Source of the DNA: Clostridium tyrobutyricum DSM 2637 = ATCC 25755 = JCM 11008
GTDB taxonomy: Bacteria > Bacillota > Clostridia > Clostridiales > Clostridiaceae
Length of the DNA stretch: 62,045 nucleotides
Assembly (NCBI RefSeq): GCF_000359585.1
Contig: NZ_APMH01000024.1
Span: 1 to 62,045, forward strand
Direction: 5' to 3'
Made by a program: the position numbers and the translations under genes. The notes below the pieces were generated by a model. It saw nothing but the letters and a program-made list of their open reading frames with translations. It was not told the origin of the DNA and made no database searches. Shown here in pieces: positions 1 through 62,045 of this stretch (within the stretch, counting starts at the first letter, position 1; each line of letters starts with the position of its first letter).

Positions 1-81
1 TTACTTCTATTGTTGAATAATTTGTTTGTAAAAATTAAAAAGCATATCACTTTTATTAATAGGATAGGACTTTTTTAAATG

Positions 82-131
82 AGTTATAAAGATAAAAGAA
101 AGGACGCTTTTGATTATCTTTATAACTTATT
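82..131 (+). terminator. Intrinsic terminator of the gene upstream of the window
   Basis: A perfect 14-bp inverted repeat (82-95 with 114-127) is followed by a T-rich run. No coding region is visible from 1 to 81, so the terminated gene lies off the left edge. In clostridia this is often tuf, but that gene is not seen here. Confidence 0.75.
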
Positions 132-182
132 TTTATAAAATTATATTTATGTATTTATATAAAAAGTAATTTTATTTTTTAC

Positions 183-211
183 TTGTAAATTAAAAAAATA
201 TATAGTATAAT
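183..211 (+). promoter_or_regulatory. Sigma-A promoter of the S10 operon
   Basis: TTGTAA (183-188) and TATAAT (206-211) are separated by exactly 17 bp. Transcription should start near 218, giving a leader of about 200 nt before rpsJ. No other good promoter is seen until 12.4 kb, so this one probably drives the whole S10-spc block. Confidence 0.8.
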
Positions 212-217
212 TAAGAA

Positions 218-407
218 GTTGTATTATTATAACAGTGATGATGCAAGAGGTTGCCGGGCTTCCGGGTAATTCTTGATTGAACTAATCTAGGTCTTTGAAC
301 CAGATGACAGTGGTTCTGTGAAGTATTCCTTGGCTGTATAATGAAACGCCAGGAACAGTTTATAGAATATATCTACTGTTGTACGTAAGAAGCAAAGCGT
401 GCATGAA
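218..407 (+). promoter_or_regulatory. Structured 5' leader of the S10 ribosomal operon
   Basis: The untranslated leader is far less AT-rich than its flanks and holds several stem-loops: a CCGG-GCTT-CCGG hairpin near 254-265, GAACCA/TGGTTC (297-302 with 311-316), CCTTGGC/GCCAGG (328-334 with 348-353) and AACAGT/ACTGTT (354-359 with 375-380). In E. coli the S10 leader binds L4 to repress the operon. Whether this leader binds L4 is inference from position; no E. coli-like core was recognised. Confidence 0.6.
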
Positions 408-422
408 AAGGAGGGAAATTAA

Positions 423-731
423 ATGGCAAAACAAAAAATAAGAATAAGATTAAAGGCTTTTGATCATAACATATTAGATCAATCGTCAGAAAGAATTGTG
501 GAAACAGCTAAATCTACTGGAGCCAAAGTAGCAGGTCCAGTACCATTGCCAACAGAGAAGGATGTTGTTACAGTACTTAGAGCTCCACATAAATATAAAG
601 ATTCAAGAGAACAATTTGAAATAAGAACACATAAAAGACTTATCGATATTATAAGCCCATCACCTAAAACTGTAGATGCTCTAATGAGATTGAATCTACC
701 AGCAGGTGTTGATATTGAAATTAAATTATAA
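423..731 (+). CDS. rpsJ: 30S ribosomal protein S10
   Basis: 102 aa, the usual length of bacterial S10. The conserved stretch around residues 53-74 ([13 protein letters not shown], then RTHKR) is typical of the family. S10 sits in the 30S head and, as NusE, also pairs with NusB in transcription antitermination. It is the first gene of the superoperon, with an AAGGAGGG site just upstream of ATG 423. It is followed by a 79-bp gap before rplC with no clear promoter. Confidence 0.98.
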
Positions 732-810
732 TTGTAATAGAGAGTAAAACTATTACGAACTATTATGATTGCATTATGTGATCCGCTAATATGTTGAGGA
801 GGTGTATCGA

Positions 811-1440
811 ATGAAGAAGGCAATACTGGGTAAAAAACTTGGTATGACTCAGATATTTGATGAAAATAAAAAGGTGGTACCTGTTACTGTTATTGAAGCA
901 GGTCCATGTGTGATAATACAGAAAAAAACTATAGAAAAAGATGGATATGAGGCTATACAAATAGGTTTTGATGATATAAGAGAAAAACTTGTAAATAAGC
1001 CACTTAAAGGACATTTTCAGAAGTCAAATGTAGCTTTAAAGAGATTTGTGAAAGAATTTAAACTTGAAGACATTGATTCCTATGAAGTTGGTCAAGAAAT
1101 AAAGGCTGATATTTTCGAAAAAGGTGATAAAGTAGATATATCAGGAGTGTCAAAAGGTAAGGGATTCCAAGGAACAATAAAAAGATGGAATGCTCAAAGA
1201 GGGCCTATGTCTCATGGTTCTAAGTTTCATAGAGCAGTTGGTTCAATGGGGGCTGCATCAGATCCATCAAGAACATTTAAAAATATGAAAATGCCAGGAC
1301 ATATGGGTAATGTAAATTCAACAGTGATAAATTTACAAATTGCTAAGGTGATTCCTGAAAAGAACCTTATTTTAATAAAGGGTGGAGTACCAGGACCTAA
1401 CAAAGGATTTGTAACTATAAAAAGTACTATAAAAGCTTAG
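811..1440 (+). CDS. rplC: 50S ribosomal protein L3
   Basis: 209 aa. The ATG at 811 is chosen because GAGGAGGTG (795-803) lies at ideal spacing and the protein then begins [13 protein letters not shown], as in other L3 proteins. The in-frame GTG at 802 lies inside the Shine-Dalgarno sequence and is rejected. The loop [13 protein letters not shown], near residue 115, reaches toward the peptidyl-transferase centre in known ribosomes. L3 helps start 50S assembly. Confidence 0.98.
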
Positions 1441-1464
1441 TTTTAATAGAAAGGAGGATACAGA

Positions 1465-2085
1465 ATGCCTACAGTAGGATTATTTAATAAAGAAGGAAAA
1501 AAAGTTGGAAATTTAGAATTATCTGACAAAGTATTTGGAGTTGAAGTTAATGAATATGCACTTCACCAAGTAGTTGTTGCATTACTTTCAAATAAGCGAC
1601 AAGGAACTCAATCAGCAAAAACAAGATCTGAAGTTTCTGGAGGTGGAATTAAGCCTTGGAGACAAAAAGGAACAGGTAGAGCAAGACAGGGTTCAATAAG
1701 AGCTCCACAATGGATTCATGGTGGTATAGTTTTTGCAGTTAAACCTAGAAGTTATAGGATATCAGTTCCTAAGTCCTTGAAAAAAGTAGCTATGAAATCT
1801 GCTCTTACTAGTAAAGTTAAGGAAGAACAGATAGTAGTTTTAGATGATTTGAAAATCGATGCTCCAAAAACAAAAGATATGGTAAGCGTATTAAATGCTT
1901 TTGAAGCAAAGAAAACATTAATAATTACAGCAGAGTCTGATCAGAATGTATATAGATCAGCAAGAAATATAAGTGGAGTTAGAACATTGCCAGTAAATAA
2001 CATAAATGTATATGATTTATTGAAATTTGACAAACTTATAATAACAAAGGATGCTGTATCAAAAATTGAGGAGGTGTATGCATAA
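1465..2085 (+). CDS. rplD: 50S ribosomal protein L4
   Basis: 206 aa. The internal loop containing [19 protein letters not shown] (about residues 61-79) lines the exit tunnel in L4 structures. In E. coli L4 is the autogenous repressor of this operon, acting at the leader, which makes the structured region before rpsJ of interest. The stop codon overlaps the rplW start in TAATG, so translation is probably coupled. Confidence 0.98.
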
Positions 2086-2381
2086 TGAAGTATACTGATT
2101 ATGATATCATAAGAAGACCAATTGTAACTGAAAAAACAATGGCTTGCATGACTGATAAAAAATACACCTTTATAGTTGATATACGTGCTACAAAGCCAAT
2201 GATAAAAAAGGCTGTGGAAGATATATTCGATGTAACTGTGGAAGATATAAAAACAGCAAAATATATAGGAAAAACTAAAAGAGTTGGCGTTCATGTAGGA
2301 AAAAGACCGGATTACAAAAAAGCTATAGTTAAACTTTCAGAGGATAGCAAAACTATAGAATTTTTTGATGGAATGCAATAA
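2085..2381 (+). CDS. rplW: 50S ribosomal protein L23
   Basis: 98 aa, normal length. It opens with [13 protein letters not shown], the typical L23 N-terminus. L23 sits at the tunnel exit and docks trigger factor and SRP. The ATG at 2085 shares one base with the rplD stop; the GAGGAGGTG that serves it lies within the rplD 3' end. Confidence 0.98.
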
Positions 2382-2443
2382 TATATAAAGCATGTATTGG
2401 TTTTAGATAACCAGATAAGCGCAAAGAAGGAGGGAATACCATA

Positions 2444-3277
2444 ATGCCAGTTAAAGGATTTAAACCAACCACACCTTCAAGAAGAAATATGACTGTAAGT
2501 ACATTTGAAGAATTAACTACAAGTGTACCAGAAAAGTCACTTCTTAAAGATTTGAAGAAAAGTGGTGGAAGAAACTCAAACGGTAGAATAACAGTTCGCC
2601 ATATTGGTGGAGGAGCAAAAAGAAAATATAGAATAATTGATTTCAAGAGAGACAAGGACGAAATACCAGCAAAAGTTGCAACTATAGAATATGACCCAAA
2701 TAGATCAGCATATATTGCACTTATAAATTATGTAGATGGAGAAAAAAGATACATAATAGCTCCAGTAGGATTAAAGGTTGGAGATGTTATAGTTTCAGGA
2801 CCAAATTCAGATATTAAGGTTGGAAATTGTCTTCCACTTGTAAATATACCTGTTGGTACAATAATTCACAACATAGAACTTCAAAAGGGCAGAGGAGCTC
2901 AACTTGTGAGGTCAGCTGGAGCATCAGCTCAACTTATGGCTAAAGAAGGAAACTATGCAACACTTAGATTGCCAAGTGGTGAAATGAGATATGTTAGAAT
3001 TGAATGTAGAGCTACAATAGGAATAGTTTCAAATTTAACACACGAAATAGTTAATTTAGGAAAAGCAGGAAGAAGAAGACACTTGGGAGTAAGACCAACA
3101 GTAAGAGGATCTGTAATGAATCCTAATGACCATCCACATGGTGGTGGTGAAGGTAAATCACCAGTAGGTCATCCAGGACCACTTACTCCTTGGGGTAAGC
3201 CAGCTTTAGGATATAAGACTAGAAAGAATAAAAAGTATTCAGATAAGCTTATAGTTAAAAATAGAAATAGTAAATAG
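2444..3277 (+). CDS. rplB: 50S ribosomal protein L2
   Basis: 277 aa. The C-terminal signature [18 protein letters not shown] carries the conserved histidine close to the peptidyl-transferase centre. L2 bridges 23S rRNA domains and is needed for subunit joining. Its stop codon lies in the left arm of a long hairpin that fills the gap before rpsS. Confidence 0.98.
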
Positions 3278-3314
3278 TTTGAAGAGAATATATATTCTCT
3301 TCCTTAAACTATTT
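3272..3314 (+). terminator. Long hairpin between rplB and rpsS
   Basis: AAATAGTTT (3272-3280) pairs with AAACTATTT (3306-3314). Between them is a self-complementary 22-nt segment GAAGAGAATA-TA-TATTCTCTTC (3281-3302). A short T stretch follows. The left arm includes the rplB stop codon. It could act as a weak terminator, RNase barrier or attenuator inside the operon; the sequence does not decide which. Confidence 0.5.
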
Positions 3315-3343
3315 TTATGTAATTAGTGAAGGGAGGCTAAAAA

Positions 3344-3646
3344 TTGAGTAGATCAGTTAAAAAAGGACCTTATGTTCAAGAGGTATTATTAAAGAGAATA
3401 AATGATATGAATAAAAAAGGTGAAAAAAAAGTTATAAAGACATGGTCAAGAAGTTCAACTATATTTCCACAGATGATAGGTCATACTATAGCAATTCATG
3501 ATGGAAGAAAACATGTTCCAGTATATATATCTGAAGATATGGTAGGCCATAAACTTGGAGAATTTGCATTAACTAGAACTTATAGAGGACACGTTATAAA
3601 AACTGAAAAGACAACTACTGTTGCAAGTCCGGTTAAAGCAAACTAG
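3344..3646 (+). CDS. rpsS: 30S ribosomal protein S19
   Basis: 100 aa. Translation begins at TTG 3344 after a GGGAGG site; the protein starts [11 protein letters not shown], the family consensus, so the TTG is not doubtful. S19 binds 16S rRNA in the head with S13. C-terminal motifs [15 protein letters not shown] are intact. It lies directly after the rplB-rpsS hairpin. Confidence 0.97.
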
Positions 3647-3669
3647 TAGTTTGAAAGGAGGTAGAAAAT

Positions 3670-4005
3670 ATGGAAGCTAAGGCTATAGTTAAATATGTAA
3701 GAATGTCTTCAACAAAAGTTGAGATAGTTCTTAATTTAATAAGAGGGAAAGCTGTAAATGAAGCATTTGCTATTTTAAAATATACTCCTAAAGATGCAGC
3801 TGTAGTAGTTGGTAAATTGCTTAAATCAGCAGTAGCTAATGCCGAAAATAATTTGGACTTAGATGCTAATAATTTGTATATTTCTGAGACATATTCATGT
3901 CAAGGCCCAACATTAAAAAGATTTCAACCACATGCTCAAGGAAGAGCGTTTGGTATAAAAAAGAGAAGCAGCCATATAACTTTGGTAGTCAAAGAAAAAG
4001 AATAG
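3670..4005 (+). CDS. rplV: 50S ribosomal protein L22
   Basis: 111 aa. The segment [15 protein letters not shown] (about residues 80-95) is the extended hairpin that narrows the exit tunnel and is where macrolide-resistance changes arise in other bacteria; nothing unusual is seen in it. A strong AAAGGAGG precedes ATG 3670. Confidence 0.98.
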
Positions 4006-4022
4006 TAAAAGGAGGGAAATAT

Positions 4023-4694
4023 ATGGGACAGAAAGTACATCCACACGGTTTTAGAGTTGGTGTAATTAAAGAATGGGATGCTAAATGGTATGCTGATAAG
4101 AAAAATTTTGCAGATAATTTAGTTGAAGATAATATTATAAGAACTTTTGTAAAAGAAAGAACTAAAATAGCAGGAGTTTCAAAAATTCAGATAGAAAGAG
4201 CTGCTAAGAGAATTAAGTTGAATATATTCACAGCTAAGCCTGGAATGGTAATAGGAAAAGGCGGTCAAGGAATAGAAGCACTCAAAGTTGAATTACAGAA
4301 GATAATTAAAGGAAAAACTATATTGATTAACATAGTTGAAGTAAAGTCAGCAGAAGCGGATGCACAACTGATGGCTGAAAATATAGCGGTTCAACTTGAA
4401 AAGAGAATTTCATTTAGAAGAGCTATGAAACAGACAATACAAAGAGCAATGAGGTCTGGAATTAAGGGAGTTAAAACTACTTGTTCGGGAAGACTTGGCG
4501 GTGCAGAAATAGCAAGAGCTGAATCTTATCATGAAGGCACGATCCCTCTTCAGACTCTAAGAGCTGATATAGATTATGGATTTGCAGAAGCAGATACTAC
4601 TTATGGAAAAATCGGAGTAAAAGTTTGGACTTATAGAGGAGAAGTGCTTCCAACTAAGAAAAATGCTGAGAGTAAAAAAGAAGTTAATGCATAG
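4023..4694 (+). CDS. rpsC: 30S ribosomal protein S3
   Basis: 223 aa from ATG 4023, which follows AAAGGAGGG. An in-frame start at 3897 lies inside rplV and would add 42 aa absent from S3 proteins, so it is rejected. The KH domain is marked by [14 protein letters not shown] (about residues 73-86). S3 forms part of the mRNA entry channel and its helicase activity. Confidence 0.98.
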
Positions 4695-4711
4695 GAAAGG
4701 AGGAATACGAT

Positions 4712-5155
4712 ATGTTAATGCCTAAAAGAGTTAAACATCGTAAAGTACAACGTGGTAGAATGAAAGGTAGAGCTACAAGGGGTAATTTCATAGCATATGG
4801 AGATTATGCTATACAGGCTACCGAGTGTGGTTGGATTACAAGCAATCAAATAGAAGCAGCAAGAATAGCTATAAATAGGTATATTAAAAGAGGTGGAAAA
4901 CTTTGGATAAAAATTTTCCCTGATAAACCAATTACCGAAAAGCCAGCAGAAACTCGTATGGGTTCTGGTAAAGGTTCACCAGAATATTGGGTAGCAGTTG
5001 TTAAGCCAGATAGAGTATTATTTGAGTTGTCAGGTGTAAGTGAAGAAATAGCTAGAGCAGCTATGAGACTTGCAGCCTATAAATTACCTATAAAAACTAA
5101 ATTTGTAACTAGAAAAGATTTTGAAGAAGTGGGTGGTGAAAGTAATGAAGGCTAA
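4712..5155 (+). CDS. rplP: 50S ribosomal protein L16
   Basis: 147 aa. It starts [11 protein letters not shown]; the second ATG (4718) would give the more usual MPKR start and 145 aa, and GGAGG spacing allows either. The motif [13 protein letters not shown], near residue 83, contacts the A-site tRNA elbow region. The 3' end overlaps rpmC by 11 bp. Confidence 0.97.
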
Positions 5156-5357
5156 AGAATTGCAAGAATTAAGACAGAATAGCCCTCAAGATTTACAGGC
5201 TAAATTAGTTGATTTCAAATCTGAATTATTTAATTTGAGATTTCAATTGGCTGTAGGTCAGCTAGAAAACCCAATGAGGATAAAAGAAGTAAAAAGGTCT
5301 ATAGCACAAGTTAAGACTATCCTTAGAGAAAATGAACTAAGGATATTAGAACAGTAG
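5145..5357 (+). CDS. rpmC: 50S ribosomal protein L29
   Basis: 70 aa from ATG 5145, beginning [11 protein letters not shown]. The upstream in-frame start at 5121 is inside rplP and would add eight residues not found in L29. The pattern [20 protein letters not shown] is the family signature of this two-helix hairpin protein. Overlap with rplP suggests translational coupling. Confidence 0.96.
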
Positions 5358-5376
5358 ATTGAAGGGAGGTTGTCAT

Positions 5377-5631
5377 GTGGAAAGAGGAAATAGAAAGACA
5401 ACAATAGGTAAAGTTGTTTCTGATAAAATGGATAAGACGATAGTAGTGTCTGTAGAAACAAAAGTTCGACATCCACTATATGGAAAAATAATTAACAGAA
5501 CTACTAGATTTAAAGCTCATGATGAAAGTAATGAAGCGAATATTAATGATAGAGTGTTGATAATGGAAACTAGGCCTTTATCTAAGGATAAGAGATGGAG
5601 ACTTGTTAAAATAGTTGAAAAAGCTAAATAG
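5377..5631 (+). CDS. rpsQ: 30S ribosomal protein S17
   Basis: 84 aa from GTG 5377, placed after GAAGGGAGG. The ATG two bases earlier is out of frame, and the upstream TTG (5359) overlaps the ribosome-binding site. Motifs [14 protein letters not shown] and RHPLYGK are typical of S17, an OB-fold protein that binds 16S rRNA early in assembly. Confidence 0.95.
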
Positions 5632-5654
5632 GTAAGTTGAAAGGAGGTATTTCA

Positions 5655-6023
5655 ATGATTCAGCAACAGACATTGTTGAAAGTTGCAGATAATTCTGGCG
5701 CTAAAGAAATTATGTGTGTTAGAGTATTAGGTGGTTCCAAAAGAAAGTGGGGAAACATCGGAGATATAATAGTTGCAAGCGTTAAAAGTGCAACACCAGG
5801 CGGAGTTGTTAAAAAAGGAGAAGTTGTAAGAGCAGTTATAGTAAGATCTGTAAGAGGTCTAAAGAGAACAGATGGCTCATACATAAAATTTGATGAAAAT
5901 GCTGCAGTTTTAATAAAAGATGATAAGCAACCAAGAGGAACTCGTATCTTCGGACCAGTTGCAAGAGAGCTAAGAGATAAGGATTTTACAAAAATATTAT
6001 CATTAGCACCTGAAGTTCTATAA
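5655..6023 (+). CDS. rplN: 50S ribosomal protein L14
   Basis: 122 aa, exact family length, starting [26 protein letters not shown] precedes ATG 5655. The TTG at 5637 is within the spacer and rejected. L14 forms intersubunit bridges and is the binding site of RsfS in known systems. The signature [19 protein letters not shown] closes the protein. Confidence 0.98.
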
Positions 6024-6041
6024 GATAAGGAGGTGTCTATA

Positions 6042-6359
6042 GTGGCAAAAGTGCATGTAAGAAAAAAAGATACAGTTATGGTGATATCGGGAAAAGATAA
6101 GGGAAAAATTGGCGAAGTATTACAGGTAAATCCAAAGGCTGGTAAAGTTATTGTAAAAGATGTAAATGTAGTTACAAAACATCAAAAACAAAATAAAGCC
6201 AATGTAGAAAGTGGCATAATCCATAAGGAAGCGCCAATATATAGTTCTAAAGTGATGCTCTATTGCAATAAATGTAAAAGTGTTACAAGAATAAGTCATA
6301 AAATATTGGACGATGGAACAAAAGTACGAGTATGTAAAAAGTGCGGAGAAACATTCTAA
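6042..6359 (+). CDS. rplX: 50S ribosomal protein L24
   Basis: 105 aa from GTG 6042 (VAKVHVRKKDTV), after AAGGAGG; the GTG at 6033 is part of that site. A KOW motif (VMVISGKDKGKIGEV) lies at residues 12-26. The C-terminal half carries two CxxC pairs (CNKC and CKKC), so a zinc site is likely, as in many clostridial L24 proteins. Confidence 0.96.
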   Translation: MAKVHVRKKDTVMVISGKDKGKIGEVLQVNPKAGKVIVKDVNVVTKHQKQNKANVESGIIHKEAPIYSSKVMLYCNKCKSVTRISHKILDDGTKVRVCKKCGETF

Positions 6360-6380
6360 TCTTTGAAAGGAGGGCAAAAT

Positions 6381-6926
6381 ATGAGTTCAAGATTAAAAGA
6401 AAAATATAATAAAGAAATAGTTTCTGCTTTAGTAGAAAAGTTTAAATATAAAAATGTAATGCAGGCACCAAAGTTAGAAAAGATAGTTATAAATATGGGT
6501 GTTGGAGAAGCTAAAGATAATCCAAAAGTTTTAGAATCAGCAGTAAGTGACTTGACTATAATTACAGGTCAAAAGCCTGTTTTAACCAGGGCTAAGAAGT
6601 CAGTAGCTAATTTTAAAATAAGAGAAAATATGCCAATAGGCTGTAAAGTTACTTTAAGAAAGCAATATATGTATGAATTTGCAGATAAGCTAATTAATGT
6701 TGCGCTTCCAAGAGTTAGAGATTTTTCAGGAGTCTCTGATAAATCTTTTGATGGAAGAGGAAATTATTCATTAGGAATTAAAGAACAGTTAATATTTCCT
6801 GAAATAGAATATGATAAAATAGATAAAGTAAGAGGAATGGATATAATCTTTGTTACAACTGCTAATACTGATGAAGAAGCAAGAGAATTACTTAGATTCC
6901 TTGGTATGCCATTTGCTCAAAATTAG
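6381..6926 (+). CDS. rplE: 50S ribosomal protein L5
   Basis: 181 aa from ATG 6381 after AAAGGAGGG. Signature motifs are [13 protein letters not shown] near residue 40 and [19 protein letters not shown] near residue 110. L5 binds 5S rRNA and contacts the P-site tRNA. The upstream in-frame start at 6363 overlaps the ribosome-binding site and is rejected. Confidence 0.97.
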
Positions 6927-6938
6927 GGAGGGAAGAAT

Positions 6939-7124
6939 TTGGCACGTAAAGCTTTGATAGAAAAATGCAAGAAAACACCAAAATATCCAACTAGAGCTTA
7001 TACTAGATGCAGAATATGTGGAAGACCACATTCTGTATTAAAAAAGTATGGAATATGTCGTATTTGTTTTAGAGAACTTGCATATAAAGGTGAGATACCT
7101 GGGTGCAGAAAAGCAAGTTGGTAA
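6939..7124 (+). CDS. rpsZ: 30S ribosomal protein S14, zinc-binding type
   Basis: 61 aa, the short C+ form of S14. Two CxxC pairs (CRIC and CRIC) fit a structural zinc site, and [20 protein letters not shown] is the family signature. Translation starts at TTG 6939 after GGGAGG, and [14 protein letters not shown] matches the expected N-terminus. The zinc form is typical of Firmicutes that keep a zinc-free paralogue elsewhere for zinc shortage. Confidence 0.97.
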
Positions 7125-7155
7125 TTGTTAATATAGATGAAAGGAGGCACAATAA

Positions 7156-7554
7156 ATGGTAATGACTGATCCTATCGCAGATTTACTTACACGTATAAGA
7201 AATGCAAATATTGTTAGACATGAGATAGTAGAAGTACCTTCTTCAAACATTAAGAAGGCTATATTAAATATAATGCTTCAAGAAGGATATATAAAAGATT
7301 TAGAAGAATATACAGATGGCTCTATTAATATGATAAAATTTTCCATGAAGTATGGTGAAAATAAACAGAGAGTTATAACTGGATTAAAAAGAATTTCAAA
7401 ACCAGGATTAAGAGTTTATTGCAGAAAAGAAGAAATTCCTAAAGTATTAAATGGACTAGGGGTTGCTATAATATCAACTTCTGGGGGAATTGTTACGGAT
7501 AAAGAAGCAAGAAAATTAGGAGTAGGCGGAGAAGTACTTTGTTACATATGGTAA
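7156..7554 (+). CDS. rpsH: 30S ribosomal protein S8
   Basis: 132 aa. It begins [17 protein letters not shown]; the second ATG (7162) is the usual start point and could also be used. The C-terminal block [20 protein letters not shown] is the family signature. In E. coli S8 represses the spc operon at the L5 region; no such target was recognised here. Confidence 0.98.
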
Positions 7555-7584
7555 TGTCCTACGAATACCACAGGAGGTGTAATA

Positions 7585-8127
7585 ATGTCAAGAATAGGGA
7601 AGCTTCCAATAGCTATTCCAAATGGCGTAACAGTTACAGTGGCACCAGAAAATTTAGTTACTGTAAAGGGGCCTAAAGGTCAGCTAGTTAAAGCTTTAAG
7701 AAAAGAAATGAATATAGAAGTTGAAGATAACCATGTAGTAGTTAAAAGACATGATGATGAAAAACAAACTAGAGCTTTGCATGGATTAACTAGAGCACTT
7801 ATAAATAATATGGTACTTGGAGTTACAGAAGGATATTCTAAAACTTTGGATTTAATAGGAGTAGGATATAGAGCTCAACTTAAAGGTAAGAAATTAGTTA
7901 TGAATCTTGGATATTCACATCCAGTAGAAGTTGAGGCTATTGAAGGAATAAGTTTTGAAACACCAACTGCTAACCAAGTAGTAATAAAAGGTATAGATAA
8001 AGAATTGGTTGGAGATGTAGCAGCAGACATAAGAAATTGGAGAAAACCAGAACCTTATAAGGGAAAAGGAATCAAGTATCAAGATGAACATATAAGACGT
8101 AAAGAAGGTAAAACTGGTAAGAAGTAG
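7585..8127 (+). CDS. rplF: 50S ribosomal protein L6
   Basis: 180 aa, normal length, starting [16 protein letters not shown]6 is a tandem repeat of one fold; the C-terminal signature [19 protein letters not shown] is intact. It binds near the sarcin-ricin loop and the GTPase-factor site. ACAGGAGGTG precedes ATG 7585. Confidence 0.98.
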
Positions 8128-8146
8128 TAGAAAGGAGTGAACCTGT

Positions 8147-8506
8147 ATGTTTAAGAAAGATGACAAAAAAAAGTTAAGAAAAAAGCGTCATCTAAGAGTT
8201 CGAAAGAAAATTTTTGGAACTTCAGAAATACCAAGACTTGCAGTTTATAGAAGTGAAAAGAATATATATGCTCAAGTAATAGATGACATTGAAGGAACAA
8301 CTTTAGTTTCTGCATCAAGCCTTGATAAAGACTTTGAAGGAATAGGAAGCAATAAAGAAGCTGCTAAAGTTATAGGCGGAATTATTGCTAAAAGAGCTAT
8401 TGAAAAGGGAATTAACAAAGTTGTGTTTGATAGAGGCGGATATATATATCACGGAAGAATTCAAAATCTTGCAGAAGGTGCAAGGGAAGCTGGTTTAAAA
8501 TTCTAA
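8147..8506 (+). CDS. rplR: 50S ribosomal protein L18
   Basis: 119 aa. A basic N-terminal tail ([19 protein letters not shown]) and the motif [26 protein letters not shown] identify L18, which binds 5S rRNA with L5. The ribosome-binding site AAAGGAG is followed by ATG 8147. Confidence 0.97.
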
Positions 8507-8522
8507 AAAAGGAGGGAAATTA

Positions 8523-9020
8523 ATGAGAATTGATCCTAGCACTTTAAATCTTAAAGAAAAAGTTGTATTTATAAATAGAGTTGCTAAGGTTGTTAAAGGT
8601 GGTAGAAATTTTAGATTTAGTGCACTTGTTGTAGTTGGAGATGAAGCAGGACACGTAGGTGTAGGAACTGGTAAATCTATAGAAATACCTGAAGCAATTA
8701 GAAAGGGCATAGAAGATGCTAAAAAGAATTTAGTTGATGTTGCAATAGTTGGTACTACTGTACCACATGATATAATTGGCGAATTTGGTACTGGAAGAGT
8801 ACTTATAAAAACTGCATCAGAAGGAACAGGAGTCATAGCTGGAGGCCCAGCTAGGGCAGTACTTGAACTTGCAGGATTAAAAGATGTTAGAGCAAAGTCA
8901 CTTGGAACCAATAATCCAATAAATATGGTAAATGCCACTATTAACGGTTTATCAAGATTAAGAACAGCAGAACAAGTTGCTGTACTTAGAGGTAAAACTG
9001 TTGAAGAAATTTTAGGTTAG
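8523..9020 (+). CDS. rpsE: 30S ribosomal protein S5
   Basis: 165 aa. The N-terminal double-stranded RNA-binding-like domain includes [19 protein letters not shown], the loop where spectinomycin-resistance and ambiguity mutations occur in other bacteria; it is unaltered here. The C-terminal half contains [22 protein letters not shown]5 lies at the mRNA entry channel. Confidence 0.98.
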
Positions 9021-9032
9021 GAGGTAATACCT

Positions 9033-9212
9033 TTGGCTAAAATTAAAGTAACTTTGGAGAAAAGTTTAATAGGAAGAAAAAAGGATCATATAGCTACAGT
9101 TCAGGCACTTGGATTAAGAAAGATTAGAAGTGTAGTAGAAAAAGAAGATACTCCTCAAATAAGAGGTATGATAAACAAAGTGAGCTATCTTTTAAAAGTT
9201 GAAGAAGCATAA
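9033..9212 (+). CDS. rpmD: 50S ribosomal protein L30
   Basis: A short gene of 59 codons starting at TTG 9033 after TTAGGAGG. Reading it gives an N-terminus [19 protein letters not shown] and a later block [18 protein letters not shown], both typical of bacterial L30. It ends at 9212, 21 bp before rplO. Its place between rpsE and rplO is the expected one. Confidence 0.95.
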
Positions 9213-9233
9213 TAAGAGGAGGTGTGAATGCAA

Positions 9234-9674
9234 ATGAAACTTCATGAATTAAAGTCTGCACCAGGATCAAGAAAGGCACCTAAAAGAGTTGGCAGAGGTA
9301 CTGGTTCAGGATTAGGTAGAAATGCCGGTAAGGGTGAAAACGGACAGAAGGCTAGATCTGGTGGAGGAGTTAGATTAGGATTTGAAGGCGGACAAATGCC
9401 ATTGTTCAGAAGAATACCTAAAAGAGGCTTTACTAATATATTTGCAAAAGAATATTCGCAGATAAATATTGACAGATTAAATATATTTGAAGATGGAACA
9501 GAAGTAACTCCACAGTTACTCTTACAGAAGAGAATAATTAAAAAATCTAAAAATGGATTAAAAATACTTGGAAATGGTGAGTTAAATAAAAAACTTACAG
9601 TAAAAGCAGCTAAATTTACCAAAGCTGCAGCAGAAAAAATAGAAGCTGCTGGAGGAAAAGTTGAGGTGATATAG
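9234..9674 (+). CDS. rplO: 50S ribosomal protein L15
   Basis: 146 aa from ATG 9234 ([14 protein letters not shown], the family N-terminus). An ATG two codons earlier (9228) sits closer to GAGGAGG and may be used instead. The glycine-rich block [17 protein letters not shown] threads into 23S rRNA in known structures. The stop is immediately followed by the secY start. Confidence 0.96.
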
Positions 9675-9675
9675 G

Positions 9676-10956
9676 GTGATTGCAACCTTACGTAATGCCT
9701 GGAAAGCTCCGGAAATACGAAAAAGATTATTATTTACACTATTTATGATAGTAATTTTCAGGATGGGAAATTTTATTCCTGTTCCTGGAATCGATACTGC
9801 GAAGTTAGCAAGTTTAACTAAGGGAGGATCTTTAATTAATTTTTATGATCTTATATCAGGAGGAGCATTAAGTAGATTTAGTATATTCGCCATGGGAGTT
9901 GTCCCATTTATTAACTCTTCCATTATAATGCAGCTACTTACAGTTGCTGTACCTCGTTTGGAACAGTTGTCTAAAGAGGGAGAAGAAGGAAGAAAGAAAA
10001 TACAGGAATATACAAGATATGCATCTGTTCCTTTAGGCATAATACAGGGCTTTAGTATATATGCTATAATAGCTAGTGCTGGAGCACTTGTAGATCCATC
10101 CAATAAGTTAAATATGTTTATAATAATACTTACTGTAACAACGGCTTCTACATTTTTAATGTGGTTTGGCGATAAAATTACTGAACATGGAATTGGAAAT
10201 GGAGTTTCTCTTATAATATTTATAAATATTATTTCAAGATTTCCATCTACAATGTCTGGAATTTTAAAACTTCAGCAGACTCAAATAGTTAATTTTGTTG
10301 AAGTAATTGGTTTCTTGGCAATTATAGTAGTGCTTTTTGTAGCTGTAGTGGTTATGAGTTTATCTGAAAGAAGAATTCCTATTCAATATGCAGGTAAAAC
10401 TGCTGGTGGAAGGATGTATAAGGGTCAATCAACACATATACCTATCAATGTTAATGGATCGGCAGTTATAGGAATAATATTTGCTATATCTGTTATGCAA
10501 TTTCCAATGACTATAGGACAATTTTGGCCTAACTCATCTTTTTATAAATTTGTAATGACAGGAAGCTTTAGCCCATTTAAACAAAGTAGTTGGGAGTATG
10601 CATTACTATATTTTCTGTTGACAATCTTTTTTACATGGTTTTATACTCAAGTAACTATGAAGCCAGAAGAGATGGCAGAAAATATGAATAAATCTTCGGG
10701 ATTCATTCCTGGAATAAGACCAGGTGAACCAACAGCTGTGTATATAGAGAAAGTATTGACGAAAGTAGCAATTTTAGGAGGCGGATTTGCAGGAATAATC
10801 GCAATAGCTCCTATAGTTGGAGAAGCTTTCACAAACTTTAAGGGTATATATTTTGGTGGAACTGGGTTGCTTATAATAGTAAATGTTGCAATTGAAACCA
10901 TGAGACAAATAGAATCTCAATTAGTAATGCGTCATTATCATGGATTCTTAAAGTAA
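9676..10956 (+). CDS. secY: Preprotein translocase subunit SecY
   Basis: 426 aa with ten hydrophobic segments, the full SecY topology. GTG 9676 follows GAGGTG at the end of rplO. Conserved features include [15 protein letters not shown] in helix 1, the [11 protein letters not shown] plug region after [10 protein letters not shown], and the cytosolic loop with [12 protein letters not shown]. SecY forms the membrane channel with SecE and SecG and is driven by SecA or the ribosome. This is its usual place between L15 and adenylate kinase. Confidence 0.98.
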
Positions 10957-10979
10957 AGATAATTTTGGAGATGATGCAA

Positions 10980-11648
10980 TTGAAAATAGTTTTGTTAGGA
11001 CCTCCGGGAGCTGGAAAAGGTACTCAAGCTAAGTTTATTAGTGAAAAATATTCTATACCACATATATCTACAGGAGATATTTTCAGAAAAAATATTGCGG
11101 AAAAAACTCAGCTTGGACTGAAAGCAAAAAGTTATTTGGATGCAGGCAAATTAGTACCAGATGAAGTGACTATAGATATAGTGAAAGATAGATTAGGGAA
11201 TGAAGATTGTAAAAATGGATTTTTGTTAGATGGATTTCCCAGGACAGTAACTCAAGCAGAAGCTTTAGATTTATTCTTAGATAATAAAGATCAAAAAATA
11301 GATACAACATTACTTATAGATGTTCCTAAAGAATCAATTCTAGAGAGAATGACTGGAAGAAGAGTATGTTCATCTTGTGGTGCTAGTTATCATGTGAAAT
11401 TTAATCCTACTAAAGTAAATGGCAAATGTGATATTTGTGGTGGGGATGTAGTACAAAGGAAAGATGATACGGAAGTAACTGTTAAGGATAGATTAAATAT
11501 ATATGATGAGCAAACACAACCTTTAATAGGTTATTATAAGAAACAAAACAAACTATCTACAATAAATGGTACTGGAGATATAAATGAAGTTTTTAAAAGA
11601 GTGAAAATCTCTTTGGAGGCTTATTTGGATGATAATAATAAAAACTAA
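10980..11648 (+). CDS. adk: Adenylate kinase
   Basis: Makes two ADP from AMP and ATP in the cytosol. TTG 10980 gives the canonical start [17 protein letters not shown] with GGAG nine bases upstream; the in-frame TTG 10965 and ATGs at 10971 and 10974 are possible but overlap or crowd the site. The P-loop is GPPGAGKGT, and the LID has two CxxC pairs (CSSC and CDIC) for zinc. At 222 aa it is slightly long because of an acidic tail, LDDNNKN, that overlaps map by 20 bp. Confidence 0.96.
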
Positions 11649-12387
11649 TAGAGAAATTGAATTTATGAAACGCTCGGGGAGAGTGGTATCTGATACACTG
11701 GAAAAGATCTATGGATCAATAAAGCCAGGGATAACTACTTATGAATTGGATAAAATTGCAGATGAATATATAAGATCTCAAAATGCAATTCCATCATTTA
11801 AAGGTTATTGTCAGTTTCCAGCATCTATATGTACTTCAGTTAATGATGAAGTAGTTCATGGGCTTCCATCAAAGGATAAAATCTTGATGGAAGGAGATAT
11901 AATAAGTATAGATTGTGGTGCCATACTAGATGGATATCATGGAGGTGCAGCTAGAACTTTTCCTGTTGGAAATGTTTCTAAAGAAGCACAAAGTTTAATA
12001 GATACAGCTAAAGAAAGTTTTTTTAAGGGTGTAGAGCAAGCTATAGTAGGTAATAAGCTTACTGATATATCTCATGCCATTCAACAATATGCTGAGAGTC
12101 TCGGATATTCAGTTATAAGGGATTATGTAGGTCATGGCATAGGTCGTGACATACATGAGGAACCTGAAATACCAAATTTTGGTGCACCGGGAAGAGGCCC
12201 TAAGCTTATAAAGGGTATGTGTTTAGCTGTAGAACCGATGATTAGTATTGGAAAACATAATGTCAAAGTTCGACAAGATAACTGGACAGTTGTAACTGTA
12301 GATGGAAGTTTATCAGCACATTATGAAAATACAATTGCTATATTGGAGAATGGAGCTAAAATAATAACCTTAGATAAACAGGAATAG
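11629..12387 (+). CDS. map: Methionine aminopeptidase, type I
   Basis: 252 aa. Removes the initiator methionine from nascent proteins. The M24 metal ligands are visible in [19 protein letters not shown] (two Asp), [12 protein letters not shown] (His then Glu) and AVEPMI (Glu). The start at ATG 11629 lies inside the adk 3' end, ten bases after TTGGAGG. A 174-bp gap follows, which in many clostridia would hold a small KOW-domain gene. Confidence 0.97.
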
Positions 12388-12442
12388 TTATATTGGAAAA
12401 GTAGTTTTATCTAGATTTAAAAGAAGAAACTTAAACATTTGA
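12374..12442 (+). pseudogene. Possible remnant of an L14e-like KOW protein gene
   Basis: One frame from 12392 reads IGKVVLSRFKRRNLNI and then stops. The first eight residues resemble the start of the small KOW-domain protein that many clostridia encode between map and infA. There is no ATG, GTG or TTG start in frame, and the rest of the gene is absent. The match is short and could be chance. Confidence 0.2.
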
Positions 12443-12468
12443 CTTTTACAAGTTGTATGGTTCATAAT
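12439..12468 (+). promoter_or_regulatory. Promoter before infA
   Basis: TTGACT (12439-12444) and CATAAT (12463-12468) are 18 bp apart. This is the first good promoter after 183 and would let infA, rpmJ, rpsM, rpsK, rpsD, rpoA and rplQ be transcribed separately from the S10-spc genes. Confidence 0.65.
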
Positions 12469-12561
12469 AAAAAAATTTGGATAATAATGCTATTGTTACA
12501 AACTCCATGATAAAAAGTTTTTTGCAATCTTACGACAAGAACAAGGAGGTTTGATTGCCTT

Positions 12562-12780
12562 ATGTCAAAAGATGATGTTATAGAAATGCAAGGTACAGTT
12601 GTAGAATCTTTACCTAATGCAATGTTTGAAGTAGAATTAGAAAGCGGACATAAAATATTAGCACATATATCTGGTAAATTAAGAATGAACTTTATAAGAA
12701 TACTACCAGGCGATAAAGTTACAGTAGAACTTTCTCCTTACGATTTAACTCGTGGAAGAATAACCTGGAGAGCAAAGTAA
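12562..12780 (+). CDS. infA: Translation initiation factor IF-1
   Basis: 72 aa, exact family length, a single S1-like OB fold (residues 5-70). Motifs [14 protein letters not shown] and [25 protein letters not shown] are typical. IF-1 blocks the A site during initiation. The AAGGAGG at 12543-12549 is twelve bases from the ATG, longer than at most genes here, but no better in-frame start exists. Confidence 0.97.
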
Positions 12781-12784
12781 TTAA

Positions 12785-12910
<126 letters not shown>

Positions 12911-12944
12911 CTTGAACAAATTAATATTTTAGTTAATATTGTTT

Positions 12945-12987
12945 TAAGGTGCGGCTGTAGCAGAATAAAATATTTCTGCTTACCTTA
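12945..12987 (+). promoter_or_regulatory. Nested hairpin in the rpsM leader
   Basis: The 154-bp gap between rpmJ and rpsM contains TAAGGT (12945-12950) paired with ACCTTA (12982-12987) and, inside it, AGCAGAA (12959-12965) paired with TTCTGCT (12974-12980). No T-run follows, so it does not look like a terminator. It may be a protein-binding leader element, possibly for S4 or S13; this is inference only. Confidence 0.4.
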
Positions 12988-13064
12988 GAACTTTATATAA
13001 AAATAGAATTATTTAGAAATAATCCTTAACAAACCAATTAGATAATCAGGAGGTGTAATTTAAT

Positions 13065-13439
13065 ATGGCAAGAATATCAGGTATTGATTTGCCAAAGGAA
13101 AAAAGAGTAGAAATAGGAATAACATATATATATGGAATAGGCTTATCAACTGCTCGAAAAATTCTTAAAGAGACAGGAGTAAATCCTGACACAAGAGTAA
13201 AAGATTTAACAGAAAAAGAAGTTAATCTTTTAAGAGATTATATAAAGAATTTGACAGTTGAGGGAGACTTAAGAAGAGAAAGAGCTCTTAATATAAAGAG
13301 ATTAATAGAAATAGGTTCATATAGAGGAATAAGACATAGAAGAGGTCTTCCTGTTAGAGGACAAAAGACAAAGACAAATGCAAGAACTAGAAAAGGACCT
13401 AAGAAATTAGTGGGAGCAAGAAAAAAGAAAATAGTATAA
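13065..13439 (+). CDS. rpsM: 30S ribosomal protein S13
   Basis: 124 aa. Starts [18 protein letters not shown]; the C-terminal tail [23 protein letters not shown] inserts between 16S rRNA and the P-site tRNA. S13 forms intersubunit bridges with L5. A good AGGAGGTG precedes the ATG, and a hairpin-bearing leader of about 150 nt lies upstream. Confidence 0.98.
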
Positions 13440-13451
13440 GGAGGTAAATAG

Positions 13452-13850
13452 ATGGCAGCAGGATCTAAAGTCAAAAAGACAAGAAGAAGAAAAGAAAGAA
13501 AAAATGTTGAACACGGTTGTGCTCATATAAAATCAACTTTTAATAATTCAATAGTTACTATAACTGATGCTGTTGGAAATACTTTATCCTGGGCTAGTGC
13601 AGGTGGTTTAGGTTTTAGGGGCTCGAGAAAAAGTACTCCATTTGCTGCACAAATGGCAGCTGAAACTTCAGCTAAGGCAGCTATGGAACATGGATTAAAA
13701 AGTATTGAAGTATATGTTAAAGGACCAGGAGCAGGTAGAGAAGCAGCTATAAGATCTCTTCAAGCTGCAGGCTTGGAAGTTACTTTGATTAAAGATGTTA
13801 CTCCAATACCACATAATGGTTGTAGACCACCAAAAAGAAGAAGAGTTTAG
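13452..13850 (+). CDS. rpsK: 30S ribosomal protein S11
   Basis: 132 aa. The motif [15 protein letters not shown] and the C-terminal [17 protein letters not shown] are diagnostic for S11, which lies on the platform by the mRNA exit. The gene is 12 bp after rpsM with AAGGAGG in the gap. Confidence 0.98.
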
Positions 13851-13871
13851 TAATAGGAGGTGTAAATTTTA

Positions 13872-14492
13872 ATGGCAAGATATACTGAATCAGTATGCAG
13901 ACTTTGTAGAAGAGAAGGTTTGAAACTATTCCTTAAAGGAGATAGATGTTATACAGATAAATGTGCATTTTCTAGAAGAGGATATGCACCAGGACAACAT
14001 GGACAGGGAAGAAAAAAGGTATCTAACTATGGTTTGCAGTTAAGAGAAAAGCAGAAAGCTAAGAGAATATATGGTGTACTTGAAGGACAATTTAGAAAAT
14101 ATTATAAAAAGGCTGATAGAAAAAGAGGTATAACAGGTGAGAACTTATTAAAACTTCTTGAAATGAGATTTGACAATGTTGCATTTAGACTAGGATATGG
14201 TCAGTCAAGATCAGAAGCAAGACAATTAGTTACTCATGGACATTTTTTAATCAATGGTAAAAAGGTAGATATTCCTTCTTATGAAGTATCAATAAATGAT
14301 GTTATATCTATTTCTGATAAGAGTAAAGCATCAGAAAAATTCAAAACTTTTGCAGAAAATCCTAAGACATTACCAACTTGGTTAGAGGGAAATGTAGAGA
14401 ACTTTGAAGGAAAAGTTGTCAGAGAACCTTCAAGAGAAGATATAGATATTCCTGTTAATGAGACATTAATTGTAGAGTTATATAGTAAGTAA
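13872..14492 (+). CDS. rpsD: 30S ribosomal protein S4
   Basis: 206 aa. The N-terminal cysteines (CRLC, then two more in DRCYTDKC) mark the zinc-binding C+ form. An S4 RNA-binding domain spans about residues 92-155 ([29 protein letters not shown]). S4 starts 30S assembly and is a known autoregulator of the alpha operon in E. coli; in Bacillus rpsD is a separate gene, while here it stays in the operon between rpsK and rpoA. Confidence 0.98.
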
Positions 14493-14555
14493 TTAATATA
14501 GAAATCAGTTGCCCTCAAAATAAATTATAATATAAATAGAAGGAGGGTTATATTC

Positions 14556-15503
14556 ATGTTAGAAATAGAAAAGCCAAAAATAGAATGTGTAGATGTAAGT
14601 GAAGATGGTAATTATGGAAAATTTGTAGTTGAACCATTGGAAAGAGGTTATGGAATTACCCTTGGAAATGCACTTAGAAGAATATTACTTTCTTCTCTTC
14701 CAGGAGTTGCAGCTAATCATGTCAAGATTGATGGAGTACTTCATGAATTTTCAACTATTCGTGGAGTAAAAGAAGATGTTGCAGAATTAATTTTAAACAT
14801 AAAGTTATTAGCTTTAAAGATGAATGGTGATGAACCTAAAACTATATATATAGATGCTGATGGACCAGGAGAAGTGAAGGCAGGAGACATAAAAACTGAT
14901 GGTGATGTTGAAATAATAAATCCAGATTTACATATAGCAACTTTAGATGACAATGCTAAATTATATATGGAGATTATGGTTAACACAGGTAGAGGATATG
15001 TGTCTCAAGCTAGAAATAAAACTGAGGATATGCCAATAGGTACAATTCCTGTGGATTCCATATACACACCTATAAAGAGAGTTAATTTTAATGTTGAGAA
15101 TACAAGAGTTGGTCAGATTACCGACTATGATAAGTTATCTCTTGAAGTATGGACTAATGGAACTATAATGCCGGATGAGGCTGTTAGCTTGTCAGCTAAA
15201 ATTTTAATAGAACATTTTAAGCTATTTATGACTCTTACTGATCATGCAAACAATGTTGAAATAATGGTTGAAAAAGAGGAAGACAAGAAGGAAAAAGTTC
15301 TTGAAATGACAATTGAAGAATTAGATCTTTCTGTTAGAAGTTATAATTGTTTAAAGAGAGCAGGAATAAATACAGTTCAGGAATTAACTGAGAGAAGTAT
15401 GGATGATATGATGAAAGTAAGAAATCTTGGAAAGAAATCACTGGAAGAGGTTGAACAAAAATTAGATGCTTTAGGCTTATCATTGAAATTAATTGAAGAA
15501 TAA
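14556..15503 (+). CDS. rpoA: RNA polymerase alpha subunit
   Basis: 315 aa. The N-terminal dimerisation domain (residues 1-230) includes [16 protein letters not shown]; a charged linker ([10 protein letters not shown]) leads to the C-terminal domain (about 245-310) with the helix-hairpin-helix [20 protein letters not shown] that binds UP elements and activators. GAAGGAGGG precedes ATG 14556. Confidence 0.99.
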
Positions 15504-15539
15504 ATTAGTTTATACTAGTACAGGTAAGGAGGGATATAG

Positions 15540-15881
15540 ATGGCTTCATATCGTAAATTAGGTCGTCCGACTGATCAGAGAAAAGCAATGCTTAGAAATT
15601 TAGTTACAAGCTTTTTAAAACATGAAAAAATTCAGACTACATCCACAAGAGCACAGGAAACTAGAAATATAGCTGAAAAGATGATCACTTTAGCTAAAAG
15701 AGGAGATCTTCATGCTAGAAGACAGGTGCTTTCATTTGTAACAGAAGAGGAAGTTGTAAAAAAATTATTTGATACTATAGCTCTTAAATACAATGAAAGA
15801 AATGGTGGATATACAAGAATGTATAAAATGGGTCCAAGAAGAGGCGACGGAGCTGAGTTAGTTATATTGGAGTTAGTATAG
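15540..15881 (+). CDS. rplQ: 50S ribosomal protein L17
   Basis: 113 aa, starting [21 protein letters not shown]17 lies near the tunnel exit. The C-terminal part [20 protein letters not shown] is standard. It is the last gene of the superoperon and is followed 12 bp later by a strong terminator. Confidence 0.98.
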
Positions 15882-15892
15882 AAAACTCTTGG

Positions 15893-15928
15893 GGGGATTA
15901 AGTAAGCTAGCTTAATCCCCATTTTATT
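15893..15928 (+). terminator. Terminator of the ribosomal superoperon
   Basis: GGGGATTAAG (15893-15902) pairs with CTTAATCCCC (15911-15920) around an 8-nt loop, followed by ATTTTATTATATT. It is the most GC-rich hairpin of this region, and no gene crosses it. Confidence 0.9.
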
Positions 15929-16050
15929 ATATTTAAATTTTCTATAGATATCCTTTAACTTATTCTTTAAACATGGTATATTTAGTATTAGCAGATTAAA
16001 GTGAAAAAGTGTCAGGAACTTTTTAATACAACTAATTATGGGGTGTTTAT

Positions 16051-16896
16051 ATGAAAGAAAATATGATAGATTGTCAAAATATAAGCTTTAAGTATATGGA
16101 TATAAATGAGAACAACTCTAAATTGGCAGTAAATGGAGTTACATTTCAAGTTAAAAAGGGAGAAATTTTAGCCATTTTAGGAAGAAATGGCTCTGGAAAA
16201 TCTACTATAGCTAAACATATAAATGCACTTTTAGTTCCTACTAGCGGAAAAATGTATATAGAAAATATGGATACTTCCGATGAAAAAGATTTATGGAATA
16301 TAAGACAAAAGTCAGGTATGATATTCCAAAATCCAGATAATCAAATTGTTGCAACTATAGTAGAAGAAGATGTTGCTTTTGGTCCTGAAAATTTAGGAAT
16401 TGCTCCTGAAGATATAAGAAACAGAGTAGATGATTGTTTAAAGAAAGTAAATATGTATGAATATAGGAGACATGCGCCTCATTTACTTTCCGGGGGACAA
16501 AAACAAAGAGTTGCCATAGCAGGAGTTCTTGCTATGAGACCTGATTGTGTAATTTTTGATGAATCTACAGCCATGTTGGATCCTTCAGGTAGAAAAGAAG
16601 TAATGAATACTATAAGGGAAATAAATAATAGCTATAATATGACTATTGTATTAATTACTCATTATATGGAGGAAGCTGCACAAGCAGATAGGATACTTGT
16701 AGTTGATGATGGAAAAGTTATAATGCAGGGTATTCCTAGAGAAATATTTAGCCAAGTTGAGAAAATGAAGCATATAGGACTTGATGTTCCTCAAATGACA
16801 GAGTTGGCTTATGAACTTAGAAAAAGTGGAATAAATATAAAATCAGATATATTAACTATAGATGAGATGGTGAATGAATTATGTCAATTAAGATAG
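16051..16896 (+). CDS. ecfA1: Energy-coupling factor ATPase EcfA1 (CbiO family)
   Basis: 281 aa ABC ATPase of the shared ECF vitamin-uptake module. Walker [10 protein letters not shown] is at about residues 45-53, Q-loop in MIFQNPDNQ, signature [12 protein letters not shown] and Walker [17 protein letters not shown] replaces the usual LDEPT, as in the EcfA1 partner of this family. It overlaps ecfA2 by 16 bp. The module couples ATP hydrolysis to vitamin-specific S components, none of which is encoded in this window. Confidence 0.94.
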
Positions 16897-17735
16897 AACA
16901 TTTAACTCATATATATATGAAAGGTTCACCTTTTGAAAAGAAAGCATTAAATGATATTTCTATTACGATTGAAGAAGGACAATTTGTGGCCCTTATAGGT
17001 CATACAGGCTCAGGAAAATCTACACTTATTCAACATGTCAATGGTCTTTTAAAGCCTGATTCAGGTAAGATAATAGTAGATGGAGTTGACATAACAGATA
17101 AAAATACAAATTTAAGTTTTATAAGAAAAAAGGTTGGACTTGTATTCCAATATCCAGAATATCAATTATTTGAAGAGACTATTGAAAAAGACATTGCTTT
17201 TGGCCCTAGAAATTTAGGACTAAGTGATGATGACATAAATAAAAGAGTAAAAAGAGCAATGAATATGGTTGGATTAGAATATGATAAATATAAGGATAAA
17301 TCTCCTTTTGAGATAAGTGGGGGTCAAAAAAGAAGAGTAGCTATAGCTGGTGTAGTTGCAATGGAACCTAAAGTCCTTATATTAGATGAACCTACAGCAG
17401 GACTTGATCCAAAAGGTAGAGATGAAATATTAGGTAAGATAAAAGACTTACACAAAGAATATAATATGACTATAATATTAGTATCACATAGTATGGAAGA
17501 TGTAGCTAAGCTTGCAGATAGAATTTTAGTTATGGATAGTGGGAAATGTATATTGGATGGCACTCCCCAAGAAGTATTTTCAGAAGCTGATACTTTAGAA
17601 AGTGTAGGTCTTGCTGTTCCACAAGTAACATATCTAGCAAAAAAATTAAATAAAAAAGGATTTAATATGTCTACAAGTGTATTTACAGTACAACAAGCTA
17701 AAGATGAAATACTTAGAATATTAAATAAAGGATAG
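16881..17735 (+). CDS. ecfA2: Energy-coupling factor ATPase EcfA2 (CbiO family)
   Basis: 284 aa. Walker [10 protein letters not shown], signature [12 protein letters not shown] and Walker [13 protein letters not shown] are complete, followed by the D-loop and H-switch ([14 protein letters not shown]). A C-terminal extension (about 60 aa) after the nucleotide-binding domain is typical of EcfA proteins and contacts the partner ATPase. Its start lies within the ecfA1 3' end, so the two should be made in equal amounts. Confidence 0.94.
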
Positions 17736-17746
17736 GGAAGCTAATT

Positions 17747-18556
17747 ATGATTAAGGATATTACAATAGGACAGTACATACCTGGAAATTCTTTTGTCCAT
17801 AAGTTAGATCCGCGAGTAAAGATATTGATTTCTATAGTTTATATTATAGATTTATTTATAATGAATAGCTTTAGAGGATATATATTTATAGTGGCCTTTA
17901 CTTTTATTTCAATCATTATATCTAAGGTGAAATTTGGATATATATATAAGGGATTAAAACCTATTTTAATTTTAGCACTTATAACAGCGGTATTGAATAT
18001 ATTTATGACTACAGGAGCAAATCCTCCATTATTCAAATGGAAAATCATAACTGTATATAGTGAAGGATTAATTTTAGCTGCTTTTATGGTATTAAGACTT
18101 GTATTTTTGATAATAGGAACATCACTTTTAACCCTGACTACATCACCAATAGAATTAACAGATGGAATAGAAAAGTTATTAAATCCAATGAAGAAAATAG
18201 GAGTACCAGCCCATGAATTGGCTATGATGATGACAATAGCGCTTAGATTTATACCAACACTTATGGATGAAACTGATAAAATAATGAAAGCTCAAATGGC
18301 AAGAGGAGCTGATTTTGAATCTGGTAATTTAATTCATAGAGCAAAGAGCCTTGTACCAATTTTAGTTCCTCTTTTTATAAGTTCTTTTAGAAGAGCTGAT
18401 GAGCTTGCTATGGCTATGGAATCCAGATGTTATAGGGGCGGCGAAGGAAGAACTAGGATGAAACAACTTAAGATTACTAATAGAGATTATACAGCCTCTT
18501 TAGTTGTAATACTCCTGACTGTTGTATCGGTTTTGAGTAGAATATGGTGGCATTAA
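17747..18556 (+). CDS. ecfT: Energy-coupling factor transmembrane protein EcfT
   Basis: 269 aa membrane protein. Starts MIKDITIGQYIPGNSFVHKLDPR, the common EcfT N-terminus, with about five hydrophobic segments. The cytosolic coupling helices carry MARGADF and ESRCYRGGEGRT, which bind the two ATPases. It completes an A1-A2-T operon; the stop codon overlaps the truA start. Confidence 0.93.
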   Translation: MIKDITIGQYIPGNSFVHKLDPRVKILISIVYIIDLFIMNSFRGYIFIVAFTFISIIISKVKFGYIYKGLKPILILALITAVLNIFMTTGANPPLFKWKIITVYSEGLILAAFMVLRLVFLIIGTSLLTLTTSPIELTDGIEKLLNPMKKIGVPAHELAMMMTIALRFIPTLMDETDKIMKAQMARGADFESGNLIHRAKSLVPILVPLFISSFRRADELAMAMESRCYRGGEGRTRMKQLKITNRDYTASLVVILLTVVSVLSRIWWH

Positions 18557-19290
18557 TGAAAAATATCAAGCTTGTTATTGAGTATGATGGAACAAATTAC
18601 TCAGGTTGGCAAAGGCAAAAAAATGCTATGACAATACAGGAAAAGTTAGAAATGGCAATTCAGAAATCAACAGGTAAGTATTGTAATACTATAGGATGCA
18701 GCAGAACAGATTCAGGAGTTCATGCAAGACAATTTACATGCAATTTTTTAACTGACAGTAAGATACCATCATCTAAGTTTAAAATGGTTTTAAACTCACA
18801 ATTGCCAGAAGATATAGTAGTATTAAAATCTGAAGAAGTAGATATTAATTTTCATTCTAGATATAATACTATAGGTAAAGAATATAGTTATACTATTATA
18901 ATTGGTAATAATAGGCCTGCAATTGGAAGAAATTATATATACTATTTTCAAAGAAGATTAAATATTGATAATATGAAAACTGCATGTAAGTTTTTTATAG
19001 GAAAGCATGACTTTTCAGCATTTAAATCTAATGGAAGTTCTGCCAAAACATCCGTTAGAACAATAAAAAAATTTACTGTTTCAAAACAGGAAAACTTAAT
19101 AAAGTTTATTGTTACTGGAGATGGATTTTTATATAATATGGTTAGAATTATGGTAGGTACGTTATTGGAAGTTGGAGTTGGAAGATTTAGCCCTGAGTAT
19201 GTACTTGATATATTAAGATCTAAAGATAGGTCAAAAGCAGGAAAACCAGCTCCTGCTAGAGGACTATGTCTAGAAAAAGTTTTCTATTGA
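18556..19290 (+). CDS. truA: tRNA pseudouridine(38-40) synthase TruA
   Basis: 244 aa from ATG 18556, which overlaps the ecfT stop in TAATG and gives the standard start MKNIKLVIEYDGTNYSGWQRQ. The ATG at 18544 would add four residues. The catalytic Asp lies in CSRTDSGVHARQF (near residue 50). TruA modifies the anticodon stem of many tRNAs. Position after ecfT and before rplM is the common clostridial order. Confidence 0.96.
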   Translation: MKNIKLVIEYDGTNYSGWQRQKNAMTIQEKLEMAIQKSTGKYCNTIGCSRTDSGVHARQFTCNFLTDSKIPSSKFKMVLNSQLPEDIVVLKSEEVDINFHSRYNTIGKEYSYTIIIGNNRPAIGRNYIYYFQRRLNIDNMKTACKFFIGKHDFSAFKSNGSSAKTSVRTIKKFTVSKQENLIKFIVTGDGFLYNMVRIMVGTLLEVGVGRFSPEYVLDILRSKDRSKAGKPAPARGLCLEKVFY

Positions 19291-19327
19291 TAGTATAATA
19301 ATATTTTAACTTGTTACTTGTCATACA

Positions 19328-19356
19328 TTGACACGCCAGGATGATTGTATTATAAT
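19328..19356 (+). promoter_or_regulatory. Promoter of rplM-rpsI
   Basis: A consensus TTGACA (19328-19333) and TATAAT (19351-19356) are 17 bp apart, the best sigma-A promoter in the window. Transcription should begin near 19363, about 87 nt before rplM. Confidence 0.9.
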
Positions 19357-19362
19357 ATAAAT

Positions 19363-19430
19363 GTTTGTATCTAAGAATAAAAGATCCACTAGCCCCGGAT
19401 CTTTATATAGAGAAACGTAATAATAAGAGA
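19363..19430 (+). promoter_or_regulatory. Candidate L13-type leader of rplM
   Basis: AAAGATCC (19380-19387) and GGATCTTT (19397-19404) form an 8-bp hairpin with loop ACTAGCCCC in the rplM 5' UTR. Firmicutes carry an L13 leader motif at this place; position fits, but I could not confirm the consensus by eye. No T-run follows, so it is not a terminator for truA. Confidence 0.5.
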
Positions 19431-19449
19431 GTTCAAGGAGGAAAACCAA

Positions 19450-19884
19450 ATGAAATCATATATTGCCAAAGCACAAGATATTCAAAGAAAGTGGTATGTT
19501 GTTGATGCAGCTGGAAAGCCATTAGGAAGAATAGCAAGTCAAGTTGCTTCAATATTAAGAGGTAAAAACAAGCCTATATTTACACCACATGTAGATACTG
19601 GAGATTTTGTTATAGTAATAAATTCAGAAAAAGTAGTTTTAACTGGTAAAAAATTAGATCAGAAGTTTTTAAGACATCACTCACTGTATGCCGGCGGATT
19701 GAAGGAGACTCCATATAGAGATGCTCTACAGAAAAAACCAGAATTTGTATTTGAAGAGGCTGTTAGAAGAATGCTTCCAAAGGGAGTATTAGGAAGACAG
19801 ATGTTTAAAAAATTAAAAGTATACAAGGGCTCAGAGCATAATCATGAAGCTCAAAAACCAGAAGTATTGGAATTAAAATATTAA
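19450..19884 (+). CDS. rplM: 50S ribosomal protein L13
   Basis: 144 aa. Motifs [19 protein letters not shown] and [20 protein letters not shown] identify L13, an early 50S assembly protein. TCAAGGAGG precedes ATG 19450. It forms a two-gene operon with rpsI, as in most bacteria. Confidence 0.98.
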
Positions 19885-19911
19885 TTTAAAGTTTGAAAGG
19901 AGGATAAAAAA

Positions 19912-20304
19912 ATGGCTAAGGTTCAGTATTGCGGAACAGGAAGAAGAAAAGAATCAGTAGCAAGGGTTAGACTTGTACCAGGAGATGGTAAGGTAATAGT
20001 AAATAAGAGAGATATTGAAGAATATTTTGGTTTGGAAACATTAAGGGTTGTAGTTAATCAGCCATTGGAATTAACTTCAACAAAGGGTAAATTTGATGTA
20101 CTAGTAAATGTTCAAGGAGGAGGATTTACTGGTCAGGCTGGAGCTATAAGACATGGAATTTCAAGAGCTCTTTTAAAGGCAGATGAAAACTTGAGATTAG
20201 AACTCAAAAAAGCAGGATTTTTAACAAGAGATCCAAGAATGAAAGAAAGAAAGAAATATGGTCTTAAGAAAGCAAGAAGAGCACCACAGTTTTCAAAGAG
20301 ATAG
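19912..20304 (+). CDS. rpsI: 30S ribosomal protein S9
   Basis: 130 aa, starting [19 protein letters not shown] and ending in the basic tail [12 protein letters not shown] that reaches the P-site tRNA anticodon in known ribosomes. The tail is complete. A frame overlapping its 3' end (20258-20470) runs through a hairpin and is not a gene. Confidence 0.98.
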
Positions 20305-20391
20305 CTTGCAAATTTTTTCTACATATATGTATTTTCAATATGTTTTGAATTATATTGAAGATGTTGCTTATAAATTATTATTGAATTTGAT

Positions 20392-20440
20392 AAAAGGCAA
20401 AAAGATTTATATAAATCTTTTTGCCTTTTGTATATTATTT
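20392..20440 (+). terminator. Terminator after rpsI with a competing hairpin
   Basis: AAAAGGCAAAAAGATTTA (20392-20409) pairs perfectly with the sequence at 20412-20429, and a T-rich stretch follows. The right arm can instead pair with a third copy of the motif (TATACAAAAGGCAAAA, 20442-20457), giving a 17-bp hairpin at 20419-20435 with 20441-20457. The two structures cannot form together. Confidence 0.8.
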
Positions 20441-20495
20441 ATATACAAAAGGCAAAATAATATGGAATGATAATTTATAGGAGTGATAATGTATT

Positions 20496-21191
20496 ATGAA
20501 AAAAGTTAATAAAAAGATATTTGTTACTATGATCATATGTGGATTATTTTTGGTATTTTTTCAAAATATAGTTTACTCTAATTCTTTAAATAAGAAGAAA
20601 GATATAATTATATTAATTGATCCAGGTCATGGAGGAATAGATGGTGGTGCTGAAAGTAAAGATGGTATTAAGGAAAAGGATATAAACTTAAAAATTAGTA
20701 ATAAATTAAAGAATACTTTAAAGAAACGTGGATATAAAATTGTTATGACAAGAGAAAATGATACTGGACTGTATACTGAAAATGGAAGAATAAGAAAAAA
20801 GAAAGTAGAAGACTTAAATAATAGAGCGAAGATGAAAAAGGATACAAAATGTAATATGTTTATAAGCATACATTTAAATATGTTTCCTCAATCAAAGTAT
20901 TATGGAGCTCAAGTATGGTATTCTAAAAATGAGAAAAGTAAAATATTTGCAAAAATATTGCAAAATAATTTGAAAAAGGATTTAGACAAGGATAATGATA
21001 GACAGGAAAAAGCAGCATTGAATTCATATAAAATACTTAGAGAAAATGATACTATGCCATCTGTAATAGTTGAATGTGGTTTTTTATCAAATGATAGAGA
21101 AAGAGAAAAGTTAGCATCTGATAAATATCAAGATAGTATAGCCAGCTCAATTTCAAACTCTATAGATGAGTACTATAATAATCAGGATTAA
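20496..21191 (+). CDS. cwlD: N-acetylmuramoyl-L-alanine amidase CwlD
   Basis: 231 aa. A membrane or signal segment spans about residues 8-28, followed by an Amidase_3 domain. Zinc ligands are seen in DPGHGGIDGG, the Glu of KEKDINL, and the His of FISIHLN; the catalytic Glu is in VECGFLSN. In spore formers CwlD helps make muramic-delta-lactam in cortex peptidoglycan, which SleB-type lytic enzymes later recognise. It follows rplM-rpsI, the usual place in clostridia. The alternative hairpins upstream may affect read-through from rpsI. Confidence 0.9.
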   Translation: MKKVNKKIFVTMIICGLFLVFFQNIVYSNSLNKKKDIIILIDPGHGGIDGGAESKDGIKEKDINLKISNKLKNTLKKRGYKIVMTRENDTGLYTENGRIRKKKVEDLNNRAKMKKDTKCNMFISIHLNMFPQSKYYGAQVWYSKNEKSKIFAKILQNNLKKDLDKDNDRQEKAALNSYKILRENDTMPSVIVECGFLSNDREREKLASDKYQDSIASSISNSIDEYYNNQD

Positions 21192-21266
21192 ATTCTAATG
21201 AGAATTTAGTTTATTGCATCTACCTTGTTGATTATGATACTATTAGTTTGCATAGTTATTAATCAA

Positions 21267-22256
21267 ATGAACTCTGAGGTGGTTAAAATAGATATAAAAT
21301 TAAATAAGGATACAAGCATTCCACTTTATATACAATTAAAAAAGCAAATAATGTATTTGATAAAAAATAATATTTTAAAAGTAGGCAATAAAATGCCTAC
21401 AGAAAGGGAATTGTCTTCTTTATTAAAGGTAAGTAGAAATACTATAAGTACCGCATATAATGAGCTTGAACAAGAAGGTGTTTTGAAATCATATCAAGGA
21501 CGCGGTACTTTTGTAGCAGAAGATGTAAACCCATGGAAAATACAAAATGTAGAGCAAAAAATAGCAAAATTTATAGATCTTGCTTTTGAAGAAGCTCTTG
21601 AGATAGGAATAGATTCATCTGAATTTTTAGAAATTATAACTAAAAGAATTAAAGAGAAAAGAAAAATTATGAGCAAGATAAATGCAATATATGTAGAATG
21701 TAATATTGAACAGTCAAAAATGTTTAGTAAACAACTCATGGAAAGTACTGATATAAATGTTATACCACTTACAATTAGTGATTTAAAAGATTTAAATAAT
21801 AATACTAAGAATATATTGGAGAATAGCCAGGTTGTTATAGCAACTTTTAATCATGTAAATGAAGTTACACATCTTATTAAAGAATTTAAAAAAGAAGTAA
21901 TAGGAGTGGCGATAAATGTTGATTTGGAGACTATAGTTAAAATTGCACGCTATCCTGAAAAAACTAAATTTGCTTTTGTATGCATTTCTAATGAATTTAT
22001 GTTTAAGGCTCGAGGGGCACTTGAAAGAGCTGGACTTGGGAATATAGATATTGAATATACCAATACAATCAATCGGAATAAATTAAAAAATATTATAGAA
22101 AATTCAGATGTTGTAATAACATCCCCTGGTAGATATAAGAGTGTAAGGGATAATACAGATAATAATAAAATTATATTAAAATTCCTATATAATTTAGATG
22201 ATGACTCTATAAAATCATTGAAGTCTAAGATAGTAGAATTGAAGTATAAGAATTAA
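21267..22256 (+). CDS. GntR-type transcriptional regulator with uncommon C-terminal domain
   Basis: About 329 aa if read from ATG 21267. An N-terminal winged helix (PLYIQLKKQIMYLIK, RELSSLLKVSRNTISTAY, LEQEGVLKSYQGRGTFV) is clearly GntR. The remaining 230 aa do not show the FCD, UTRA or aminotransferase patterns; alternating hydrophobic strands and helices suggest a Rossmann-like ligand-binding fold. The start is unclear: ATG 21267 has no ribosome-binding site, while GAGGTGG (21276-21282) would place initiation at an ATA codon (21288). The gene is 21 bp upstream of the fumarase genes, which it may control. Confidence 0.75.
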   Translation: MNSEVVKIDIKLNKDTSIPLYIQLKKQIMYLIKNNILKVGNKMPTERELSSLLKVSRNTISTAYNELEQEGVLKSYQGRGTFVAEDVNPWKIQNVEQKIAKFIDLAFEEALEIGIDSSEFLEIITKRIKEKRKIMSKINAIYVECNIEQSKMFSKQLMESTDINVIPLTISDLKDLNNNTKNILENSQVVIATFNHVNEVTHLIKEFKKEVIGVAINVDLETIVKIARYPEKTKFAFVCISNEFMFKARGALERAGLGNIDIEYTNTINRNKLKNIIENSDVVITSPGRYKSVRDNTDNNKIILKFLYNLDDDSIKSLKSKIVELKYKN

Positions 22257-22277
22257 TATAAAGGAGAATATTCCATA

Positions 22278-23120
22278 ATGAGGGAAATTAATATTAAAGA
22301 TATAACAAAAGCAGTAAAAAAATTATGTATTGAATCTAATTATTATCTTTCAAACGATGTAAAAGATAAAATAATTTCATCAGAAATGTCAGAGAATTGG
22401 CCAATTGCTAAGAATATACTCAATAAAATATTAGATAATGCAAATATAGCTAAGAATGAAAATGTTCCTATATGTCAAGATACTGGAATGGCATGTATTT
22501 TTATAGAAATTGGACAAGAAGTTCATATTGTAGGTGGAAGTATAGAAAAAGCAATAAATGAAGGCGTAAAGCAGGGATATGAAGAAGGATATCTTAGAAA
22601 ATCAGTAGTTAAAGACCCCATTAGGAGAATAAATACAGGTGACAATACTCCGGCTATAATAAATTACAATATAATTCCAGGGGATAAATTAACTATAATT
22701 GCTGCACCCAAAGGTTTTGGCTCAGAAAATATGAGTCAGATAAAGATGTTAAAACCATCTGATGGAATAGAAGGAGTTAAAAAATTTGTAGTTGAAGTAG
22801 TAAAAAATGCCGGCCCTAATCCTTGCCCGCCAATAGTTGTTGGTATAGGCATAGGAGGTAATTTTGACAAGGTTGCAAGTCTTGCTAAAATGGCACTTAT
22901 AAGGCCTTTAAATCAAAGAAATAGTGATGAGTTTTATTCAAACTTAGAGATAGAACTTTTAGAAAAGGTAAATTCTTTAGGAATAGGACCTCAAGGATTT
23001 GGCGGTCGTACTACTGCTTTAGCGGTGAATATTGAAACATATCCAACTCACATAGCGGGACTTCCGGTAGCAGTAAATATAAATTGTCATGTTACGAGAC
23101 ACAAAAAAATTGAACTTTAA
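22278..23120 (+). CDS. fumA: Fumarate hydratase, class I, alpha subunit
   Basis: 280 aa. Catalytic subunit of the oxygen-sensitive [4Fe-4S] hydro-lyase that interconverts fumarate and malate. Cluster cysteines are visible in PICQDTGMAC, near residue 69, in NPCPPIVVGIGIGG and in NINCHVTRHK. The N-terminal 280-residue domain of single-chain class I enzymes is encoded here as a separate protein, with the beta subunit next. A tartrate dehydratase of the same family cannot be excluded by motif alone. Ribosome-binding site AAAGGAG. Confidence 0.9.
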   Translation: MREINIKDITKAVKKLCIESNYYLSNDVKDKIISSEMSENWPIAKNILNKILDNANIAKNENVPICQDTGMACIFIEIGQEVHIVGGSIEKAINEGVKQGYEEGYLRKSVVKDPIRRINTGDNTPAIINYNIIPGDKLTIIAAPKGFGSENMSQIKMLKPSDGIEGVKKFVVEVVKNAGPNPCPPIVVGIGIGGNFDKVASLAKMALIRPLNQRNSDEFYSNLEIELLEKVNSLGIGPQGFGGRTTALAVNIETYPTHIAGLPVAVNINCHVTRHKKIEL

Positions 23121-23142
23121 ATATTACAAGGAGATTGGTCAT

Positions 23143-23706
23143 ATGAATAAAAAATTAGAAACTCCGTTTACAAAACAAAAAGTGGAGGAGTTGAGTGCAG
23201 GAGACAATGTACTTATTTCAGGAATAATATATACTGCAAGAGATGCAGCACATAAGAGATTAATAGATTTATTAGATAAGAGACAAAACCTTCCTATAAA
23301 TATAAGAGACGAGATAATATATTATGTAGGTCCCACTCCAGCAAAACCGGGAAGGCCAATTGGATCAGCAGGCCCTACTACTAGTTATAGAATGGATAGT
23401 TTTGCACCACGGCTCTTGGAATTGGGATTAAGAGGTATGATTGGAAAAGGAATAAGATCTTCTGAAGTTATAGAATCTATGAAGAAAAATAAAGCAGTTT
23501 ATTTTGGAGCGATAGGTGGAGCTGGTGCATTAATAGGTAAATCCATAGTAAGTTCAGAAGTAGTAGCTTATGAAGATTTAGGATCTGAGGCAATAAGAAA
23601 ATTGAAGGTTAAGGATTTACCGGCTATTGTGGTTATTGACTCAAAGGGAAATAATTTGTATGAGTTTGGAAGAAAAAAATATTTGGAAAGTATTTATAAA
23701 GAATGA
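23143..23706 (+). CDS. fumB: Fumarate hydratase, class I, beta subunit
   Basis: 187 aa from ATG 23143 after AAGGAGA; the in-frame start at 23089 overlaps the alpha gene and adds an unrelated N-terminus. Motifs GPTPAKPGRPIGSAGPTTSYRMD and GKGIRSSEVIESMKK, then FGAIGGAGALIGKSI, are typical of the C-terminal swivelling domain of class I fumarases. It lies 22 bp after the alpha gene. In a strict anaerobe the pair would serve a reductive or branched citric-acid path. Confidence 0.9.
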   Translation: MNKKLETPFTKQKVEELSAGDNVLISGIIYTARDAAHKRLIDLLDKRQNLPINIRDEIIYYVGPTPAKPGRPIGSAGPTTSYRMDSFAPRLLELGLRGMIGKGIRSSEVIESMKKNKAVYFGAIGGAGALIGKSIVSSEVVAYEDLGSEAIRKLKVKDLPAIVVIDSKGNNLYEFGRKKYLESIYKE

Positions 23707-23851
23707 AGGATAATGTTATTGCAGGAACTTAAAGTAAAAAGTATAATAATGAATATGTATGTTAATAATAAATATTATTAAATTGTCAGTCCAAATTGTG
23801 GAAGGGAGAATATTTTGAAGATATTAATTGTTTAATTCTTCTAGTTAAAAT

Positions 23852-24355
23852 ATGGATATAAGTATGATAGATAATGATGAAAGTAAACAGGAATTAATAA
23901 GGGATATATATATGAAATGTATATCTGAAAATTACAATGGCTTAGAGTCTATGGTTTCAGAAGATTATACTGAAGATGATATGATACAGGCTAAGAAGGA
24001 GAGAATACATAAACAGGAATGGCTTATAAAAGATTATTTTGCACCACTTATTTCTGCAAGAGTAACTTATCCAGAGTCGCATAAAAATGATTGTATAGCT
24101 TTTGAAATAATGAAAGAATTAGGTCCTGTATTAGTAGATAAATTCAACAATAAAATTATGTATAAAAATTTAAAGGTAACGGCAGAAGGACCAATATTAA
24201 CCCTTATTGTAAATGAAGATGTGAATCATATAAAAGGGGAAACAGTAAAAATAGAAGAAGGAAGCAGTATTGGGAAGTATATTTATATAGATGTTTATGA
24301 TACTGACGGAAATATATTGACTAGAAAAGATATAGGATTAAAGTCTAAAGTCTAA
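23852..24355 (+). CDS. Hypothetical protein, probably frameshifted near its end
   Basis: 167 aa, acidic and soluble, with no family I recognise. There is no ribosome-binding site at ATG 23852 or at the in-frame ATG 23864; a good GAAGGGAGA (23801-23809) lies further up, before a six-codon frame at TTG 23815. At the 3' end the 7-mer AAGTCTA is duplicated in tandem (24341-24354) and creates the stop. With one copy removed the frame would run on to 24476 and add CYICNKDADIC plus about 25 residues, with three cysteines. The gene may be decaying. Confidence 0.5.
   Translation: MDISMIDNDESKQELIRDIYMKCISENYNGLESMVSEDYTEDDMIQAKKERIHKQEWLIKDYFAPLISARVTYPESHKNDCIAFEIMKELGPVLVDKFNNKIMYKNLKVTAEGPILTLIVNEDVNHIKGETVKIEEGSSIGKYIYIDVYDTDGNILTRKDIGLKSKV
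24341..24354 (+). repeat. Tandem 7-bp duplication creating a stop codon
   Basis: AAGTCTA occurs twice without a gap at 24341-24347 and 24348-24354. The second copy supplies TAA (24353-24355). Because seven is not a multiple of three, losing or gaining one unit switches the reading frame of the gene at 23852 between the short and the long form. Confidence 0.8.
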
Positions 24356-24503
24356 AAATTGTTATATATGTAATAAAGATGCTGATATATGTATAAAAAT
24401 CGAAAACCACAGTTCTAAGTATGTAAGGAATAATATTATTGCCAGATTAGAGGAATATCTTAAAAATAGCAAGTGATTTAATTTAGTATAGGAGATAATG
24501 TAG

Positions 24504-25184
24504 ATGAGATTCAAAGGCAGATTTTCTTTAAAAACTAAGTCAGTAATATTTTGCATATTAAGTATTATTGTAATAATAATAGCTGTAAATAAGATAATCT
24601 ATAATAGAAAGTATAATTACAATAATATGAATTCTCAAATTGTAAAAGAGAATAGTACTACTAAATCTAATTTGAAATATTATGAGAATGAAAAAAGTAA
24701 AAAATTAAATCAAAAGTATAAAGAAGCAGAGCAAATGTTTAGAAATAAGCAATATTCGGATTGTATAAAAAAAGCTGATGAGATTATAACTGAAGATAAG
24801 AATTTTTATAAGGCTTATAATATAAAAGGGATAGCATTGAGTTATAGTGGAAATTTTGAAAAAGGAATGGAAAATATAGATAAATCTATTGCTTTAAATT
24901 CAAATTATGGATATGCGAAATTTAATAAGGCACTTGCTTACGAGTTATATGGGAAATATGATGAAGCTTTATTATGGTATGATAAAAATCTTAGTATAGA
25001 GAAATATGTATGGAGTTATTATGGAAAGGCTAGTATTTATGGTAGACGTGGTGATGTAACAAATACGGTTAAGTATTTGAAAATTGCATTGGATATGTCA
25101 CCTGAAATAAAGGATATTGCCAGAGATGAAAAAGATTTTGATCCTGTTAAAAATTCAAAAGAATTTCAACAGCTGATAAACTAA
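24504..25184 (+). CDS. Membrane-anchored TPR-repeat protein
   Basis: 226 aa. A basic N-terminus and a single hydrophobic helix (about residues 13-30, VIFCILSIIVIIIAVNKII) are followed by a polar linker and three to four tetratricopeptide units, for example AYNIKGIALSYSGNFEKGM and AKFNKALAYELYGKYDEAL. It is probably an outward-facing scaffold or assembly factor; no enzymatic motif is seen. TAGGAGA precedes ATG 24504. A second TPR membrane protein lies at 29.4 kb. Confidence 0.75.
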   Translation: MRFKGRFSLKTKSVIFCILSIIVIIIAVNKIIYNRKYNYNNMNSQIVKENSTTKSNLKYYENEKSKKLNQKYKEAEQMFRNKQYSDCIKKADEIITEDKNFYKAYNIKGIALSYSGNFEKGMENIDKSIALNSNYGYAKFNKALAYELYGKYDEALLWYDKNLSIEKYVWSYYGKASIYGRRGDVTNTVKYLKIALDMSPEIKDIARDEKDFDPVKNSKEFQQLIN

Positions 25185-25189
25185 AATTT

Positions 25190-25213
25190 TGACACCCAAG
25201 TTAATGGGTGTCA
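25190..25213 (-). terminator. Hairpin between convergent genes
   Basis: TGACACCCA (25190-25198) pairs with TGGGTGTCA (25205-25213). The right arm overlaps the last codons of the minus-strand regulator gene. A short A/T tract on the left would give a weak U-run for minus-strand transcripts; it may also stop the plus-strand TPR gene. Confidence 0.6.
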
Positions 25214-27213
25214 CTTACGTTTATTCCGTATTTTTTACATTTTAATGAAATTGTACGATGAGTTAAACCTAAAATTTTACCTGTTTTATTATAACTTTTA
25301 TACTTTTCCATAGCTTTTGTTATAATTTCTTTTTCATACTCCTGTATTGTAGCTAAATTTCCATCTTTTAAATTTATAAGGCTCTCCTGTTCTGAATTTT
25401 CACTTTTTATATAGAAAGGAAGATCTTTAGATTTTATAATATTTCCATCACACATATTCATAGCTCTTTCTACTATATTTTCTAATTCTCTTATATTCCC
25501 AGGCCATCGATATTCCTGAAGATAGCTTAAAAGATTTTTACCTATTCCCTGAATATTTTTATTTAATCTCTTATTTAGTTTTTTTATAAAATGTTCAACT
25601 AATAAATTTATATCTTCTTTTCTGTTTCTTAATGGAGGAAGCAGTATATTTATTACATTCAATCTATAGTATAAATCCTCTCTAAATTTATTGGTTTTTA
25701 ACATTTCCTCTAGATCTTTATTTGTAGCAGCTATTATTCTTACATCAACTTTATGTGTAGTAAGCCCTCCTACACTTTCAAATTCCCTTTCTTGGAGTAC
25801 TCTTAAAAGTTTTACCTGCATTGATACAGGCATGTCACCTATTTCATCTAAAAATATAGTACCTTTATTGGCTAATGTAAATTTTCCAGGTTTACTTTTT
25901 AAAGCACCAGTGAAAGCACCTTTTTCATATCCAAATAATTCACTTTCAAATAAATTTTCTGGTATAGCAGCACAATTTATTCTTACGAAAGGTTCATTCT
26001 TTCTATTACTATTATTGTGAATTGCTTTTGCAATAAGTTCTTTCCCGGTTCCACTTTCTCCTCTAATTAATACCGTAGAAGTAGATTTAGATGCCTTTTC
26101 TGCGATTATAAGACATTCTTTAAGAGAGCTGCTGTATCCTATTATTGAATCAAAGGACCCACTTATTTTATTATGTCTATTTAGTTCTTCTTTATAAAAA
26201 TTTAATTTTTCTTCTGATTCTCTTAATTTATTCAAGAGATCTTTTAGCTCGTCAGCAGTTCTTGATATAGAGATTACTCCTTTGAATTTTCCATCTGCAA
26301 ATATAGGAGCTACAGTAGATACTATAGTTTTATTATCTTTATGATAAACCATGTCTTTAATTGTATTTTTTGAATTAAATACTTTTATTCTGATTCCGTT
26401 TGGTGAAATATCAATCAAGTCTTTTCCTACTATGTCCTCACTTTTTACCTTATAATGTTTTTCATAAGCTGGATTTATATAGCTTATAATTCGTCTGTCA
26501 TCTACAAAACAAATTAATTCATGAGAAGCTTCCAATATCTTTTTAAATCGTTCATTTAACTCTTTTATACCTACAAGATCAGATATGTCTTGAAATACAC
26601 CAAGTGCCCCTATAACTGTATTGTTTGAGAATATAGGCGACCTGTTTGAAATTACAAGGTTATTATTTATATACTGAGTTTCTCCTACTTTTCTTTTCAT
26701 AATTTTCAATACATTAGTTAAATCAGAAGTTGGAATTATGTCTTTTATAAATCTCCCTATGACCTCACTTAGAGATTTATTAGCTATTTTTAGAGCATAG
26801 TCATTCATAGTAGTAATACGTCCATTTTTATCTATTACTACAATACCAACCGGTATGTTTTCAACTATTTGTTCATAGGCTATAGTATTTTCTTCTATTA
26901 TGTCATCTATCTTTGATATATCCAAATTATTTTTTACAAGATCTTTAGTTATAAAATCACATAATTTTTTAACTGCCATTTTTCCATTAGGTATATCTTC
27001 GGCACAAGATACCTCAATTGCTTCATTTTCTCTTATTTTTAGTGAAACTAAGGCCAACATACTTACTGCTAAAGGTTCTTTTGTTGATAGGGTTTTTATA
27101 TATAAATTTATTCCATATTTATTTTTTAATTGAACTGCTCTGTGAACAACTGTTGCTGCAATTCTTGTATGAATTCCATTTGGAATTGGAACTTTAATGG
27201 TATTTTTATACAT
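25201..27213 (-). CDS. Sigma-54-dependent activator with N-terminal HPr domain
   Basis: 670 aa. Residues 1-92 are an HPr-like domain: PNGIHTRIA places His15 and Arg17 exactly as in HPr, and S51 in AVSMLALVSL aligns with regulatory Ser46. Two PAS domains follow (about 105-210 and 222-330), then a short coiled stretch. The AAA+ domain has Walker A GESGTGKE (near 385), the sigma-54 contact GAFTGA (near 432) and Walker B TIFLDEIGDMP. A Fis-type helix-turn-helix ends the protein (KTGKILGLTHRTISLKCKKYG). It is divergent from ptsI, whose product could phosphorylate His15. GGAGGTG precedes its ATG. Confidence 0.92.
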   Translation of the reverse strand: MYKNTIKVPIPNGIHTRIAATVVHRAVQLKNKYGINLYIKTLSTKEPLAVSMLALVSLKIRENEAIEVSCAEDIPNGKMAVKKLCDFITKDLVKNNLDISKIDDIIEENTIAYEQIVENIPVGIVVIDKNGRITTMNDYALKIANKSLSEVIGRFIKDIIPTSDLTNVLKIMKRKVGETQYINNNLVISNRSPIFSNNTVIGALGVFQDISDLVGIKELNERFKKILEASHELICFVDDRRIISYINPAYEKHYKVKSEDIVGKDLIDISPNGIRIKVFNSKNTIKDMVYHKDNKTIVSTVAPIFADGKFKGVISISRTADELKDLLNKLRESEEKLNFYKEELNRHNKISGSFDSIIGYSSSLKECLIIAEKASKSTSTVLIRGESGTGKELIAKAIHNNSNRKNEPFVRINCAAIPENLFESELFGYEKGAFTGALKSKPGKFTLANKGTIFLDEIGDMPVSMQVKLLRVLQEREFESVGGLTTHKVDVRIIAATNKDLEEMLKTNKFREDLYYRLNVINILLPPLRNRKEDINLLVEHFIKKLNKRLNKNIQGIGKNLLSYLQEYRWPGNIRELENIVERAMNMCDGNIIKSKDLPFYIKSENSEQESLINLKDGNLATIQEYEKEIITKAMEKYKSYNKTGKILGLTHRTISLKCKKYGINVSDTH

Positions 27214-27243
27214 ATATTCACCTCCATGCTAAAATATATCAAT

Positions 27244-27286
27244 TGTAATATAATAGTTGATATTTTTTATCAACTATTATATTACA
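27244..27286. promoter_or_regulatory. Long inverted repeat, candidate activator site 1
   Basis: A 19-bp perfect inverted repeat (27244-27262 with 27268-27286) around TTTTT lies in the divergent intergenic region. Its core TAGTTGATATTTTTTATCA (27254-27272) recurs exactly 100 bp downstream. It is about 215-260 bp upstream of the -24/-12 promoter, a normal distance for a sigma-54 enhancer site. Binding by the adjacent activator is inference. Confidence 0.6.
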
Positions 27287-27350
27287 CTAAGAAAGATATA
27301 AAATCCAGCGTTTCGAAGTTTATATTACACATATATATAAACAGTTGCAA

Positions 27351-27378
27351 ATATAGTTGATATTTTTTATCATATTAT
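27351..27378. promoter_or_regulatory. Partial repeat of the palindrome, candidate activator site 2
   Basis: The 19-mer core of the upstream palindrome is repeated identically at 27354-27372, while the outer arm on the right is not conserved. Paired sites in phase upstream of a -24/-12 promoter are a common arrangement for sigma-54 activators. Confidence 0.5.
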
Positions 27379-27500
27379 TTATCAGGAGAGTTTTGTAAAA
27401 AAGGTGCAAAAAATTTTATTTTTCTATTTTATTAGACAAATAGAGATATTGACTGGGTATAAAAAATTAGATTAATGAAGAAATTAATAGTATCTTTATT

Positions 27501-27516
27501 TGGCATGAAAATTGCT
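27501..27516 (+). promoter_or_regulatory. Sigma-54 (-24/-12) promoter of ptsI
   Basis: TGGCAT-GAAAA-TTGCT matches the sigma-54 consensus, with GG (27502-27503) and GC (27514-27515) separated by the required 10 bp. The start would be near 27527, leaving a leader of about 75 nt. The activator gene is immediately upstream on the other strand. Confidence 0.85.
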
Positions 27517-27601
27517 TTAATAGTAAATAAGATTGTATTATATAAATATTAAATTCTAAATAAAGTATATAAGACTTTTTAACATACAAGGAGGAAAATA
27601 A

Positions 27602-29215
27602 ATGAAAAAGGGTATCGCAGCTTCAAAGGGTTATGCTATAGGCAAAGTATTTTTAAAAGAAGATAAAGAGATAAAGATAACGGATAAAAAGGTAGAAAAT
27701 GTACAAGAAGAGCAGGCTAGATTTAAAAAAGCACTTGATGCTTCAGAAAGTCAGTTAAAAAAGATAAAAGAAAAGGCACAAAGAGAAGTAGGAGCAGATA
27801 AGGCAGCAGTGTTTGACAGCCATATTATGCTTTTAGGTGATCCAGAATTTGCAGGGACAGTAGAAAATGAAATTGAAAATAATAGTATAAATGCAGAAAA
27901 AGCACTTTCCGATGTAGTGAAAACATATGCGGCTACCTTTGCGGCTATGGAAGATGAGTATTTAAGAGAAAGGGGAGCAGATATAAAAGATGTAGGACAT
28001 AGAATACTTGCTAATTTAACTGGAAATATTTCAAGTCTTGATGATGTAGACAAAGATACAGTAATAGTAGCCAATGATTTAACACCATCTGATACTGCTC
28101 AACTAGATAAAAACAAGGTAATAGCTTTTCTTACCAATATAGGAGGTAGAACTTCACATAGTGCCATTATGTCAAGAACTTTGGAAATACCTGCAGTTGT
28201 TGGTATGAAGGATATAACATCTTGTGTTAAAAATGGAGATACAATAATTGTAGATGGAATTGAAGGAACAGCTATAGTAAATCCAGATGAAAGTACTATA
28301 GTAGAATATGAAAAGAAAAAAGAAAAATATGAAGAGGAGAAAGAACAACTTAAGAAATTAATTAATGTAGAGACAGTGACTAAAGATGGAAAACGTGTTT
28401 TAGTTGCAGGAAATATAGGAAAACCTCAAGATGTAGATCAAGTTGTAGCAAATGGTGGAGATGCAATAGGTTTATTTAGAACTGAATTTTTATATATGGA
28501 TAGAGATGATATGCCTAGTGAAGAGGAGCAATTTGAATCTTACAAAACAGTTCTTCAAAAGATGGAAGGTAAACCAGTAGTTATAAGAACTCTTGATATA
28601 GGTGGAGATAAGAAATTATCTTATTTACCTCTTCCAGAAGAGATGAATCCATTTTTGGGATATAGAGCTATAAGACTTTGTCTTGATAGACCAGATATAT
28701 TTAAGGTTCAATTGAGAGCATTACTTAGAGCTTCAATTTATGGTAATTTAAAAATAATGTTTCCTATGATATCTTCTTTAGAAGAATTCTTACAAGCTAA
28801 AGATGTAATTAATGAATGTAAAACTGAACTTAAAAAAGAAGGCAAAGAATATAGTGATGATATAGAAACGGGAATAATGGTTGAGATACCAGCAGCTGCT
28901 GTAAATTCAGAAGAATTAGCTAAACATGTTGATTTCTTTAGTATAGGAACGAATGATTTGATTCAGTATACTTTAGCTGCAGACAGAATGAATGAAAAGG
29001 TATCTTATTTATACAATCCACTTCATCCAGCTGTATTAGGTCTTATAAAGTTAACTATAGCATCTGCTCATAAAGCTGGAAAATGGTGTGGAATGTGTGG
29101 AGAAATGGCTGGAGATGAAAAGGCTATTCCTATTTTAGTTGAGTATGGTCTTGATGAATTTTCCATGAGTGCATCCTCAATGTTAAAGGCAAAACAGCTT
29201 ATAATGCAAAAATAA
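27602..29215 (+). CDS. ptsI: Phosphoenolpyruvate-protein phosphotransferase (PTS enzyme I)
   Basis: 537 aa. Transfers phosphate from PEP to HPr. The phosphorylated His is in GGRTSHSAIMSR (near residue 187). The C-terminal PEP-binding barrel shows GLFRTEFLYMDRD, VIRTLDIGGDK, IPAAAVNSEELA and CGEMAG. Slightly shorter than the usual 570 aa. It is monocistronic, with AAGGAGG and a terminator; no ptsH follows, but an HPr domain is present in the divergent activator. Confidence 0.95.
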   Translation: MKKGIAASKGYAIGKVFLKEDKEIKITDKKVENVQEEQARFKKALDASESQLKKIKEKAQREVGADKAAVFDSHIMLLGDPEFAGTVENEIENNSINAEKALSDVVKTYAATFAAMEDEYLRERGADIKDVGHRILANLTGNISSLDDVDKDTVIVANDLTPSDTAQLDKNKVIAFLTNIGGRTSHSAIMSRTLEIPAVVGMKDITSCVKNGDTIIVDGIEGTAIVNPDESTIVEYEKKKEKYEEEKEQLKKLINVETVTKDGKRVLVAGNIGKPQDVDQVVANGGDAIGLFRTEFLYMDRDDMPSEEEQFESYKTVLQKMEGKPVVIRTLDIGGDKKLSYLPLPEEMNPFLGYRAIRLCLDRPDIFKVQLRALLRASIYGNLKIMFPMISSLEEFLQAKDVINECKTELKKEGKEYSDDIETGIMVEIPAAAVNSEELAKHVDFFSIGTNDLIQYTLAADRMNEKVSYLYNPLHPAVLGLIKLTIASAHKAGKWCGMCGEMAGDEKAIPILVEYGLDEFSMSASSMLKAKQLIMQK

Positions 29216-29229
29216 ATAAATTTATTTAT

Positions 29230-29271
29230 AAATGACCTAGATTAAAATTTAATTTAGGTCATTTGTTTTTA
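29230..29271 (+). terminator. Terminator of ptsI
   Basis: AAATGACCTA (29230-29239) pairs with TAGGTCATTT (29255-29264), with an AT loop, followed by GTTTTTATG. Confidence 0.85.
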
Positions 29272-29355
29272 TGCTATTGAAAAAGTTTAGATTTACTGAT
29301 AACCTATAAATTAGTATGTTAATTAAATACTAGTTGTTATAAGGAGTATTTTTAT

Positions 29356-30579
29356 ATGGATAAATCTCAAAGGATATATGTTAAGGCCTTAAAAAAATAT
29401 AATCATGGCTATATAGATAAGGCTTTGGAGTTATGCGAAGAAAGCATATCCTTAAATATAAATAATGCGGCATCAATTAATCTTAAGGGCCTTCTCATGT
29501 ATTTAAAAGGCGATATCAATTCATGTCAAAAATTATGGAAAATGAACTCCGAAATTAATAAGGACAGAGTTTCAGAAAAGTATTTGGAAAGTTCAAGTAG
29601 GGACTTAGAAAGATTAAAGTTTTATAGAGAGTCAATAATGTTAATTAAGAACATGAAGATAAATAAAGCAATTGATTTATTAACTAAATGTAGTGAGAGT
29701 GATTTTAACATAATTAACGTAAATAATCATCTGGCTATTTGTTACATGAAAAAAGGAAATTGTAGTAAGGCTATTAAATATTTAGACAAGGTTCTGGAAA
29801 TTGATCTGAATAATAAGAGGGCTCAAAATAGTATCAACACTATAAATAATATGAATGATACTAAAGAAAAATTTAATGCAAAAAAGATAGCTTGCATTTT
29901 TCTACTGTTTGTATTTATAATCTCAATATCCTCCTTGAGCTATTTGAAGTTAAAAAATAAAAACATCACTAAATCTAATATAAAGATGAGTAAGTTTGAA
30001 ACCAGTAATAAAAATAAGCAAGATAAAAAAGAGTTGAAGAATAATACTTATAAAAATCAAGATATAGATTTTAAATATGATACCTTAAAAAATTATATTG
30101 ATAATGAAAACTATAATGCCATATATAATGTAGTAGAAAAGTTTAAAAACAAAAAACTAGCTACAAATGATCAGGTGCTTTTATCTAAAGCTCAAGAACT
30201 ACTGGTTTCAAAGGGAGTTGAAAATTTTTATAAAACAGGTTGTGATTACTTGAGTAATAAAGATTACAAGGATGCAGAAGTGTATTTTTTAAGGGCATCT
30301 AAGTATGGCTCAAATACATATGTTTATCCTGATGTAATTTATATGCTTGCAAATACTTTGGAGTCATCCGGTAATGTAGATGAAGCTATAAAATACTACG
30401 AACAATACGATAATAGTTATTCAGATGGAGATTATGAGGAAACAGTACTTTATAAGCTCTCACTTATCTATAATGATTTAGACAAACAAAAGTCAAAGAC
30501 ATATGCTCAAAATCTAATAGATAAATATCCATCTTCTATATATAATAATTCCATAATAAATTCTATAGTAAACAATTGA
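29356..30579 (+). CDS. TPR-repeat protein with a central membrane helix
   Basis: 407 aa. Residues 1-170 contain tetratricopeptide-like units (for example ALELCEESISLNINNAASI and NNHLAICYMKKGNCSKAI). One hydrophobic helix follows at about 177-196 (ACIFLLFVFIISISSLSYL), then a Lys/Asn-rich linker and more TPR units (about 290-400). This puts repeat domains on both sides of the membrane. No catalytic motif is visible. TAAGGAG precedes ATG 29356. Confidence 0.75.
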   Translation: MDKSQRIYVKALKKYNHGYIDKALELCEESISLNINNAASINLKGLLMYLKGDINSCQKLWKMNSEINKDRVSEKYLESSSRDLERLKFYRESIMLIKNMKINKAIDLLTKCSESDFNIINVNNHLAICYMKKGNCSKAIKYLDKVLEIDLNNKRAQNSINTINNMNDTKEKFNAKKIACIFLLFVFIISISSLSYLKLKNKNITKSNIKMSKFETSNKNKQDKKELKNNTYKNQDIDFKYDTLKNYIDNENYNAIYNVVEKFKNKKLATNDQVLLSKAQELLVSKGVENFYKTGCDYLSNKDYKDAEVYFLRASKYGSNTYVYPDVIYMLANTLESSGNVDEAIKYYEQYDNSYSDGDYEETVLYKLSLIYNDLDKQKSKTYAQNLIDKYPSSIYNNSIINSIVNN

Positions 30580-30594
30580 AACTTGCACAAAATA

Positions 30595-30623
30595 TTGACT
30601 AGGTAGATAATAGAGTATAAAAT
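30595..30623 (+). promoter_or_regulatory. Promoter of trxA
   Basis: TTGACT (30595-30600) and TAAAAT (30618-30623) are 17 bp apart. A small hairpin, ATACCC/GGGTAT (30636-30641 with 30647-30652), lies just before the ribosome-binding site. Confidence 0.65.
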
Positions 30624-30667
30624 GTAATTAATAGGATACCCTAACTGGGTATAAGGAGGCTAAAAAA

Positions 30668-30985
30668 ATGATAGAAGAAATAAAAGATGAAAATTTTTCT
30701 CAATCAGTTAGTGAATCAGGGGCACCTGTAGTTGTAGACTTTTGGGCTTCATGGTGCGGCCCATGTAAGATGCTATCTCCTATAATGGATGAAGTTTCTC
30801 AGGAACTAGGTGAAAAAGCTAAATTTTTCAAAGTTAATGTAGATGAAAATCCAAGTACGGCATCTCAATTTAAAGTATCAAGCATTCCTACCGTAATAGT
30901 ATTTAAGGATGGCAATGTAGTAGATAAATTCATAGGTTTTAAACCTAAAGATGCTGTAAAGCAAGTATTACAAAAACACATATAA
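30668..30985 (+). CDS. trxA: Thioredoxin
   Basis: 105 aa, full-length thioredoxin fold. The active site is FWASWCGPCKMLSPI (Cys32/Cys35 region) and the cis-proline is in SSIPTVIVF. It reduces protein disulfides in the cytosol. A flavoprotein reductase follows 94 bp downstream, so the two probably form an electron-transfer pair. Confidence 0.97.
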   Translation: MIEEIKDENFSQSVSESGAPVVVDFWASWCGPCKMLSPIMDEVSQELGEKAKFFKVNVDENPSTASQFKVSSIPTVIVFKDGNVVDKFIGFKPKDAVKQVLQKHI

Positions 30986-31017
30986 TTATATAAATGTTGG
31001 ATCTAATTGAATTGTAT

Positions 31018-31055
31018 AAAGTGGCAAATTAGTATAAAAGTTAATTTGTCACTTT
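31018..31055 (+). terminator. Hairpin between trxA and the reductase gene
   Basis: AAAGTGGCAAATTA (31018-31031) pairs with TAATTTGTCACTTT (31042-31055) with one G-T pair. There is little U-run after it, so it may only partly stop transcription and favour trxA over the reductase. Confidence 0.5.
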
Positions 31056-31079
31056 ACTATATTAATTGGGGTGATATAA

Positions 31080-31946
31080 ATGAATAATGAAAGATATGAT
31101 ATAGCTATAGTGGGAAGTGGTCCTGCAGGATTATCTGCTGCAATTAATGCAAAAATAAGAAATAAGAGTATAATCCTATTTGGAATAAAAGAGCTAAGTA
31201 ATAAAGTTATGAAGGCTCCGATAGTTAATAACTATTTGGGGTTTTACAACATAACTGGAAAAGAGTTTAAAGAAAAATTTAAAAAGCACTTGGAATTTAT
31301 GGACATATCTGTAACTACTGAAAAAATAAACACTATTTATTCTATGGGTGATTATTTTGCACTGGATGTAAGTGGAAAAATGTATGAAGCTAAAACAGTA
31401 ATATTGGCAACGGGAATTGAATATACCAAACCATTAAAAGGAGAAGAGGAGTTATTGGGAAAAGGGGTAGGCTATTGTGCTACATGTGATGCTCCACTTT
31501 ATAAAGGCAAAGTTGTAACTATTATAGGATATAATAAAGAAGCTGAAGCTGATGCAAATTATGTAAGTGAACTTGCAGGGAAAACCTACTATATACCTGT
31601 ATATAAAGATGAATTAGATTTAAAAGATAACATAGAAATTATTAAGGACAGGGTTATAGGAATACAGGGCAATGAAAAAGTTGAAAAGGTTATATTAAAG
31701 AATGGATCTATTGACACGGATGGAGTATTTGTGCTAAAGGACAGTGTGTCACCAGGTCAGCTTGTTCCTGGACTCGAAATGGAAAATAATCATATAAAAG
31801 TTGATTTGAATATGGCAACTAGTATAAAAGGATGTTTTGCAGCAGGAGATTGTACAGGCAAGCCTTATCAGTATATTAAATCAGCTGGACAAGGACAGGT
31901 AGCTGCATTAAATGCAGTTTCTTACTTAGATTCAAATAAAAATTAA
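31080..31946 (+). CDS. Thioredoxin-reductase-like flavoprotein, possibly ferredoxin-dependent
   Basis: 288 aa, shorter than typical TrxB (about 310). An N-terminal FAD site GSGPAGLSA (12-20), the ATG motif LATGIEY, the redox pair CATC (133-136) and a C-terminal FAD motif CFAAGDCTG are present. The NADPH site is not: the usual GGGNSA loop is replaced by IIGYNKEAEADAN and there is no HRRxxxR. This pattern matches clostridial ferredoxin-linked flavin thioredoxin reductases (FFTR) described for C. acetobutylicum. It lies just after trxA. Confidence 0.8.
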   Translation: MNNERYDIAIVGSGPAGLSAAINAKIRNKSIILFGIKELSNKVMKAPIVNNYLGFYNITGKEFKEKFKKHLEFMDISVTTEKINTIYSMGDYFALDVSGKMYEAKTVILATGIEYTKPLKGEEELLGKGVGYCATCDAPLYKGKVVTIIGYNKEAEADANYVSELAGKTYYIPVYKDELDLKDNIEIIKDRVIGIQGNEKVEKVILKNGSIDTDGVFVLKDSVSPGQLVPGLEMENNHIKVDLNMATSIKGCFAAGDCTGKPYQYIKSAGQGQVAALNAVSYLDSNKN

Positions 31947-31962
31947 GTGTTAATAAATTATA

Positions 31963-32016
31963 AAAACAACTGTTCCAAAATAAGATAATAAATTTTATTT
32001 AGTAACAGTTGTTTTT
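31963..32016. terminator. Bidirectional terminator
   Basis: AAAACAACTGTT (31963-31974) pairs with AACAGTTGTTTT (32004-32015). A T-run follows on the plus strand and A-tracts allow the same on the minus strand, serving both the reductase gene and the convergent cell-wall hydrolase gene. Confidence 0.75.
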
Positions 32017-32019
32017 GTT

Positions 32020-32544
32020 TTAATCTGCTATAAAGAATACGTGATTTCCTATAATTTTTATATTTCGCTTATTTATATCTTTCATCCAAGTTGAAGTAGC
32101 AATTCTAGGATTATAGAAGAATACTGCCTTATTTGTTGGATCTTGCCCTTTTAGTGCTTGAGATACTGCCTTGTAATTGCTTTGGCTAGGTACCACATCT
32201 ATATTTCCGTTTCTAACACATGAAAAGGCGCCGCTTTGTTTAACAACACCTTCTACAGTTTTTGGAAACCTTGGATATGTTAGTCTGTTTAGTATGACGG
32301 ATGCTACAGCAACTTGCCCTTCAAAAGGTTCACCATTACTTTCTGCATATACTACTTTTGCCATAAGATTTACATCATTTTGTGTTATATATAATCTTTG
32401 ATTTGAATAGTTAAATACTTGAACTATTTCCTCATTTCCATTAAAAAGATTAGTATCTTTATTACTTATATCTTTGGCGGATACATTTCCTAATGGAATT
32501 GAAAGTAGTAATAGTAAACTTACAAAACAAAAAAATTTTCTCAA
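32020..32544 (-). CDS. Secreted cell-wall hydrolase, SleB/CwlJ type
   Basis: 174 aa from TTG 32544 after AAGGAGAGG. A signal peptide (FFCFVSLLLLLSIPLGNVSAKD) precedes a Hydrolase_2 domain (about 58-172) with the catalytic Glu in VYAESNGEPFEGQVAVA and later VFFYNPRIATSTWM. The domain hydrolyses peptidoglycan glycan strands. There is no separate peptidoglycan-binding repeat, so it is shorter than full SleB. A c-di-AMP riboswitch directly upstream on the same strand should control it. Confidence 0.88.
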   Translation of the reverse strand: MRKFFCFVSLLLLLSIPLGNVSAKDISNKDTNLFNGNEEIVQVFNYSNQRLYITQNDVNLMAKVVYAESNGEPFEGQVAVASVILNRLTYPRFPKTVEGVVKQSGAFSCVRNGNIDVVPSQSNYKAVSQALKGQDPTNKAVFFYNPRIATSTWMKDINKRNIKIIGNHVFFIAD

Positions 32545-32556
32545 ATTATCCTCTCC

Positions 32557-32672
32557 TTGTTACCTACGGGGTTAGCTGACGGGTTCGGTAAAGGCATAAC
32601 CTACGTAAAATAACGATTCACCCCAATAGTCTTTTTTGGGTTCCCCGCGTTTTTTGTTAAACTTAGGCTAAT
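32557..32672 (-). promoter_or_regulatory. c-di-AMP riboswitch (ydaO-yuaA class)
   Basis: On the minus strand the leader contains GCGGGGAACCC, then TGGGGTGAATC, GTAGG, CTTTACCGAACCCGTCAGCT and AACCCCGTAGG in order, the conserved core of the ydaO class. The ribosome-binding site of the hydrolase gene begins a few bases after the element with no terminator between, so control is probably at translation. Known members shut expression off when c-di-AMP is high. Confidence 0.92.
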
Positions 32673-32831
32673 GATATTATGTCCATTTTATAAAAAAAAA
32701 TACAAATTTTAATATAATTTATTAAAATTTTAGAAATACTTAGCTACCATGATATAAACAATATTAAATAGTGTATAATTATAAACAGGTGAACTTATTT
32801 AGAAAATTAATCATAAAAGGGGGTGAAATAA

Positions 32832-33683
32832 ATGGAATTATTGCAAATGGTTGTTAACTCAGTAAGATATATAAATGTGTCCTCTGTAATGGATATACTT
32901 GTTGTATCTTATATATTATATAAAGGCTATATGCTTATGAAAGAAACGAGAGCAGAGCAGCTCTTAAAAGGAATAATACTTTTAATATTTTTAATACCTA
33001 TAAGTAGCTTTTTTAATTTAACTATGCTTAACTGGATACTTACCAAGACTTTAACTATAGGAGTTCTTTCAATTGTTATCATATTTCAGCCAGAAATTAG
33101 AAGTGGACTTGAACATTTGGGAAGGACTACATTTATAGATAAGCATATTATGCAAGATGAAAAGGCTATGAAAAAGCTTATATATGAAATTGTAAATGCA
33201 GTAGAAAATTTATCTAAAAGCAAGACCGGAGCACTTATAGTAATAGAACAAGTTACAGGACTTGAAGACATAATAAAAACAGGTACAAAATTGGATGCTG
33301 TAGTATCTTCTGCACTTTTAGAAAATATATTTGTAGTAAATACACCACTTCATGATGGAGCTACTATAATAAGAAACGACAGGATAGTGTCTGCAGGCTG
33401 TTTTCTACCACTTACACATAATAATAGTTTAAATAGAAAACTTGGAACAAGACATAGAGCGGCAATTGGCATGTCAGAGAATTCAGATGCTCTCGTTATA
33501 ATTGTATCTGAAGAAACTGGAACTATATCACTTGCTGTACATGGAAGAATTACAAGAGAATATACGAAAGAAAGATTGAAAAATCTGTTGATTCGTATAA
33601 TGAAAAATAGATTGGAAAAGAGAAATGGTTTTAGGGAGAAGGTGAATAAATGGAAACAAAAATTTCAGAAAACCAAATCCTAA
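32832..33683 (+). CDS. cdaA: Diadenylate cyclase CdaA
   Basis: 283 aa. Three membrane helices (residues 15-85) precede a DAC domain whose active-site motifs LHDGATIIRN and GTRHRAAIG are intact. It makes c-di-AMP from two ATP at the membrane and controls potassium and cell-wall homeostasis in Firmicutes. It is operonic with cdaR and glmM nearby, the standard cluster, and divergent from a hydrolase gene carrying a c-di-AMP riboswitch. AAGGGGGTG precedes its ATG. Confidence 0.97.
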   Translation: MELLQMVVNSVRYINVSSVMDILVVSYILYKGYMLMKETRAEQLLKGIILLIFLIPISSFFNLTMLNWILTKTLTIGVLSIVIIFQPEIRSGLEHLGRTTFIDKHIMQDEKAMKKLIYEIVNAVENLSKSKTGALIVIEQVTGLEDIIKTGTKLDAVVSSALLENIFVVNTPLHDGATIIRNDRIVSAGCFLPLTHNNSLNRKLGTRHRAAIGMSENSDALVIIVSEETGTISLAVHGRITREYTKERLKNLLIRIMKNRLEKRNGFREKVNKWKQKFQKTKS

Positions 33684-34930
33684 TAAAAGTATGTTGTGTC
33701 ATTGCATCATTTGTATTGTGGCTTTACATATTTAACGTAGAAAATCCTGTTAGACAGAGAAAAATTGTAGTACCTGTGAAAATAGTAAACAAAGATGTAC
33801 TTGCCCAATCAAATTTTGTACAAATAGATGATAAAAATTCTTCGGTAGCTCTGGAAATAAGGGGAAATGCATCAGATGTATTTTCAGTTAAAGCTGATGA
33901 TTTTAAAATAGAATGTGATTTAAAATCTTATGTAATGAAAAAAGGTGACAATAATATACCTGCAAAAGTAGTAAAAAGTCCAAGTGATGTTAGCATAGCA
34001 AATAATCAAAATCTATGGATAAGTATAAAATTAGATAGACTTGTAAAGAGGATGCTTCCTATAAAGCTTTTAATAAATGGTGAGACTAAAAGTGGGTTGT
34101 TTGTATCAAATCCTACTGTTCAGATAAAACAGGCACAAGTTTCAGGTGCCTCTAATTATGTATATTATGCAGACAGAATAACAGCAAGATATGATATAAA
34201 GAATATTTCTAAAGATACAACTGTAAATGTAGCCTTGCAAGCGGAGGATTCAAATGGTAATGTAATAAAAAATGTTAATATAACTCCTAAAACTGTTAAA
34301 GTAAATATCCCGGTAAAAAATACAAAAAATGTGCCTGTAAGTATTAAAACTACTGGAAAGCCATTAGGACAGACTAATATTGAATCCATATTGTCATCTC
34401 CTGATAAAGTAGATATATCAGGAGATGCAGGTGTTATATCAGATATAGGTAGTTTGGACACTGAGCCTATTGACTTAAGCAATATTTCAAGTAATACTAC
34501 TGTAAATGCGAAATTGATTATACCTGATAAAGTTAAATTGGTTAATAGTAATGGATATATAAATGTCAATATTAATATAAATGATTCTAAAAATACTAGT
34601 GATGATAAGACGGTTAATCAACAAAATTCTGAGAAAACTTTTAATTCTCAAATAAAAGCGAACAATTTAAATGGGAATTATATAGCAGATATTGAAAATA
34701 ACAATGCTACGATTGTAGTATATGGTAATAGTGAGATTATAAATAATTTAACTAAGGATGATATAAATTGTTTTGTGAATTTAAAATCTGCAGTTGAAGG
34801 TCAAAAAGATGCTGAATTGAATGTAAATCTGCCAAAAGGAGTTACCTTAGTGTCCAAGACTCCACAAACTGTTAAAGTTACTGTTAGAAAAAAAGTATCG
34901 GGGGATGAAAATGTCAATCAGAATAAATAA
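33650..34930 (+). CDS. cdaR: YbbR-domain regulator of CdaA
   Basis: 426 aa. One membrane helix near the N-terminus (LIKVCCVIASFVLWLYIF) is followed by four repeated beta-rich YbbR domains outside the membrane (about residues 50-415). CdaR binds CdaA and modulates its activity. The gene overlaps cdaA by 34 bp, suggesting coupled synthesis. A Ser/Asn-rich stretch near 318-335 links the last repeats. Confidence 0.92.
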   Translation: METKISENQILIKVCCVIASFVLWLYIFNVENPVRQRKIVVPVKIVNKDVLAQSNFVQIDDKNSSVALEIRGNASDVFSVKADDFKIECDLKSYVMKKGDNNIPAKVVKSPSDVSIANNQNLWISIKLDRLVKRMLPIKLLINGETKSGLFVSNPTVQIKQAQVSGASNYVYYADRITARYDIKNISKDTTVNVALQAEDSNGNVIKNVNITPKTVKVNIPVKNTKNVPVSIKTTGKPLGQTNIESILSSPDKVDISGDAGVISDIGSLDTEPIDLSNISSNTTVNAKLIIPDKVKLVNSNGYINVNININDSKNTSDDKTVNQQNSEKTFNSQIKANNLNGNYIADIENNNATIVVYGNSEIINNLTKDDINCFVNLKSAVEGQKDAELNVNLPKGVTLVSKTPQTVKVTVRKKVSGDENVNQNK

Positions 34931-36509
34931 TTTAACTTTACATTTAGATGAAGATAAAGATGATTTAAGGAAAAAAGCTGCTAAAAAATTAAGGTTAAAA
35001 GAGGATGATCTGAAAAACTTTAAGATTTTAAGAGAATCAATAGATGCACGTAGAAAGAATAAGATAAAATTTAATTACATTGTAGAAATTAATTTAAAAA
35101 ATGAAGAAAAAATAGTATCTAAAATTAATGATAGAGACGTAATACTAAAAAAAGAAGATATTGTTAAACCCCTTGAATTTGGAACTCAATATATGAGTAA
35201 TAGACCTGTAATAGTTGGAATGGGACCTGCAGGAATGTTTGCAGGACTTATTTTGGCGAAATATGGATATAAACCTATTATATTGGAAAGGGGAGAAAAA
35301 GTAGAGGATAGAACCAAGAATGTAGAAATATTTCATAAAACCGGGAATTTGAATACTGAATCAAATATACAATTTGGGGAAGGTGGAGCAGGTACATTTT
35401 CAGATGGAAAGCTTACTACTAGAATAAAGGATAAGAGATGTAATATTGTTCTTGAAACATTTGTAGAATGTGGAGCACCTAAAGAGATATTATATAGTGG
35501 AAAACCTCATGTAGGTACTGACATACTAAAGAAGGTAGTAAAAAACATACGAAATAAAATAGAGGAGCAAGGCGGAAAAATATTATTTAATACTAGATTT
35601 AAAGATATAAATATAAAAGATAAAAAAATTGAATCTGTTAAAGCAGGAGACGATATAATACCTTGTGATAACTTAGTTTTAGCTATAGGTCATAGTTCGA
35701 GGGATACATATGAAATGTTGTTTGAAAATGGTATATTTATGGAACAAAAGCCATTTGCAATTGGGGTGCGTGTAGAACATCTCCAACATATGATAGATAT
35801 AAATCAATATGGGAAATATGCAGAGCATCCTAAGTTAAAAGCTTCTGATTATAGACTTACAGCAAGAAGTAAAGATGGAAGAGGTGTATATAGTTTCTGT
35901 ATGTGTCCTGGAGGGAAAGTAGTAGCTGCATCTTCAGAAAATGGTAGATTGGCTGTAAATGGAATGAGTAACTATAAAAGAGATGCCAAAAATGCAAATT
36001 CTGCTGTAGTAGTAATGGTAGGAAAAGATGATTTTGGAAGTGATTTACCTTTAAGTGGTATAGAGTTCCAAAGACATTATGAAGAACTTGCCTATAAACT
36101 TGGAGGGGGCAATTATATGGCTCCAGTACAGTTGATTAGGGATTTTTTAGATGATAAGGTATCTACCGAACTTGGAGATGTTGAACCTAGTTATAGACCT
36201 GGATATGAATTTAGGGATTTAAGAAAATGTCTTCCAAAGGCAGTTTCAGATGCACTGAAAGATGGATTTATAAATTTTGAAAGAAAGATACAAAACTTTT
36301 CAAATGGTAATGGAGTTATAACAGGTATAGAAACCAGAACCTCAGCTCCCGTTAGAATATCAAGAAATGAAAATCTGGAAAGTATATCTGCAGAGGGAGT
36401 TTATCCATGTGGTGAAGGAGCTGGCTTTGCAGGAGGAATAATATCTGCTGCAGTGGATGGCATAAAGATAGCTGAGAAAATAATTTGTAAATATAGACCA
36501 TTTAAATAA
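34911..36509 (+). CDS. FAD-dependent dehydrogenase, unknown substrate
   Basis: 532 aa from ATG 34911, spaced six bases from GGGGGA; the ATG at 34905 is too close. An N-terminal domain of about 90 aa is followed by the FAD site VIVGMGPAGMFAGLILAKYG, then IQFGEGGAGTFSDGKLTTRI and a C-terminal FAD contact YPCGEGAGFAGGIISAAVDG. This is the large uncharacterised FAD-dependent dehydrogenase family (COG2509 type). It overlaps cdaR by 20 bp and precedes glmM. A direct link to c-di-AMP is not shown. Confidence 0.82.
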   Translation: MSIRINNLTLHLDEDKDDLRKKAAKKLRLKEDDLKNFKILRESIDARRKNKIKFNYIVEINLKNEEKIVSKINDRDVILKKEDIVKPLEFGTQYMSNRPVIVGMGPAGMFAGLILAKYGYKPIILERGEKVEDRTKNVEIFHKTGNLNTESNIQFGEGGAGTFSDGKLTTRIKDKRCNIVLETFVECGAPKEILYSGKPHVGTDILKKVVKNIRNKIEEQGGKILFNTRFKDINIKDKKIESVKAGDDIIPCDNLVLAIGHSSRDTYEMLFENGIFMEQKPFAIGVRVEHLQHMIDINQYGKYAEHPKLKASDYRLTARSKDGRGVYSFCMCPGGKVVAASSENGRLAVNGMSNYKRDAKNANSAVVVMVGKDDFGSDLPLSGIEFQRHYEELAYKLGGGNYMAPVQLIRDFLDDKVSTELGDVEPSYRPGYEFRDLRKCLPKAVSDALKDGFINFERKIQNFSNGNGVITGIETRTSAPVRISRNENLESISAEGVYPCGEGAGFAGGIISAAVDGIKIAEKIICKYRPFK

Positions 36510-36515
36510 ATAAGA

Positions 36516-36544
36516 TTGTACAAATTTTTCTACTATAATATAAT
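36516..36544 (+). promoter_or_regulatory. Promoter of glmM
   Basis: TTGTAC (36516-36521) and TATAAT (36539-36544) are 17 bp apart, immediately after the dehydrogenase gene. glmM may thus be expressed both from this promoter and by read-through from cdaA. Confidence 0.7.
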
Positions 36545-36600
36545 ATAACATGTGTATTTTGTTTTAATAATAACATTTTTAATAAGAGAGGTATTATTTT

Positions 36601-37965
36601 ATGCATAGAATGTTTGGAACTGATGGTGTAAGAGGAATAGCAAATAAAGAATTGACTTGTGAATTAGCATATAAACTTGGTAAAGCAGGTGCTTTTGTAC
36701 TTACGGAAGGTACTAAAAGTCCCAAAATACTCGTAGGAATGGATACAAGAATATCTGGGGATATGCTTGAAAATGCACTTGTTTCAGGTATACTTTCTGT
36801 AGGTGCAAAGGCCATATGTGTTGGAGTGATACCAACTCCTGCTATTGCATATCTCACCAGAAAGTACAAAGCAGATGCTGGAGTTGTAATATCAGCGTCG
36901 CATAATCCAGTAGAATATAACGGAATTAAGTTTTTCAATAGACAAGGGTATAAACTTCCAGACCAGTTAGAAGATAAGATACAATCAGTTATTGAAAGTG
37001 AATTTTCAGGAATAGAAATGCCTATAGGCGGTGAGATAGGAAGAAAGACAATAAAATCTCATAAAGCATTGACTGATTATATAGAATTTGCTAAATCTAC
37101 TGTAGATATAGATTTAACAGGACTTAAGGTAGCACTCGATTGTGCAAATGGGGCATCATCTGTAACATCAGTCAAAGCCTTTAAAGAATTAGGAGCAGAT
37201 GTTTATGTTATAAACAATGATCCAGATGGAGTAAATATAAATAAGAATTGTGGATCTACACATTGTGAAGAACTTATGGAGTATGTTGTAAATAAAAAAT
37301 GTGACATTGGTTTTGCTTTTGATGGAGATGCAGACAGGTGTCTAGCTGTAGATGAAAGAGGCAACCTTATAAGTGGAGATTTTATAATTGCTGTAATTGG
37401 AAAGTATTTAAGGGACAAGGGAAAATTGAATAAAGACTCTGTAGTAGTTACAGTTATGAGTAATCTTGGATTGGATATAGCATTAAATAAAGAGGAAATA
37501 AAAACTGTAAAGACCAAAGTTGGAGACAGATATGTACTTGAAGAGATGAAAAAGAGCGGTTATGTATTAGGAGGAGAGCAGTCAGGTCATATAATAATGC
37601 TTGACTATAATACAACTGGAGATGGATTGATTACAGCTATACAAACTGCAGCCATAGTAAAACAAAGAGGTAAAACTCTGTCTCAACTTGCATCTTTTGT
37701 AAAGGAACTTCCTCAAGTACTGGTAAATGCTAAAGTTCCAAATGATAGAAAGAATATATATACTGAAGATGAAGAAATAATGATGGAAATTAAGAAGATG
37801 GAGGAAAAATTGGATGGATGCGGAAGAGTCCTTATAAGGCCATCTGGTACAGAACCTCTTGTCAGGGTAATGCTTGAAGGTAAGATTCAATCTGAAATAG
37901 ATAATATGGCAAATGATCTCGCTATATTAATTGAAGAAAAAGCAAATGAAAAGGCTAATTGCTAA
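36601..37965 (+). CDS. glmM: Phosphoglucosamine mutase
   Basis: 454 aa. Converts glucosamine-6-phosphate to glucosamine-1-phosphate for UDP-GlcNAc and peptidoglycan. The phosphoserine is in [13 protein letters not shown] (Ser100), the metal-binding loop is [12 protein letters not shown], and the phosphate loop is [12 protein letters not shown]. In other Firmicutes GlmM binds and inhibits CdaA, in line with the gene order cdaA-cdaR-glmM. GAGAGG is nine bases before ATG 36601. Confidence 0.97.
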
Positions 37966-37982
37966 TTGTAATATTTTTAAAT

Positions 37983-38028
37983 AATAAGGCATAAATGCTA
38001 TTTTGGTATTTATGCCTTATTATTTTTT
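37983..38028 (+). terminator. Terminator of glmM
   Basis: AATAAGGCATAAAT (37983-37996) pairs with ATTTATGCCTTATT (38008-38021), followed by ATTTTTTAT. No glmS gene follows in the window. Confidence 0.9.
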
Positions 38029-38126
38029 ATAAAAATTTATAAAATATTGATAGAAATAGTGTTTAGTTTTTGTATTAATATATGAAGAGCTCTTTAAAAT
38101 AAAAAACATATGCAAGGAGGAAAAGA

Positions 38127-38699
38127 TTGGGCATAAATGAAAACAACTTTTTAAATAAATTAAAGCATAGAAATCCCAAAGCCCTAGAATATATATTTAA
38201 TATGTATGCAGATACAGTATATAGAGTGGTATATAGGGTATTTGCATCTTCAGAATATGTTACTTATGTAGATGAATGCATCAATGATAGTTTTATGTGT
38301 GTTTGGAATAATATAGATGCTTTTGATATTCAAAAAGGGAATTTTAAGAATTGGCTTATGACTATAGCTAAATATAAAGCTATAAACTATAAGAAAAAGA
38401 TAATTAAATCAAAAAATATAGATTGTATAGAAGATTATGTATTTTCTTCTAAAGAACAGGTTGAAGATATTTTAGTGTCTAAAGAAAATAAGAATGAAGT
38501 TATAAAGGCAATAGGTCAATTAAAAAAACTAGATAGAGAAATATTCATAAGAAGATATTTAATACAGGAAGATATAATTGATATTGCAGAATCAATGGGA
38601 GTTAATAGAAATGTAATAGACAATAGACTTACCCGGGGAAGAAAAATATTAAAAGAGAAACTTGCTTTTTTGAAAAAAGGAGGTTGTATAAATGAATAA
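38127..38699 (+). CDS. Sigma-70-family RNA polymerase sigma factor (ECF-like)
   Basis: 190 aa from TTG 38127, six bases after AAGGAGG. Region 2 (ALEYIFNMYADTVYRVVYRVF, then WNNIDAFDIQKGNFKNWLMTIAKYKAINYKK) and region 4 (IKAIGQLKKLDREIFIRRYLIQEDIIDIAESMGVNRNVIDNRL) are recognisable, without region 3. Such factors are usually held by a membrane partner encoded next, and the following gene overlaps it by 8 bp. The stimulus cannot be read from the sequence. Confidence 0.88.
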   Translation: MGINENNFLNKLKHRNPKALEYIFNMYADTVYRVVYRVFASSEYVTYVDECINDSFMCVWNNIDAFDIQKGNFKNWLMTIAKYKAINYKKKIIKSKNIDCIEDYVFSSKEQVEDILVSKENKNEVIKAIGQLKKLDREIFIRRYLIQEDIIDIAESMGVNRNVIDNRLTRGRKILKEKLAFLKKGGCINE

Positions 38700-40065
38700 A
38701 GATGATTTTAATGAAAAAGATATACTTAAATTATTGAACTATGTAGAAAGTAATGGTAATTATAAAGATGAAATGGATATAAGACTAGATGATTTTAGAA
38801 AGAGACAATTGAGAAAAAAATTAATGAAAAATATAGTTGACAAAAATTCAAAGAAAAAATATAAAATAGCGGCAGTAGCTTGTATAATATTAATTTCTAT
38901 TTGTTTTACTGTACCTACTTTTGCAAAGAACATTCCAGTAATAAATTCTATTATTCAAAATCTTAAGGACAAAGAAGGAATTGATGGTGACTATAAAAAA
39001 TATTCTAAACAGCTGGAAAACAGTGCAACTGACAATGGGATAACTTTAAAAGTAAAAGAAATCATATGTGATGATAATACTTTAGAAGTAGCTTATACTT
39101 TAACTAGCAAAGATGATATCAGAGATTTGGTAGATATGTCTAGAAGAAAAAAAAATGCAATGCCATTGTTTCTAGGTACTTATTTAAAAATAAATGGTCA
39201 ATTTAGTCCTGCAAGTGGTTCAGGAGGTACGGGAAAGTATTTAGATAAACATACGTATCTTTCTTATGATGATATAAATATATCTGATAAAAATTTGAGC
39301 AATACTTTTAATATAAATCTAGATGTAAAAGAAATATATGGAGTTAAGGGAAGTTGGAAGCTGGATTTTAATGTGTCGCGAGAAGATATATCCAGAAAAA
39401 CTGCTGTATTTGAACCAAATACTTTTGCAAAACTTCCAGAAGAAGATATAAATATAAGAAAAGTAAGTATAAGTCCCATTGGTACTTATATATTAGGAGA
39501 TGGAAAGTTTACAAAAAAGGAATCTAACTCCGATTTACCTGTTTATTGGTTTATATTTGATGATAAGGGGAGACAAATAATAGAATATAGTATGATGCAA
39601 AAAAGTGATGATGGAAATGTATTTCAGTTTAATAGAAATTTAGCTAGATTAAATTACATTCCCAGGTACTTAACAGTTATACCTTATCAATTAGAAATAT
39701 CTAAAATTCATGGTGGCAATTTAAAACCTATAGATGGAAAATACCCTATTGAGATTATTCAAAGTAAAGTAGGAAAGCTTGTAATTAAAGAGATTGTAAG
39801 TGAGGGTAATAAAACGATTGTAAAATATACTGCCGAAGGTTTAGTACCGTATAGTCAGGCTAGGGAGTTGTATATAAAAGATGATAAAAAAAATGTAATT
39901 ACCCCTAAAGCAGAGATTAATGAGGTCAAGAGAAGCAACAGTAATTCTGTAGACTATACTCTGGAGTTTCCCATGCTTGATAAAAACAAAATGTATTTTA
40001 TAGGAAGTACAAGTTTTTTTGATAATATAAATATAAGGAATGATTTGAAATTTAGAATAGATTGA
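38692..40065 (+). CDS. Membrane protein with DUF4179-type domain, probable anti-sigma factor
   Basis: 457 aa. A cytosolic N-terminus (1-60), one membrane helix (KIAAVACIILISICFTVPTFA, about 63-82) and a large outer domain. The part after the helix (NIPVINSIIQNLKD, then YSKQLENSATDNGITLKVKEIICDDNTLEVAYTL) matches DUF4179 proteins that accompany ECF sigma genes in Firmicutes. The overlap with the sigma gene supports a sigma/anti-sigma pair; direct binding is inferred. Confidence 0.75.
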   Translation: MNKDDFNEKDILKLLNYVESNGNYKDEMDIRLDDFRKRQLRKKLMKNIVDKNSKKKYKIAAVACIILISICFTVPTFAKNIPVINSIIQNLKDKEGIDGDYKKYSKQLENSATDNGITLKVKEIICDDNTLEVAYTLTSKDDIRDLVDMSRRKKNAMPLFLGTYLKINGQFSPASGSGGTGKYLDKHTYLSYDDINISDKNLSNTFNINLDVKEIYGVKGSWKLDFNVSREDISRKTAVFEPNTFAKLPEEDINIRKVSISPIGTYILGDGKFTKKESNSDLPVYWFIFDDKGRQIIEYSMMQKSDDGNVFQFNRNLARLNYIPRYLTVIPYQLEISKIHGGNLKPIDGKYPIEIIQSKVGKLVIKEIVSEGNKTIVKYTAEGLVPYSQARELYIKDDKKNVITPKAEINEVKRSNSNSVDYTLEFPMLDKNKMYFIGSTSFFDNINIRNDLKFRID

Positions 40066-40121
40066 AGAAGTAAATATTAATTGATTTTAAGCTTAACTTG
40101 AATAAAATTCATAACATGAAG

Positions 40122-40158
40122 AATACTACATTGAGATATATGTAGTATTTTTTATTTT
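40122..40158 (+). terminator. Terminator of the sigma factor operon
   Basis: AATACTACA (40122-40130) pairs with TGTAGTATT (40141-40149), followed by TTTTATTTT. Confidence 0.8.
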
Positions 40159-40180
40159 ACAAATGAAAGGGTGAACCCAT

Positions 40181-41836
40181 ATGGAAAATTCTATGTTTTG
40201 CTTCCAATGTGAACAGACTATAGGAGGTAAAGGCTGTACTAAAGCAGGAAATTGTGGTAAAAGTTCAGAAGTAGCTGCACTGCAAGATTTACTTATATAT
40301 GAACTTAAAGGGATAGGATTTTATGGACAGAGATTGATTGAAAAAGGAAAAAAGATAAGCAATGAAATTGACAAATTTATGATTGATGCTGCATTTTCAA
40401 CTCTTACCAATGTAAACTTTGATCCGGAAAGATTTGTTCAATATTTAAAGAAAGCACAAGATATTAAGGATGACTTAAAAAAACAAGCTGGATGGCTTAT
40501 TGGAAAAGTACCTGATATAGTAAAATATCAACTTCCTGATACCAAGGAGCAAATGCTTGAGGACTCAAAAATGGCAGGAATAATGTATGATCAAACTGTG
40601 GATGCTGATATACGTTCTCTAAGGGAAACACTTGTATATGGTATGAAAGGTATGGGAGCATATGCTCATCATGCATATGTACTTGGATATCAGGATGGTA
40701 ATGTAAATAAGTTTTTTTATAAAGGATTTTCCTCAGTAATTGACGATAAACTTACAGCAGAAGATTTGTTTAATTTAAATATGGAGTTCGGTCAGGTAAA
40801 TTTGAAGTGTATTGAACTTTTGGATAAAGCCAATACAGAATCTTTTGGAAATCCAGTACCTACAGAGGTGTCTATAACAAAGAAAAAAGGACCCTTTATA
40901 ATTGTCTCCGGTCATGATTTGAAAGATTTAAAGGATTTACTTGAACAGACCAAGGATAAAGGAATAAATATATATACACATGGAGAAATGCTTCCAGCAC
41001 ATGGTTATCCTGAATTAAAGAAATATCCTAATCTTGTGGGAAATTTTGGTGGAGCATGGCAGGATCAGCAAAAGGAGTTTGATGGAGTTCCAGGATGTAT
41101 ACTTATGACTACGAATTGTCTCCAAAAACCTAGAGATTCATACAAGGATAGAATTTTTACTACAAGTGTTGTAGGCTGGCCTGATATTTCTCATATAAAA
41201 GAAGTAAATGGGAAAAAAGATTTCAGCTTAATAATAAGTAAGTCCCTTGAACTTGGAGGGTTTACAGAAGATGAACCTGAAAAGAAAATAACGGTAGGTT
41301 TTGGTCATAATGCAGTTTTAAGTAATGCCGATAAAATTGTAGAAGCTGTGAAAGGCGGATCTATAAAGCATTTCTTTCTAATTGGTGGATGTGATGGTGC
41401 TAGACCTGGCAGAAATTATTTTAGTGAAATAGCACAAAAGACACCAAATGATACAATAATATTAACTCTTGCTTGTGGCAAATATAGATTTAATAAATTG
41501 GATTTAGGTAAGATTGGAGATTTTCCAAGGGTTTTAGATGTGGGTCAATGTAATGATACATACGGAGCCATAAAAATTGCATTAGCTCTTGCAGATGCAT
41601 TTAATTGTGGAGTAAATGATTTACCTTTATCTATAATTTTATCATGGTATGAGCAAAAAGCAGTAAGTGTACTACTCACGCTTTTATCTCTTGGCATAAA
41701 GGATATTAGACTTGGACCAACACTTCCAGCTTTTATAACACCGGATATTCTACAAATATTAATAGATAAATTTAAAATCAAGCCAGTATCAACTCCTGAT
41801 GAAGATTTACAAGTTATATTAGGATTAAAATGCTAG
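40181..41836 (+). CDS. hcp: Hydroxylamine reductase (hybrid cluster protein)
   Basis: 551 aa. The N-terminal cysteines C7, C10, C19 and C25 (spacing C-x2-C-x8-C-x5-C) bind the first iron-sulfur cluster; later blocks GCDGARPGRNYF and LACGKYRFNKLDLG contribute to the hybrid cluster. The protein reduces hydroxylamine in vitro and NO or nitrosylated targets in several bacteria, protecting anaerobes from nitrosative stress. No hcr reductase is adjacent. It is monocistronic with its own terminator. Confidence 0.95.
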   Translation: MENSMFCFQCEQTIGGKGCTKAGNCGKSSEVAALQDLLIYELKGIGFYGQRLIEKGKKISNEIDKFMIDAAFSTLTNVNFDPERFVQYLKKAQDIKDDLKKQAGWLIGKVPDIVKYQLPDTKEQMLEDSKMAGIMYDQTVDADIRSLRETLVYGMKGMGAYAHHAYVLGYQDGNVNKFFYKGFSSVIDDKLTAEDLFNLNMEFGQVNLKCIELLDKANTESFGNPVPTEVSITKKKGPFIIVSGHDLKDLKDLLEQTKDKGINIYTHGEMLPAHGYPELKKYPNLVGNFGGAWQDQQKEFDGVPGCILMTTNCLQKPRDSYKDRIFTTSVVGWPDISHIKEVNGKKDFSLIISKSLELGGFTEDEPEKKITVGFGHNAVLSNADKIVEAVKGGSIKHFFLIGGCDGARPGRNYFSEIAQKTPNDTIILTLACGKYRFNKLDLGKIGDFPRVLDVGQCNDTYGAIKIALALADAFNCGVNDLPLSIILSWYEQKAVSVLLTLLSLGIKDIRLGPTLPAFITPDILQILIDKFKIKPVSTPDEDLQVILGLKC

Positions 41837-41847
41837 TTTAGAAGTAT

Positions 41848-41892
41848 AGCATTAATATAGGTGGTTAAATACTATATTAATGCTTTCTTTTT
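41848..41892 (+). terminator. Terminator of hcp
   Basis: AGCATTAATATAG (41848-41860) pairs with CTATATTAATGCT (41872-41884), followed by TTCTTTTTTG. Confidence 0.85.
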
Positions 41893-41935
41893 TGATAAAA
41901 TAGTAATATATTTAAATGTATAAAGGAATGATCTA

Positions 41936-42769
41936 ATGAAAGATAGAATATCTATAACAGATTTGGCCAGGCTTAGAAATGTAACTACAGAGACTTTAAG
42001 ATATTATGATAGAATAGGACTGTTCAAGCCAATATATGTTGATCCCAATACAAAATATAGATACTATTCTATATTGCAATATGAAAAATTAGGAACAATT
42101 AAGGAATTACGTCAGCTTGGAATGAAATTAAAGGAAATAAAAGAGTATTTTGACAATAGAAGCTCAAAAAAATCTTTATCAATGTTGGTAAATAAACATA
42201 GTGAGTTAAAAGATAAAATAACTAAATTGCAATTATTAGAAATAAGCATATCTCAAAAGATTAATTTTTTAAAATCAGCTATAGACGAATCTAATACTAA
42301 TAATGTTGTTTTAAAGAAATTTTATGATAGAAAGATATTTACCTTTGGCAAACTAATGAAAAATCAAATTGACTTGAGTTATGGTTTTCTTGAACTCGAA
42401 AATAGTTTTGAAGAAATAGCACCAATTTTGGCGAGCAATAGGCTGGGCTTTATAATACCTAAGGAAAATATTGAATCATTAAAAAATACAAGAGAAAATA
42501 AAATTTTTGGATTTTATAATGGAAAGACTAAAGTTGACAGAAAATATATTAGAAATATTAAAGGTGGAGTTTATGCTTGTATATATAATAGTGGAAAACC
42601 ATGGTATAGAGAAGAAAGCGTGAAAAAAATCATTAAATATATTAAGGATAATAATCTTGTAGTAATAGGTGATGCACTTCAGGTTGCCAAAATAGATATA
42701 ACAGTTACAGATATTTTAGAGGAAGAATGTTTTGAAATTCAAATTCCAGTTAAGATAAATGACAAATAG
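41936..42769 (+). CDS. MerR-family regulator with GyrI-like effector domain
   Basis: 277 aa. The N-terminal MerR helix-turn-helix and wing read SITDLARLRNVTTETLRYYDR and KYRYYSILQYEKL, followed by a dimerisation helix (about 80-120). The C-terminal 150 aa resemble the GyrI/BmrR effector-binding fold. Members twist promoters that have a long 19-bp spacer; exactly such a promoter lies before the next gene, at 42825-42855, with a dyad in the spacer. The natural ligand is unknown. Confidence 0.85.
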   Translation: MKDRISITDLARLRNVTTETLRYYDRIGLFKPIYVDPNTKYRYYSILQYEKLGTIKELRQLGMKLKEIKEYFDNRSSKKSLSMLVNKHSELKDKITKLQLLEISISQKINFLKSAIDESNTNNVVLKKFYDRKIFTFGKLMKNQIDLSYGFLELENSFEEIAPILASNRLGFIIPKENIESLKNTRENKIFGFYNGKTKVDRKYIRNIKGGVYACIYNSGKPWYREESVKKIIKYIKDNNLVVIGDALQVAKIDITVTDILEEECFEIQIPVKINDK

Positions 42770-42824
42770 CTTGTTGATAATCTTGTTAATCAATAAGCTG
42801 TTTTTTATTTGCTAAAATATACTA

Positions 42825-42855
42825 TTGACCTTTGTGTAACACAAGCATTTATACT
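42825..42855 (+). promoter_or_regulatory. 19-bp-spacer promoter with MerR-type operator
   Basis: TTGACC (42825-42830) and TATACT (42850-42855) are separated by 19 bp instead of 17. The spacer contains the dyad TTGTGT-A-ACACAA (42832-42844). A long spacer with a central dyad is the hallmark of promoters activated by MerR-family proteins, and a MerR gene ends 56 bp upstream. Confidence 0.75.
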
Positions 42856-42892
42856 TGATAATAAATTAGAGCAAATCAGAGGGGGAAATTAT

Positions 42893-43744
42893 ATGAAAAA
42901 AACTTATGTTAAAAACTCAACAGGTGTTCTAAAAAAGGTATTATTATGTTCACCTAAATATTTCGAATTTGAGCCAATTAATGTGATAACTGAAGATTGG
43001 CTTGATAAGGGAGAAAAATCCAATAAAGAAGCTTGTTTGAGAGAACATAGTGAGTTAGTTCAAGCATATAAAGAAAATGGTGTAGAAGTAGAGATAATGG
43101 ACCCTGATATAAATTTACCTTATGAAGTATTTGCAAGAGATTTTGGTGGATGTATATCTGAAGGATTTATTATGGGTAAATTTAGAGAACCAGTACGTCA
43201 AGGTGAAACCGCTAAATATGAAAATAAGATGAGGGAGCTTGGAATACCATGCGTTGCAAGATGTACATCAGGTGCTTATGAAGGAGGAGATTTTTGGTTT
43301 CTTGATGAGTACACATTAGCTCAAGGAGTAATAGCCAGAACTGACTTTGATGGAGCTGAAAATATTAAAAGACAGGTAAGTGAACTTGGATATAATATGA
43401 TTATGGTCCCTGCATTAAGGCAAAATCTCCATTTAGATATGTGTTTTAATATAGTAGCTGAAAAAGTGGCAGTGGTATGTAAGGAAGCTTTACCATATAA
43501 TTTTTTGAAAATGCTTGAAAAAAGAAAATTTACATTAATAGATGTACCTCAGGAAGGTGTGTTCAGGCACTATTGTAATCTTCAATCACTTGGAAATGAT
43601 AGAGTTATAACATTTAATGATAATAAAAATGTAAATGAGAAACTTGAGGCACTTGGAATTAAAACAATAAAATTGGATTTAGTAGAGATACTTAAAGGTG
43701 GAGGAGGTCCCCATTGTATGACTTTTCCACTAGAAAGAGTATAG
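42893..43744 (+). CDS. Amidinotransferase/dimethylargininase-fold hydrolase
   Basis: 283 aa from ATG 42893 after GAGGGGG. The in-frame start at 42809 would reach into the promoter and is rejected. The pentein-fold active site is visible: FARDFGG (Asp), YEGGDFWF (Glu/Asp), HLDMCFN (His) and the nucleophile Cys in GGGGPHCMTFPL. The family includes arginine deiminase and dimethylarginine hydrolase, acting on guanidino groups. The neighbouring importer and aminotransferase suggest use of an imported guanidino or amino compound. The exact substrate is not decided by these motifs. Confidence 0.82.
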   Translation: MKKTYVKNSTGVLKKVLLCSPKYFEFEPINVITEDWLDKGEKSNKEACLREHSELVQAYKENGVEVEIMDPDINLPYEVFARDFGGCISEGFIMGKFREPVRQGETAKYENKMRELGIPCVARCTSGAYEGGDFWFLDEYTLAQGVIARTDFDGAENIKRQVSELGYNMIMVPALRQNLHLDMCFNIVAEKVAVVCKEALPYNFLKMLEKRKFTLIDVPQEGVFRHYCNLQSLGNDRVITFNDNKNVNEKLEALGIKTIKLDLVEILKGGGGPHCMTFPLERV

Positions 43745-43754
43745 AATTAAAATA

Positions 43755-43802
43755 AAAAAGCATCCTTATTTTCAATTTAAAAGTAAGGATGCTTTTTTAT
43801 TT
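43755..43802 (+). terminator. Terminator of the amidinohydrolase gene
   Basis: AAAAAGCATCCTTA (43755-43768) pairs with TAAGGATGCTTTTT (43784-43797), followed by TTATTTTA. Confidence 0.9.
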
Positions 43803-43822
43803 TAATTTATAAATGTTCTATA

Positions 43823-43931
43823 TGTACTTAAAGAACAAATGAATATGTGTATAATTGTTTATTTTGGATATATTAATATTATTAATAATATGATAAATTA
43901 TATATAACATATTTATTAAATTAATAAATTA
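43823..43931 (+). promoter_or_regulatory. Duplicated promoter region, copy A (before the importer operon)
   Basis: About 109 bp are closely similar to 49327-49435 upstream of the aminotransferase gene. Shared blocks include TGTACTTAAA, TATAATTGT (TATAAT at 43850-43855) and ATAATATGATAAATTATATATA. The palindrome ATATTATTAATAATAT is at 43876-43891. A second possible promoter, TTGGAT/TATGAT (43864-43894), has a 19-bp spacer spanning most of the palindrome. The whole gap 43803-44021 is very AT-rich and holds no gene. Confidence 0.6.
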
Positions 43932-44021
43932 AATCAATTATATATATAAATATTCTAATATTAATTAAAGTATCTTAATAAACATGCATTAATTGATTTT
44001 ATATATAGGGAGGGAATAAAA

Positions 44022-45110
44022 ATGACTGTAGTTGGTGCAAACTTGCTGATGAATAATGTGGAAAAATACTATAAAAGTTTTAAGGCTGTTGACAAAGTAA
44101 GTCTAAGTGTCAATAAGGGAGAATTTTTAACTATATTAGGTCCAAGTGGTTCAGGAAAAACATCATTATTAAAATTAATTGCCGGATTTGAAAAAATAAA
44201 TTCAGGAGAAATTCTTTTAAACAAGGAGAATATTGAAACAAAAAAACCATACGAAAGAAATATTGGAATGCTATTTCAGAACTATGCTTTGTTTCCTCAT
44301 ATGACTATATTTGATAATATAGCTTATCCTCTCAAGATTAGAAAGCTTTCTAAAGATCAAATTAGACAAAAAGTTATGGCGATGTTAGAAATGGTAGATT
44401 TAGAGGGGGTAGAAAATAGGTATCCTAAACAATTAAGTGGTGGACAGCAACAAAGAGTTGCTCTAGCAAGGGCCATAGTATTTAATCCTCCATTACTATT
44501 ACTAGATGAGCCTTTGGGAGCTCTAGACAAGAATCTTAGACAGAAGATGCAGCTTGAAATTAAGCATATACAGCAGAAAGTAGGAATTACTACTATAAGT
44601 GTTACACATGATCAAGAAGAAGCACTTACTATGTCTGATAAAGTCTGTATAATGAACAAGGGAAAATTGGAACAAATAGATACTCCTGAAAATATATATC
44701 AAAAGCCTAAAAGTAGGTTTGTAGCAGAGTTTATTGGTGAAATAAATCTCATTAGAGGGAAAATACTTGAAACGGAGGGTAAAGTTGCAATTATAGAAAT
44801 ATTCAATAAACAGATTGTAAAAGCAGAAATGGATGAACCGGATCAATTTGTTCAAGGTAAGGCTGTTTCTATAGCATTAAGACCTGAGAACATTTACGTT
44901 ACTAAGGACAAGCCTAAATATGATAATAATATTAGTGCAATAATTAAAGAAGTTATTTTTGTAGGAGATGCCTTAAAAGTAAAAGTAATTAATAAAAAAC
45001 AAGAAGAAATGATGATAAAAGTTAAACCATCTTATAAGGAATTATTGACTATAGGAAAAGAAATTATATTGAATTGGGATATAGGTAAGTGCTCTTTAAT
45101 AGGTAATTAG
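44022..45110 (+). CDS. potA: Polyamine-type ABC importer, ATPase subunit
   Basis: 362 aa. Walker A GPSGSGKTS (about 43-51), Q-loop FQNYALFPHM, signature LSGGQQQRVALARA and Walker B LLLLDEPLGALD are intact; a TOBE domain of about 110 aa follows (VAEFIGEINLIRG onward), as in the PotA/spermidine-putrescine class. AGGGAGGG precedes ATG 44022. It leads an operon in the order A-D-B-C. Symbol by family; the substrate could be another cationic amine. Confidence 0.88.
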   Translation: MTVVGANLLMNNVEKYYKSFKAVDKVSLSVNKGEFLTILGPSGSGKTSLLKLIAGFEKINSGEILLNKENIETKKPYERNIGMLFQNYALFPHMTIFDNIAYPLKIRKLSKDQIRQKVMAMLEMVDLEGVENRYPKQLSGGQQQRVALARAIVFNPPLLLLDEPLGALDKNLRQKMQLEIKHIQQKVGITTISVTHDQEEALTMSDKVCIMNKGKLEQIDTPENIYQKPKSRFVAEFIGEINLIRGKILETEGKVAIIEIFNKQIVKAEMDEPDQFVQGKAVSIALRPENIYVTKDKPKYDNNISAIIKEVIFVGDALKVKVINKKQEEMMIKVKPSYKELLTIGKEIILNWDIGKCSLIGN

Positions 45111-45141
45111 TTATAAAAAATTTGATAAAGGAGAAAAGCTT

Positions 45142-46197
45142 ATGAAAAAGAAGATTTTATGTTTAATCGGTATTATGTTAGTGCTTTTAAATTTTTCAGG
45201 ATGTGGAAGTTCTTCAAAAAATCAGGCAGATGGTGATAAAAGTTTAGTTGTTGTTGATTGGGGTGGAGCTTATTCAGATGCAAGGAATAAAGCAAATTAT
45301 CAATCATTTGAGAAAAAATATGGAGTTAAAATAACTGTTGTAAATCCAACTGACTATGGCAAATTAAAGGCTATGGTACAATCGGGAAATGTAGAATGGG
45401 ATGTAGTGAATGTGGATTCTGATTTTTCTGTAAGAGGTGGAAAACAGGGATTACTTGAAAAGTTGGACTATAATGTAATTAAAAAGGATGATATTGATAA
45501 GAGTTTTGTAAATGATTATGGTATAGGATCAGATACTTTTAATGTAGCTTTAGCGTATAATACTAATAGTTTTTCCAAGGCTAATCATCCACAAACTTGG
45601 GCTGAATTTTGGGATACAAAGAAATTCCCGGGTGATCGTTCAATGTGGAAATATCCTTTGGCAACTTTAGAAAGTGCACTTTTGGCAGATGGTGTTAAAC
45701 CTGAGAATTTGTATCCACTTGATGTAGATAGAGCTTTTAAAAGTCTTGATAAAATAAAGAGCAATGTTAAAATTTGGTGGGCTACAGGAGCTCAGCCTCC
45801 ACAAGCTCTTGCTAGTGGAGATGTTACTGCAGCAGCAGCTTGGAATGGACGTATTACTACAGCTAAGAGTCAAGGATCACCAGAGGATGTAGAATATAAT
45901 GAATCCTTAGTATGTGGAGATTCATGGGTGGTGCCAAAAGGAGCAAAACATAAAGATTTAGCTATGAAATTTATTGCTTATATGAGTACTCCAGAGCAGC
46001 AGGCAGAATTTTCAAAATTAATTGATTATGCACCTACTAATTCTAAAGCATTAAGCTTGTTGTCAGAAGATAGAAAAAAGAGTATTGGAAAGTCTGATTC
46101 AGATAAATCCAAAAAACAAATTGTTGTAGATATTAATTGGTGGGCTGACAACTATAATTCTGTAGACGAGCGTTTTCAAAAATGGTTAATTAATTAA
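45142..46197 (+). CDS. potD: Polyamine-type ABC importer, substrate-binding lipoprotein
   Basis: 351 aa. The signal peptide ends in a lipobox (NFSGC) so the mature protein is lipid-anchored at Cys21. The body starts LVVVDWGGAYSDARN and includes WDVVNVDSD, ALAYNTNSF and TWAEFWDTKKFPGDRSMWKYP, typical of the extracellular binding proteins of the spermidine/putrescine cluster. The ligand-site residues cannot be assigned with confidence. A hairpin after the gene may protect its part of the mRNA. Confidence 0.85.
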   Translation: MKKKILCLIGIMLVLLNFSGCGSSSKNQADGDKSLVVVDWGGAYSDARNKANYQSFEKKYGVKITVVNPTDYGKLKAMVQSGNVEWDVVNVDSDFSVRGGKQGLLEKLDYNVIKKDDIDKSFVNDYGIGSDTFNVALAYNTNSFSKANHPQTWAEFWDTKKFPGDRSMWKYPLATLESALLADGVKPENLYPLDVDRAFKSLDKIKSNVKIWWATGAQPPQALASGDVTAAAAWNGRITTAKSQGSPEDVEYNESLVCGDSWVVPKGAKHKDLAMKFIAYMSTPEQQAEFSKLIDYAPTNSKALSLLSEDRKKSIGKSDSDKSKKQIVVDINWWADNYNSVDERFQKWLIN

Positions 46198-46212
46198 ACA
46201 AAATTATATTGG

Positions 46213-46251
46213 TACTCTGAGGTTTTATTTAGTAAGTATAATCTCAGAGTA
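46213..46251 (+). other. Intercistronic hairpin after the binding-protein gene
   Basis: TACTCTGAG (46213-46221) pairs with CTCAGAGTA (46243-46251), with no U-run after it. Hairpins here in ABC-importer operons commonly stabilise the binding-protein message and give it a higher yield than the permeases. Confidence 0.5.
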
Positions 46252-46298
46252 TTAATAAATATAAGGAGTTAACCTATAAGATTGGGAGGTATAAAAAT

Positions 46299-47204
46299 AT
46301 GATGAATGAAAATTTAAATAAACAGGAATTGATGTTGGAAAATGGCTCAACTAAGAATAAGCTTTATAGTTTGCTTGATCCAAAATATATATTGATTTTA
46401 TTGCCTTTGCTTTTTGTTGTAGCCTTTGCATTTATCCCTATGATAAAATTGTTTAAATTAAGTTTTATAGATCAGAATGGATTTACATTACAATATTTAT
46501 CGCAAGTTTTCACACAGAAAATTTATATGCAAGTAATATTACTTACTTTAAAAACAGGAGTTATTGTAACCGTACTATCAATTATTTTATCTTATCCCGT
46601 AGCTTACTTTATTGTTAAAACAAAATCCGTCAGAGCTAAAAAGGTAGTTCTTTTAATTATTATGATACCTTTCTGGATAAGCTTACTAGTACGTACTTTT
46701 TCATGGATAATAATTTTACAAGATCAAGGTATATTAAATACATTATTAATTCATATTGGATTAATAAATAAGCCATTACATTTATTATATAATACTAAAT
46801 CTGTGACAATTGGTATGGTACATGTTCTATTCCCTTTTATGGTACTAAATATATATTCATCTATGGAAAATATAGATATGCAATTGGTGCAGGTAGCACA
46901 AATTATGGGGGCTAAGCCTATTAAAGCTTTTTGGCAGGTGTTTTTCCCATTATCTATTCCAGGAATTTTATCTGGATCAATACTTGTATTTGTTTTATCC
47001 TTAGGATATTTTATTACTCCATCTCTGTTGGGAGGTTCACAAAATATGCTGATTTCTACTCTTATACAAAATAATATAAGTGCTACATTGAACTGGCCTT
47101 TGGCTGCATCACTTGCATTAGTACTTTTTATTATTACTATGGCACTTTTAATAGTATTGGGTTTAATAATGAAAAGAAATCATATGATAGGAGATGAATC
47201 ATAA
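46299..47204 (+). CDS. potB: Polyamine-type ABC importer, permease PotB
   Basis: 301 aa, six membrane segments. The cytosolic coupling motif typical of binding-protein-dependent permeases is seen in QVAQIMGAKPIKAFWQVFFPLSIPGI (EAA-like loop, about 200-225). GGGAGG precedes ATG 46299. It overlaps the next permease gene by one base. Confidence 0.87.
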   Translation: MMNENLNKQELMLENGSTKNKLYSLLDPKYILILLPLLFVVAFAFIPMIKLFKLSFIDQNGFTLQYLSQVFTQKIYMQVILLTLKTGVIVTVLSIILSYPVAYFIVKTKSVRAKKVVLLIIMIPFWISLLVRTFSWIIILQDQGILNTLLIHIGLINKPLHLLYNTKSVTIGMVHVLFPFMVLNIYSSMENIDMQLVQVAQIMGAKPIKAFWQVFFPLSIPGILSGSILVFVLSLGYFITPSLLGGSQNMLISTLIQNNISATLNWPLAASLALVLFIITMALLIVLGLIMKRNHMIGDES

Positions 47205-47980
47205 TGTGGCTCCCTATAATTGTAGTTTTTGTACTATTTTTTCTTATAGCACCTGTGTTTGTTTTAATACCATTGTCATTTACTTCGTTAAGCTATTTTA
47301 AATTTCCACCACCAAGTTTTTCAACACAATGGTATCATGCATTTTTCAATAACAGTCAATGGATAGAGTGTTTTGTTAGAAGTTTAGGTGTAGCTGCTCT
47401 AACAGTAATATTGTCACTTATTATAGGAACTATGGCAGCTGCTGCTGTTACAAGGCTTAAATTTAAGTATAAAGATATTTTCATGGCATTTATGGTTATG
47501 CCAATGGTTATTCCTGTTATCATAGTTAGTATAGCATTGTATAATACATTTTCACCATTGAGATTAACTGATACTATACCAGGAATAGTACTATCACATA
47601 CTTTGCTGGCTATACCTATGGTATTTGTAACTGTAATGACAGGTTTAAAAACAGTGGATAGAAATACTGAATTAGCAGCAATGGGTCTGGGTTCTAGGTC
47701 CATTAATGTGTTTTTCAGCATTACATTGCCTCAAATCAAGGCGTCTATATTATCTGCTGCAATATTTGCGTTTAGTACATCAATTGATGAGGTAACTGTT
47801 ACTATGTTTATAGCTGGTGCTAATACCAAGACATTACCAGTGGCTATGTGGGAAAGTATGAGGAATAATATAACTCCAGATATAGCTGCAGTGTCTACTA
47901 TATTAATTGCTATTACTCTAGTTATGATTGCTGTACAGGGACTTGTAAAAGGTAGAACAGCGAAAATAAAACAAAGTTGA
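47204..47980 (+). CDS. potC: Polyamine-type ABC importer, permease PotC
   Basis: 258 aa, six membrane segments beginning at WLPIIVVFVLFFLIAPVFV. The EAA-like loop reads ELAAMGLGSRSINVFFSITLPQIKASI (about 160-186). The start shares a base with the potB stop (TAATG), so the two permeases are probably made together as a heterodimer. A terminator follows directly. Confidence 0.87.
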   Translation: MWLPIIVVFVLFFLIAPVFVLIPLSFTSLSYFKFPPPSFSTQWYHAFFNNSQWIECFVRSLGVAALTVILSLIIGTMAAAAVTRLKFKYKDIFMAFMVMPMVIPVIIVSIALYNTFSPLRLTDTIPGIVLSHTLLAIPMVFVTVMTGLKTVDRNTELAAMGLGSRSINVFFSITLPQIKASILSAAIFAFSTSIDEVTVTMFIAGANTKTLPVAMWESMRNNITPDIAAVSTILIAITLVMIAVQGLVKGRTAKIKQS

Positions 47981-47992
47981 AAATAATAAAAT

Positions 47993-48036
47993 AAAAATAG
48001 ATATCTCAAATTTTATTTTGGGGTATCTATTTTTAT
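47993..48036 (+). terminator. Terminator of the importer operon
   Basis: AAAAATAGATATC (47993-48005) pairs with GGTATCTATTTTT (48022-48034) with one G-T pair; a T-rich tail follows. Confidence 0.8.
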
Positions 48037-48115
48037 TATATTAAAGAATAAATTTGTAAAAATTTATATTATAATTGAATCATAACTATAAAATATTTGG
48101 AGATGTTTAATAATT

Positions 48116-49324
48116 ATGATAATTAATTGTGGAAATATAAAAACTTTGAATTATGCAAATAAATTAAAATTGGTGGCGGGAAAGAATGGATTGGATAGGG
48201 TAATAAAGTGGGTGCATTTTATGGAGAATCCCGAATATATAGATTGGTTAAAAGGAGGAGAATTAATTCTCATAACAGGAGTCCTTATGGATATGGACCA
48301 AGATATGAATACACTTTTAAAGCTTATTACAGATTTAAATTTTAAAAATGCATCTGGGCTTGTAATAAATATAGGACCTTATATTGATAAGACTCCTTTA
48401 GAAGCTATTAAACTTGCAGATTCTTTGGATTTTCCTATATTTGAGCTTCCTTTTGAATTAAGATTAATTGATATAAGTCAGAGTATATGTAAGGCAATTT
48501 TCCTGAATAGAATAGAGCAGGAATCAATGAACAGTTTTATGAAAAATATATTATCCGGTGATCTAGAATGTAATGAAGAAACTGTAAATAGGGCTATGTT
48601 CTATGGATATAATTCGAGTAAGCGGTATTGTTCATTTGTAGTGAGTGTAAATAATTTCACAAAGTTTGCTATGAATAATGGTATATGGGACGAAGAAATT
48701 GTATTTAGAACTGTGCAGCAAATCAATCAGGTCATAGTAAATATTATGAACAGATATAATGAAAATACGATTCGTATATCTGAAAACAATATTATTATTA
48801 TTATGATACCTGTGGAGCAGGAAATAGAAAAGAAAATGAATAATATTGCAGAAGAAATAATAAAAAATATACATTCTAGGATAAAAGGACTAAAAATAAG
48901 CATTGGTATTGGAACTTACTGCAGTGAATTAGGAAAGTTTAAAGAAAGTATTGATAATGCTAAAAAGGCATTGAAAATTTTGAAAGTTACAAAAGATAAA
49001 AGTTATATATGCAATTATAATGATATTGGTGTATATAGATTATTGTTTGAAATAGACAACATGCAGGAAATGAAAAAATTTTATTATGAGGTACTTGGAA
49101 AACTAGTTGAATATGATAAGAAAAATACTACAAAGTTGGTAAGGACCTTAAACGAATATATTAAGCAAAATTGTAATTTGATTAAAACTGCAAATGTACT
49201 TTTTATTCATAAGAATACATTAAAATATAGAATTAAAAGAATAGAGGAGATATTGGACTGTGATCTCAAAGATATGGAGAATTTATTAAACTTTAGTATT
49301 GCTTTTAAAATTAAAAACTTATAA
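48116..49324 (+). CDS. PucR-family transcriptional regulator
   Basis: 402 aa. The N-terminal PucR domain (about 5-125) includes VHFMENPEYIDWLKGGELILITG; a middle GGDEF-like regulatory stretch (about 240-300, ISIGIGTYCSELGKFKESIDNA) and a C-terminal helix-turn-helix (NLIKTANVLFIHKNTLKYRIKRIEE) follow. PucR proteins respond to nitrogen compounds such as purine breakdown products or amines. It sits between the importer operon and the aminotransferase gene, both of which carry the same duplicated promoter region, so it is the likely regulator of both. Confidence 0.88.
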   Translation: MIINCGNIKTLNYANKLKLVAGKNGLDRVIKWVHFMENPEYIDWLKGGELILITGVLMDMDQDMNTLLKLITDLNFKNASGLVINIGPYIDKTPLEAIKLADSLDFPIFELPFELRLIDISQSICKAIFLNRIEQESMNSFMKNILSGDLECNEETVNRAMFYGYNSSKRYCSFVVSVNNFTKFAMNNGIWDEEIVFRTVQQINQVIVNIMNRYNENTIRISENNIIIIMIPVEQEIEKKMNNIAEEIIKNIHSRIKGLKISIGIGTYCSELGKFKESIDNAKKALKILKVTKDKSYICNYNDIGVYRLLFEIDNMQEMKKFYYEVLGKLVEYDKKNTTKLVRTLNEYIKQNCNLIKTANVLFIHKNTLKYRIKRIEEILDCDLKDMENLLNFSIAFKIKNL

Positions 49325-49326
49325 TG

Positions 49327-49435
49327 TGTACTTAAAATACAAATAAGAGTGCTTATAATTGTATCTTTTACATATACAAATATTATTGATAATATGATAA
49401 ATTATATATAAATTAGTTGATAAATTAATAAATTA
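49327..49435 (+). promoter_or_regulatory. Duplicated promoter region, copy B (before the aminotransferase)
   Basis: Matches 43823-43931 over about 109 bp with one gap. TATAAT is at 49354-49359; the near-palindrome ATATTATTGATAATAT is at 49380-49395; TTACAT/TATGAT (49368-49398) again have a 19-bp spacer. The rest of the gap to 49521 is AT-rich without a gene. Confidence 0.6.
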
Positions 49436-49521
49436 TTAATTAATTTAATGAAATTAATTTAATTATTATTGCTATTCATTATGAAATAATTATTATAAAT
49501 ATAATATTTGGAGGGATTGAT

Positions 49522-50901
49522 ATGATTAAAGAAAATAGTGCTAAGATTGTAACTGAAATTCCTGGACCTAAATCAAAAGAGCTTATTTCAAAACGACAAA
49601 AATATGTAGCTAAGGGAGTTGGATGTTCTGCACCTATATTTGTAGATGAGGCTAAAGGTGCTCTTATAAAAGATATAGATGGAAATGTATTTGTTGATTT
49701 TGCAGGAGCTATAGGAGTGCAAAATATTGGACATAGAGATGATGGAGTTGTAGAAGCTGTAAAGGCTCAACTTGATAAATATATTCATCCAAGTTTTCAT
49801 GTGAATATGTATGAACCTTATATTAATTTGGCAGAAAAACTTGTGGAAGTTACACCTGGAGATTATGCTAAAAAAGCCATGTTTGCTAATAGTGGAGCTG
49901 AAGCAGTTGAAAATGCAATCAAAATAGCAAGAGCATATACAAAAAAAGCTGGAGTTATTTCGCTTCAAGGTTCTTTTCATGGTAGGACTAACATGACTAT
50001 GTCAATAACAAGTAAATATAAACCTTATAAAAATGGCTTTGGCCCATTTTCAACAGAAACATATAAAACGGATGCAGCATATTGTTACAGATGTCCACTT
50101 GGATGTAAATATCCTGAATGTGGAATTGCATGCGCTGAAAAACTCAGAACAATGCTAAAGACGGTAATATCAAGTGATATGATAGCTTGTTTAATAGCAG
50201 AACCAGTACAGGGAGAAGGGGGGTTTGTAGTACCTCCAAAAGAGTATTTTAAAATACTTCAGGAAATATGTAATGAAAATGGTATAGTGTTTATTATAGA
50301 TGAAGTACAAGCAGGTTTTGCTAGAACGGGTAAATTATTTGCTCATGAACATTTTGACGTAGAGGCAGATATCGTAACAATGTCCAAGTCTATTGCAAAT
50401 GGAATTCCATTGAGTGCAGTTGTAGGAAAAGCTGAAATTATGGATGCAGCCTGTGTAGGAGGCATTGGAGGAACTTATGGAGGAAGTCCACTTGGATGTG
50501 TAGCAGCACTTAAAGTTATAGAAAAAATAAAAAATGATAAGCTTTGTGATAAATCTAGGAAAATGGGAGAATATATAATTAAAAGGCTTAATGCCATGAA
50601 AGAAAAGTATGATGTAATAGGAGATGTAAGAGGACTTGGTTCAATGATTGGCCTGGAATTTGTAAAAGATAGAGTTACAAAGGAACCTTATGGAGAACTT
50701 GTAAAGCAAATTACAGAATATTGTTTTAAACATGGAGTAATATTCTTAAATGCAGGATTATTTGGAAATGTAGTTAGATTCTTACCACCACTTGTAATTA
50801 CAAAAGAACAGCTGGATTATGGATTGAATGTATTAGATAAAGCCATTGACATATCATTATGTAAACAGAATTCTCCAGTAAAGAAGAAAATTGTTTTTTA
50901 A
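49522..50901 (+). CDS. Class III aminotransferase (4-aminobutyrate/putrescine type)
   Basis: 459 aa, PLP-dependent. Visible are the small-domain start GVGCSAPIFVDEAKGALIKDIDGN, the PLP-phosphate region FANSGAEAVENAIKIAR, IIDEVQAGFARTG (Asp contacting the pyridine N) and the Schiff-base Lys in MSKSIANGIP. A cysteine-rich insertion, CYRCPLGCKYPECGIAC (about 195-211), is seen in gabT-like enzymes of anaerobes. The enzyme would transfer the omega-amino group of GABA, putrescine or similar amines, fitting the importer upstream. GGAGGG precedes ATG 49522. Confidence 0.85.
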   Translation: MIKENSAKIVTEIPGPKSKELISKRQKYVAKGVGCSAPIFVDEAKGALIKDIDGNVFVDFAGAIGVQNIGHRDDGVVEAVKAQLDKYIHPSFHVNMYEPYINLAEKLVEVTPGDYAKKAMFANSGAEAVENAIKIARAYTKKAGVISLQGSFHGRTNMTMSITSKYKPYKNGFGPFSTETYKTDAAYCYRCPLGCKYPECGIACAEKLRTMLKTVISSDMIACLIAEPVQGEGGFVVPPKEYFKILQEICNENGIVFIIDEVQAGFARTGKLFAHEHFDVEADIVTMSKSIANGIPLSAVVGKAEIMDAACVGGIGGTYGGSPLGCVAALKVIEKIKNDKLCDKSRKMGEYIIKRLNAMKEKYDVIGDVRGLGSMIGLEFVKDRVTKEPYGELVKQITEYCFKHGVIFLNAGLFGNVVRFLPPLVITKEQLDYGLNVLDKAIDISLCKQNSPVKKKIVF

Positions 50902-50919
50902 ACGTAATTGATGTATAAT
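50891..50919 (+). promoter_or_regulatory. Promoter before the PAP2 phosphatase gene
   Basis: TTGTTT (50891-50896) and TATAAT (50914-50919) are 17 bp apart at the end of the aminotransferase gene. ATTTCCCTT (50918-50926) can pair with AAGGGAAAT (50946-50954), which contains the ribosome-binding site of the next gene. Confidence 0.55.
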
Positions 50920-50956
50920 TTCCCTTATAATTAAACATATAAATGAAGGGAAATAA

Positions 50957-51493
50957 TTGTATATGACATTTTTTATACATCAGTTTGATAATAGTATATT
51001 ACAATTCATACAGAATAATATGCATGGATATATTATGGACAAACTAATGATTTTGGTGACATCTCTTGGAGACATGGGTATTATATGGATAGCGATAGCT
51101 ATTCTATTAATAGCAAATAAAAAATATAGACATATAGGGTATATGACTGTAATGGCTATAATTTTAGGAGCTGTATTTGGAGAAGTTATATTAAAACACA
51201 TATTTCAAAGACCAAGACCATTTATTGCTGTACACACATTAAATGTGCTGATTTCAAAACCAACATCATCATCTTTCCCATCAGGACATACCACGGCAGC
51301 TTTTGCAGCTGCAGGTATACTATCTGAATGTTTTAAAAAATATGGGGCGGCATTTTGGATACTAGCAGTTTTAATAGCCTTTTCAAGACTATATTTGTAT
51401 ATGCATTATCCCACAGATGTGATGGGCGGTATAGCATTGGGATTGATATGCAGCAGATTGACTTTTTATATATTTAAAAGATATGAATATTAA
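50957..51493 (+). CDS. PAP2-family membrane phosphatase
   Basis: 178 aa with about five membrane helices. The three phosphatase motifs are KHIFQRPRP, SSFPSGHTTAAF and SRLYLYMHYPTDV, all with the catalytic residues. Such enzymes dephosphorylate undecaprenyl pyrophosphate or phosphatidic acid on the outer membrane face. TTG 50957 has ideal spacing from GAAGGG; ATG 50963 two codons later is the alternative. Which lipid it acts on cannot be told. Confidence 0.88.
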   Translation: MYMTFFIHQFDNSILQFIQNNMHGYIMDKLMILVTSLGDMGIIWIAIAILLIANKKYRHIGYMTVMAIILGAVFGEVILKHIFQRPRPFIAVHTLNVLISKPTSSSFPSGHTTAAFAAAGILSECFKKYGAAFWILAVLIAFSRLYLYMHYPTDVMGGIALGLICSRLTFYIFKRYEY

Positions 51494-51520
51494 TGTATTT
51501 TATGTTTTTTAGATGCTTAG

Positions 51521-51560
51521 AAACTATAAATATAGAACATATCTATATTTATAGTTTTAA
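51521..51560. terminator. Bidirectional terminator between convergent genes
   Basis: AAACTATAAATATAG (51521-51535) pairs with CTATATTTATAGTTT (51543-51557). T-rich ends on both strands suit the PAP2 gene and the minus-strand phosphatase gene. Confidence 0.8.
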
Positions 51561-51564
51561 CTAA

Positions 51565-52179
51565 TTATTTAAGCAAATGTGAAGTATCATTTATGGTAAG
51601 TATTACAGGATTTAAATTATCATCAAAAAGTATTTTTGACACAGATGTATTTAAAAGTATGATTTTATGATACATAGTGAGCTTCCAATCAAATAATCCA
51701 GTTAATCCCGCTTTTATAATACCACCATGAGCAACCATAGCAATTTTTTTGCCTCTATGTTCTTTTACAATGGATAATATAGCATTTTTAGCTCTAAAGC
51801 AAGCATTCTTGAGACTTAGTTCTCCACCGCATAAAGGTCCCTCTATATCGTCTGTTCTCCAAGCTTTATATTCTTCCTTATAGTTACGTAAAATTTCTTT
51901 TGTAGTTAATCCTTCCCATTTTCCATAGTTGATTTCGTGTAAATCATTTACTATTAAAGGTTTTTTCCCAGTTCCATTAGCTATTATTGAGGCAGTTTTT
52001 TTAGCACGTTTTAAAGGACTTGAGTATATATAATCAAAGTCTCCATTTAGTTTTTTACCCAAATATTCAGCTTGCTCTACTCCCTTTGATGCTAATTCTA
52101 TGTCTGAACACCCCTGAAATTTACCTAATTTATTCCATTTAGTTTCTCCATGCCTTATTAATAGTAATTCAGTCTCCAT
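51565..52179 (-). CDS. Histidine phosphatase (phosphoglycerate mutase-like)
   Basis: 204 aa. The catalytic loop LLIRHGETKWN (His near residue 10), YSSPLKRAKKTA, the Glu of INYGKWEGLT and VAHGGIIKA complete the fold. The family covers cofactor-dependent mutases, alpha-ribazole phosphatase and broad phosphatases. There are no cobalamin genes nearby to support CobC. It is transcribed toward the PAP2 gene. Confidence 0.88.
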   Translation of the reverse strand: METELLLIRHGETKWNKLGKFQGCSDIELASKGVEQAEYLGKKLNGDFDYIYSSPLKRAKKTASIIANGTGKKPLIVNDLHEINYGKWEGLTTKEILRNYKEEYKAWRTDDIEGPLCGGELSLKNACFRAKNAILSIVKEHRGKKIAMVAHGGIIKAGLTGLFDWKLTMYHKIILLNTSVSKILFDDNLNPVILTINDTSHLLK

Positions 52180-52311
52180 TAGCTATCTCCCATAATAATT
52201 TTTTATATAAACTAAAAATATTTATATATAAATATTAAAATATTTAACTTGTCAAGTCAATAAAATGTTATAGAAAAGTATATGTAAAAGATTATTGGAT
52301 AATTTTTTATA

Positions 52312-52340
52312 TTGAAAATTTAATTGAAATATGGTAAAGT
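52312..52340 (+). promoter_or_regulatory. Promoter of the SAM-I riboswitch operon 1
   Basis: TTGAAA (52312-52317) and TAAAGT (52335-52340) have a 17-bp spacer and place the start just before the riboswitch. The region 52180-52311 to its left is AT-rich and shows no gene. Confidence 0.55.
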
Positions 52341-52360
52341 TAAGATAACTAAATACGGAA

Positions 52361-52470
52361 TTCTTATCAAGAGAGGTAGAGGGATTGGCCCTATGATACC
52401 CGGCAACCTGAGTAAGTTTATTCAACGGTGCTAATTCCAGCAGGTATATACCTGAAAGATGAGAGAGTAC
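52361..52470 (+). promoter_or_regulatory. SAM-I (S-box) riboswitch 1
   Basis: The core runs CTTATCAAGAGAGG, TAGAGGGA-TTGGCCC, TATGATACCCGGCAACC, GGTGCTAATTCCAGCAGG and GATGAGAG, all S-box landmarks. It is followed at once by an intrinsic terminator, so high S-adenosylmethionine should stop transcription before the sulfur-relay operon that starts near 52.64 kb. Confidence 0.97.
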
Positions 52471-52473
52471 AAT

Positions 52474-52516
52474 AAAAAAGCTTTCTTGTAATTTTAGTCA
52501 GGAAAGCTTTTTTGAA
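52474..52516 (+). terminator. Riboswitch-controlled terminator 1
   Basis: AAAAAAGCTTTC (52474-52485) pairs with GAAAGCTTTTTT (52502-52513). The right arm ends in the T-run. From 52517 to about 52636 there is an AT-rich leader without a further gene. Confidence 0.93.
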
Positions 52517-52636
52517 TTTTAGGTTACTTGATTTTTAGTTGTAATAAAATGATAGTTTGTAAATTACTTTATTAAGTTTTATTTTACAGTCTTTTTACCA
52601 TAATGGTTAAAAGTTTAGGGAAGGTGTGGTTGAAAA

Positions 52637-53797
52637 ATAAATGTCAATTGTAATTGTGACTTATTTAGCAGTCTGAGTACTGAAGGTAAAAGAATATTTA
52701 GTTTACTTCAAAAAAAAGGTTCTATGACAAAAAATGAAATTTCATTTGCAACAAAAATGAAATTGACATCCCTAAACCGTGTAATGAAACCTCTTGAGCA
52801 AAATAATATGGTAATTAAATATCTTATGGGGGATTCTACAGGAGGAAGACGACCTGTATTGTATAATATAAATCTATGTGCCTCATATATAATAGGATTG
52901 GATATATATAATAATTATGTAAAAATTGTATTTAGTAATTTAAAAATTGATATAGTATGTAAGGAAGTATTTAAAATAGAATATAAAGATAATCCTGATA
53001 AGATTACAAGAAAAATATTGGAAACTATAGACAAGATGGTTTTAAATCTAAGTTTTGATTATCTGAGTCTTATTGGTATAGGAATATCAGTTGTTGATGC
53101 TACTGATTTAAAAAATATATCTATAAAAAATATTCTGCAAAAAAAGTTGGATTGTCCAGTTATATTAGAAAACAGAGCAATTTCATCTGTTGTTTTGGAA
53201 TATTTTTATAAATTTAATTGTGCATTTAAAAATATAGGTTATTTTAACTGTGAGTCCAAAATTACAACTGGAATAATCTTATCAGGGAAAATTTTGAGAA
53301 CTTTTAATAGTGGACAAGACGCATTTGAAAATATGATTGTGGATATCAACGAGTGTTTACATAGCTCAAATGGATGTATTCAAACTTATTCATCTACCGA
53401 TGCTTTAGTAAAAAGATTTATTGCCAGAATAAGTAAAGGTGGCACTACAATTATAAATAAATCTTTAAGTAATATAGATTATAAAGATATATGTATTGCA
53501 GCTGAACAAAATGATGATCTTTCAATAAGTATAATAAAAGAAGCAGCAATAGCATTTGGAATAGGATTGATTAATTACATACAATTGCTGGACTTAAAAG
53601 TCGTAATATTAACTGGAGATTTACCCAAAAACTCCAAAATGTTTTATGATATATGTATTAAAATGGTGTCTGAAAAGTTACATTTGGATAAAGGTACAAA
53701 AGTTATTTTTAAAAAGAAAGAATATTTTGCAGAAGATACCGCAGCCATAGGTGCTGCTGCCGTAATAATGGAAAAATATTTAGATAACTATAATTAG
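52637..53797 (+). CDS. ROK-family transcriptional regulator, start codon uncertain
   Basis: The first ATG in frame is 52724 (357 aa), but the open frame extends up to 52634 and the winged-helix pattern GKRIFSLLQKKGSMTKNEIS starts before it, so ATG 52724 would cut the DNA-binding domain. GGAAGGTG (52619-52626) points to initiation around 52637, where the codon is ATA; a CTG lies at 52673. The C-terminal part (about 280 aa) has the ROK fold with SIKEAAIAFGIGLINYIQ, but the sugar-kinase zinc-cysteine cluster is not clear. Located first after the SAM-I switch, it probably controls the sulfur genes. Confidence 0.7.
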   Translation: MNVNCNCDLFSSLSTEGKRIFSLLQKKGSMTKNEISFATKMKLTSLNRVMKPLEQNNMVIKYLMGDSTGGRRPVLYNINLCASYIIGLDIYNNYVKIVFSNLKIDIVCKEVFKIEYKDNPDKITRKILETIDKMVLNLSFDYLSLIGIGISVVDATDLKNISIKNILQKKLDCPVILENRAISSVVLEYFYKFNCAFKNIGYFNCESKITTGIILSGKILRTFNSGQDAFENMIVDINECLHSSNGCIQTYSSTDALVKRFIARISKGGTTIINKSLSNIDYKDICIAAEQNDDLSISIIKEAAIAFGIGLINYIQLLDLKVVILTGDLPKNSKMFYDICIKMVSEKLHLDKGTKVIFKKKEYFAEDTAAIGAAAVIMEKYLDNYN

Positions 53798-53807
53798 GAG
53801 GAAAATT

Positions 53808-54023
53808 ATGAATATAAAAGTAAATGGAGAAGACAAAGATATAAAGGATGGAGTAACAATAACTGAAATTTTGAAAATTGAAAATGTAGAGATGCCAGAT
53901 ATGGTTTCAGTTCAATTAAATGATGAATTTGTAGACAGAGATAAATTTTCTGATACTGCATTAAAAGAAAATGATAAGATAGATTTCTTGTATTTTATGG
54001 GAGGTGGAACTTTTGGACTTTAA
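53808..54023 (+). CDS. ThiS/HcyS-like sulfur-carrier protein with C-terminal extension
   Basis: 71 aa, ubiquitin-like (MNIKVNGEDKDIKDGVTITEIL; later VQLNDEFV and DKIDFLYFMGGG). ThiS and MoaD proteins end in Gly-Gly, the site of thiocarboxylate formation. Here GGG (65-67) is followed by four more residues, TFGL, so the protein must be trimmed first; a JAMM protease is encoded two genes on. TAGGAGG precedes ATG 53808. Not thiamine-linked by context; a methionine/cysteine role is inferred. Confidence 0.88.
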   Translation: MNIKVNGEDKDIKDGVTITEILKIENVEMPDMVSVQLNDEFVDRDKFSDTALKENDKIDFLYFMGGGTFGL

Positions 54024-54843
54024 TGAAGAACAAATAGAAAGATATTCAAGACATATAATATTATCCGAAGTTGGAGTAGAAGGACAGGAAAAACTTTTGA
54101 ATTCCAAGATTCTCGTAATTGGTACTGGTGGATTGGGTGCTCCTGCTGCTATGTATCTGGCTGCTGCCGGTGTAGGAACTATAGGGCTTGTAGATGGAGA
54201 TGTAGTTGATCTTTCTAATCTACAAAGACAGATAATACATCAGACAAAAGATGTAAACAAACCTAAAGTTAAATCAGGAAAAGAAACAATAAATGAATTG
54301 AATCCAGATGTAAATGTAATTACCTACAATGAAATTGCAGATTCTACGAATATAATGGATATTATAAAGGATAAAGATTATGATTTTATAATAGATGGAA
54401 CAGATAATTTTCCAGCAAAATTTCTTATAAATGATGCTTGTGTTCTTGCCAAAAAACCATTCTCACATGGAGGAATAATAAGATTTCAGGGACAGTTAAC
54501 TACATATATACCTGACAATGGAACACCTTGTTATAGATGTATATTTCAATCACCACCACCAGCTGGTGTTGTGCCAACTTGTAGAGAGGCAGGTGTCTTA
54601 GGTGTAATGGGAGGAGTAATAGGATCTCTTCAGGCTACAGAAGCACTCAAATACATTCTAGGCCTTGGAGACAGTTTGGCAGGATATCTTTTAACTTATA
54701 ATGCATTGACTATGCAGTTTAGAAAGATAAAGGTTTCTAAAAATAAAAAATGCGGTATATGCGGTGAACATCCTACTATAACAAATCTTATAGATTATGA
54801 ACAAGCTGCTTGTGATCTGAAAACAGGAAATTTAAAAGGGTGA
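54013..54843 (+). CDS. ThiF/MoeB/HesA-type activating enzyme of the sulfur carrier
   Basis: 276 aa. TTG 54013 is chosen because GGGAGGTGG (53999-54007) sits eight bases upstream and the protein then starts MDFNEEQIERYSRHIILSEVG; GTG 54004 lies inside that site. The ATP loop is GTGGLGAPAAMYLAAAG, with R-motif NLQRQIIH and DGTDNFPAKF. Zinc cysteines occur as CYRC and CGIC; an extra Cys in VPTCREAG may carry the acyl intermediate. It adenylates the carrier C-terminus. It overlaps the carrier gene by 11 bp. Confidence 0.92.
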   Translation: MDFNEEQIERYSRHIILSEVGVEGQEKLLNSKILVIGTGGLGAPAAMYLAAAGVGTIGLVDGDVVDLSNLQRQIIHQTKDVNKPKVKSGKETINELNPDVNVITYNEIADSTNIMDIIKDKDYDFIIDGTDNFPAKFLINDACVLAKKPFSHGGIIRFQGQLTTYIPDNGTPCYRCIFQSPPPAGVVPTCREAGVLGVMGGVIGSLQATEALKYILGLGDSLAGYLLTYNALTMQFRKIKVSKNKKCGICGEHPTITNLIDYEQAACDLKTGNLKG

Positions 54844-54849
54844 TATAAT

Positions 54850-55260
54850 ATGATTTATATAAATAGATTGAAATACGAGAAAATTGTGGATCAGGCAAGA
54901 AGAGAAATTCCTGATGAGTGTTGTGGATATCTAGGAGGCAAAAAATCTGGAGAGGATATTTTTATAAAAAAAGTATATCCTTTGACAAATATAGATCATA
55001 GTAATGAACATTTCTCTATGGATCCAAAAGAACAGTTCAATACTATAAAAACTATAAGAAATGAAGGACTTGTAATGATAGGAAATTATCATTCTCATCC
55101 AGAATCTCCTTCTAGACCATCTGAGGAGGACAAAAGGCTTGCTTTTGATCCAAGCATACTGTATGGAATACTATCACTTGAAAAGGAAGAACCTGTGTTT
55201 AACCTATTTAAAATAGACAGGGACAAAAATGTGGAAAAGCTTAAGTATGAAATTGTTTAA
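54850..55260 (+). CDS. JAMM/MPN metalloprotease, probable carrier-processing enzyme
   Basis: 136 aa. The JAMM zinc motif is complete: Glu23 in PDECCGYLGG, then NYHSHPESPSRPSEED with His81, His83, Ser91 and Asp94. Bacterial members (Mec+ of Mycobacterium, QbsD, HcyD) cut extra residues from or after the Gly-Gly of sulfur-carrier proteins. The tail TFGL of the carrier two genes upstream is the natural substrate here. It follows the activating enzyme by 6 bp. Confidence 0.92.
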   Translation: MIYINRLKYEKIVDQARREIPDECCGYLGGKKSGEDIFIKKVYPLTNIDHSNEHFSMDPKEQFNTIKTIRNEGLVMIGNYHSHPESPSRPSEEDKRLAFDPSILYGILSLEKEEPVFNLFKIDRDKNVEKLKYEIV

Positions 55261-55287
55261 GTAAATTGTTGGGAGTGATTGATATTT

Positions 55288-57606
55288 ATGATAGATATAA
55301 GTCAAGAAAACTATAAAGCTATAGAAGATATAGGAGAAAAGTCAAAGCAGTATGCAGAGGGAAGTATAAATCCTGTAAGATTTAAGGCTTTCAGAGTATC
55401 TATGGGATTTTATGAACAGAGGAAAAAAGAAACTTATATGTTGAGAACTAGAGTGCCGGGTGGAGTAATAAATTTAAAACAATTTCAGGTTATAAGTGAA
55501 CTTGGAAGAAAATATGCTGATGGTAAAGTAAGATTTACTTCAAGACAGGATATACAGTTTCACAGTGTAAATTTAGAGGATGCATATCCAATAATGAAAT
55601 CTCTTATAGAAGTTGGAATAATTACAAAGGGAACAGGTGGAAATACTGTAAGAAACATTGAGTGTTCACCACTTTCAGGGGTTTCATTAGATGATGTGTT
55701 TGATGTAACACCTTATATGAAGGCTGCTACCAATTATTTAATAAAAGATCCTACCACAATGAATATGCCAAGAAAGTATAAAATAGCTTTTTCAAATAGT
55801 GGAGTTGATACTGGCAATGCTACAATTTCTGATCTTGGATTCATAGCTAAGATTGTAGATGGAAAAAGAGGTTTTGAACTGTATGGTGGTGGTGGATTTG
55901 GTGGAAGTCCACAGGTATCTTTAAAACTTAAAGACTTCATACCTGACAAAGATATTTTATATTATATTCAGGGCATGAAGAACCTGTTTGAAGCTGAAGG
56001 AGATAGAACCAACAAGCATAAGGCACGAATAAGATTTATAGTTAAAAGACTTGGAAAAGAAAAGTTTATTGAAAGATTTAATGAAGAAGTAAATAAATTA
56101 AAAGCAGAGTCAAAACTTGATATAAATGTAAATCCGGATGAATTTATAGTAAATAAATCAGCTGAAATAGTAGAAAAAGCTGAAGTGTCAAAAGATCTTG
56201 AAAATATATTGTTCCCACAAAAGCAAGCAGGGTATTATTCCGTTTACGTACACCCACAAAGTGGAAATTTAAATGTAGATAATCTTGACAAAGTACTTAA
56301 TTTTATTGACAAACTTAACTATGATATATCCATAAGAACAACTAATACTCAGGGCTTTATTGTAAGAGATTTAAAAGAAAATGATGCCCAAAAACTACTT
56401 GATATAATCAAAGAATTTACGTCTATATATAATATAGATAATTCTTTAACTTGTGTAGGTGCGTCAACATGCCAGCTTGGCCTTTGCCTTTCACAAAATC
56501 TTTTGATAGGAATAAAAGCTGAGTTTAAATCTGTTGACAAAAATGTGAAAGAAGCCCTTCCAAGATTATATATATCAGGATGTCCTAATTCATGTGCTCA
56601 GCATGAAAAAGGTCAGATAGGTTTGCACGGAAGAGCAAAAAGAACACAAAATGGCCTTATACCAATGTATTCTGTATCCTTTGGAGGAAGAATAGGCTCT
56701 GGTGGAGCAAAAATGGGCGAAGAGTACGGAGATATTCCAGCAAAGAAGATACCTGAATTTCTACATAAACTAGCATATCTAAAAGCGGATTCAGGTTATG
56801 AAGACTTTTATGAATTCTTAGATAATAAGAATGATGATATAAAAGAATTAGTTAGTAAATATACTGATATAGAGAAATTTGCAGGGGATTCAGATATTTA
56901 TTTTGATTTTGGTTCATGTGAGCGATTTTCATTAAAAGGCAGAGGACCTGGGGAATGCAGCAGCGGAGTAATGGATGTAATCAAACTGGATTTATCAAAT
57001 GCAGGATCTTCACTTGAAAAATACAAACAGACTAAAAAGGATTCAGATTTGTATTCTTCAGCAGTTTCCTCAGCGAGAACACTTCTAGTATTAAGAGGAG
57101 TAGATACGAATAAGGATAGAGAGATATTCAAAGAATTTGAAAAGAATTTTGTGGATCCTGGCTATGTAAAGTCATCAATTAAGAAGTTGTTTGAAAGCCT
57201 TATAGATTATAAACTTGGGGATTTAGCTAATATATCTGATAAATTGCCTGAAGTTGAATATTTGTTTAAAAAAGTAGAAGCTATGTACAAATCACTGGAC
57301 GGAAAACTTGAAATAACACTTCCCAAAGAAGAAGTTGTAGATTCTAAAGCTGATGATAAAGAAGATAATAATGAAAAAGACGGATATAAGGTTATTGATT
57401 TTAGAGGGGTAAAATGTCCTATAAATTTTGTAAAAGTCAAAATTGAGCTATCCAAGATTAAATCTGGTGAAAAAAGGGGATTTTATCTAGATGATGGAGA
57501 TCCAATAAAAAATGTTCCCGAAAGTGTTAGAAAAGAGGGTCATAAAATAATTTCAATAGATACAAATTATGAAGGCTATAATTTGCTTGTTGTAGAGAAA
57601 AAATAG
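55288..57606 (+). CDS. Siroheme sulfite/nitrite reductase fused to a TusA domain
   Basis: 772 aa from ATG 55288 (GGGAGTG ten bases up; TTG 55279 is an alternative). Residues 1-500 are a siroheme [4Fe-4S] reductase with two ferredoxin-like halves and cluster cysteines C389, C395, C432 and C436 (TCVGASTC and GCPNSC). Residues about 590-690 are a helical, HEPN-like or linker region. Residues 700-772 form a TusA/SirA domain with the sulfur-carrying Cys710 in RGVKCPINFVKVK. The fusion suggests sulfide made at siroheme is passed as persulfide to the adjacent carrier system. Assimilatory sulfite reduction is inferred from neighbours. Confidence 0.9.
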   Translation: MIDISQENYKAIEDIGEKSKQYAEGSINPVRFKAFRVSMGFYEQRKKETYMLRTRVPGGVINLKQFQVISELGRKYADGKVRFTSRQDIQFHSVNLEDAYPIMKSLIEVGIITKGTGGNTVRNIECSPLSGVSLDDVFDVTPYMKAATNYLIKDPTTMNMPRKYKIAFSNSGVDTGNATISDLGFIAKIVDGKRGFELYGGGGFGGSPQVSLKLKDFIPDKDILYYIQGMKNLFEAEGDRTNKHKARIRFIVKRLGKEKFIERFNEEVNKLKAESKLDINVNPDEFIVNKSAEIVEKAEVSKDLENILFPQKQAGYYSVYVHPQSGNLNVDNLDKVLNFIDKLNYDISIRTTNTQGFIVRDLKENDAQKLLDIIKEFTSIYNIDNSLTCVGASTCQLGLCLSQNLLIGIKAEFKSVDKNVKEALPRLYISGCPNSCAQHEKGQIGLHGRAKRTQNGLIPMYSVSFGGRIGSGGAKMGEEYGDIPAKKIPEFLHKLAYLKADSGYEDFYEFLDNKNDDIKELVSKYTDIEKFAGDSDIYFDFGSCERFSLKGRGPGECSSGVMDVIKLDLSNAGSSLEKYKQTKKDSDLYSSAVSSARTLLVLRGVDTNKDREIFKEFEKNFVDPGYVKSSIKKLFESLIDYKLGDLANISDKLPEVEYLFKKVEAMYKSLDGKLEITLPKEEVVDSKADDKEDNNEKDGYKVIDFRGVKCPINFVKVKIELSKIKSGEKRGFYLDDGDPIKNVPESVRKEGHKIISIDTNYEGYNLLVVEKK

Positions 57607-57671
57607 AAGTTAGTTGAGAAAGATGGAATAAATTTAATTTGTTCCATCTTTAAATAGATTGAGGTGAAAAT

Positions 57672-58901
57672 ATGAAGTTTAATACTAAACTTATACATGG
57701 AAATGCAAGATTGGATGGAACAGGTGCTACTAATACTCCAGTATATCTTTCTAATGCATATGCTCACACAAGTGCAGAAAAACTTGAAAAGATATTTCAG
57801 GGAAAGGATATGGGGTATGCATATACTAGAATATCAAATCCTACAGTTACTTCTTTTGAAAGAAGAATTGCAAGTATAGAAAATGGTATGGTTGCTACAT
57901 CTGCATCATCTGGAATGAGTGCTATATATCTTGCTGTAATGAATATGGTAGAAAGTGGAGACGAAATAGTTTCCTCAAGCGGTTTATATGGAGGCACTTA
58001 TACTCTTATGAGAAATTTAAAATCCATTGGGGTAAAAGTTCATTTTCTTGAAAATATAAATCCGGATACTTTGAAATCCGTGATAAATAAAAAAACAAAA
58101 TTGGTTTTTGCAGAAACTATTGGAAATCCAAGACTTGATGTCTTGGATATAGGAGCTGTATCAAAATTCTGTAAAGATAATAATATTGTTCTTATTATAG
58201 ATTCCACAATGACCACTCCTTATCTCATAAAACCACTGGAATATGGTGCTGATATTGTAATACATTCTACTTCTAAGTATATAAATGGAACTTCTAATTC
58301 TATAGGTGGAATTATAGTAGATAGTGGAAGCAGCAAGTATACAGATCCACGATACGAAAACTTTTTGCCTTATACAAAGAAATATGGTAAAATGGCGTTT
58401 ACTGCTAAGTTAAAAGATACAATAGGTAGAGATGTTGGACCGGCACTTTCACCTTTTAATGCATTTTTAAATCTTACAGGAGTGGAAACACTATCTCTTA
58501 GAATGAAAGAGCACTGTAAAAATGCACTGGGCATTGCTAAATATTTAAGTAATAATGATAAGATAGTGGATGTAAACTATCCAGGACTTGAGAGCTCAAG
58601 GTATTATGATTTAGCTCAAAAGTATTACAAAAATGGATCTGGTGGCATACTAACATTTAGACTTGGAAGTAAAGAAAATGCATTTAAATTTTTGAACAAT
58701 TTAAAATTGATATTGGATCTTACAAATATAGGTGATACTAAATCAATTATAATTCATCCTTCATCTACAATATGTTCTAATAATACTGATGAAGAAAAGC
58801 GACAGATGGGAGTATATGAAGATCTTTTAAGATTATCTGTAGGTATAGAGGATGTGGAAGATATAATAGCAGATATTGACAGCGCTTTGAAAGAACTTTA
58901 A
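57672..58901 (+). CDS. MetY-like PLP enzyme of the sulfur-carrier operon
   Basis: 409 aa of the Cys/Met-metabolism PLP family. The Schiff-base lysine is Lys202 in HSTSKYINGTSNSIGG; the PLP-phosphate residues are in YAYTRISNPT and ASSGMSAIYLA. It matches O-acetylhomoserine sulfhydrylases but is distinctly different from the second copy at 61.4 kb, for example STSKYINGT in place of SATKFIGGH. In Wolinella MetY takes sulfur from the HcyS thiocarboxylate to make homocysteine. That role is inferred here. A TAGATTGAGGTG site precedes ATG 57672. Confidence 0.86.
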   Translation: MKFNTKLIHGNARLDGTGATNTPVYLSNAYAHTSAEKLEKIFQGKDMGYAYTRISNPTVTSFERRIASIENGMVATSASSGMSAIYLAVMNMVESGDEIVSSSGLYGGTYTLMRNLKSIGVKVHFLENINPDTLKSVINKKTKLVFAETIGNPRLDVLDIGAVSKFCKDNNIVLIIDSTMTTPYLIKPLEYGADIVIHSTSKYINGTSNSIGGIIVDSGSSKYTDPRYENFLPYTKKYGKMAFTAKLKDTIGRDVGPALSPFNAFLNLTGVETLSLRMKEHCKNALGIAKYLSNNDKIVDVNYPGLESSRYYDLAQKYYKNGSGGILTFRLGSKENAFKFLNNLKLILDLTNIGDTKSIIIHPSSTICSNNTDEEKRQMGVYEDLLRLSVGIEDVEDIIADIDSALKEL

Positions 58902-59322
58902 TTTTTATTTACAATTTCAAAGAACAGTAAAAATGAAGTTAAAAGGGAATGATCATATATTAACGGAGATAAAATCAATATATTAGATTTGTCACAGTAA
59001 GATTTTTAACACAATGGTACAATTTTGTACTTATTGTGTTGAAGGTCTTTATTTTCTCTCAAATAATTTTATTAGTTAAATTTTTTAATTTTATATATTG
59101 TAAGAAATATTAAATGGCTGTATAATTTTAATGTCGTATTGAATTTTCATATCCAAAATACAATTTTAATAATAGCAATTGTATAATCCCTGAAATTTTA
59201 TTAAATAATTATATATACAAACTTAAATATATAAAGTGTATGCTTAAATTTTAAATGCGTAAAATTAAAATTTTTATAATTGTTAAATTGGAATTCTGCA
59301 TGAAAGAGATGAGAATTATATT
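58902..59322 (+). other. Intergenic region before speD
   Basis: 420 bp without a gene. It holds a hairpin AACACAAT/ATTGTGTT (59008-59015 with 59033-59040), inner arms GTAC/GTAC, with only a delayed T-rich tail, which is the likely end of the sulfur operon. It also contains the speD promoter and a very AT-rich leader of about 190 nt. I found no riboswitch core in the leader. Confidence 0.6.
59098..59126 (+). promoter_or_regulatory. Promoter of speD-speE
   Basis: TTGTAA (59098-59103) and TATAAT (59121-59126) are separated by 17 bp. The speDE genes are therefore probably outside the control of either SAM-I riboswitch. Confidence 0.7.
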
Positions 59323-60132
59323 ATGAATAATCTAAAAAACAAACTAAAACTTTATGGATTTAATAATCTTACAAAAACCTTGAGTTTTAATATTTATGAT
59401 GTATGCTATACTAGATCTGAAGAAGAAAGAAAGCAGTATATAGATTATATAGATGAACAGTATAACTCTGACAGACTTACAGAAATTTTAAAAAATGTAA
59501 CTGAAATAGTTGGAGCAAGTGTATTAAATGTGGCAAAACAGGACTATGATCCTCAAGGAGCAAGTGTAACTATTCTTATTTCAGAAGAGGAGATTCCTAT
59601 ATATATGATTGATAATAGTTGTAATAAAGGAATCCTAACTCCTCCTAGAAAAAATATTGTTTCTCATCTTGATAAAAGTCATGTTACAGTACATACATAT
59701 CCTGAAAGTCATCCTCAGAATAATGTTGCAACTTTTCGTGTGGACATAGATGTATCAACATGTGGAAAGATATCCCCATTAAATGCACTTAATTATTTAA
59801 TTGAAAGTTTTGATTCAGATGTTATAACTATAGACTATAGAGTTAGAGGATTTACCAGGGACATATATGGAGAAAAGCATTTCATAGATCATGACATAAG
59901 TTCTATTCAGGATTTTATATCTCAAGATATTCTTGATAAATATCATCTTATAGATATGAACATATATCAATCAAATATATTTCATACAAAGATGAGAATA
60001 AATGAATTGAATCTTACTAAATATTTGTTTGATACTAAAAATGGTAATGTTTCCAATAAAGAAAAAACAGATATTCTGAATAAGCTTGAAAGAGAAATTA
60101 ATGAAATTTTTTATGGAATAAATATAAAATAA
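59323..60132 (+). CDS. speD: S-adenosylmethionine decarboxylase, proenzyme
   Basis: 269 aa, the long E. coli class (about 264 aa) rather than the short Bacillus type. Self-cleavage before Ser119 in [14 protein letters not shown] creates the pyruvoyl cofactor. The product, decarboxylated SAM, is the aminopropyl donor for spermidine. It is followed 14 bp later by speE. The gene weakly matches AGAGATGAG as its ribosome-binding site. Confidence 0.95.
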
Positions 60133-60146
60133 ACAGGAGGCATTTT

Positions 60147-61019
60147 ATGAATAACAGTGAATTACCTAAGTATTTCAAGTTTGATAAAGATGAAATTTGG
60201 TTTGAAGAATTTGAAGTGGAAAAGAAAACTATGAAGATTACTTACAAATTGAATAAAATACTTTCTTATTGTACATCAAAATATCAGGAAATTGCTTTAA
60301 TTGATACTAATGCATTTGGACCATGTCTGGTTTTAGATGGAATAATGCAGTCTACTACAAAAGATGGATTTATATACAATGAGATGATAACTCATATACC
60401 AATGCTTACTCATAAAAAACCCAAAAGAGCTTTAGTAATAGGCGGAGGGGATTGTGGGGCGGTTAGAGAACTTTCCAAGTATAGAGAACTGGATTCTATA
60501 GATATGGTAGAATTAGATGAAGTTGTAACAAGAGAATGTATAAAGTTTCTTCCTGAAATAAGTGGTGGAGAAAATTTTGATAGTAGAGTAAATTTTAAAT
60601 TTGGTGATGGAGTGGAATATGTAAAAAATGTTTCTCAAAAATATGATGTTATATCTATAGATTCGCCAGATCCTGAAAGTTATGCCAAGGATTTATTTGG
60701 AGAAGAATTTTATAGAAATGTAAAAAAATCTTTGAATGATGATGGAGTCATGGTATGCCAGAGTGAATCTCCAATGCTTCATATGGATATAATAAACAAT
60801 ACAAGAGAGATATTGAAAGATAATTTTAATATAGTAAGAACTTATGTTGCTTTTGTTCCAAGTTATCCAGGTGGACTTTGGAGTTTTACTATAGCTTCTG
60901 ATGTATATGATCCTTTAAATCTGGATCAAAATAGACTTCCGGACACTACAAGATACATAACAAGGGAGATTGCCAAGTCTTGTTTCAATCTTCCTAATTT
61001 TATAAATAATCTTAAATAA
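60147..61019 (+). CDS. speE: Polyamine aminopropyltransferase (spermidine synthase family)
   Basis: 290 aa. Binds decarboxylated SAM at VIGGGDCGAVREL and VELDEVV. Two places differ from E. coli SpeE: GGGDG-A becomes GGGDCGA, and the amine-site loop DCTDPIGP becomes DSPDPESYA. Overall fold and C-terminal PSYPGGLWSF are normal. The pairing with speD supports spermidine synthesis, but the loop change leaves room for another amine acceptor. ACAGGAGG precedes ATG 60147. Confidence 0.9.
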   Translation: MNNSELPKYFKFDKDEIWFEEFEVEKKTMKITYKLNKILSYCTSKYQEIALIDTNAFGPCLVLDGIMQSTTKDGFIYNEMITHIPMLTHKKPKRALVIGGGDCGAVRELSKYRELDSIDMVELDEVVTRECIKFLPEISGGENFDSRVNFKFGDGVEYVKNVSQKYDVISIDSPDPESYAKDLFGEEFYRNVKKSLNDDGVMVCQSESPMLHMDIINNTREILKDNFNIVRTYVAFVPSYPGGLWSFTIASDVYDPLNLDQNRLPDTTRYITREIAKSCFNLPNFINNLK

Positions 61020-61088
61020 GATATCAAATATGGTACGATATTTCAAATATTATAAGAAGATTTTCTACTGATATATTTTGAAAGTCCA

Positions 61089-61117
61089 TTGACAAATTAG
61101 TTAAAAGACTGTATATT
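61089..61117 (+). promoter_or_regulatory. Promoter of the SAM-I riboswitch operon 2
   Basis: TTGACA (61089-61094) and TATATT (61112-61117) are 17 bp apart, ending about 36 bp before the riboswitch. The segment 61020-61088 after speE shows no gene. Confidence 0.75.
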
Positions 61118-61152
61118 ATATTTAACTTAATTACTAATAATTAAATATAGAT

Positions 61153-61262
61153 TTCTTATCAAGAGAGGCGGAGGGACTGGCCCTATGATGCCCGGCAACC
61201 TGAATATAGAATATTCATTGGTGCTAATTCCAGCAGGGGAAACCTGATAGATGAGATACAAG
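61153..61262 (+). promoter_or_regulatory. SAM-I (S-box) riboswitch 2
   Basis: The core CTTATCAAGAGAGG, GGAGGGACTGGCCC, TATGATGCCCGGCAACC, GGTGCTAATTCCAGCAGG and GATGAGA is nearly identical to riboswitch 1 at 52361, differing mainly in the P3 and P4 arms. It controls the metY gene that follows. Confidence 0.97.
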
Positions 61263-61270
61263 AGGATATT

Positions 61271-61303
61271 ACTTCCTGCAGTTTCTCTGCAGGAAGTTTT
61301 TAT
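61271..61303 (+). terminator. Riboswitch-controlled terminator 2
   Basis: ACTTCCTGCAG (61271-61281) pairs with CTGCAGGAAGT (61287-61297), followed by TTTTATATA. The hairpin is GC-richer than terminator 1, suggesting tighter shut-off. Confidence 0.95.
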
Positions 61304-61336
61304 ATATCTATATTACAAGTGTTATAAAATACATAA

Positions 61337-62045
<709 letters not shown>

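Follow-up and report, generated by a model that had tools for sequence, protein, structure and literature searches.

A SAM-I riboswitch-led operon in Clostridium tyrobutyricum predicted to make homocysteine through a protein thiocarboxylate

The stretch of DNA analysed here (the window, 62,045 nucleotides from Clostridium tyrobutyricum) very probably holds a SAM-repressed operon for the synthesis of homocysteine from a protein thiocarboxylate. Judged from its sequence, the operon encodes a sulfur carrier (HcyS), an E1-like adenylyltransferase (HcyF), a JAMM metalloprotease (HcyD), a siroheme reductase fused to a TusA-type domain (Sir) and a MetY enzyme, behind a SAM-I riboswitch and a ROK-family gene.

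From these parts, their order, motifs, clade membership and co-occurrence, all of which can be read in the DNA, we infer the catalytic steps in this organism. HcyD would trim the residues TFGL off HcyS, and the exposed Gly-Gly end would be adenylated by HcyF with ATP. Sulfite, supplied from sulfate via a separate SAM-I-led operon, would be reduced by Sir, probably with electrons from ferredoxin, and its sulfur would end up as the HcyS thiocarboxylate. The dedicated MetY would then add this thiocarboxylate to O-acetylhomoserine, and homocysteine would finally be released by HcyD. Instead of leaving solely as free sulfide, the sulfur may take its route over the TusA domain of Sir and possibly through Cys557. 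When SAM is high, transcription would stop at the leader hairpin.

Results

The first-pass annotation had claimed that the parts named above lie in a single direction with tight spacing, and Rfam, Pfam and the coordinates place every one of them on the + strand, with intergenic distances ranging from an 11-nt overlap (carrier and E1) up to 65 nt. Its assignment of the genes to the HcyS/HcyF/HcyD/MetY pathway was likewise borne out by the motifs, the gene order, a MetY clade shared with the Wolinella enzyme and the Wolinella locus itself.

The leader begins with a SAM-I (S-box) aptamer at 52361..52465 (RF00162, 94.6 bits, with the gathering score at 44.4), 3' of which RNA folding of 52361-52525 placed a terminator-like hairpin with a T run at 52473..52514. 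The hairpin has 16 pairs, and the leader fold has an energy of -46.3 kcal/mol (z -3.2); its loop of 10 explains why a terminator pattern scan with a loop limit of 8 omits it. Both elements stand ahead of the operon; the aptamer is predicted to bind SAM, and the leader would act as a switch. A promoter scan found 57 sites where 56.9 were expected and so gave no promoter evidence. The ROK-family gene (52724..53797; PF00480, 5e-18, and comparison with kin) may regulate the operon. Ahead of the first ATG, an open frame homologous to its kin continues (about 52634-52723), and this upstream frame contains no ATG, GTG or TTG start. In the window's family, SAM-I heads 10 of 20 operons and ROK flanks 13 of 20. 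A second SAM-I riboswitch (61153..61257, + strand; RF00162, 89.6 bits) lies outside the operon, 2.2 kb 3' of it, and precedes another MetY gene on the + strand (61358..62044; NF006096, TIGR01326), which is cut by the window end, is canonical by NCBIfam and was outside the tree described below.

Sir (55288..57606) comprises a siroheme reductase, a HEPN-like helical domain and a C-terminal TusA domain, as seen from PF03460, PF01077 and PF01206, an alignment of 30 fusions, and an AlphaFold model with structure comparison. By sequence the reductase is of the ferredoxin/NirA type, and its siroheme/[4Fe-4S] cysteines (C389, C395, C432 and C436) are invariant in all 30 aligned fusions, as are Cys557 and Cys710. 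PF01206 was found in each of the same 30, and the TusA fold is backed by a structure match of the model. The typical TusA motif is CPxP; it was not found in the TusA domain of Sir, where 78 of 78 fusions carry CP[MLI]N instead (CPIN in the window), and the C-terminal domain is therefore termed, by Pfam, a TusA-fold domain and not a typical TusA.

In the window's family, hcyD and hcyF adjoin all 20 fused reductases (19 relatives and the window) versus none of 10 unfused kin. The TusA extension is missing without exception in the 33 unfused kin examined, none of which has hcyF or hcyD within 1.5 kb. A carrier-like gene is present at one unfused locus (L038). Of the named loci with a fused reductase, 68 had 1.5 kb or more of upstream sequence and were testable, a further 10 being too short to include. 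In 50 of the 68, hcyF or hcyD is found no more than 3 kb from the reductase gene and on its strand, so a strict tie of the TusA domain to the hcy genes was rejected. Among the 18 misses, three (L097, L101 and L103) have hcyF/hcyD about 3.5 kb downstream, one (L116) has them about 4.6 kb upstream, another (L123) has hcyF about 7 kb upstream, and several others have the fusion beside cysK. In the family of Helicobacter saguini, hcyD does not adjoin 2 of the 7 fusions examined, and neither hcyF nor hcyS was seen close to 4 of the 5 that do have hcyD. The earlier view that an in-line sulfite reductase with TusA distinguishes this operon from that of Wolinella had to be given up, as had the idea that the fusion is a clostridial invention, since Wolinella Sir is the same fusion (764 aa, beside hcyD).

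The function of the TusA-fold domain is also where the strongest alternative arises. With a likelihood that we put slightly below even, the pathway is the same, but Sir delivers free sulfide and the domain has a structural role or works for a different acceptor, for example in tRNA thiolation. Such a role would agree with the published Wolinella scheme, in which bisulfide from Sir reportedly attacks the acyl-adenylate, with loci such as L135, L141, L147 and L148, whose fetched stretch has the fusion together with cysK and showed no hcyF or hcyD, and with Helicobacter saguini, which has the fusion and showed no JAMM match at all. The invariance of Cys557 and Cys710 argues against it, as does the consistent lack of the extension in unfused kin that have no hcyF or hcyD close by.

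The MetY gene that ends the operon (57672..58901; PF01053) belongs to a clade of its own. In a tree built with five rows dropped, one clade (95/90) unites 48 MetYs, almost all of them from hcy loci and that of Wolinella among them, and 8 canonical MetYs separate from it (97/97). In a tree of 64 rows the deep forks are weak, and 5 and 3 changes are needed for the hcy labels. One segment is 43-46 residues long in 44 of 46 hcy-labelled rows (44 in Wolinella) and 54-64 in 4 canonical MetYs. Since the Wolinella enzyme matches PDB 3RI6 at 100% in two pieces, the clade groups the window's MetY with a thiocarboxylate-using enzyme. By sequence, the window's MetY matches the canonical 8SF5 best among PDB entries (374 bits, against 292 for 3RI6), and 3RI6 was not among the 50 matches listed in a structure comparison of the model.

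Elsewhere in the genome, a sulfate-to-sulfite operon under SAM-I encodes APS kinase, an AprA-type APS reductase, a transporter and CysDN (contig C1), and other routes for sulfide are present in AsrABC-like genes, CysK and another MetY. It is improbable, in our estimation, that cysteine or a general pool of protein-bound sulfur is the main product of the operon, with homocysteine as one of several outputs. Such a role would suit the finding that 21 of 37 well-covered hcy loci have a same-strand cysK no more than 6 kb away (32 have MetY and 17 have both), but the window operon has no cysK, a SAM switch in front and MetY at its end. Neither cysK nor cysM was found in the operon, the genome's best CysK match being on contig C2, and a CysO/Mec+ system was rejected for want of such an acceptor.

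HcyS (53808..54023; PF02597, TIGR01683) is 54% identical to the Wolinella carrier and ends YFMGGG-TFGL, a beta-grasp carrier whose Gly-Gly end is followed by residues predicted to be removable. All 46 SiR-linked carriers detected by BLAST with the window carrier end in Y[FY]MGGG followed by one or more residues, although one tail among them, 104 residues long, surely reflects a run-on frame and the tails of 10 and 14 residues may do so too; two unlinked ThiS-like proteins end in GG or GGG. The same search detected no carrier in several hcy loci (e.g. L087, L095, L097 and L110). In the window, as in all 19 relatives, the Gly codons of the carrier gene resemble a ribosome site for hcyF, whose start overlaps the codons of the tail. 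Tail conservation in the window's family is thereby confounded, and we discarded the view that the 4 residues are kept as a signal for the protease.

HcyF (54013..54843; PF00899) is 56% identical to its Wolinella counterpart and has two CxxC pairs and the VPTCREAG cysteine; its start is probably TTG 54013, not GTG 54004. HcyD (54850..55260; HSHx7SxxD) is the sole PF14464 match in the genome, and H[ST]Hx7-9SxxD is kept in all 53 detected HcyD. That the operon is a misread thiamine operon is hardly credible: NCBIfam labels the carrier ThiS above the cut-off (64.2 versus 37.45 bits), and HcyF may also serve ThiS, because just one other E1, TcdA-like by reading, was found in the genome, but the carrier has a tail and no adjoining thi genes such as thiG or thiH, a separate tail-less thiS lies on contig C22 with neighbours read as thiG, thiH and thiE, and SAM-I and MetY fit thiamine poorly.

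Discussion

Taken jointly, the observations allow a bolder reading, which we offer tentatively and as on balance doubtful. The SiR-HEPN-TusA protein would channel siroheme-bound sulfur over Cys557 and Cys710 to the carrier activated by HcyF, with the JAMM protease docked on the same complex, as is suggested by the natural JAMM::SiR::TusA fusions at 3 of 80 named loci (L113, L131 and L156). The MetY clade with the shortened segment would take the carrier, so that sulfite may become homocysteine without free sulfide, the last point having been proposed in the first-pass annotation. This would hold for about a dozen phyla, as counted by record titles, many of the records being metagenome-assembled, and in Clostridiaceae a ROK protein would have taken on the role of sulfur regulator for the operon. 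The sharp question isolated here is whether the sulfur of sulfite reaches the carrier by channelling over TusA or is released as sulfide.

Several points count against the main reading of homocysteine synthesis from a protein thiocarboxylate: the canonical enzyme as best PDB match of MetY, the weak deep forks, the loose link between the fusion and the hcy genes elsewhere, and the other sulfide routes in the genome.

The Wolinella pathway is no curiosity, since a search of other genomes found the same cluster, with its own MetY clade, in Clostridiaceae and Halanaerobiales and, by record titles, in Planctomycetota, Armatimonadota, Actinomycetota, Lentisphaerota and others. The standard family model calls the window's carrier ThiS, which may mislead pathway prediction.

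In CysO/Mec+/CysM of Mycobacterium, a carrier thiocarboxylate and JAMM trimming serve CysM as acceptor, with cysteine as product; the window operon shares the carrier and the protease and has no CysM or CysK. Unlike TusA/SirA relay proteins, the window domain is fused to the reductase via the HEPN-like domain and has a CPxN motif. The closest relative is the HcyS/HcyF/HcyD/Sir/MetY pathway of Wolinella succinogenes, reportedly described by Krishnamoorthy and Begley in 2011 (a study cited in PMC5764234), with which the operon shares the order hcyS-hcyF-hcyD-sir::tusA, a tail after Gly-Gly and the MetY clade. In Wolinella, however, the carrier ends YFMGGGA, with a single Ala instead of a 4-residue tail, metY is nearby on the other strand rather than at the operon end, and cysDN is directly beside hcyS rather than on another contig; the SAM-I leader and ROK gene are features of the window operon.

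The combination of SAM-I and ROK had been called little described. It is confirmed in the window and is met again in other members of the window's family; a literature search that was in part unspecific listed no paper on it, which does not imply absence from print. The operon class itself was described in 2006 by Iyer, Burroughs and Aravind (PMC1779556), whose row 4e gives sulfur-metabolism operons and lists low-GC Gram-positives. As in the window, these combine a ThiS/MoaD-like protein, an E1 without rhodanese, a JAB protein, SirA (TusA type), sulfite reductase and O-acetylhomoserine sulfhydrylase; unlike in the window, the passages on them mention no riboswitch, ROK gene or SiR-TusA fusion, and they note, for two actinobacteria, a fusion of ThiS with sulfite reductase. 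The pathway is thus already known from Wolinella, which also has the SiR-TusA fusion, and the operon class from row 4e; less known are the RNA-switch control, the recurring ROK partner and the signs of a possible direct sulfur hand-on by the sulfite reductase.

The operon and its distribution

Every part that the first-pass annotation had named in the operon (52361..58901, + strand) was found, in the same direction and tightly packed: a SAM-I riboswitch, a ROK gene, a carrier (HcyS), an E1 enzyme (HcyF), a JAMM protease (HcyD), a siroheme reductase with a C-terminal TusA extension (Sir, or SiR-TusA) and a MetY-like enzyme. The Pfam families represented were ThiS, ThiF, JAB, NIR_SIR with TusA, and Cys_Met_Meta_PP, and the JAMM gene was the only Prok-JAB match of the genome. 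The point of interest in the operon is whether sulfur could be channelled to the carrier by the SiR-HEPN-TusA protein.

Sir was matched in 33 of 398 genomes sampled across the phylum (cut-off 1e-20), and 13 of the 398, the window's own not counted, held the full-length fusion in a single frame. In the stretches of 15-17.5 kb around these fusions, hcyF was present at 12 of the 13 loci and was not found at the other (L060). Within the Clostridiaceae the full-length fusion occurred in 20 of 206 genomes (9 of 13 within the genus), and the fused Sir was adjoined by hcyD and hcyF in all 20, that is, the window and 19 others. In the family of Helicobacter saguini and Wolinella, hcyD lay next to five of the seven fused Sir examined, with hcyF and hcyS also alongside only in Wolinella. 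Neither hcyF nor hcyD lay within 1.5 kb of the unfused kin in 10/10, 9/9 and 14/14 cases. Fisher tests of fused versus unfused proteins gave 3e-8 for hcy linkage (20/20 vs 0/10) and 0.005 for hcyD linkage (5/7 vs 0/9), related genomes not being independent. One unfused siroheme reductase (L038), with no hcyF or hcyD in 1.5 kb, adjoins a 65-aa ThiS-like carrier ending CFMGGGA.

Among named genomes, at least 498 relatives were confirmed from at least 588 candidate stretches, and the best 80 of these relatives were analysed. Their record titles, from which the phyla were taken, include Planctomycetota, Armatimonadota, Actinomycetota, Chloroflexota, Lentisphaerota, Verrucomicrobiota and others, many of the loci being metagenome-assembled; the nearest of the 80 to the window operon was that of Clostridium algifaecis (Sir, 78-79%). 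For the 37 hcy loci of this set whose fetched sequence reached 6 kb or more upstream and 4 kb or more downstream, the neighbours within 6 kb included MetY in 32, CysK in 21, both in 17 and either in 36. At three of the 80 loci (L113, L131 and L156) HcyD is fused N-terminally to SiR-TusA, an arrangement suggesting joint action of the protease, the reductase and TusA. At four others (L135, L141, L147 and L148) SiR-TusA adjoins cysK with no hcyF or hcyD within the fetched stretch, and in three of these four CPLNY replaces CPxNF; at these four loci the relay may serve cysteine alone.

Carrier, protease and MetY

In the best 80 of the at least 498 relatives, all 46 SiR-linked carriers detected end in Y[FY]MGGG plus at least one extra residue, the tail being of four residues in 19, and the metal-site motif is kept in all 53 JAMM proteins detected. 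Two unlinked ThiS-like proteins of those loci and the other ThiS of the window's own genome have tail-less GG or GGG ends. In the window (54000-54030) and 19 relatives (L222-L240) the codons for the three glycines of the carrier resemble a Shine-Dalgarno site for hcyF, whose start is overlapped by the codons of the tail, so that the tail looks like part of a translational coupling with hcyF. The thiamine cluster on another contig of the genome (L076:8513-11321) has thiS followed by genes read as thiG, thiH and thiE. Because no thiF was seen in this cluster and the genome search turned up just one further E1, TcdA-like in appearance, HcyF (54013-54843) may also serve ThiS.

The best PDB sequence match of the window MetY is a canonical enzyme, which at first appeared to be contrary to a Wolinella-type MetY. 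However, in a 59-row tree 48 MetYs fell on one side of a branch (95/90); almost all of them come from hcy loci, and the Wolinella enzyme is one of them. Eight canonical MetYs (97/97) and three outgroup rows stood on the other side. A 64-row tree with long branches gave five and three changes for two hcy groups, its deeper forks being weak. The stretch that follows the PLP lysine (residues 216-261 of the window MetY) is 43-46 residues long in 44 of 46 hcy-labelled rows (44 in Wolinella) and 24 in the remaining two, both cystathionine-synthase-like. Its length is 54, 54, 55 and 64 residues in four canonical rows; two other MetYs encoded by the genome have 55 and 60, and nine unlinked rows span 23 to 61. 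We infer that the hcy-linked MetYs have a wider substrate mouth.

Regulation

In the operon leader, a high-scoring SAM-I aptamer (94.6 bits) precedes a hairpin that carries a T run. The aptamer is one of 15 SAM-I elements listed in the genome search, another of which sits 2.2 kb beyond the operon, preceding a further MetY. Twenty operons of the family were compared, the window's own and 19 others through 7 kb of upstream sequence each: a SAM-I at gathering score heads ten, namely all nine of the genus and L235 outside it, and a ROK gene flanks 13, eight upstream in line and five divergent. Since ROK is present at five loci with no detected SAM-I (L230, L231, L237, L238 and L240), the ROK protein is likely to act as a separate regulator. 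The window ROK shares 45% identity with its C. algifaecis counterpart, and the frame matching its kin extends upstream of the first ATG (52634-52724) with no ATG, GTG or TTG start. Either the start is unusual, or there is a frameshift or an error of sequencing. A second ROK paralogue of the genome (L078:6594-7817), 35% identical to the operon ROK, lies beside a SAM-I and a NifH-like gene. Its C. luticellarii relative (53% identical) has the hcy operon on one side and a NifH-like gene on the other, which suggests that sulfur-related ROK regulators form a family. Elsewhere in the window, a c-di-AMP riboswitch (32546-32679, - strand) precedes a putative cell-wall hydrolase gene assigned by reading (32020-32544).

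Sulfur supply

A further contig carries a SAM-I-led operon with an APS kinase (298 bits, cut-off 163), an AprA-type APS reductase (961, cut-off 557), an AprB-like ferredoxin scoring below its cut-off, CysD, and an ABC transporter and CysN assigned by reading of the sequence. In C. akagii, C. intestinale and C. acidisoli the sulfate-operon genes directly follow metY. C. ljungdahlii is described as unable to assimilate sulfate in PMC5640608. MetA- and MetH-like genes, identified by reading of ORFs, occur with SAM-I elements on another contig of the window's genome. The genome also encodes AsrABC-like and mccAB-like genes (both by reading), a second NirA-like reductase and CysK, so that free sulfide would probably be available in the cell too. 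Four SAM-I elements and two further MetY paralogues lie on one more contig of the genome (L071:4606-8721, L072:400-9953), where NifB and NifH score above their cut-offs and nitrogenase-like NifD/K proteins fall short of theirs. We take this nitrogenase-like set to resemble methylthio-alkane reductase systems, and it may represent additional SAM-controlled sulfur scavenging.

Comparison with known systems

One genome searched (G405) has a gene whose two segments, 1-270 and 272-403, each match the Wolinella succinogenes MetY (PDB 3RI6) at 100%, the split arising where two sequence stretches join within the gene. Its neighbours on the opposite strand encode CysD and CysN, a carrier with YFMGGGA at its C-terminus, HcyF, HcyD and a Sir of 764 aa; this Sir can be aligned with the window Sir across residues 17-771, the TusA part included. 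The window operon therefore has the anatomy of the Wolinella hcy cluster, and the fused TusA, which the first-pass annotation had taken as distinctive, is shared by the Wolinella Sir. PMC1779556 had already listed this operon type in 2006 (row 4e), with a SirA (TusA-type) protein in every case and low-GC Gram-positives among the hosts, and proposed that the sulfur of sulfate or sulfite would end up on the ThiS/MoaD-like protein. PMC5764234 mentions the protein thiocarboxylate pathway, citing the 2011 Wolinella paper. The window operon is an additional case of this already known pathway.
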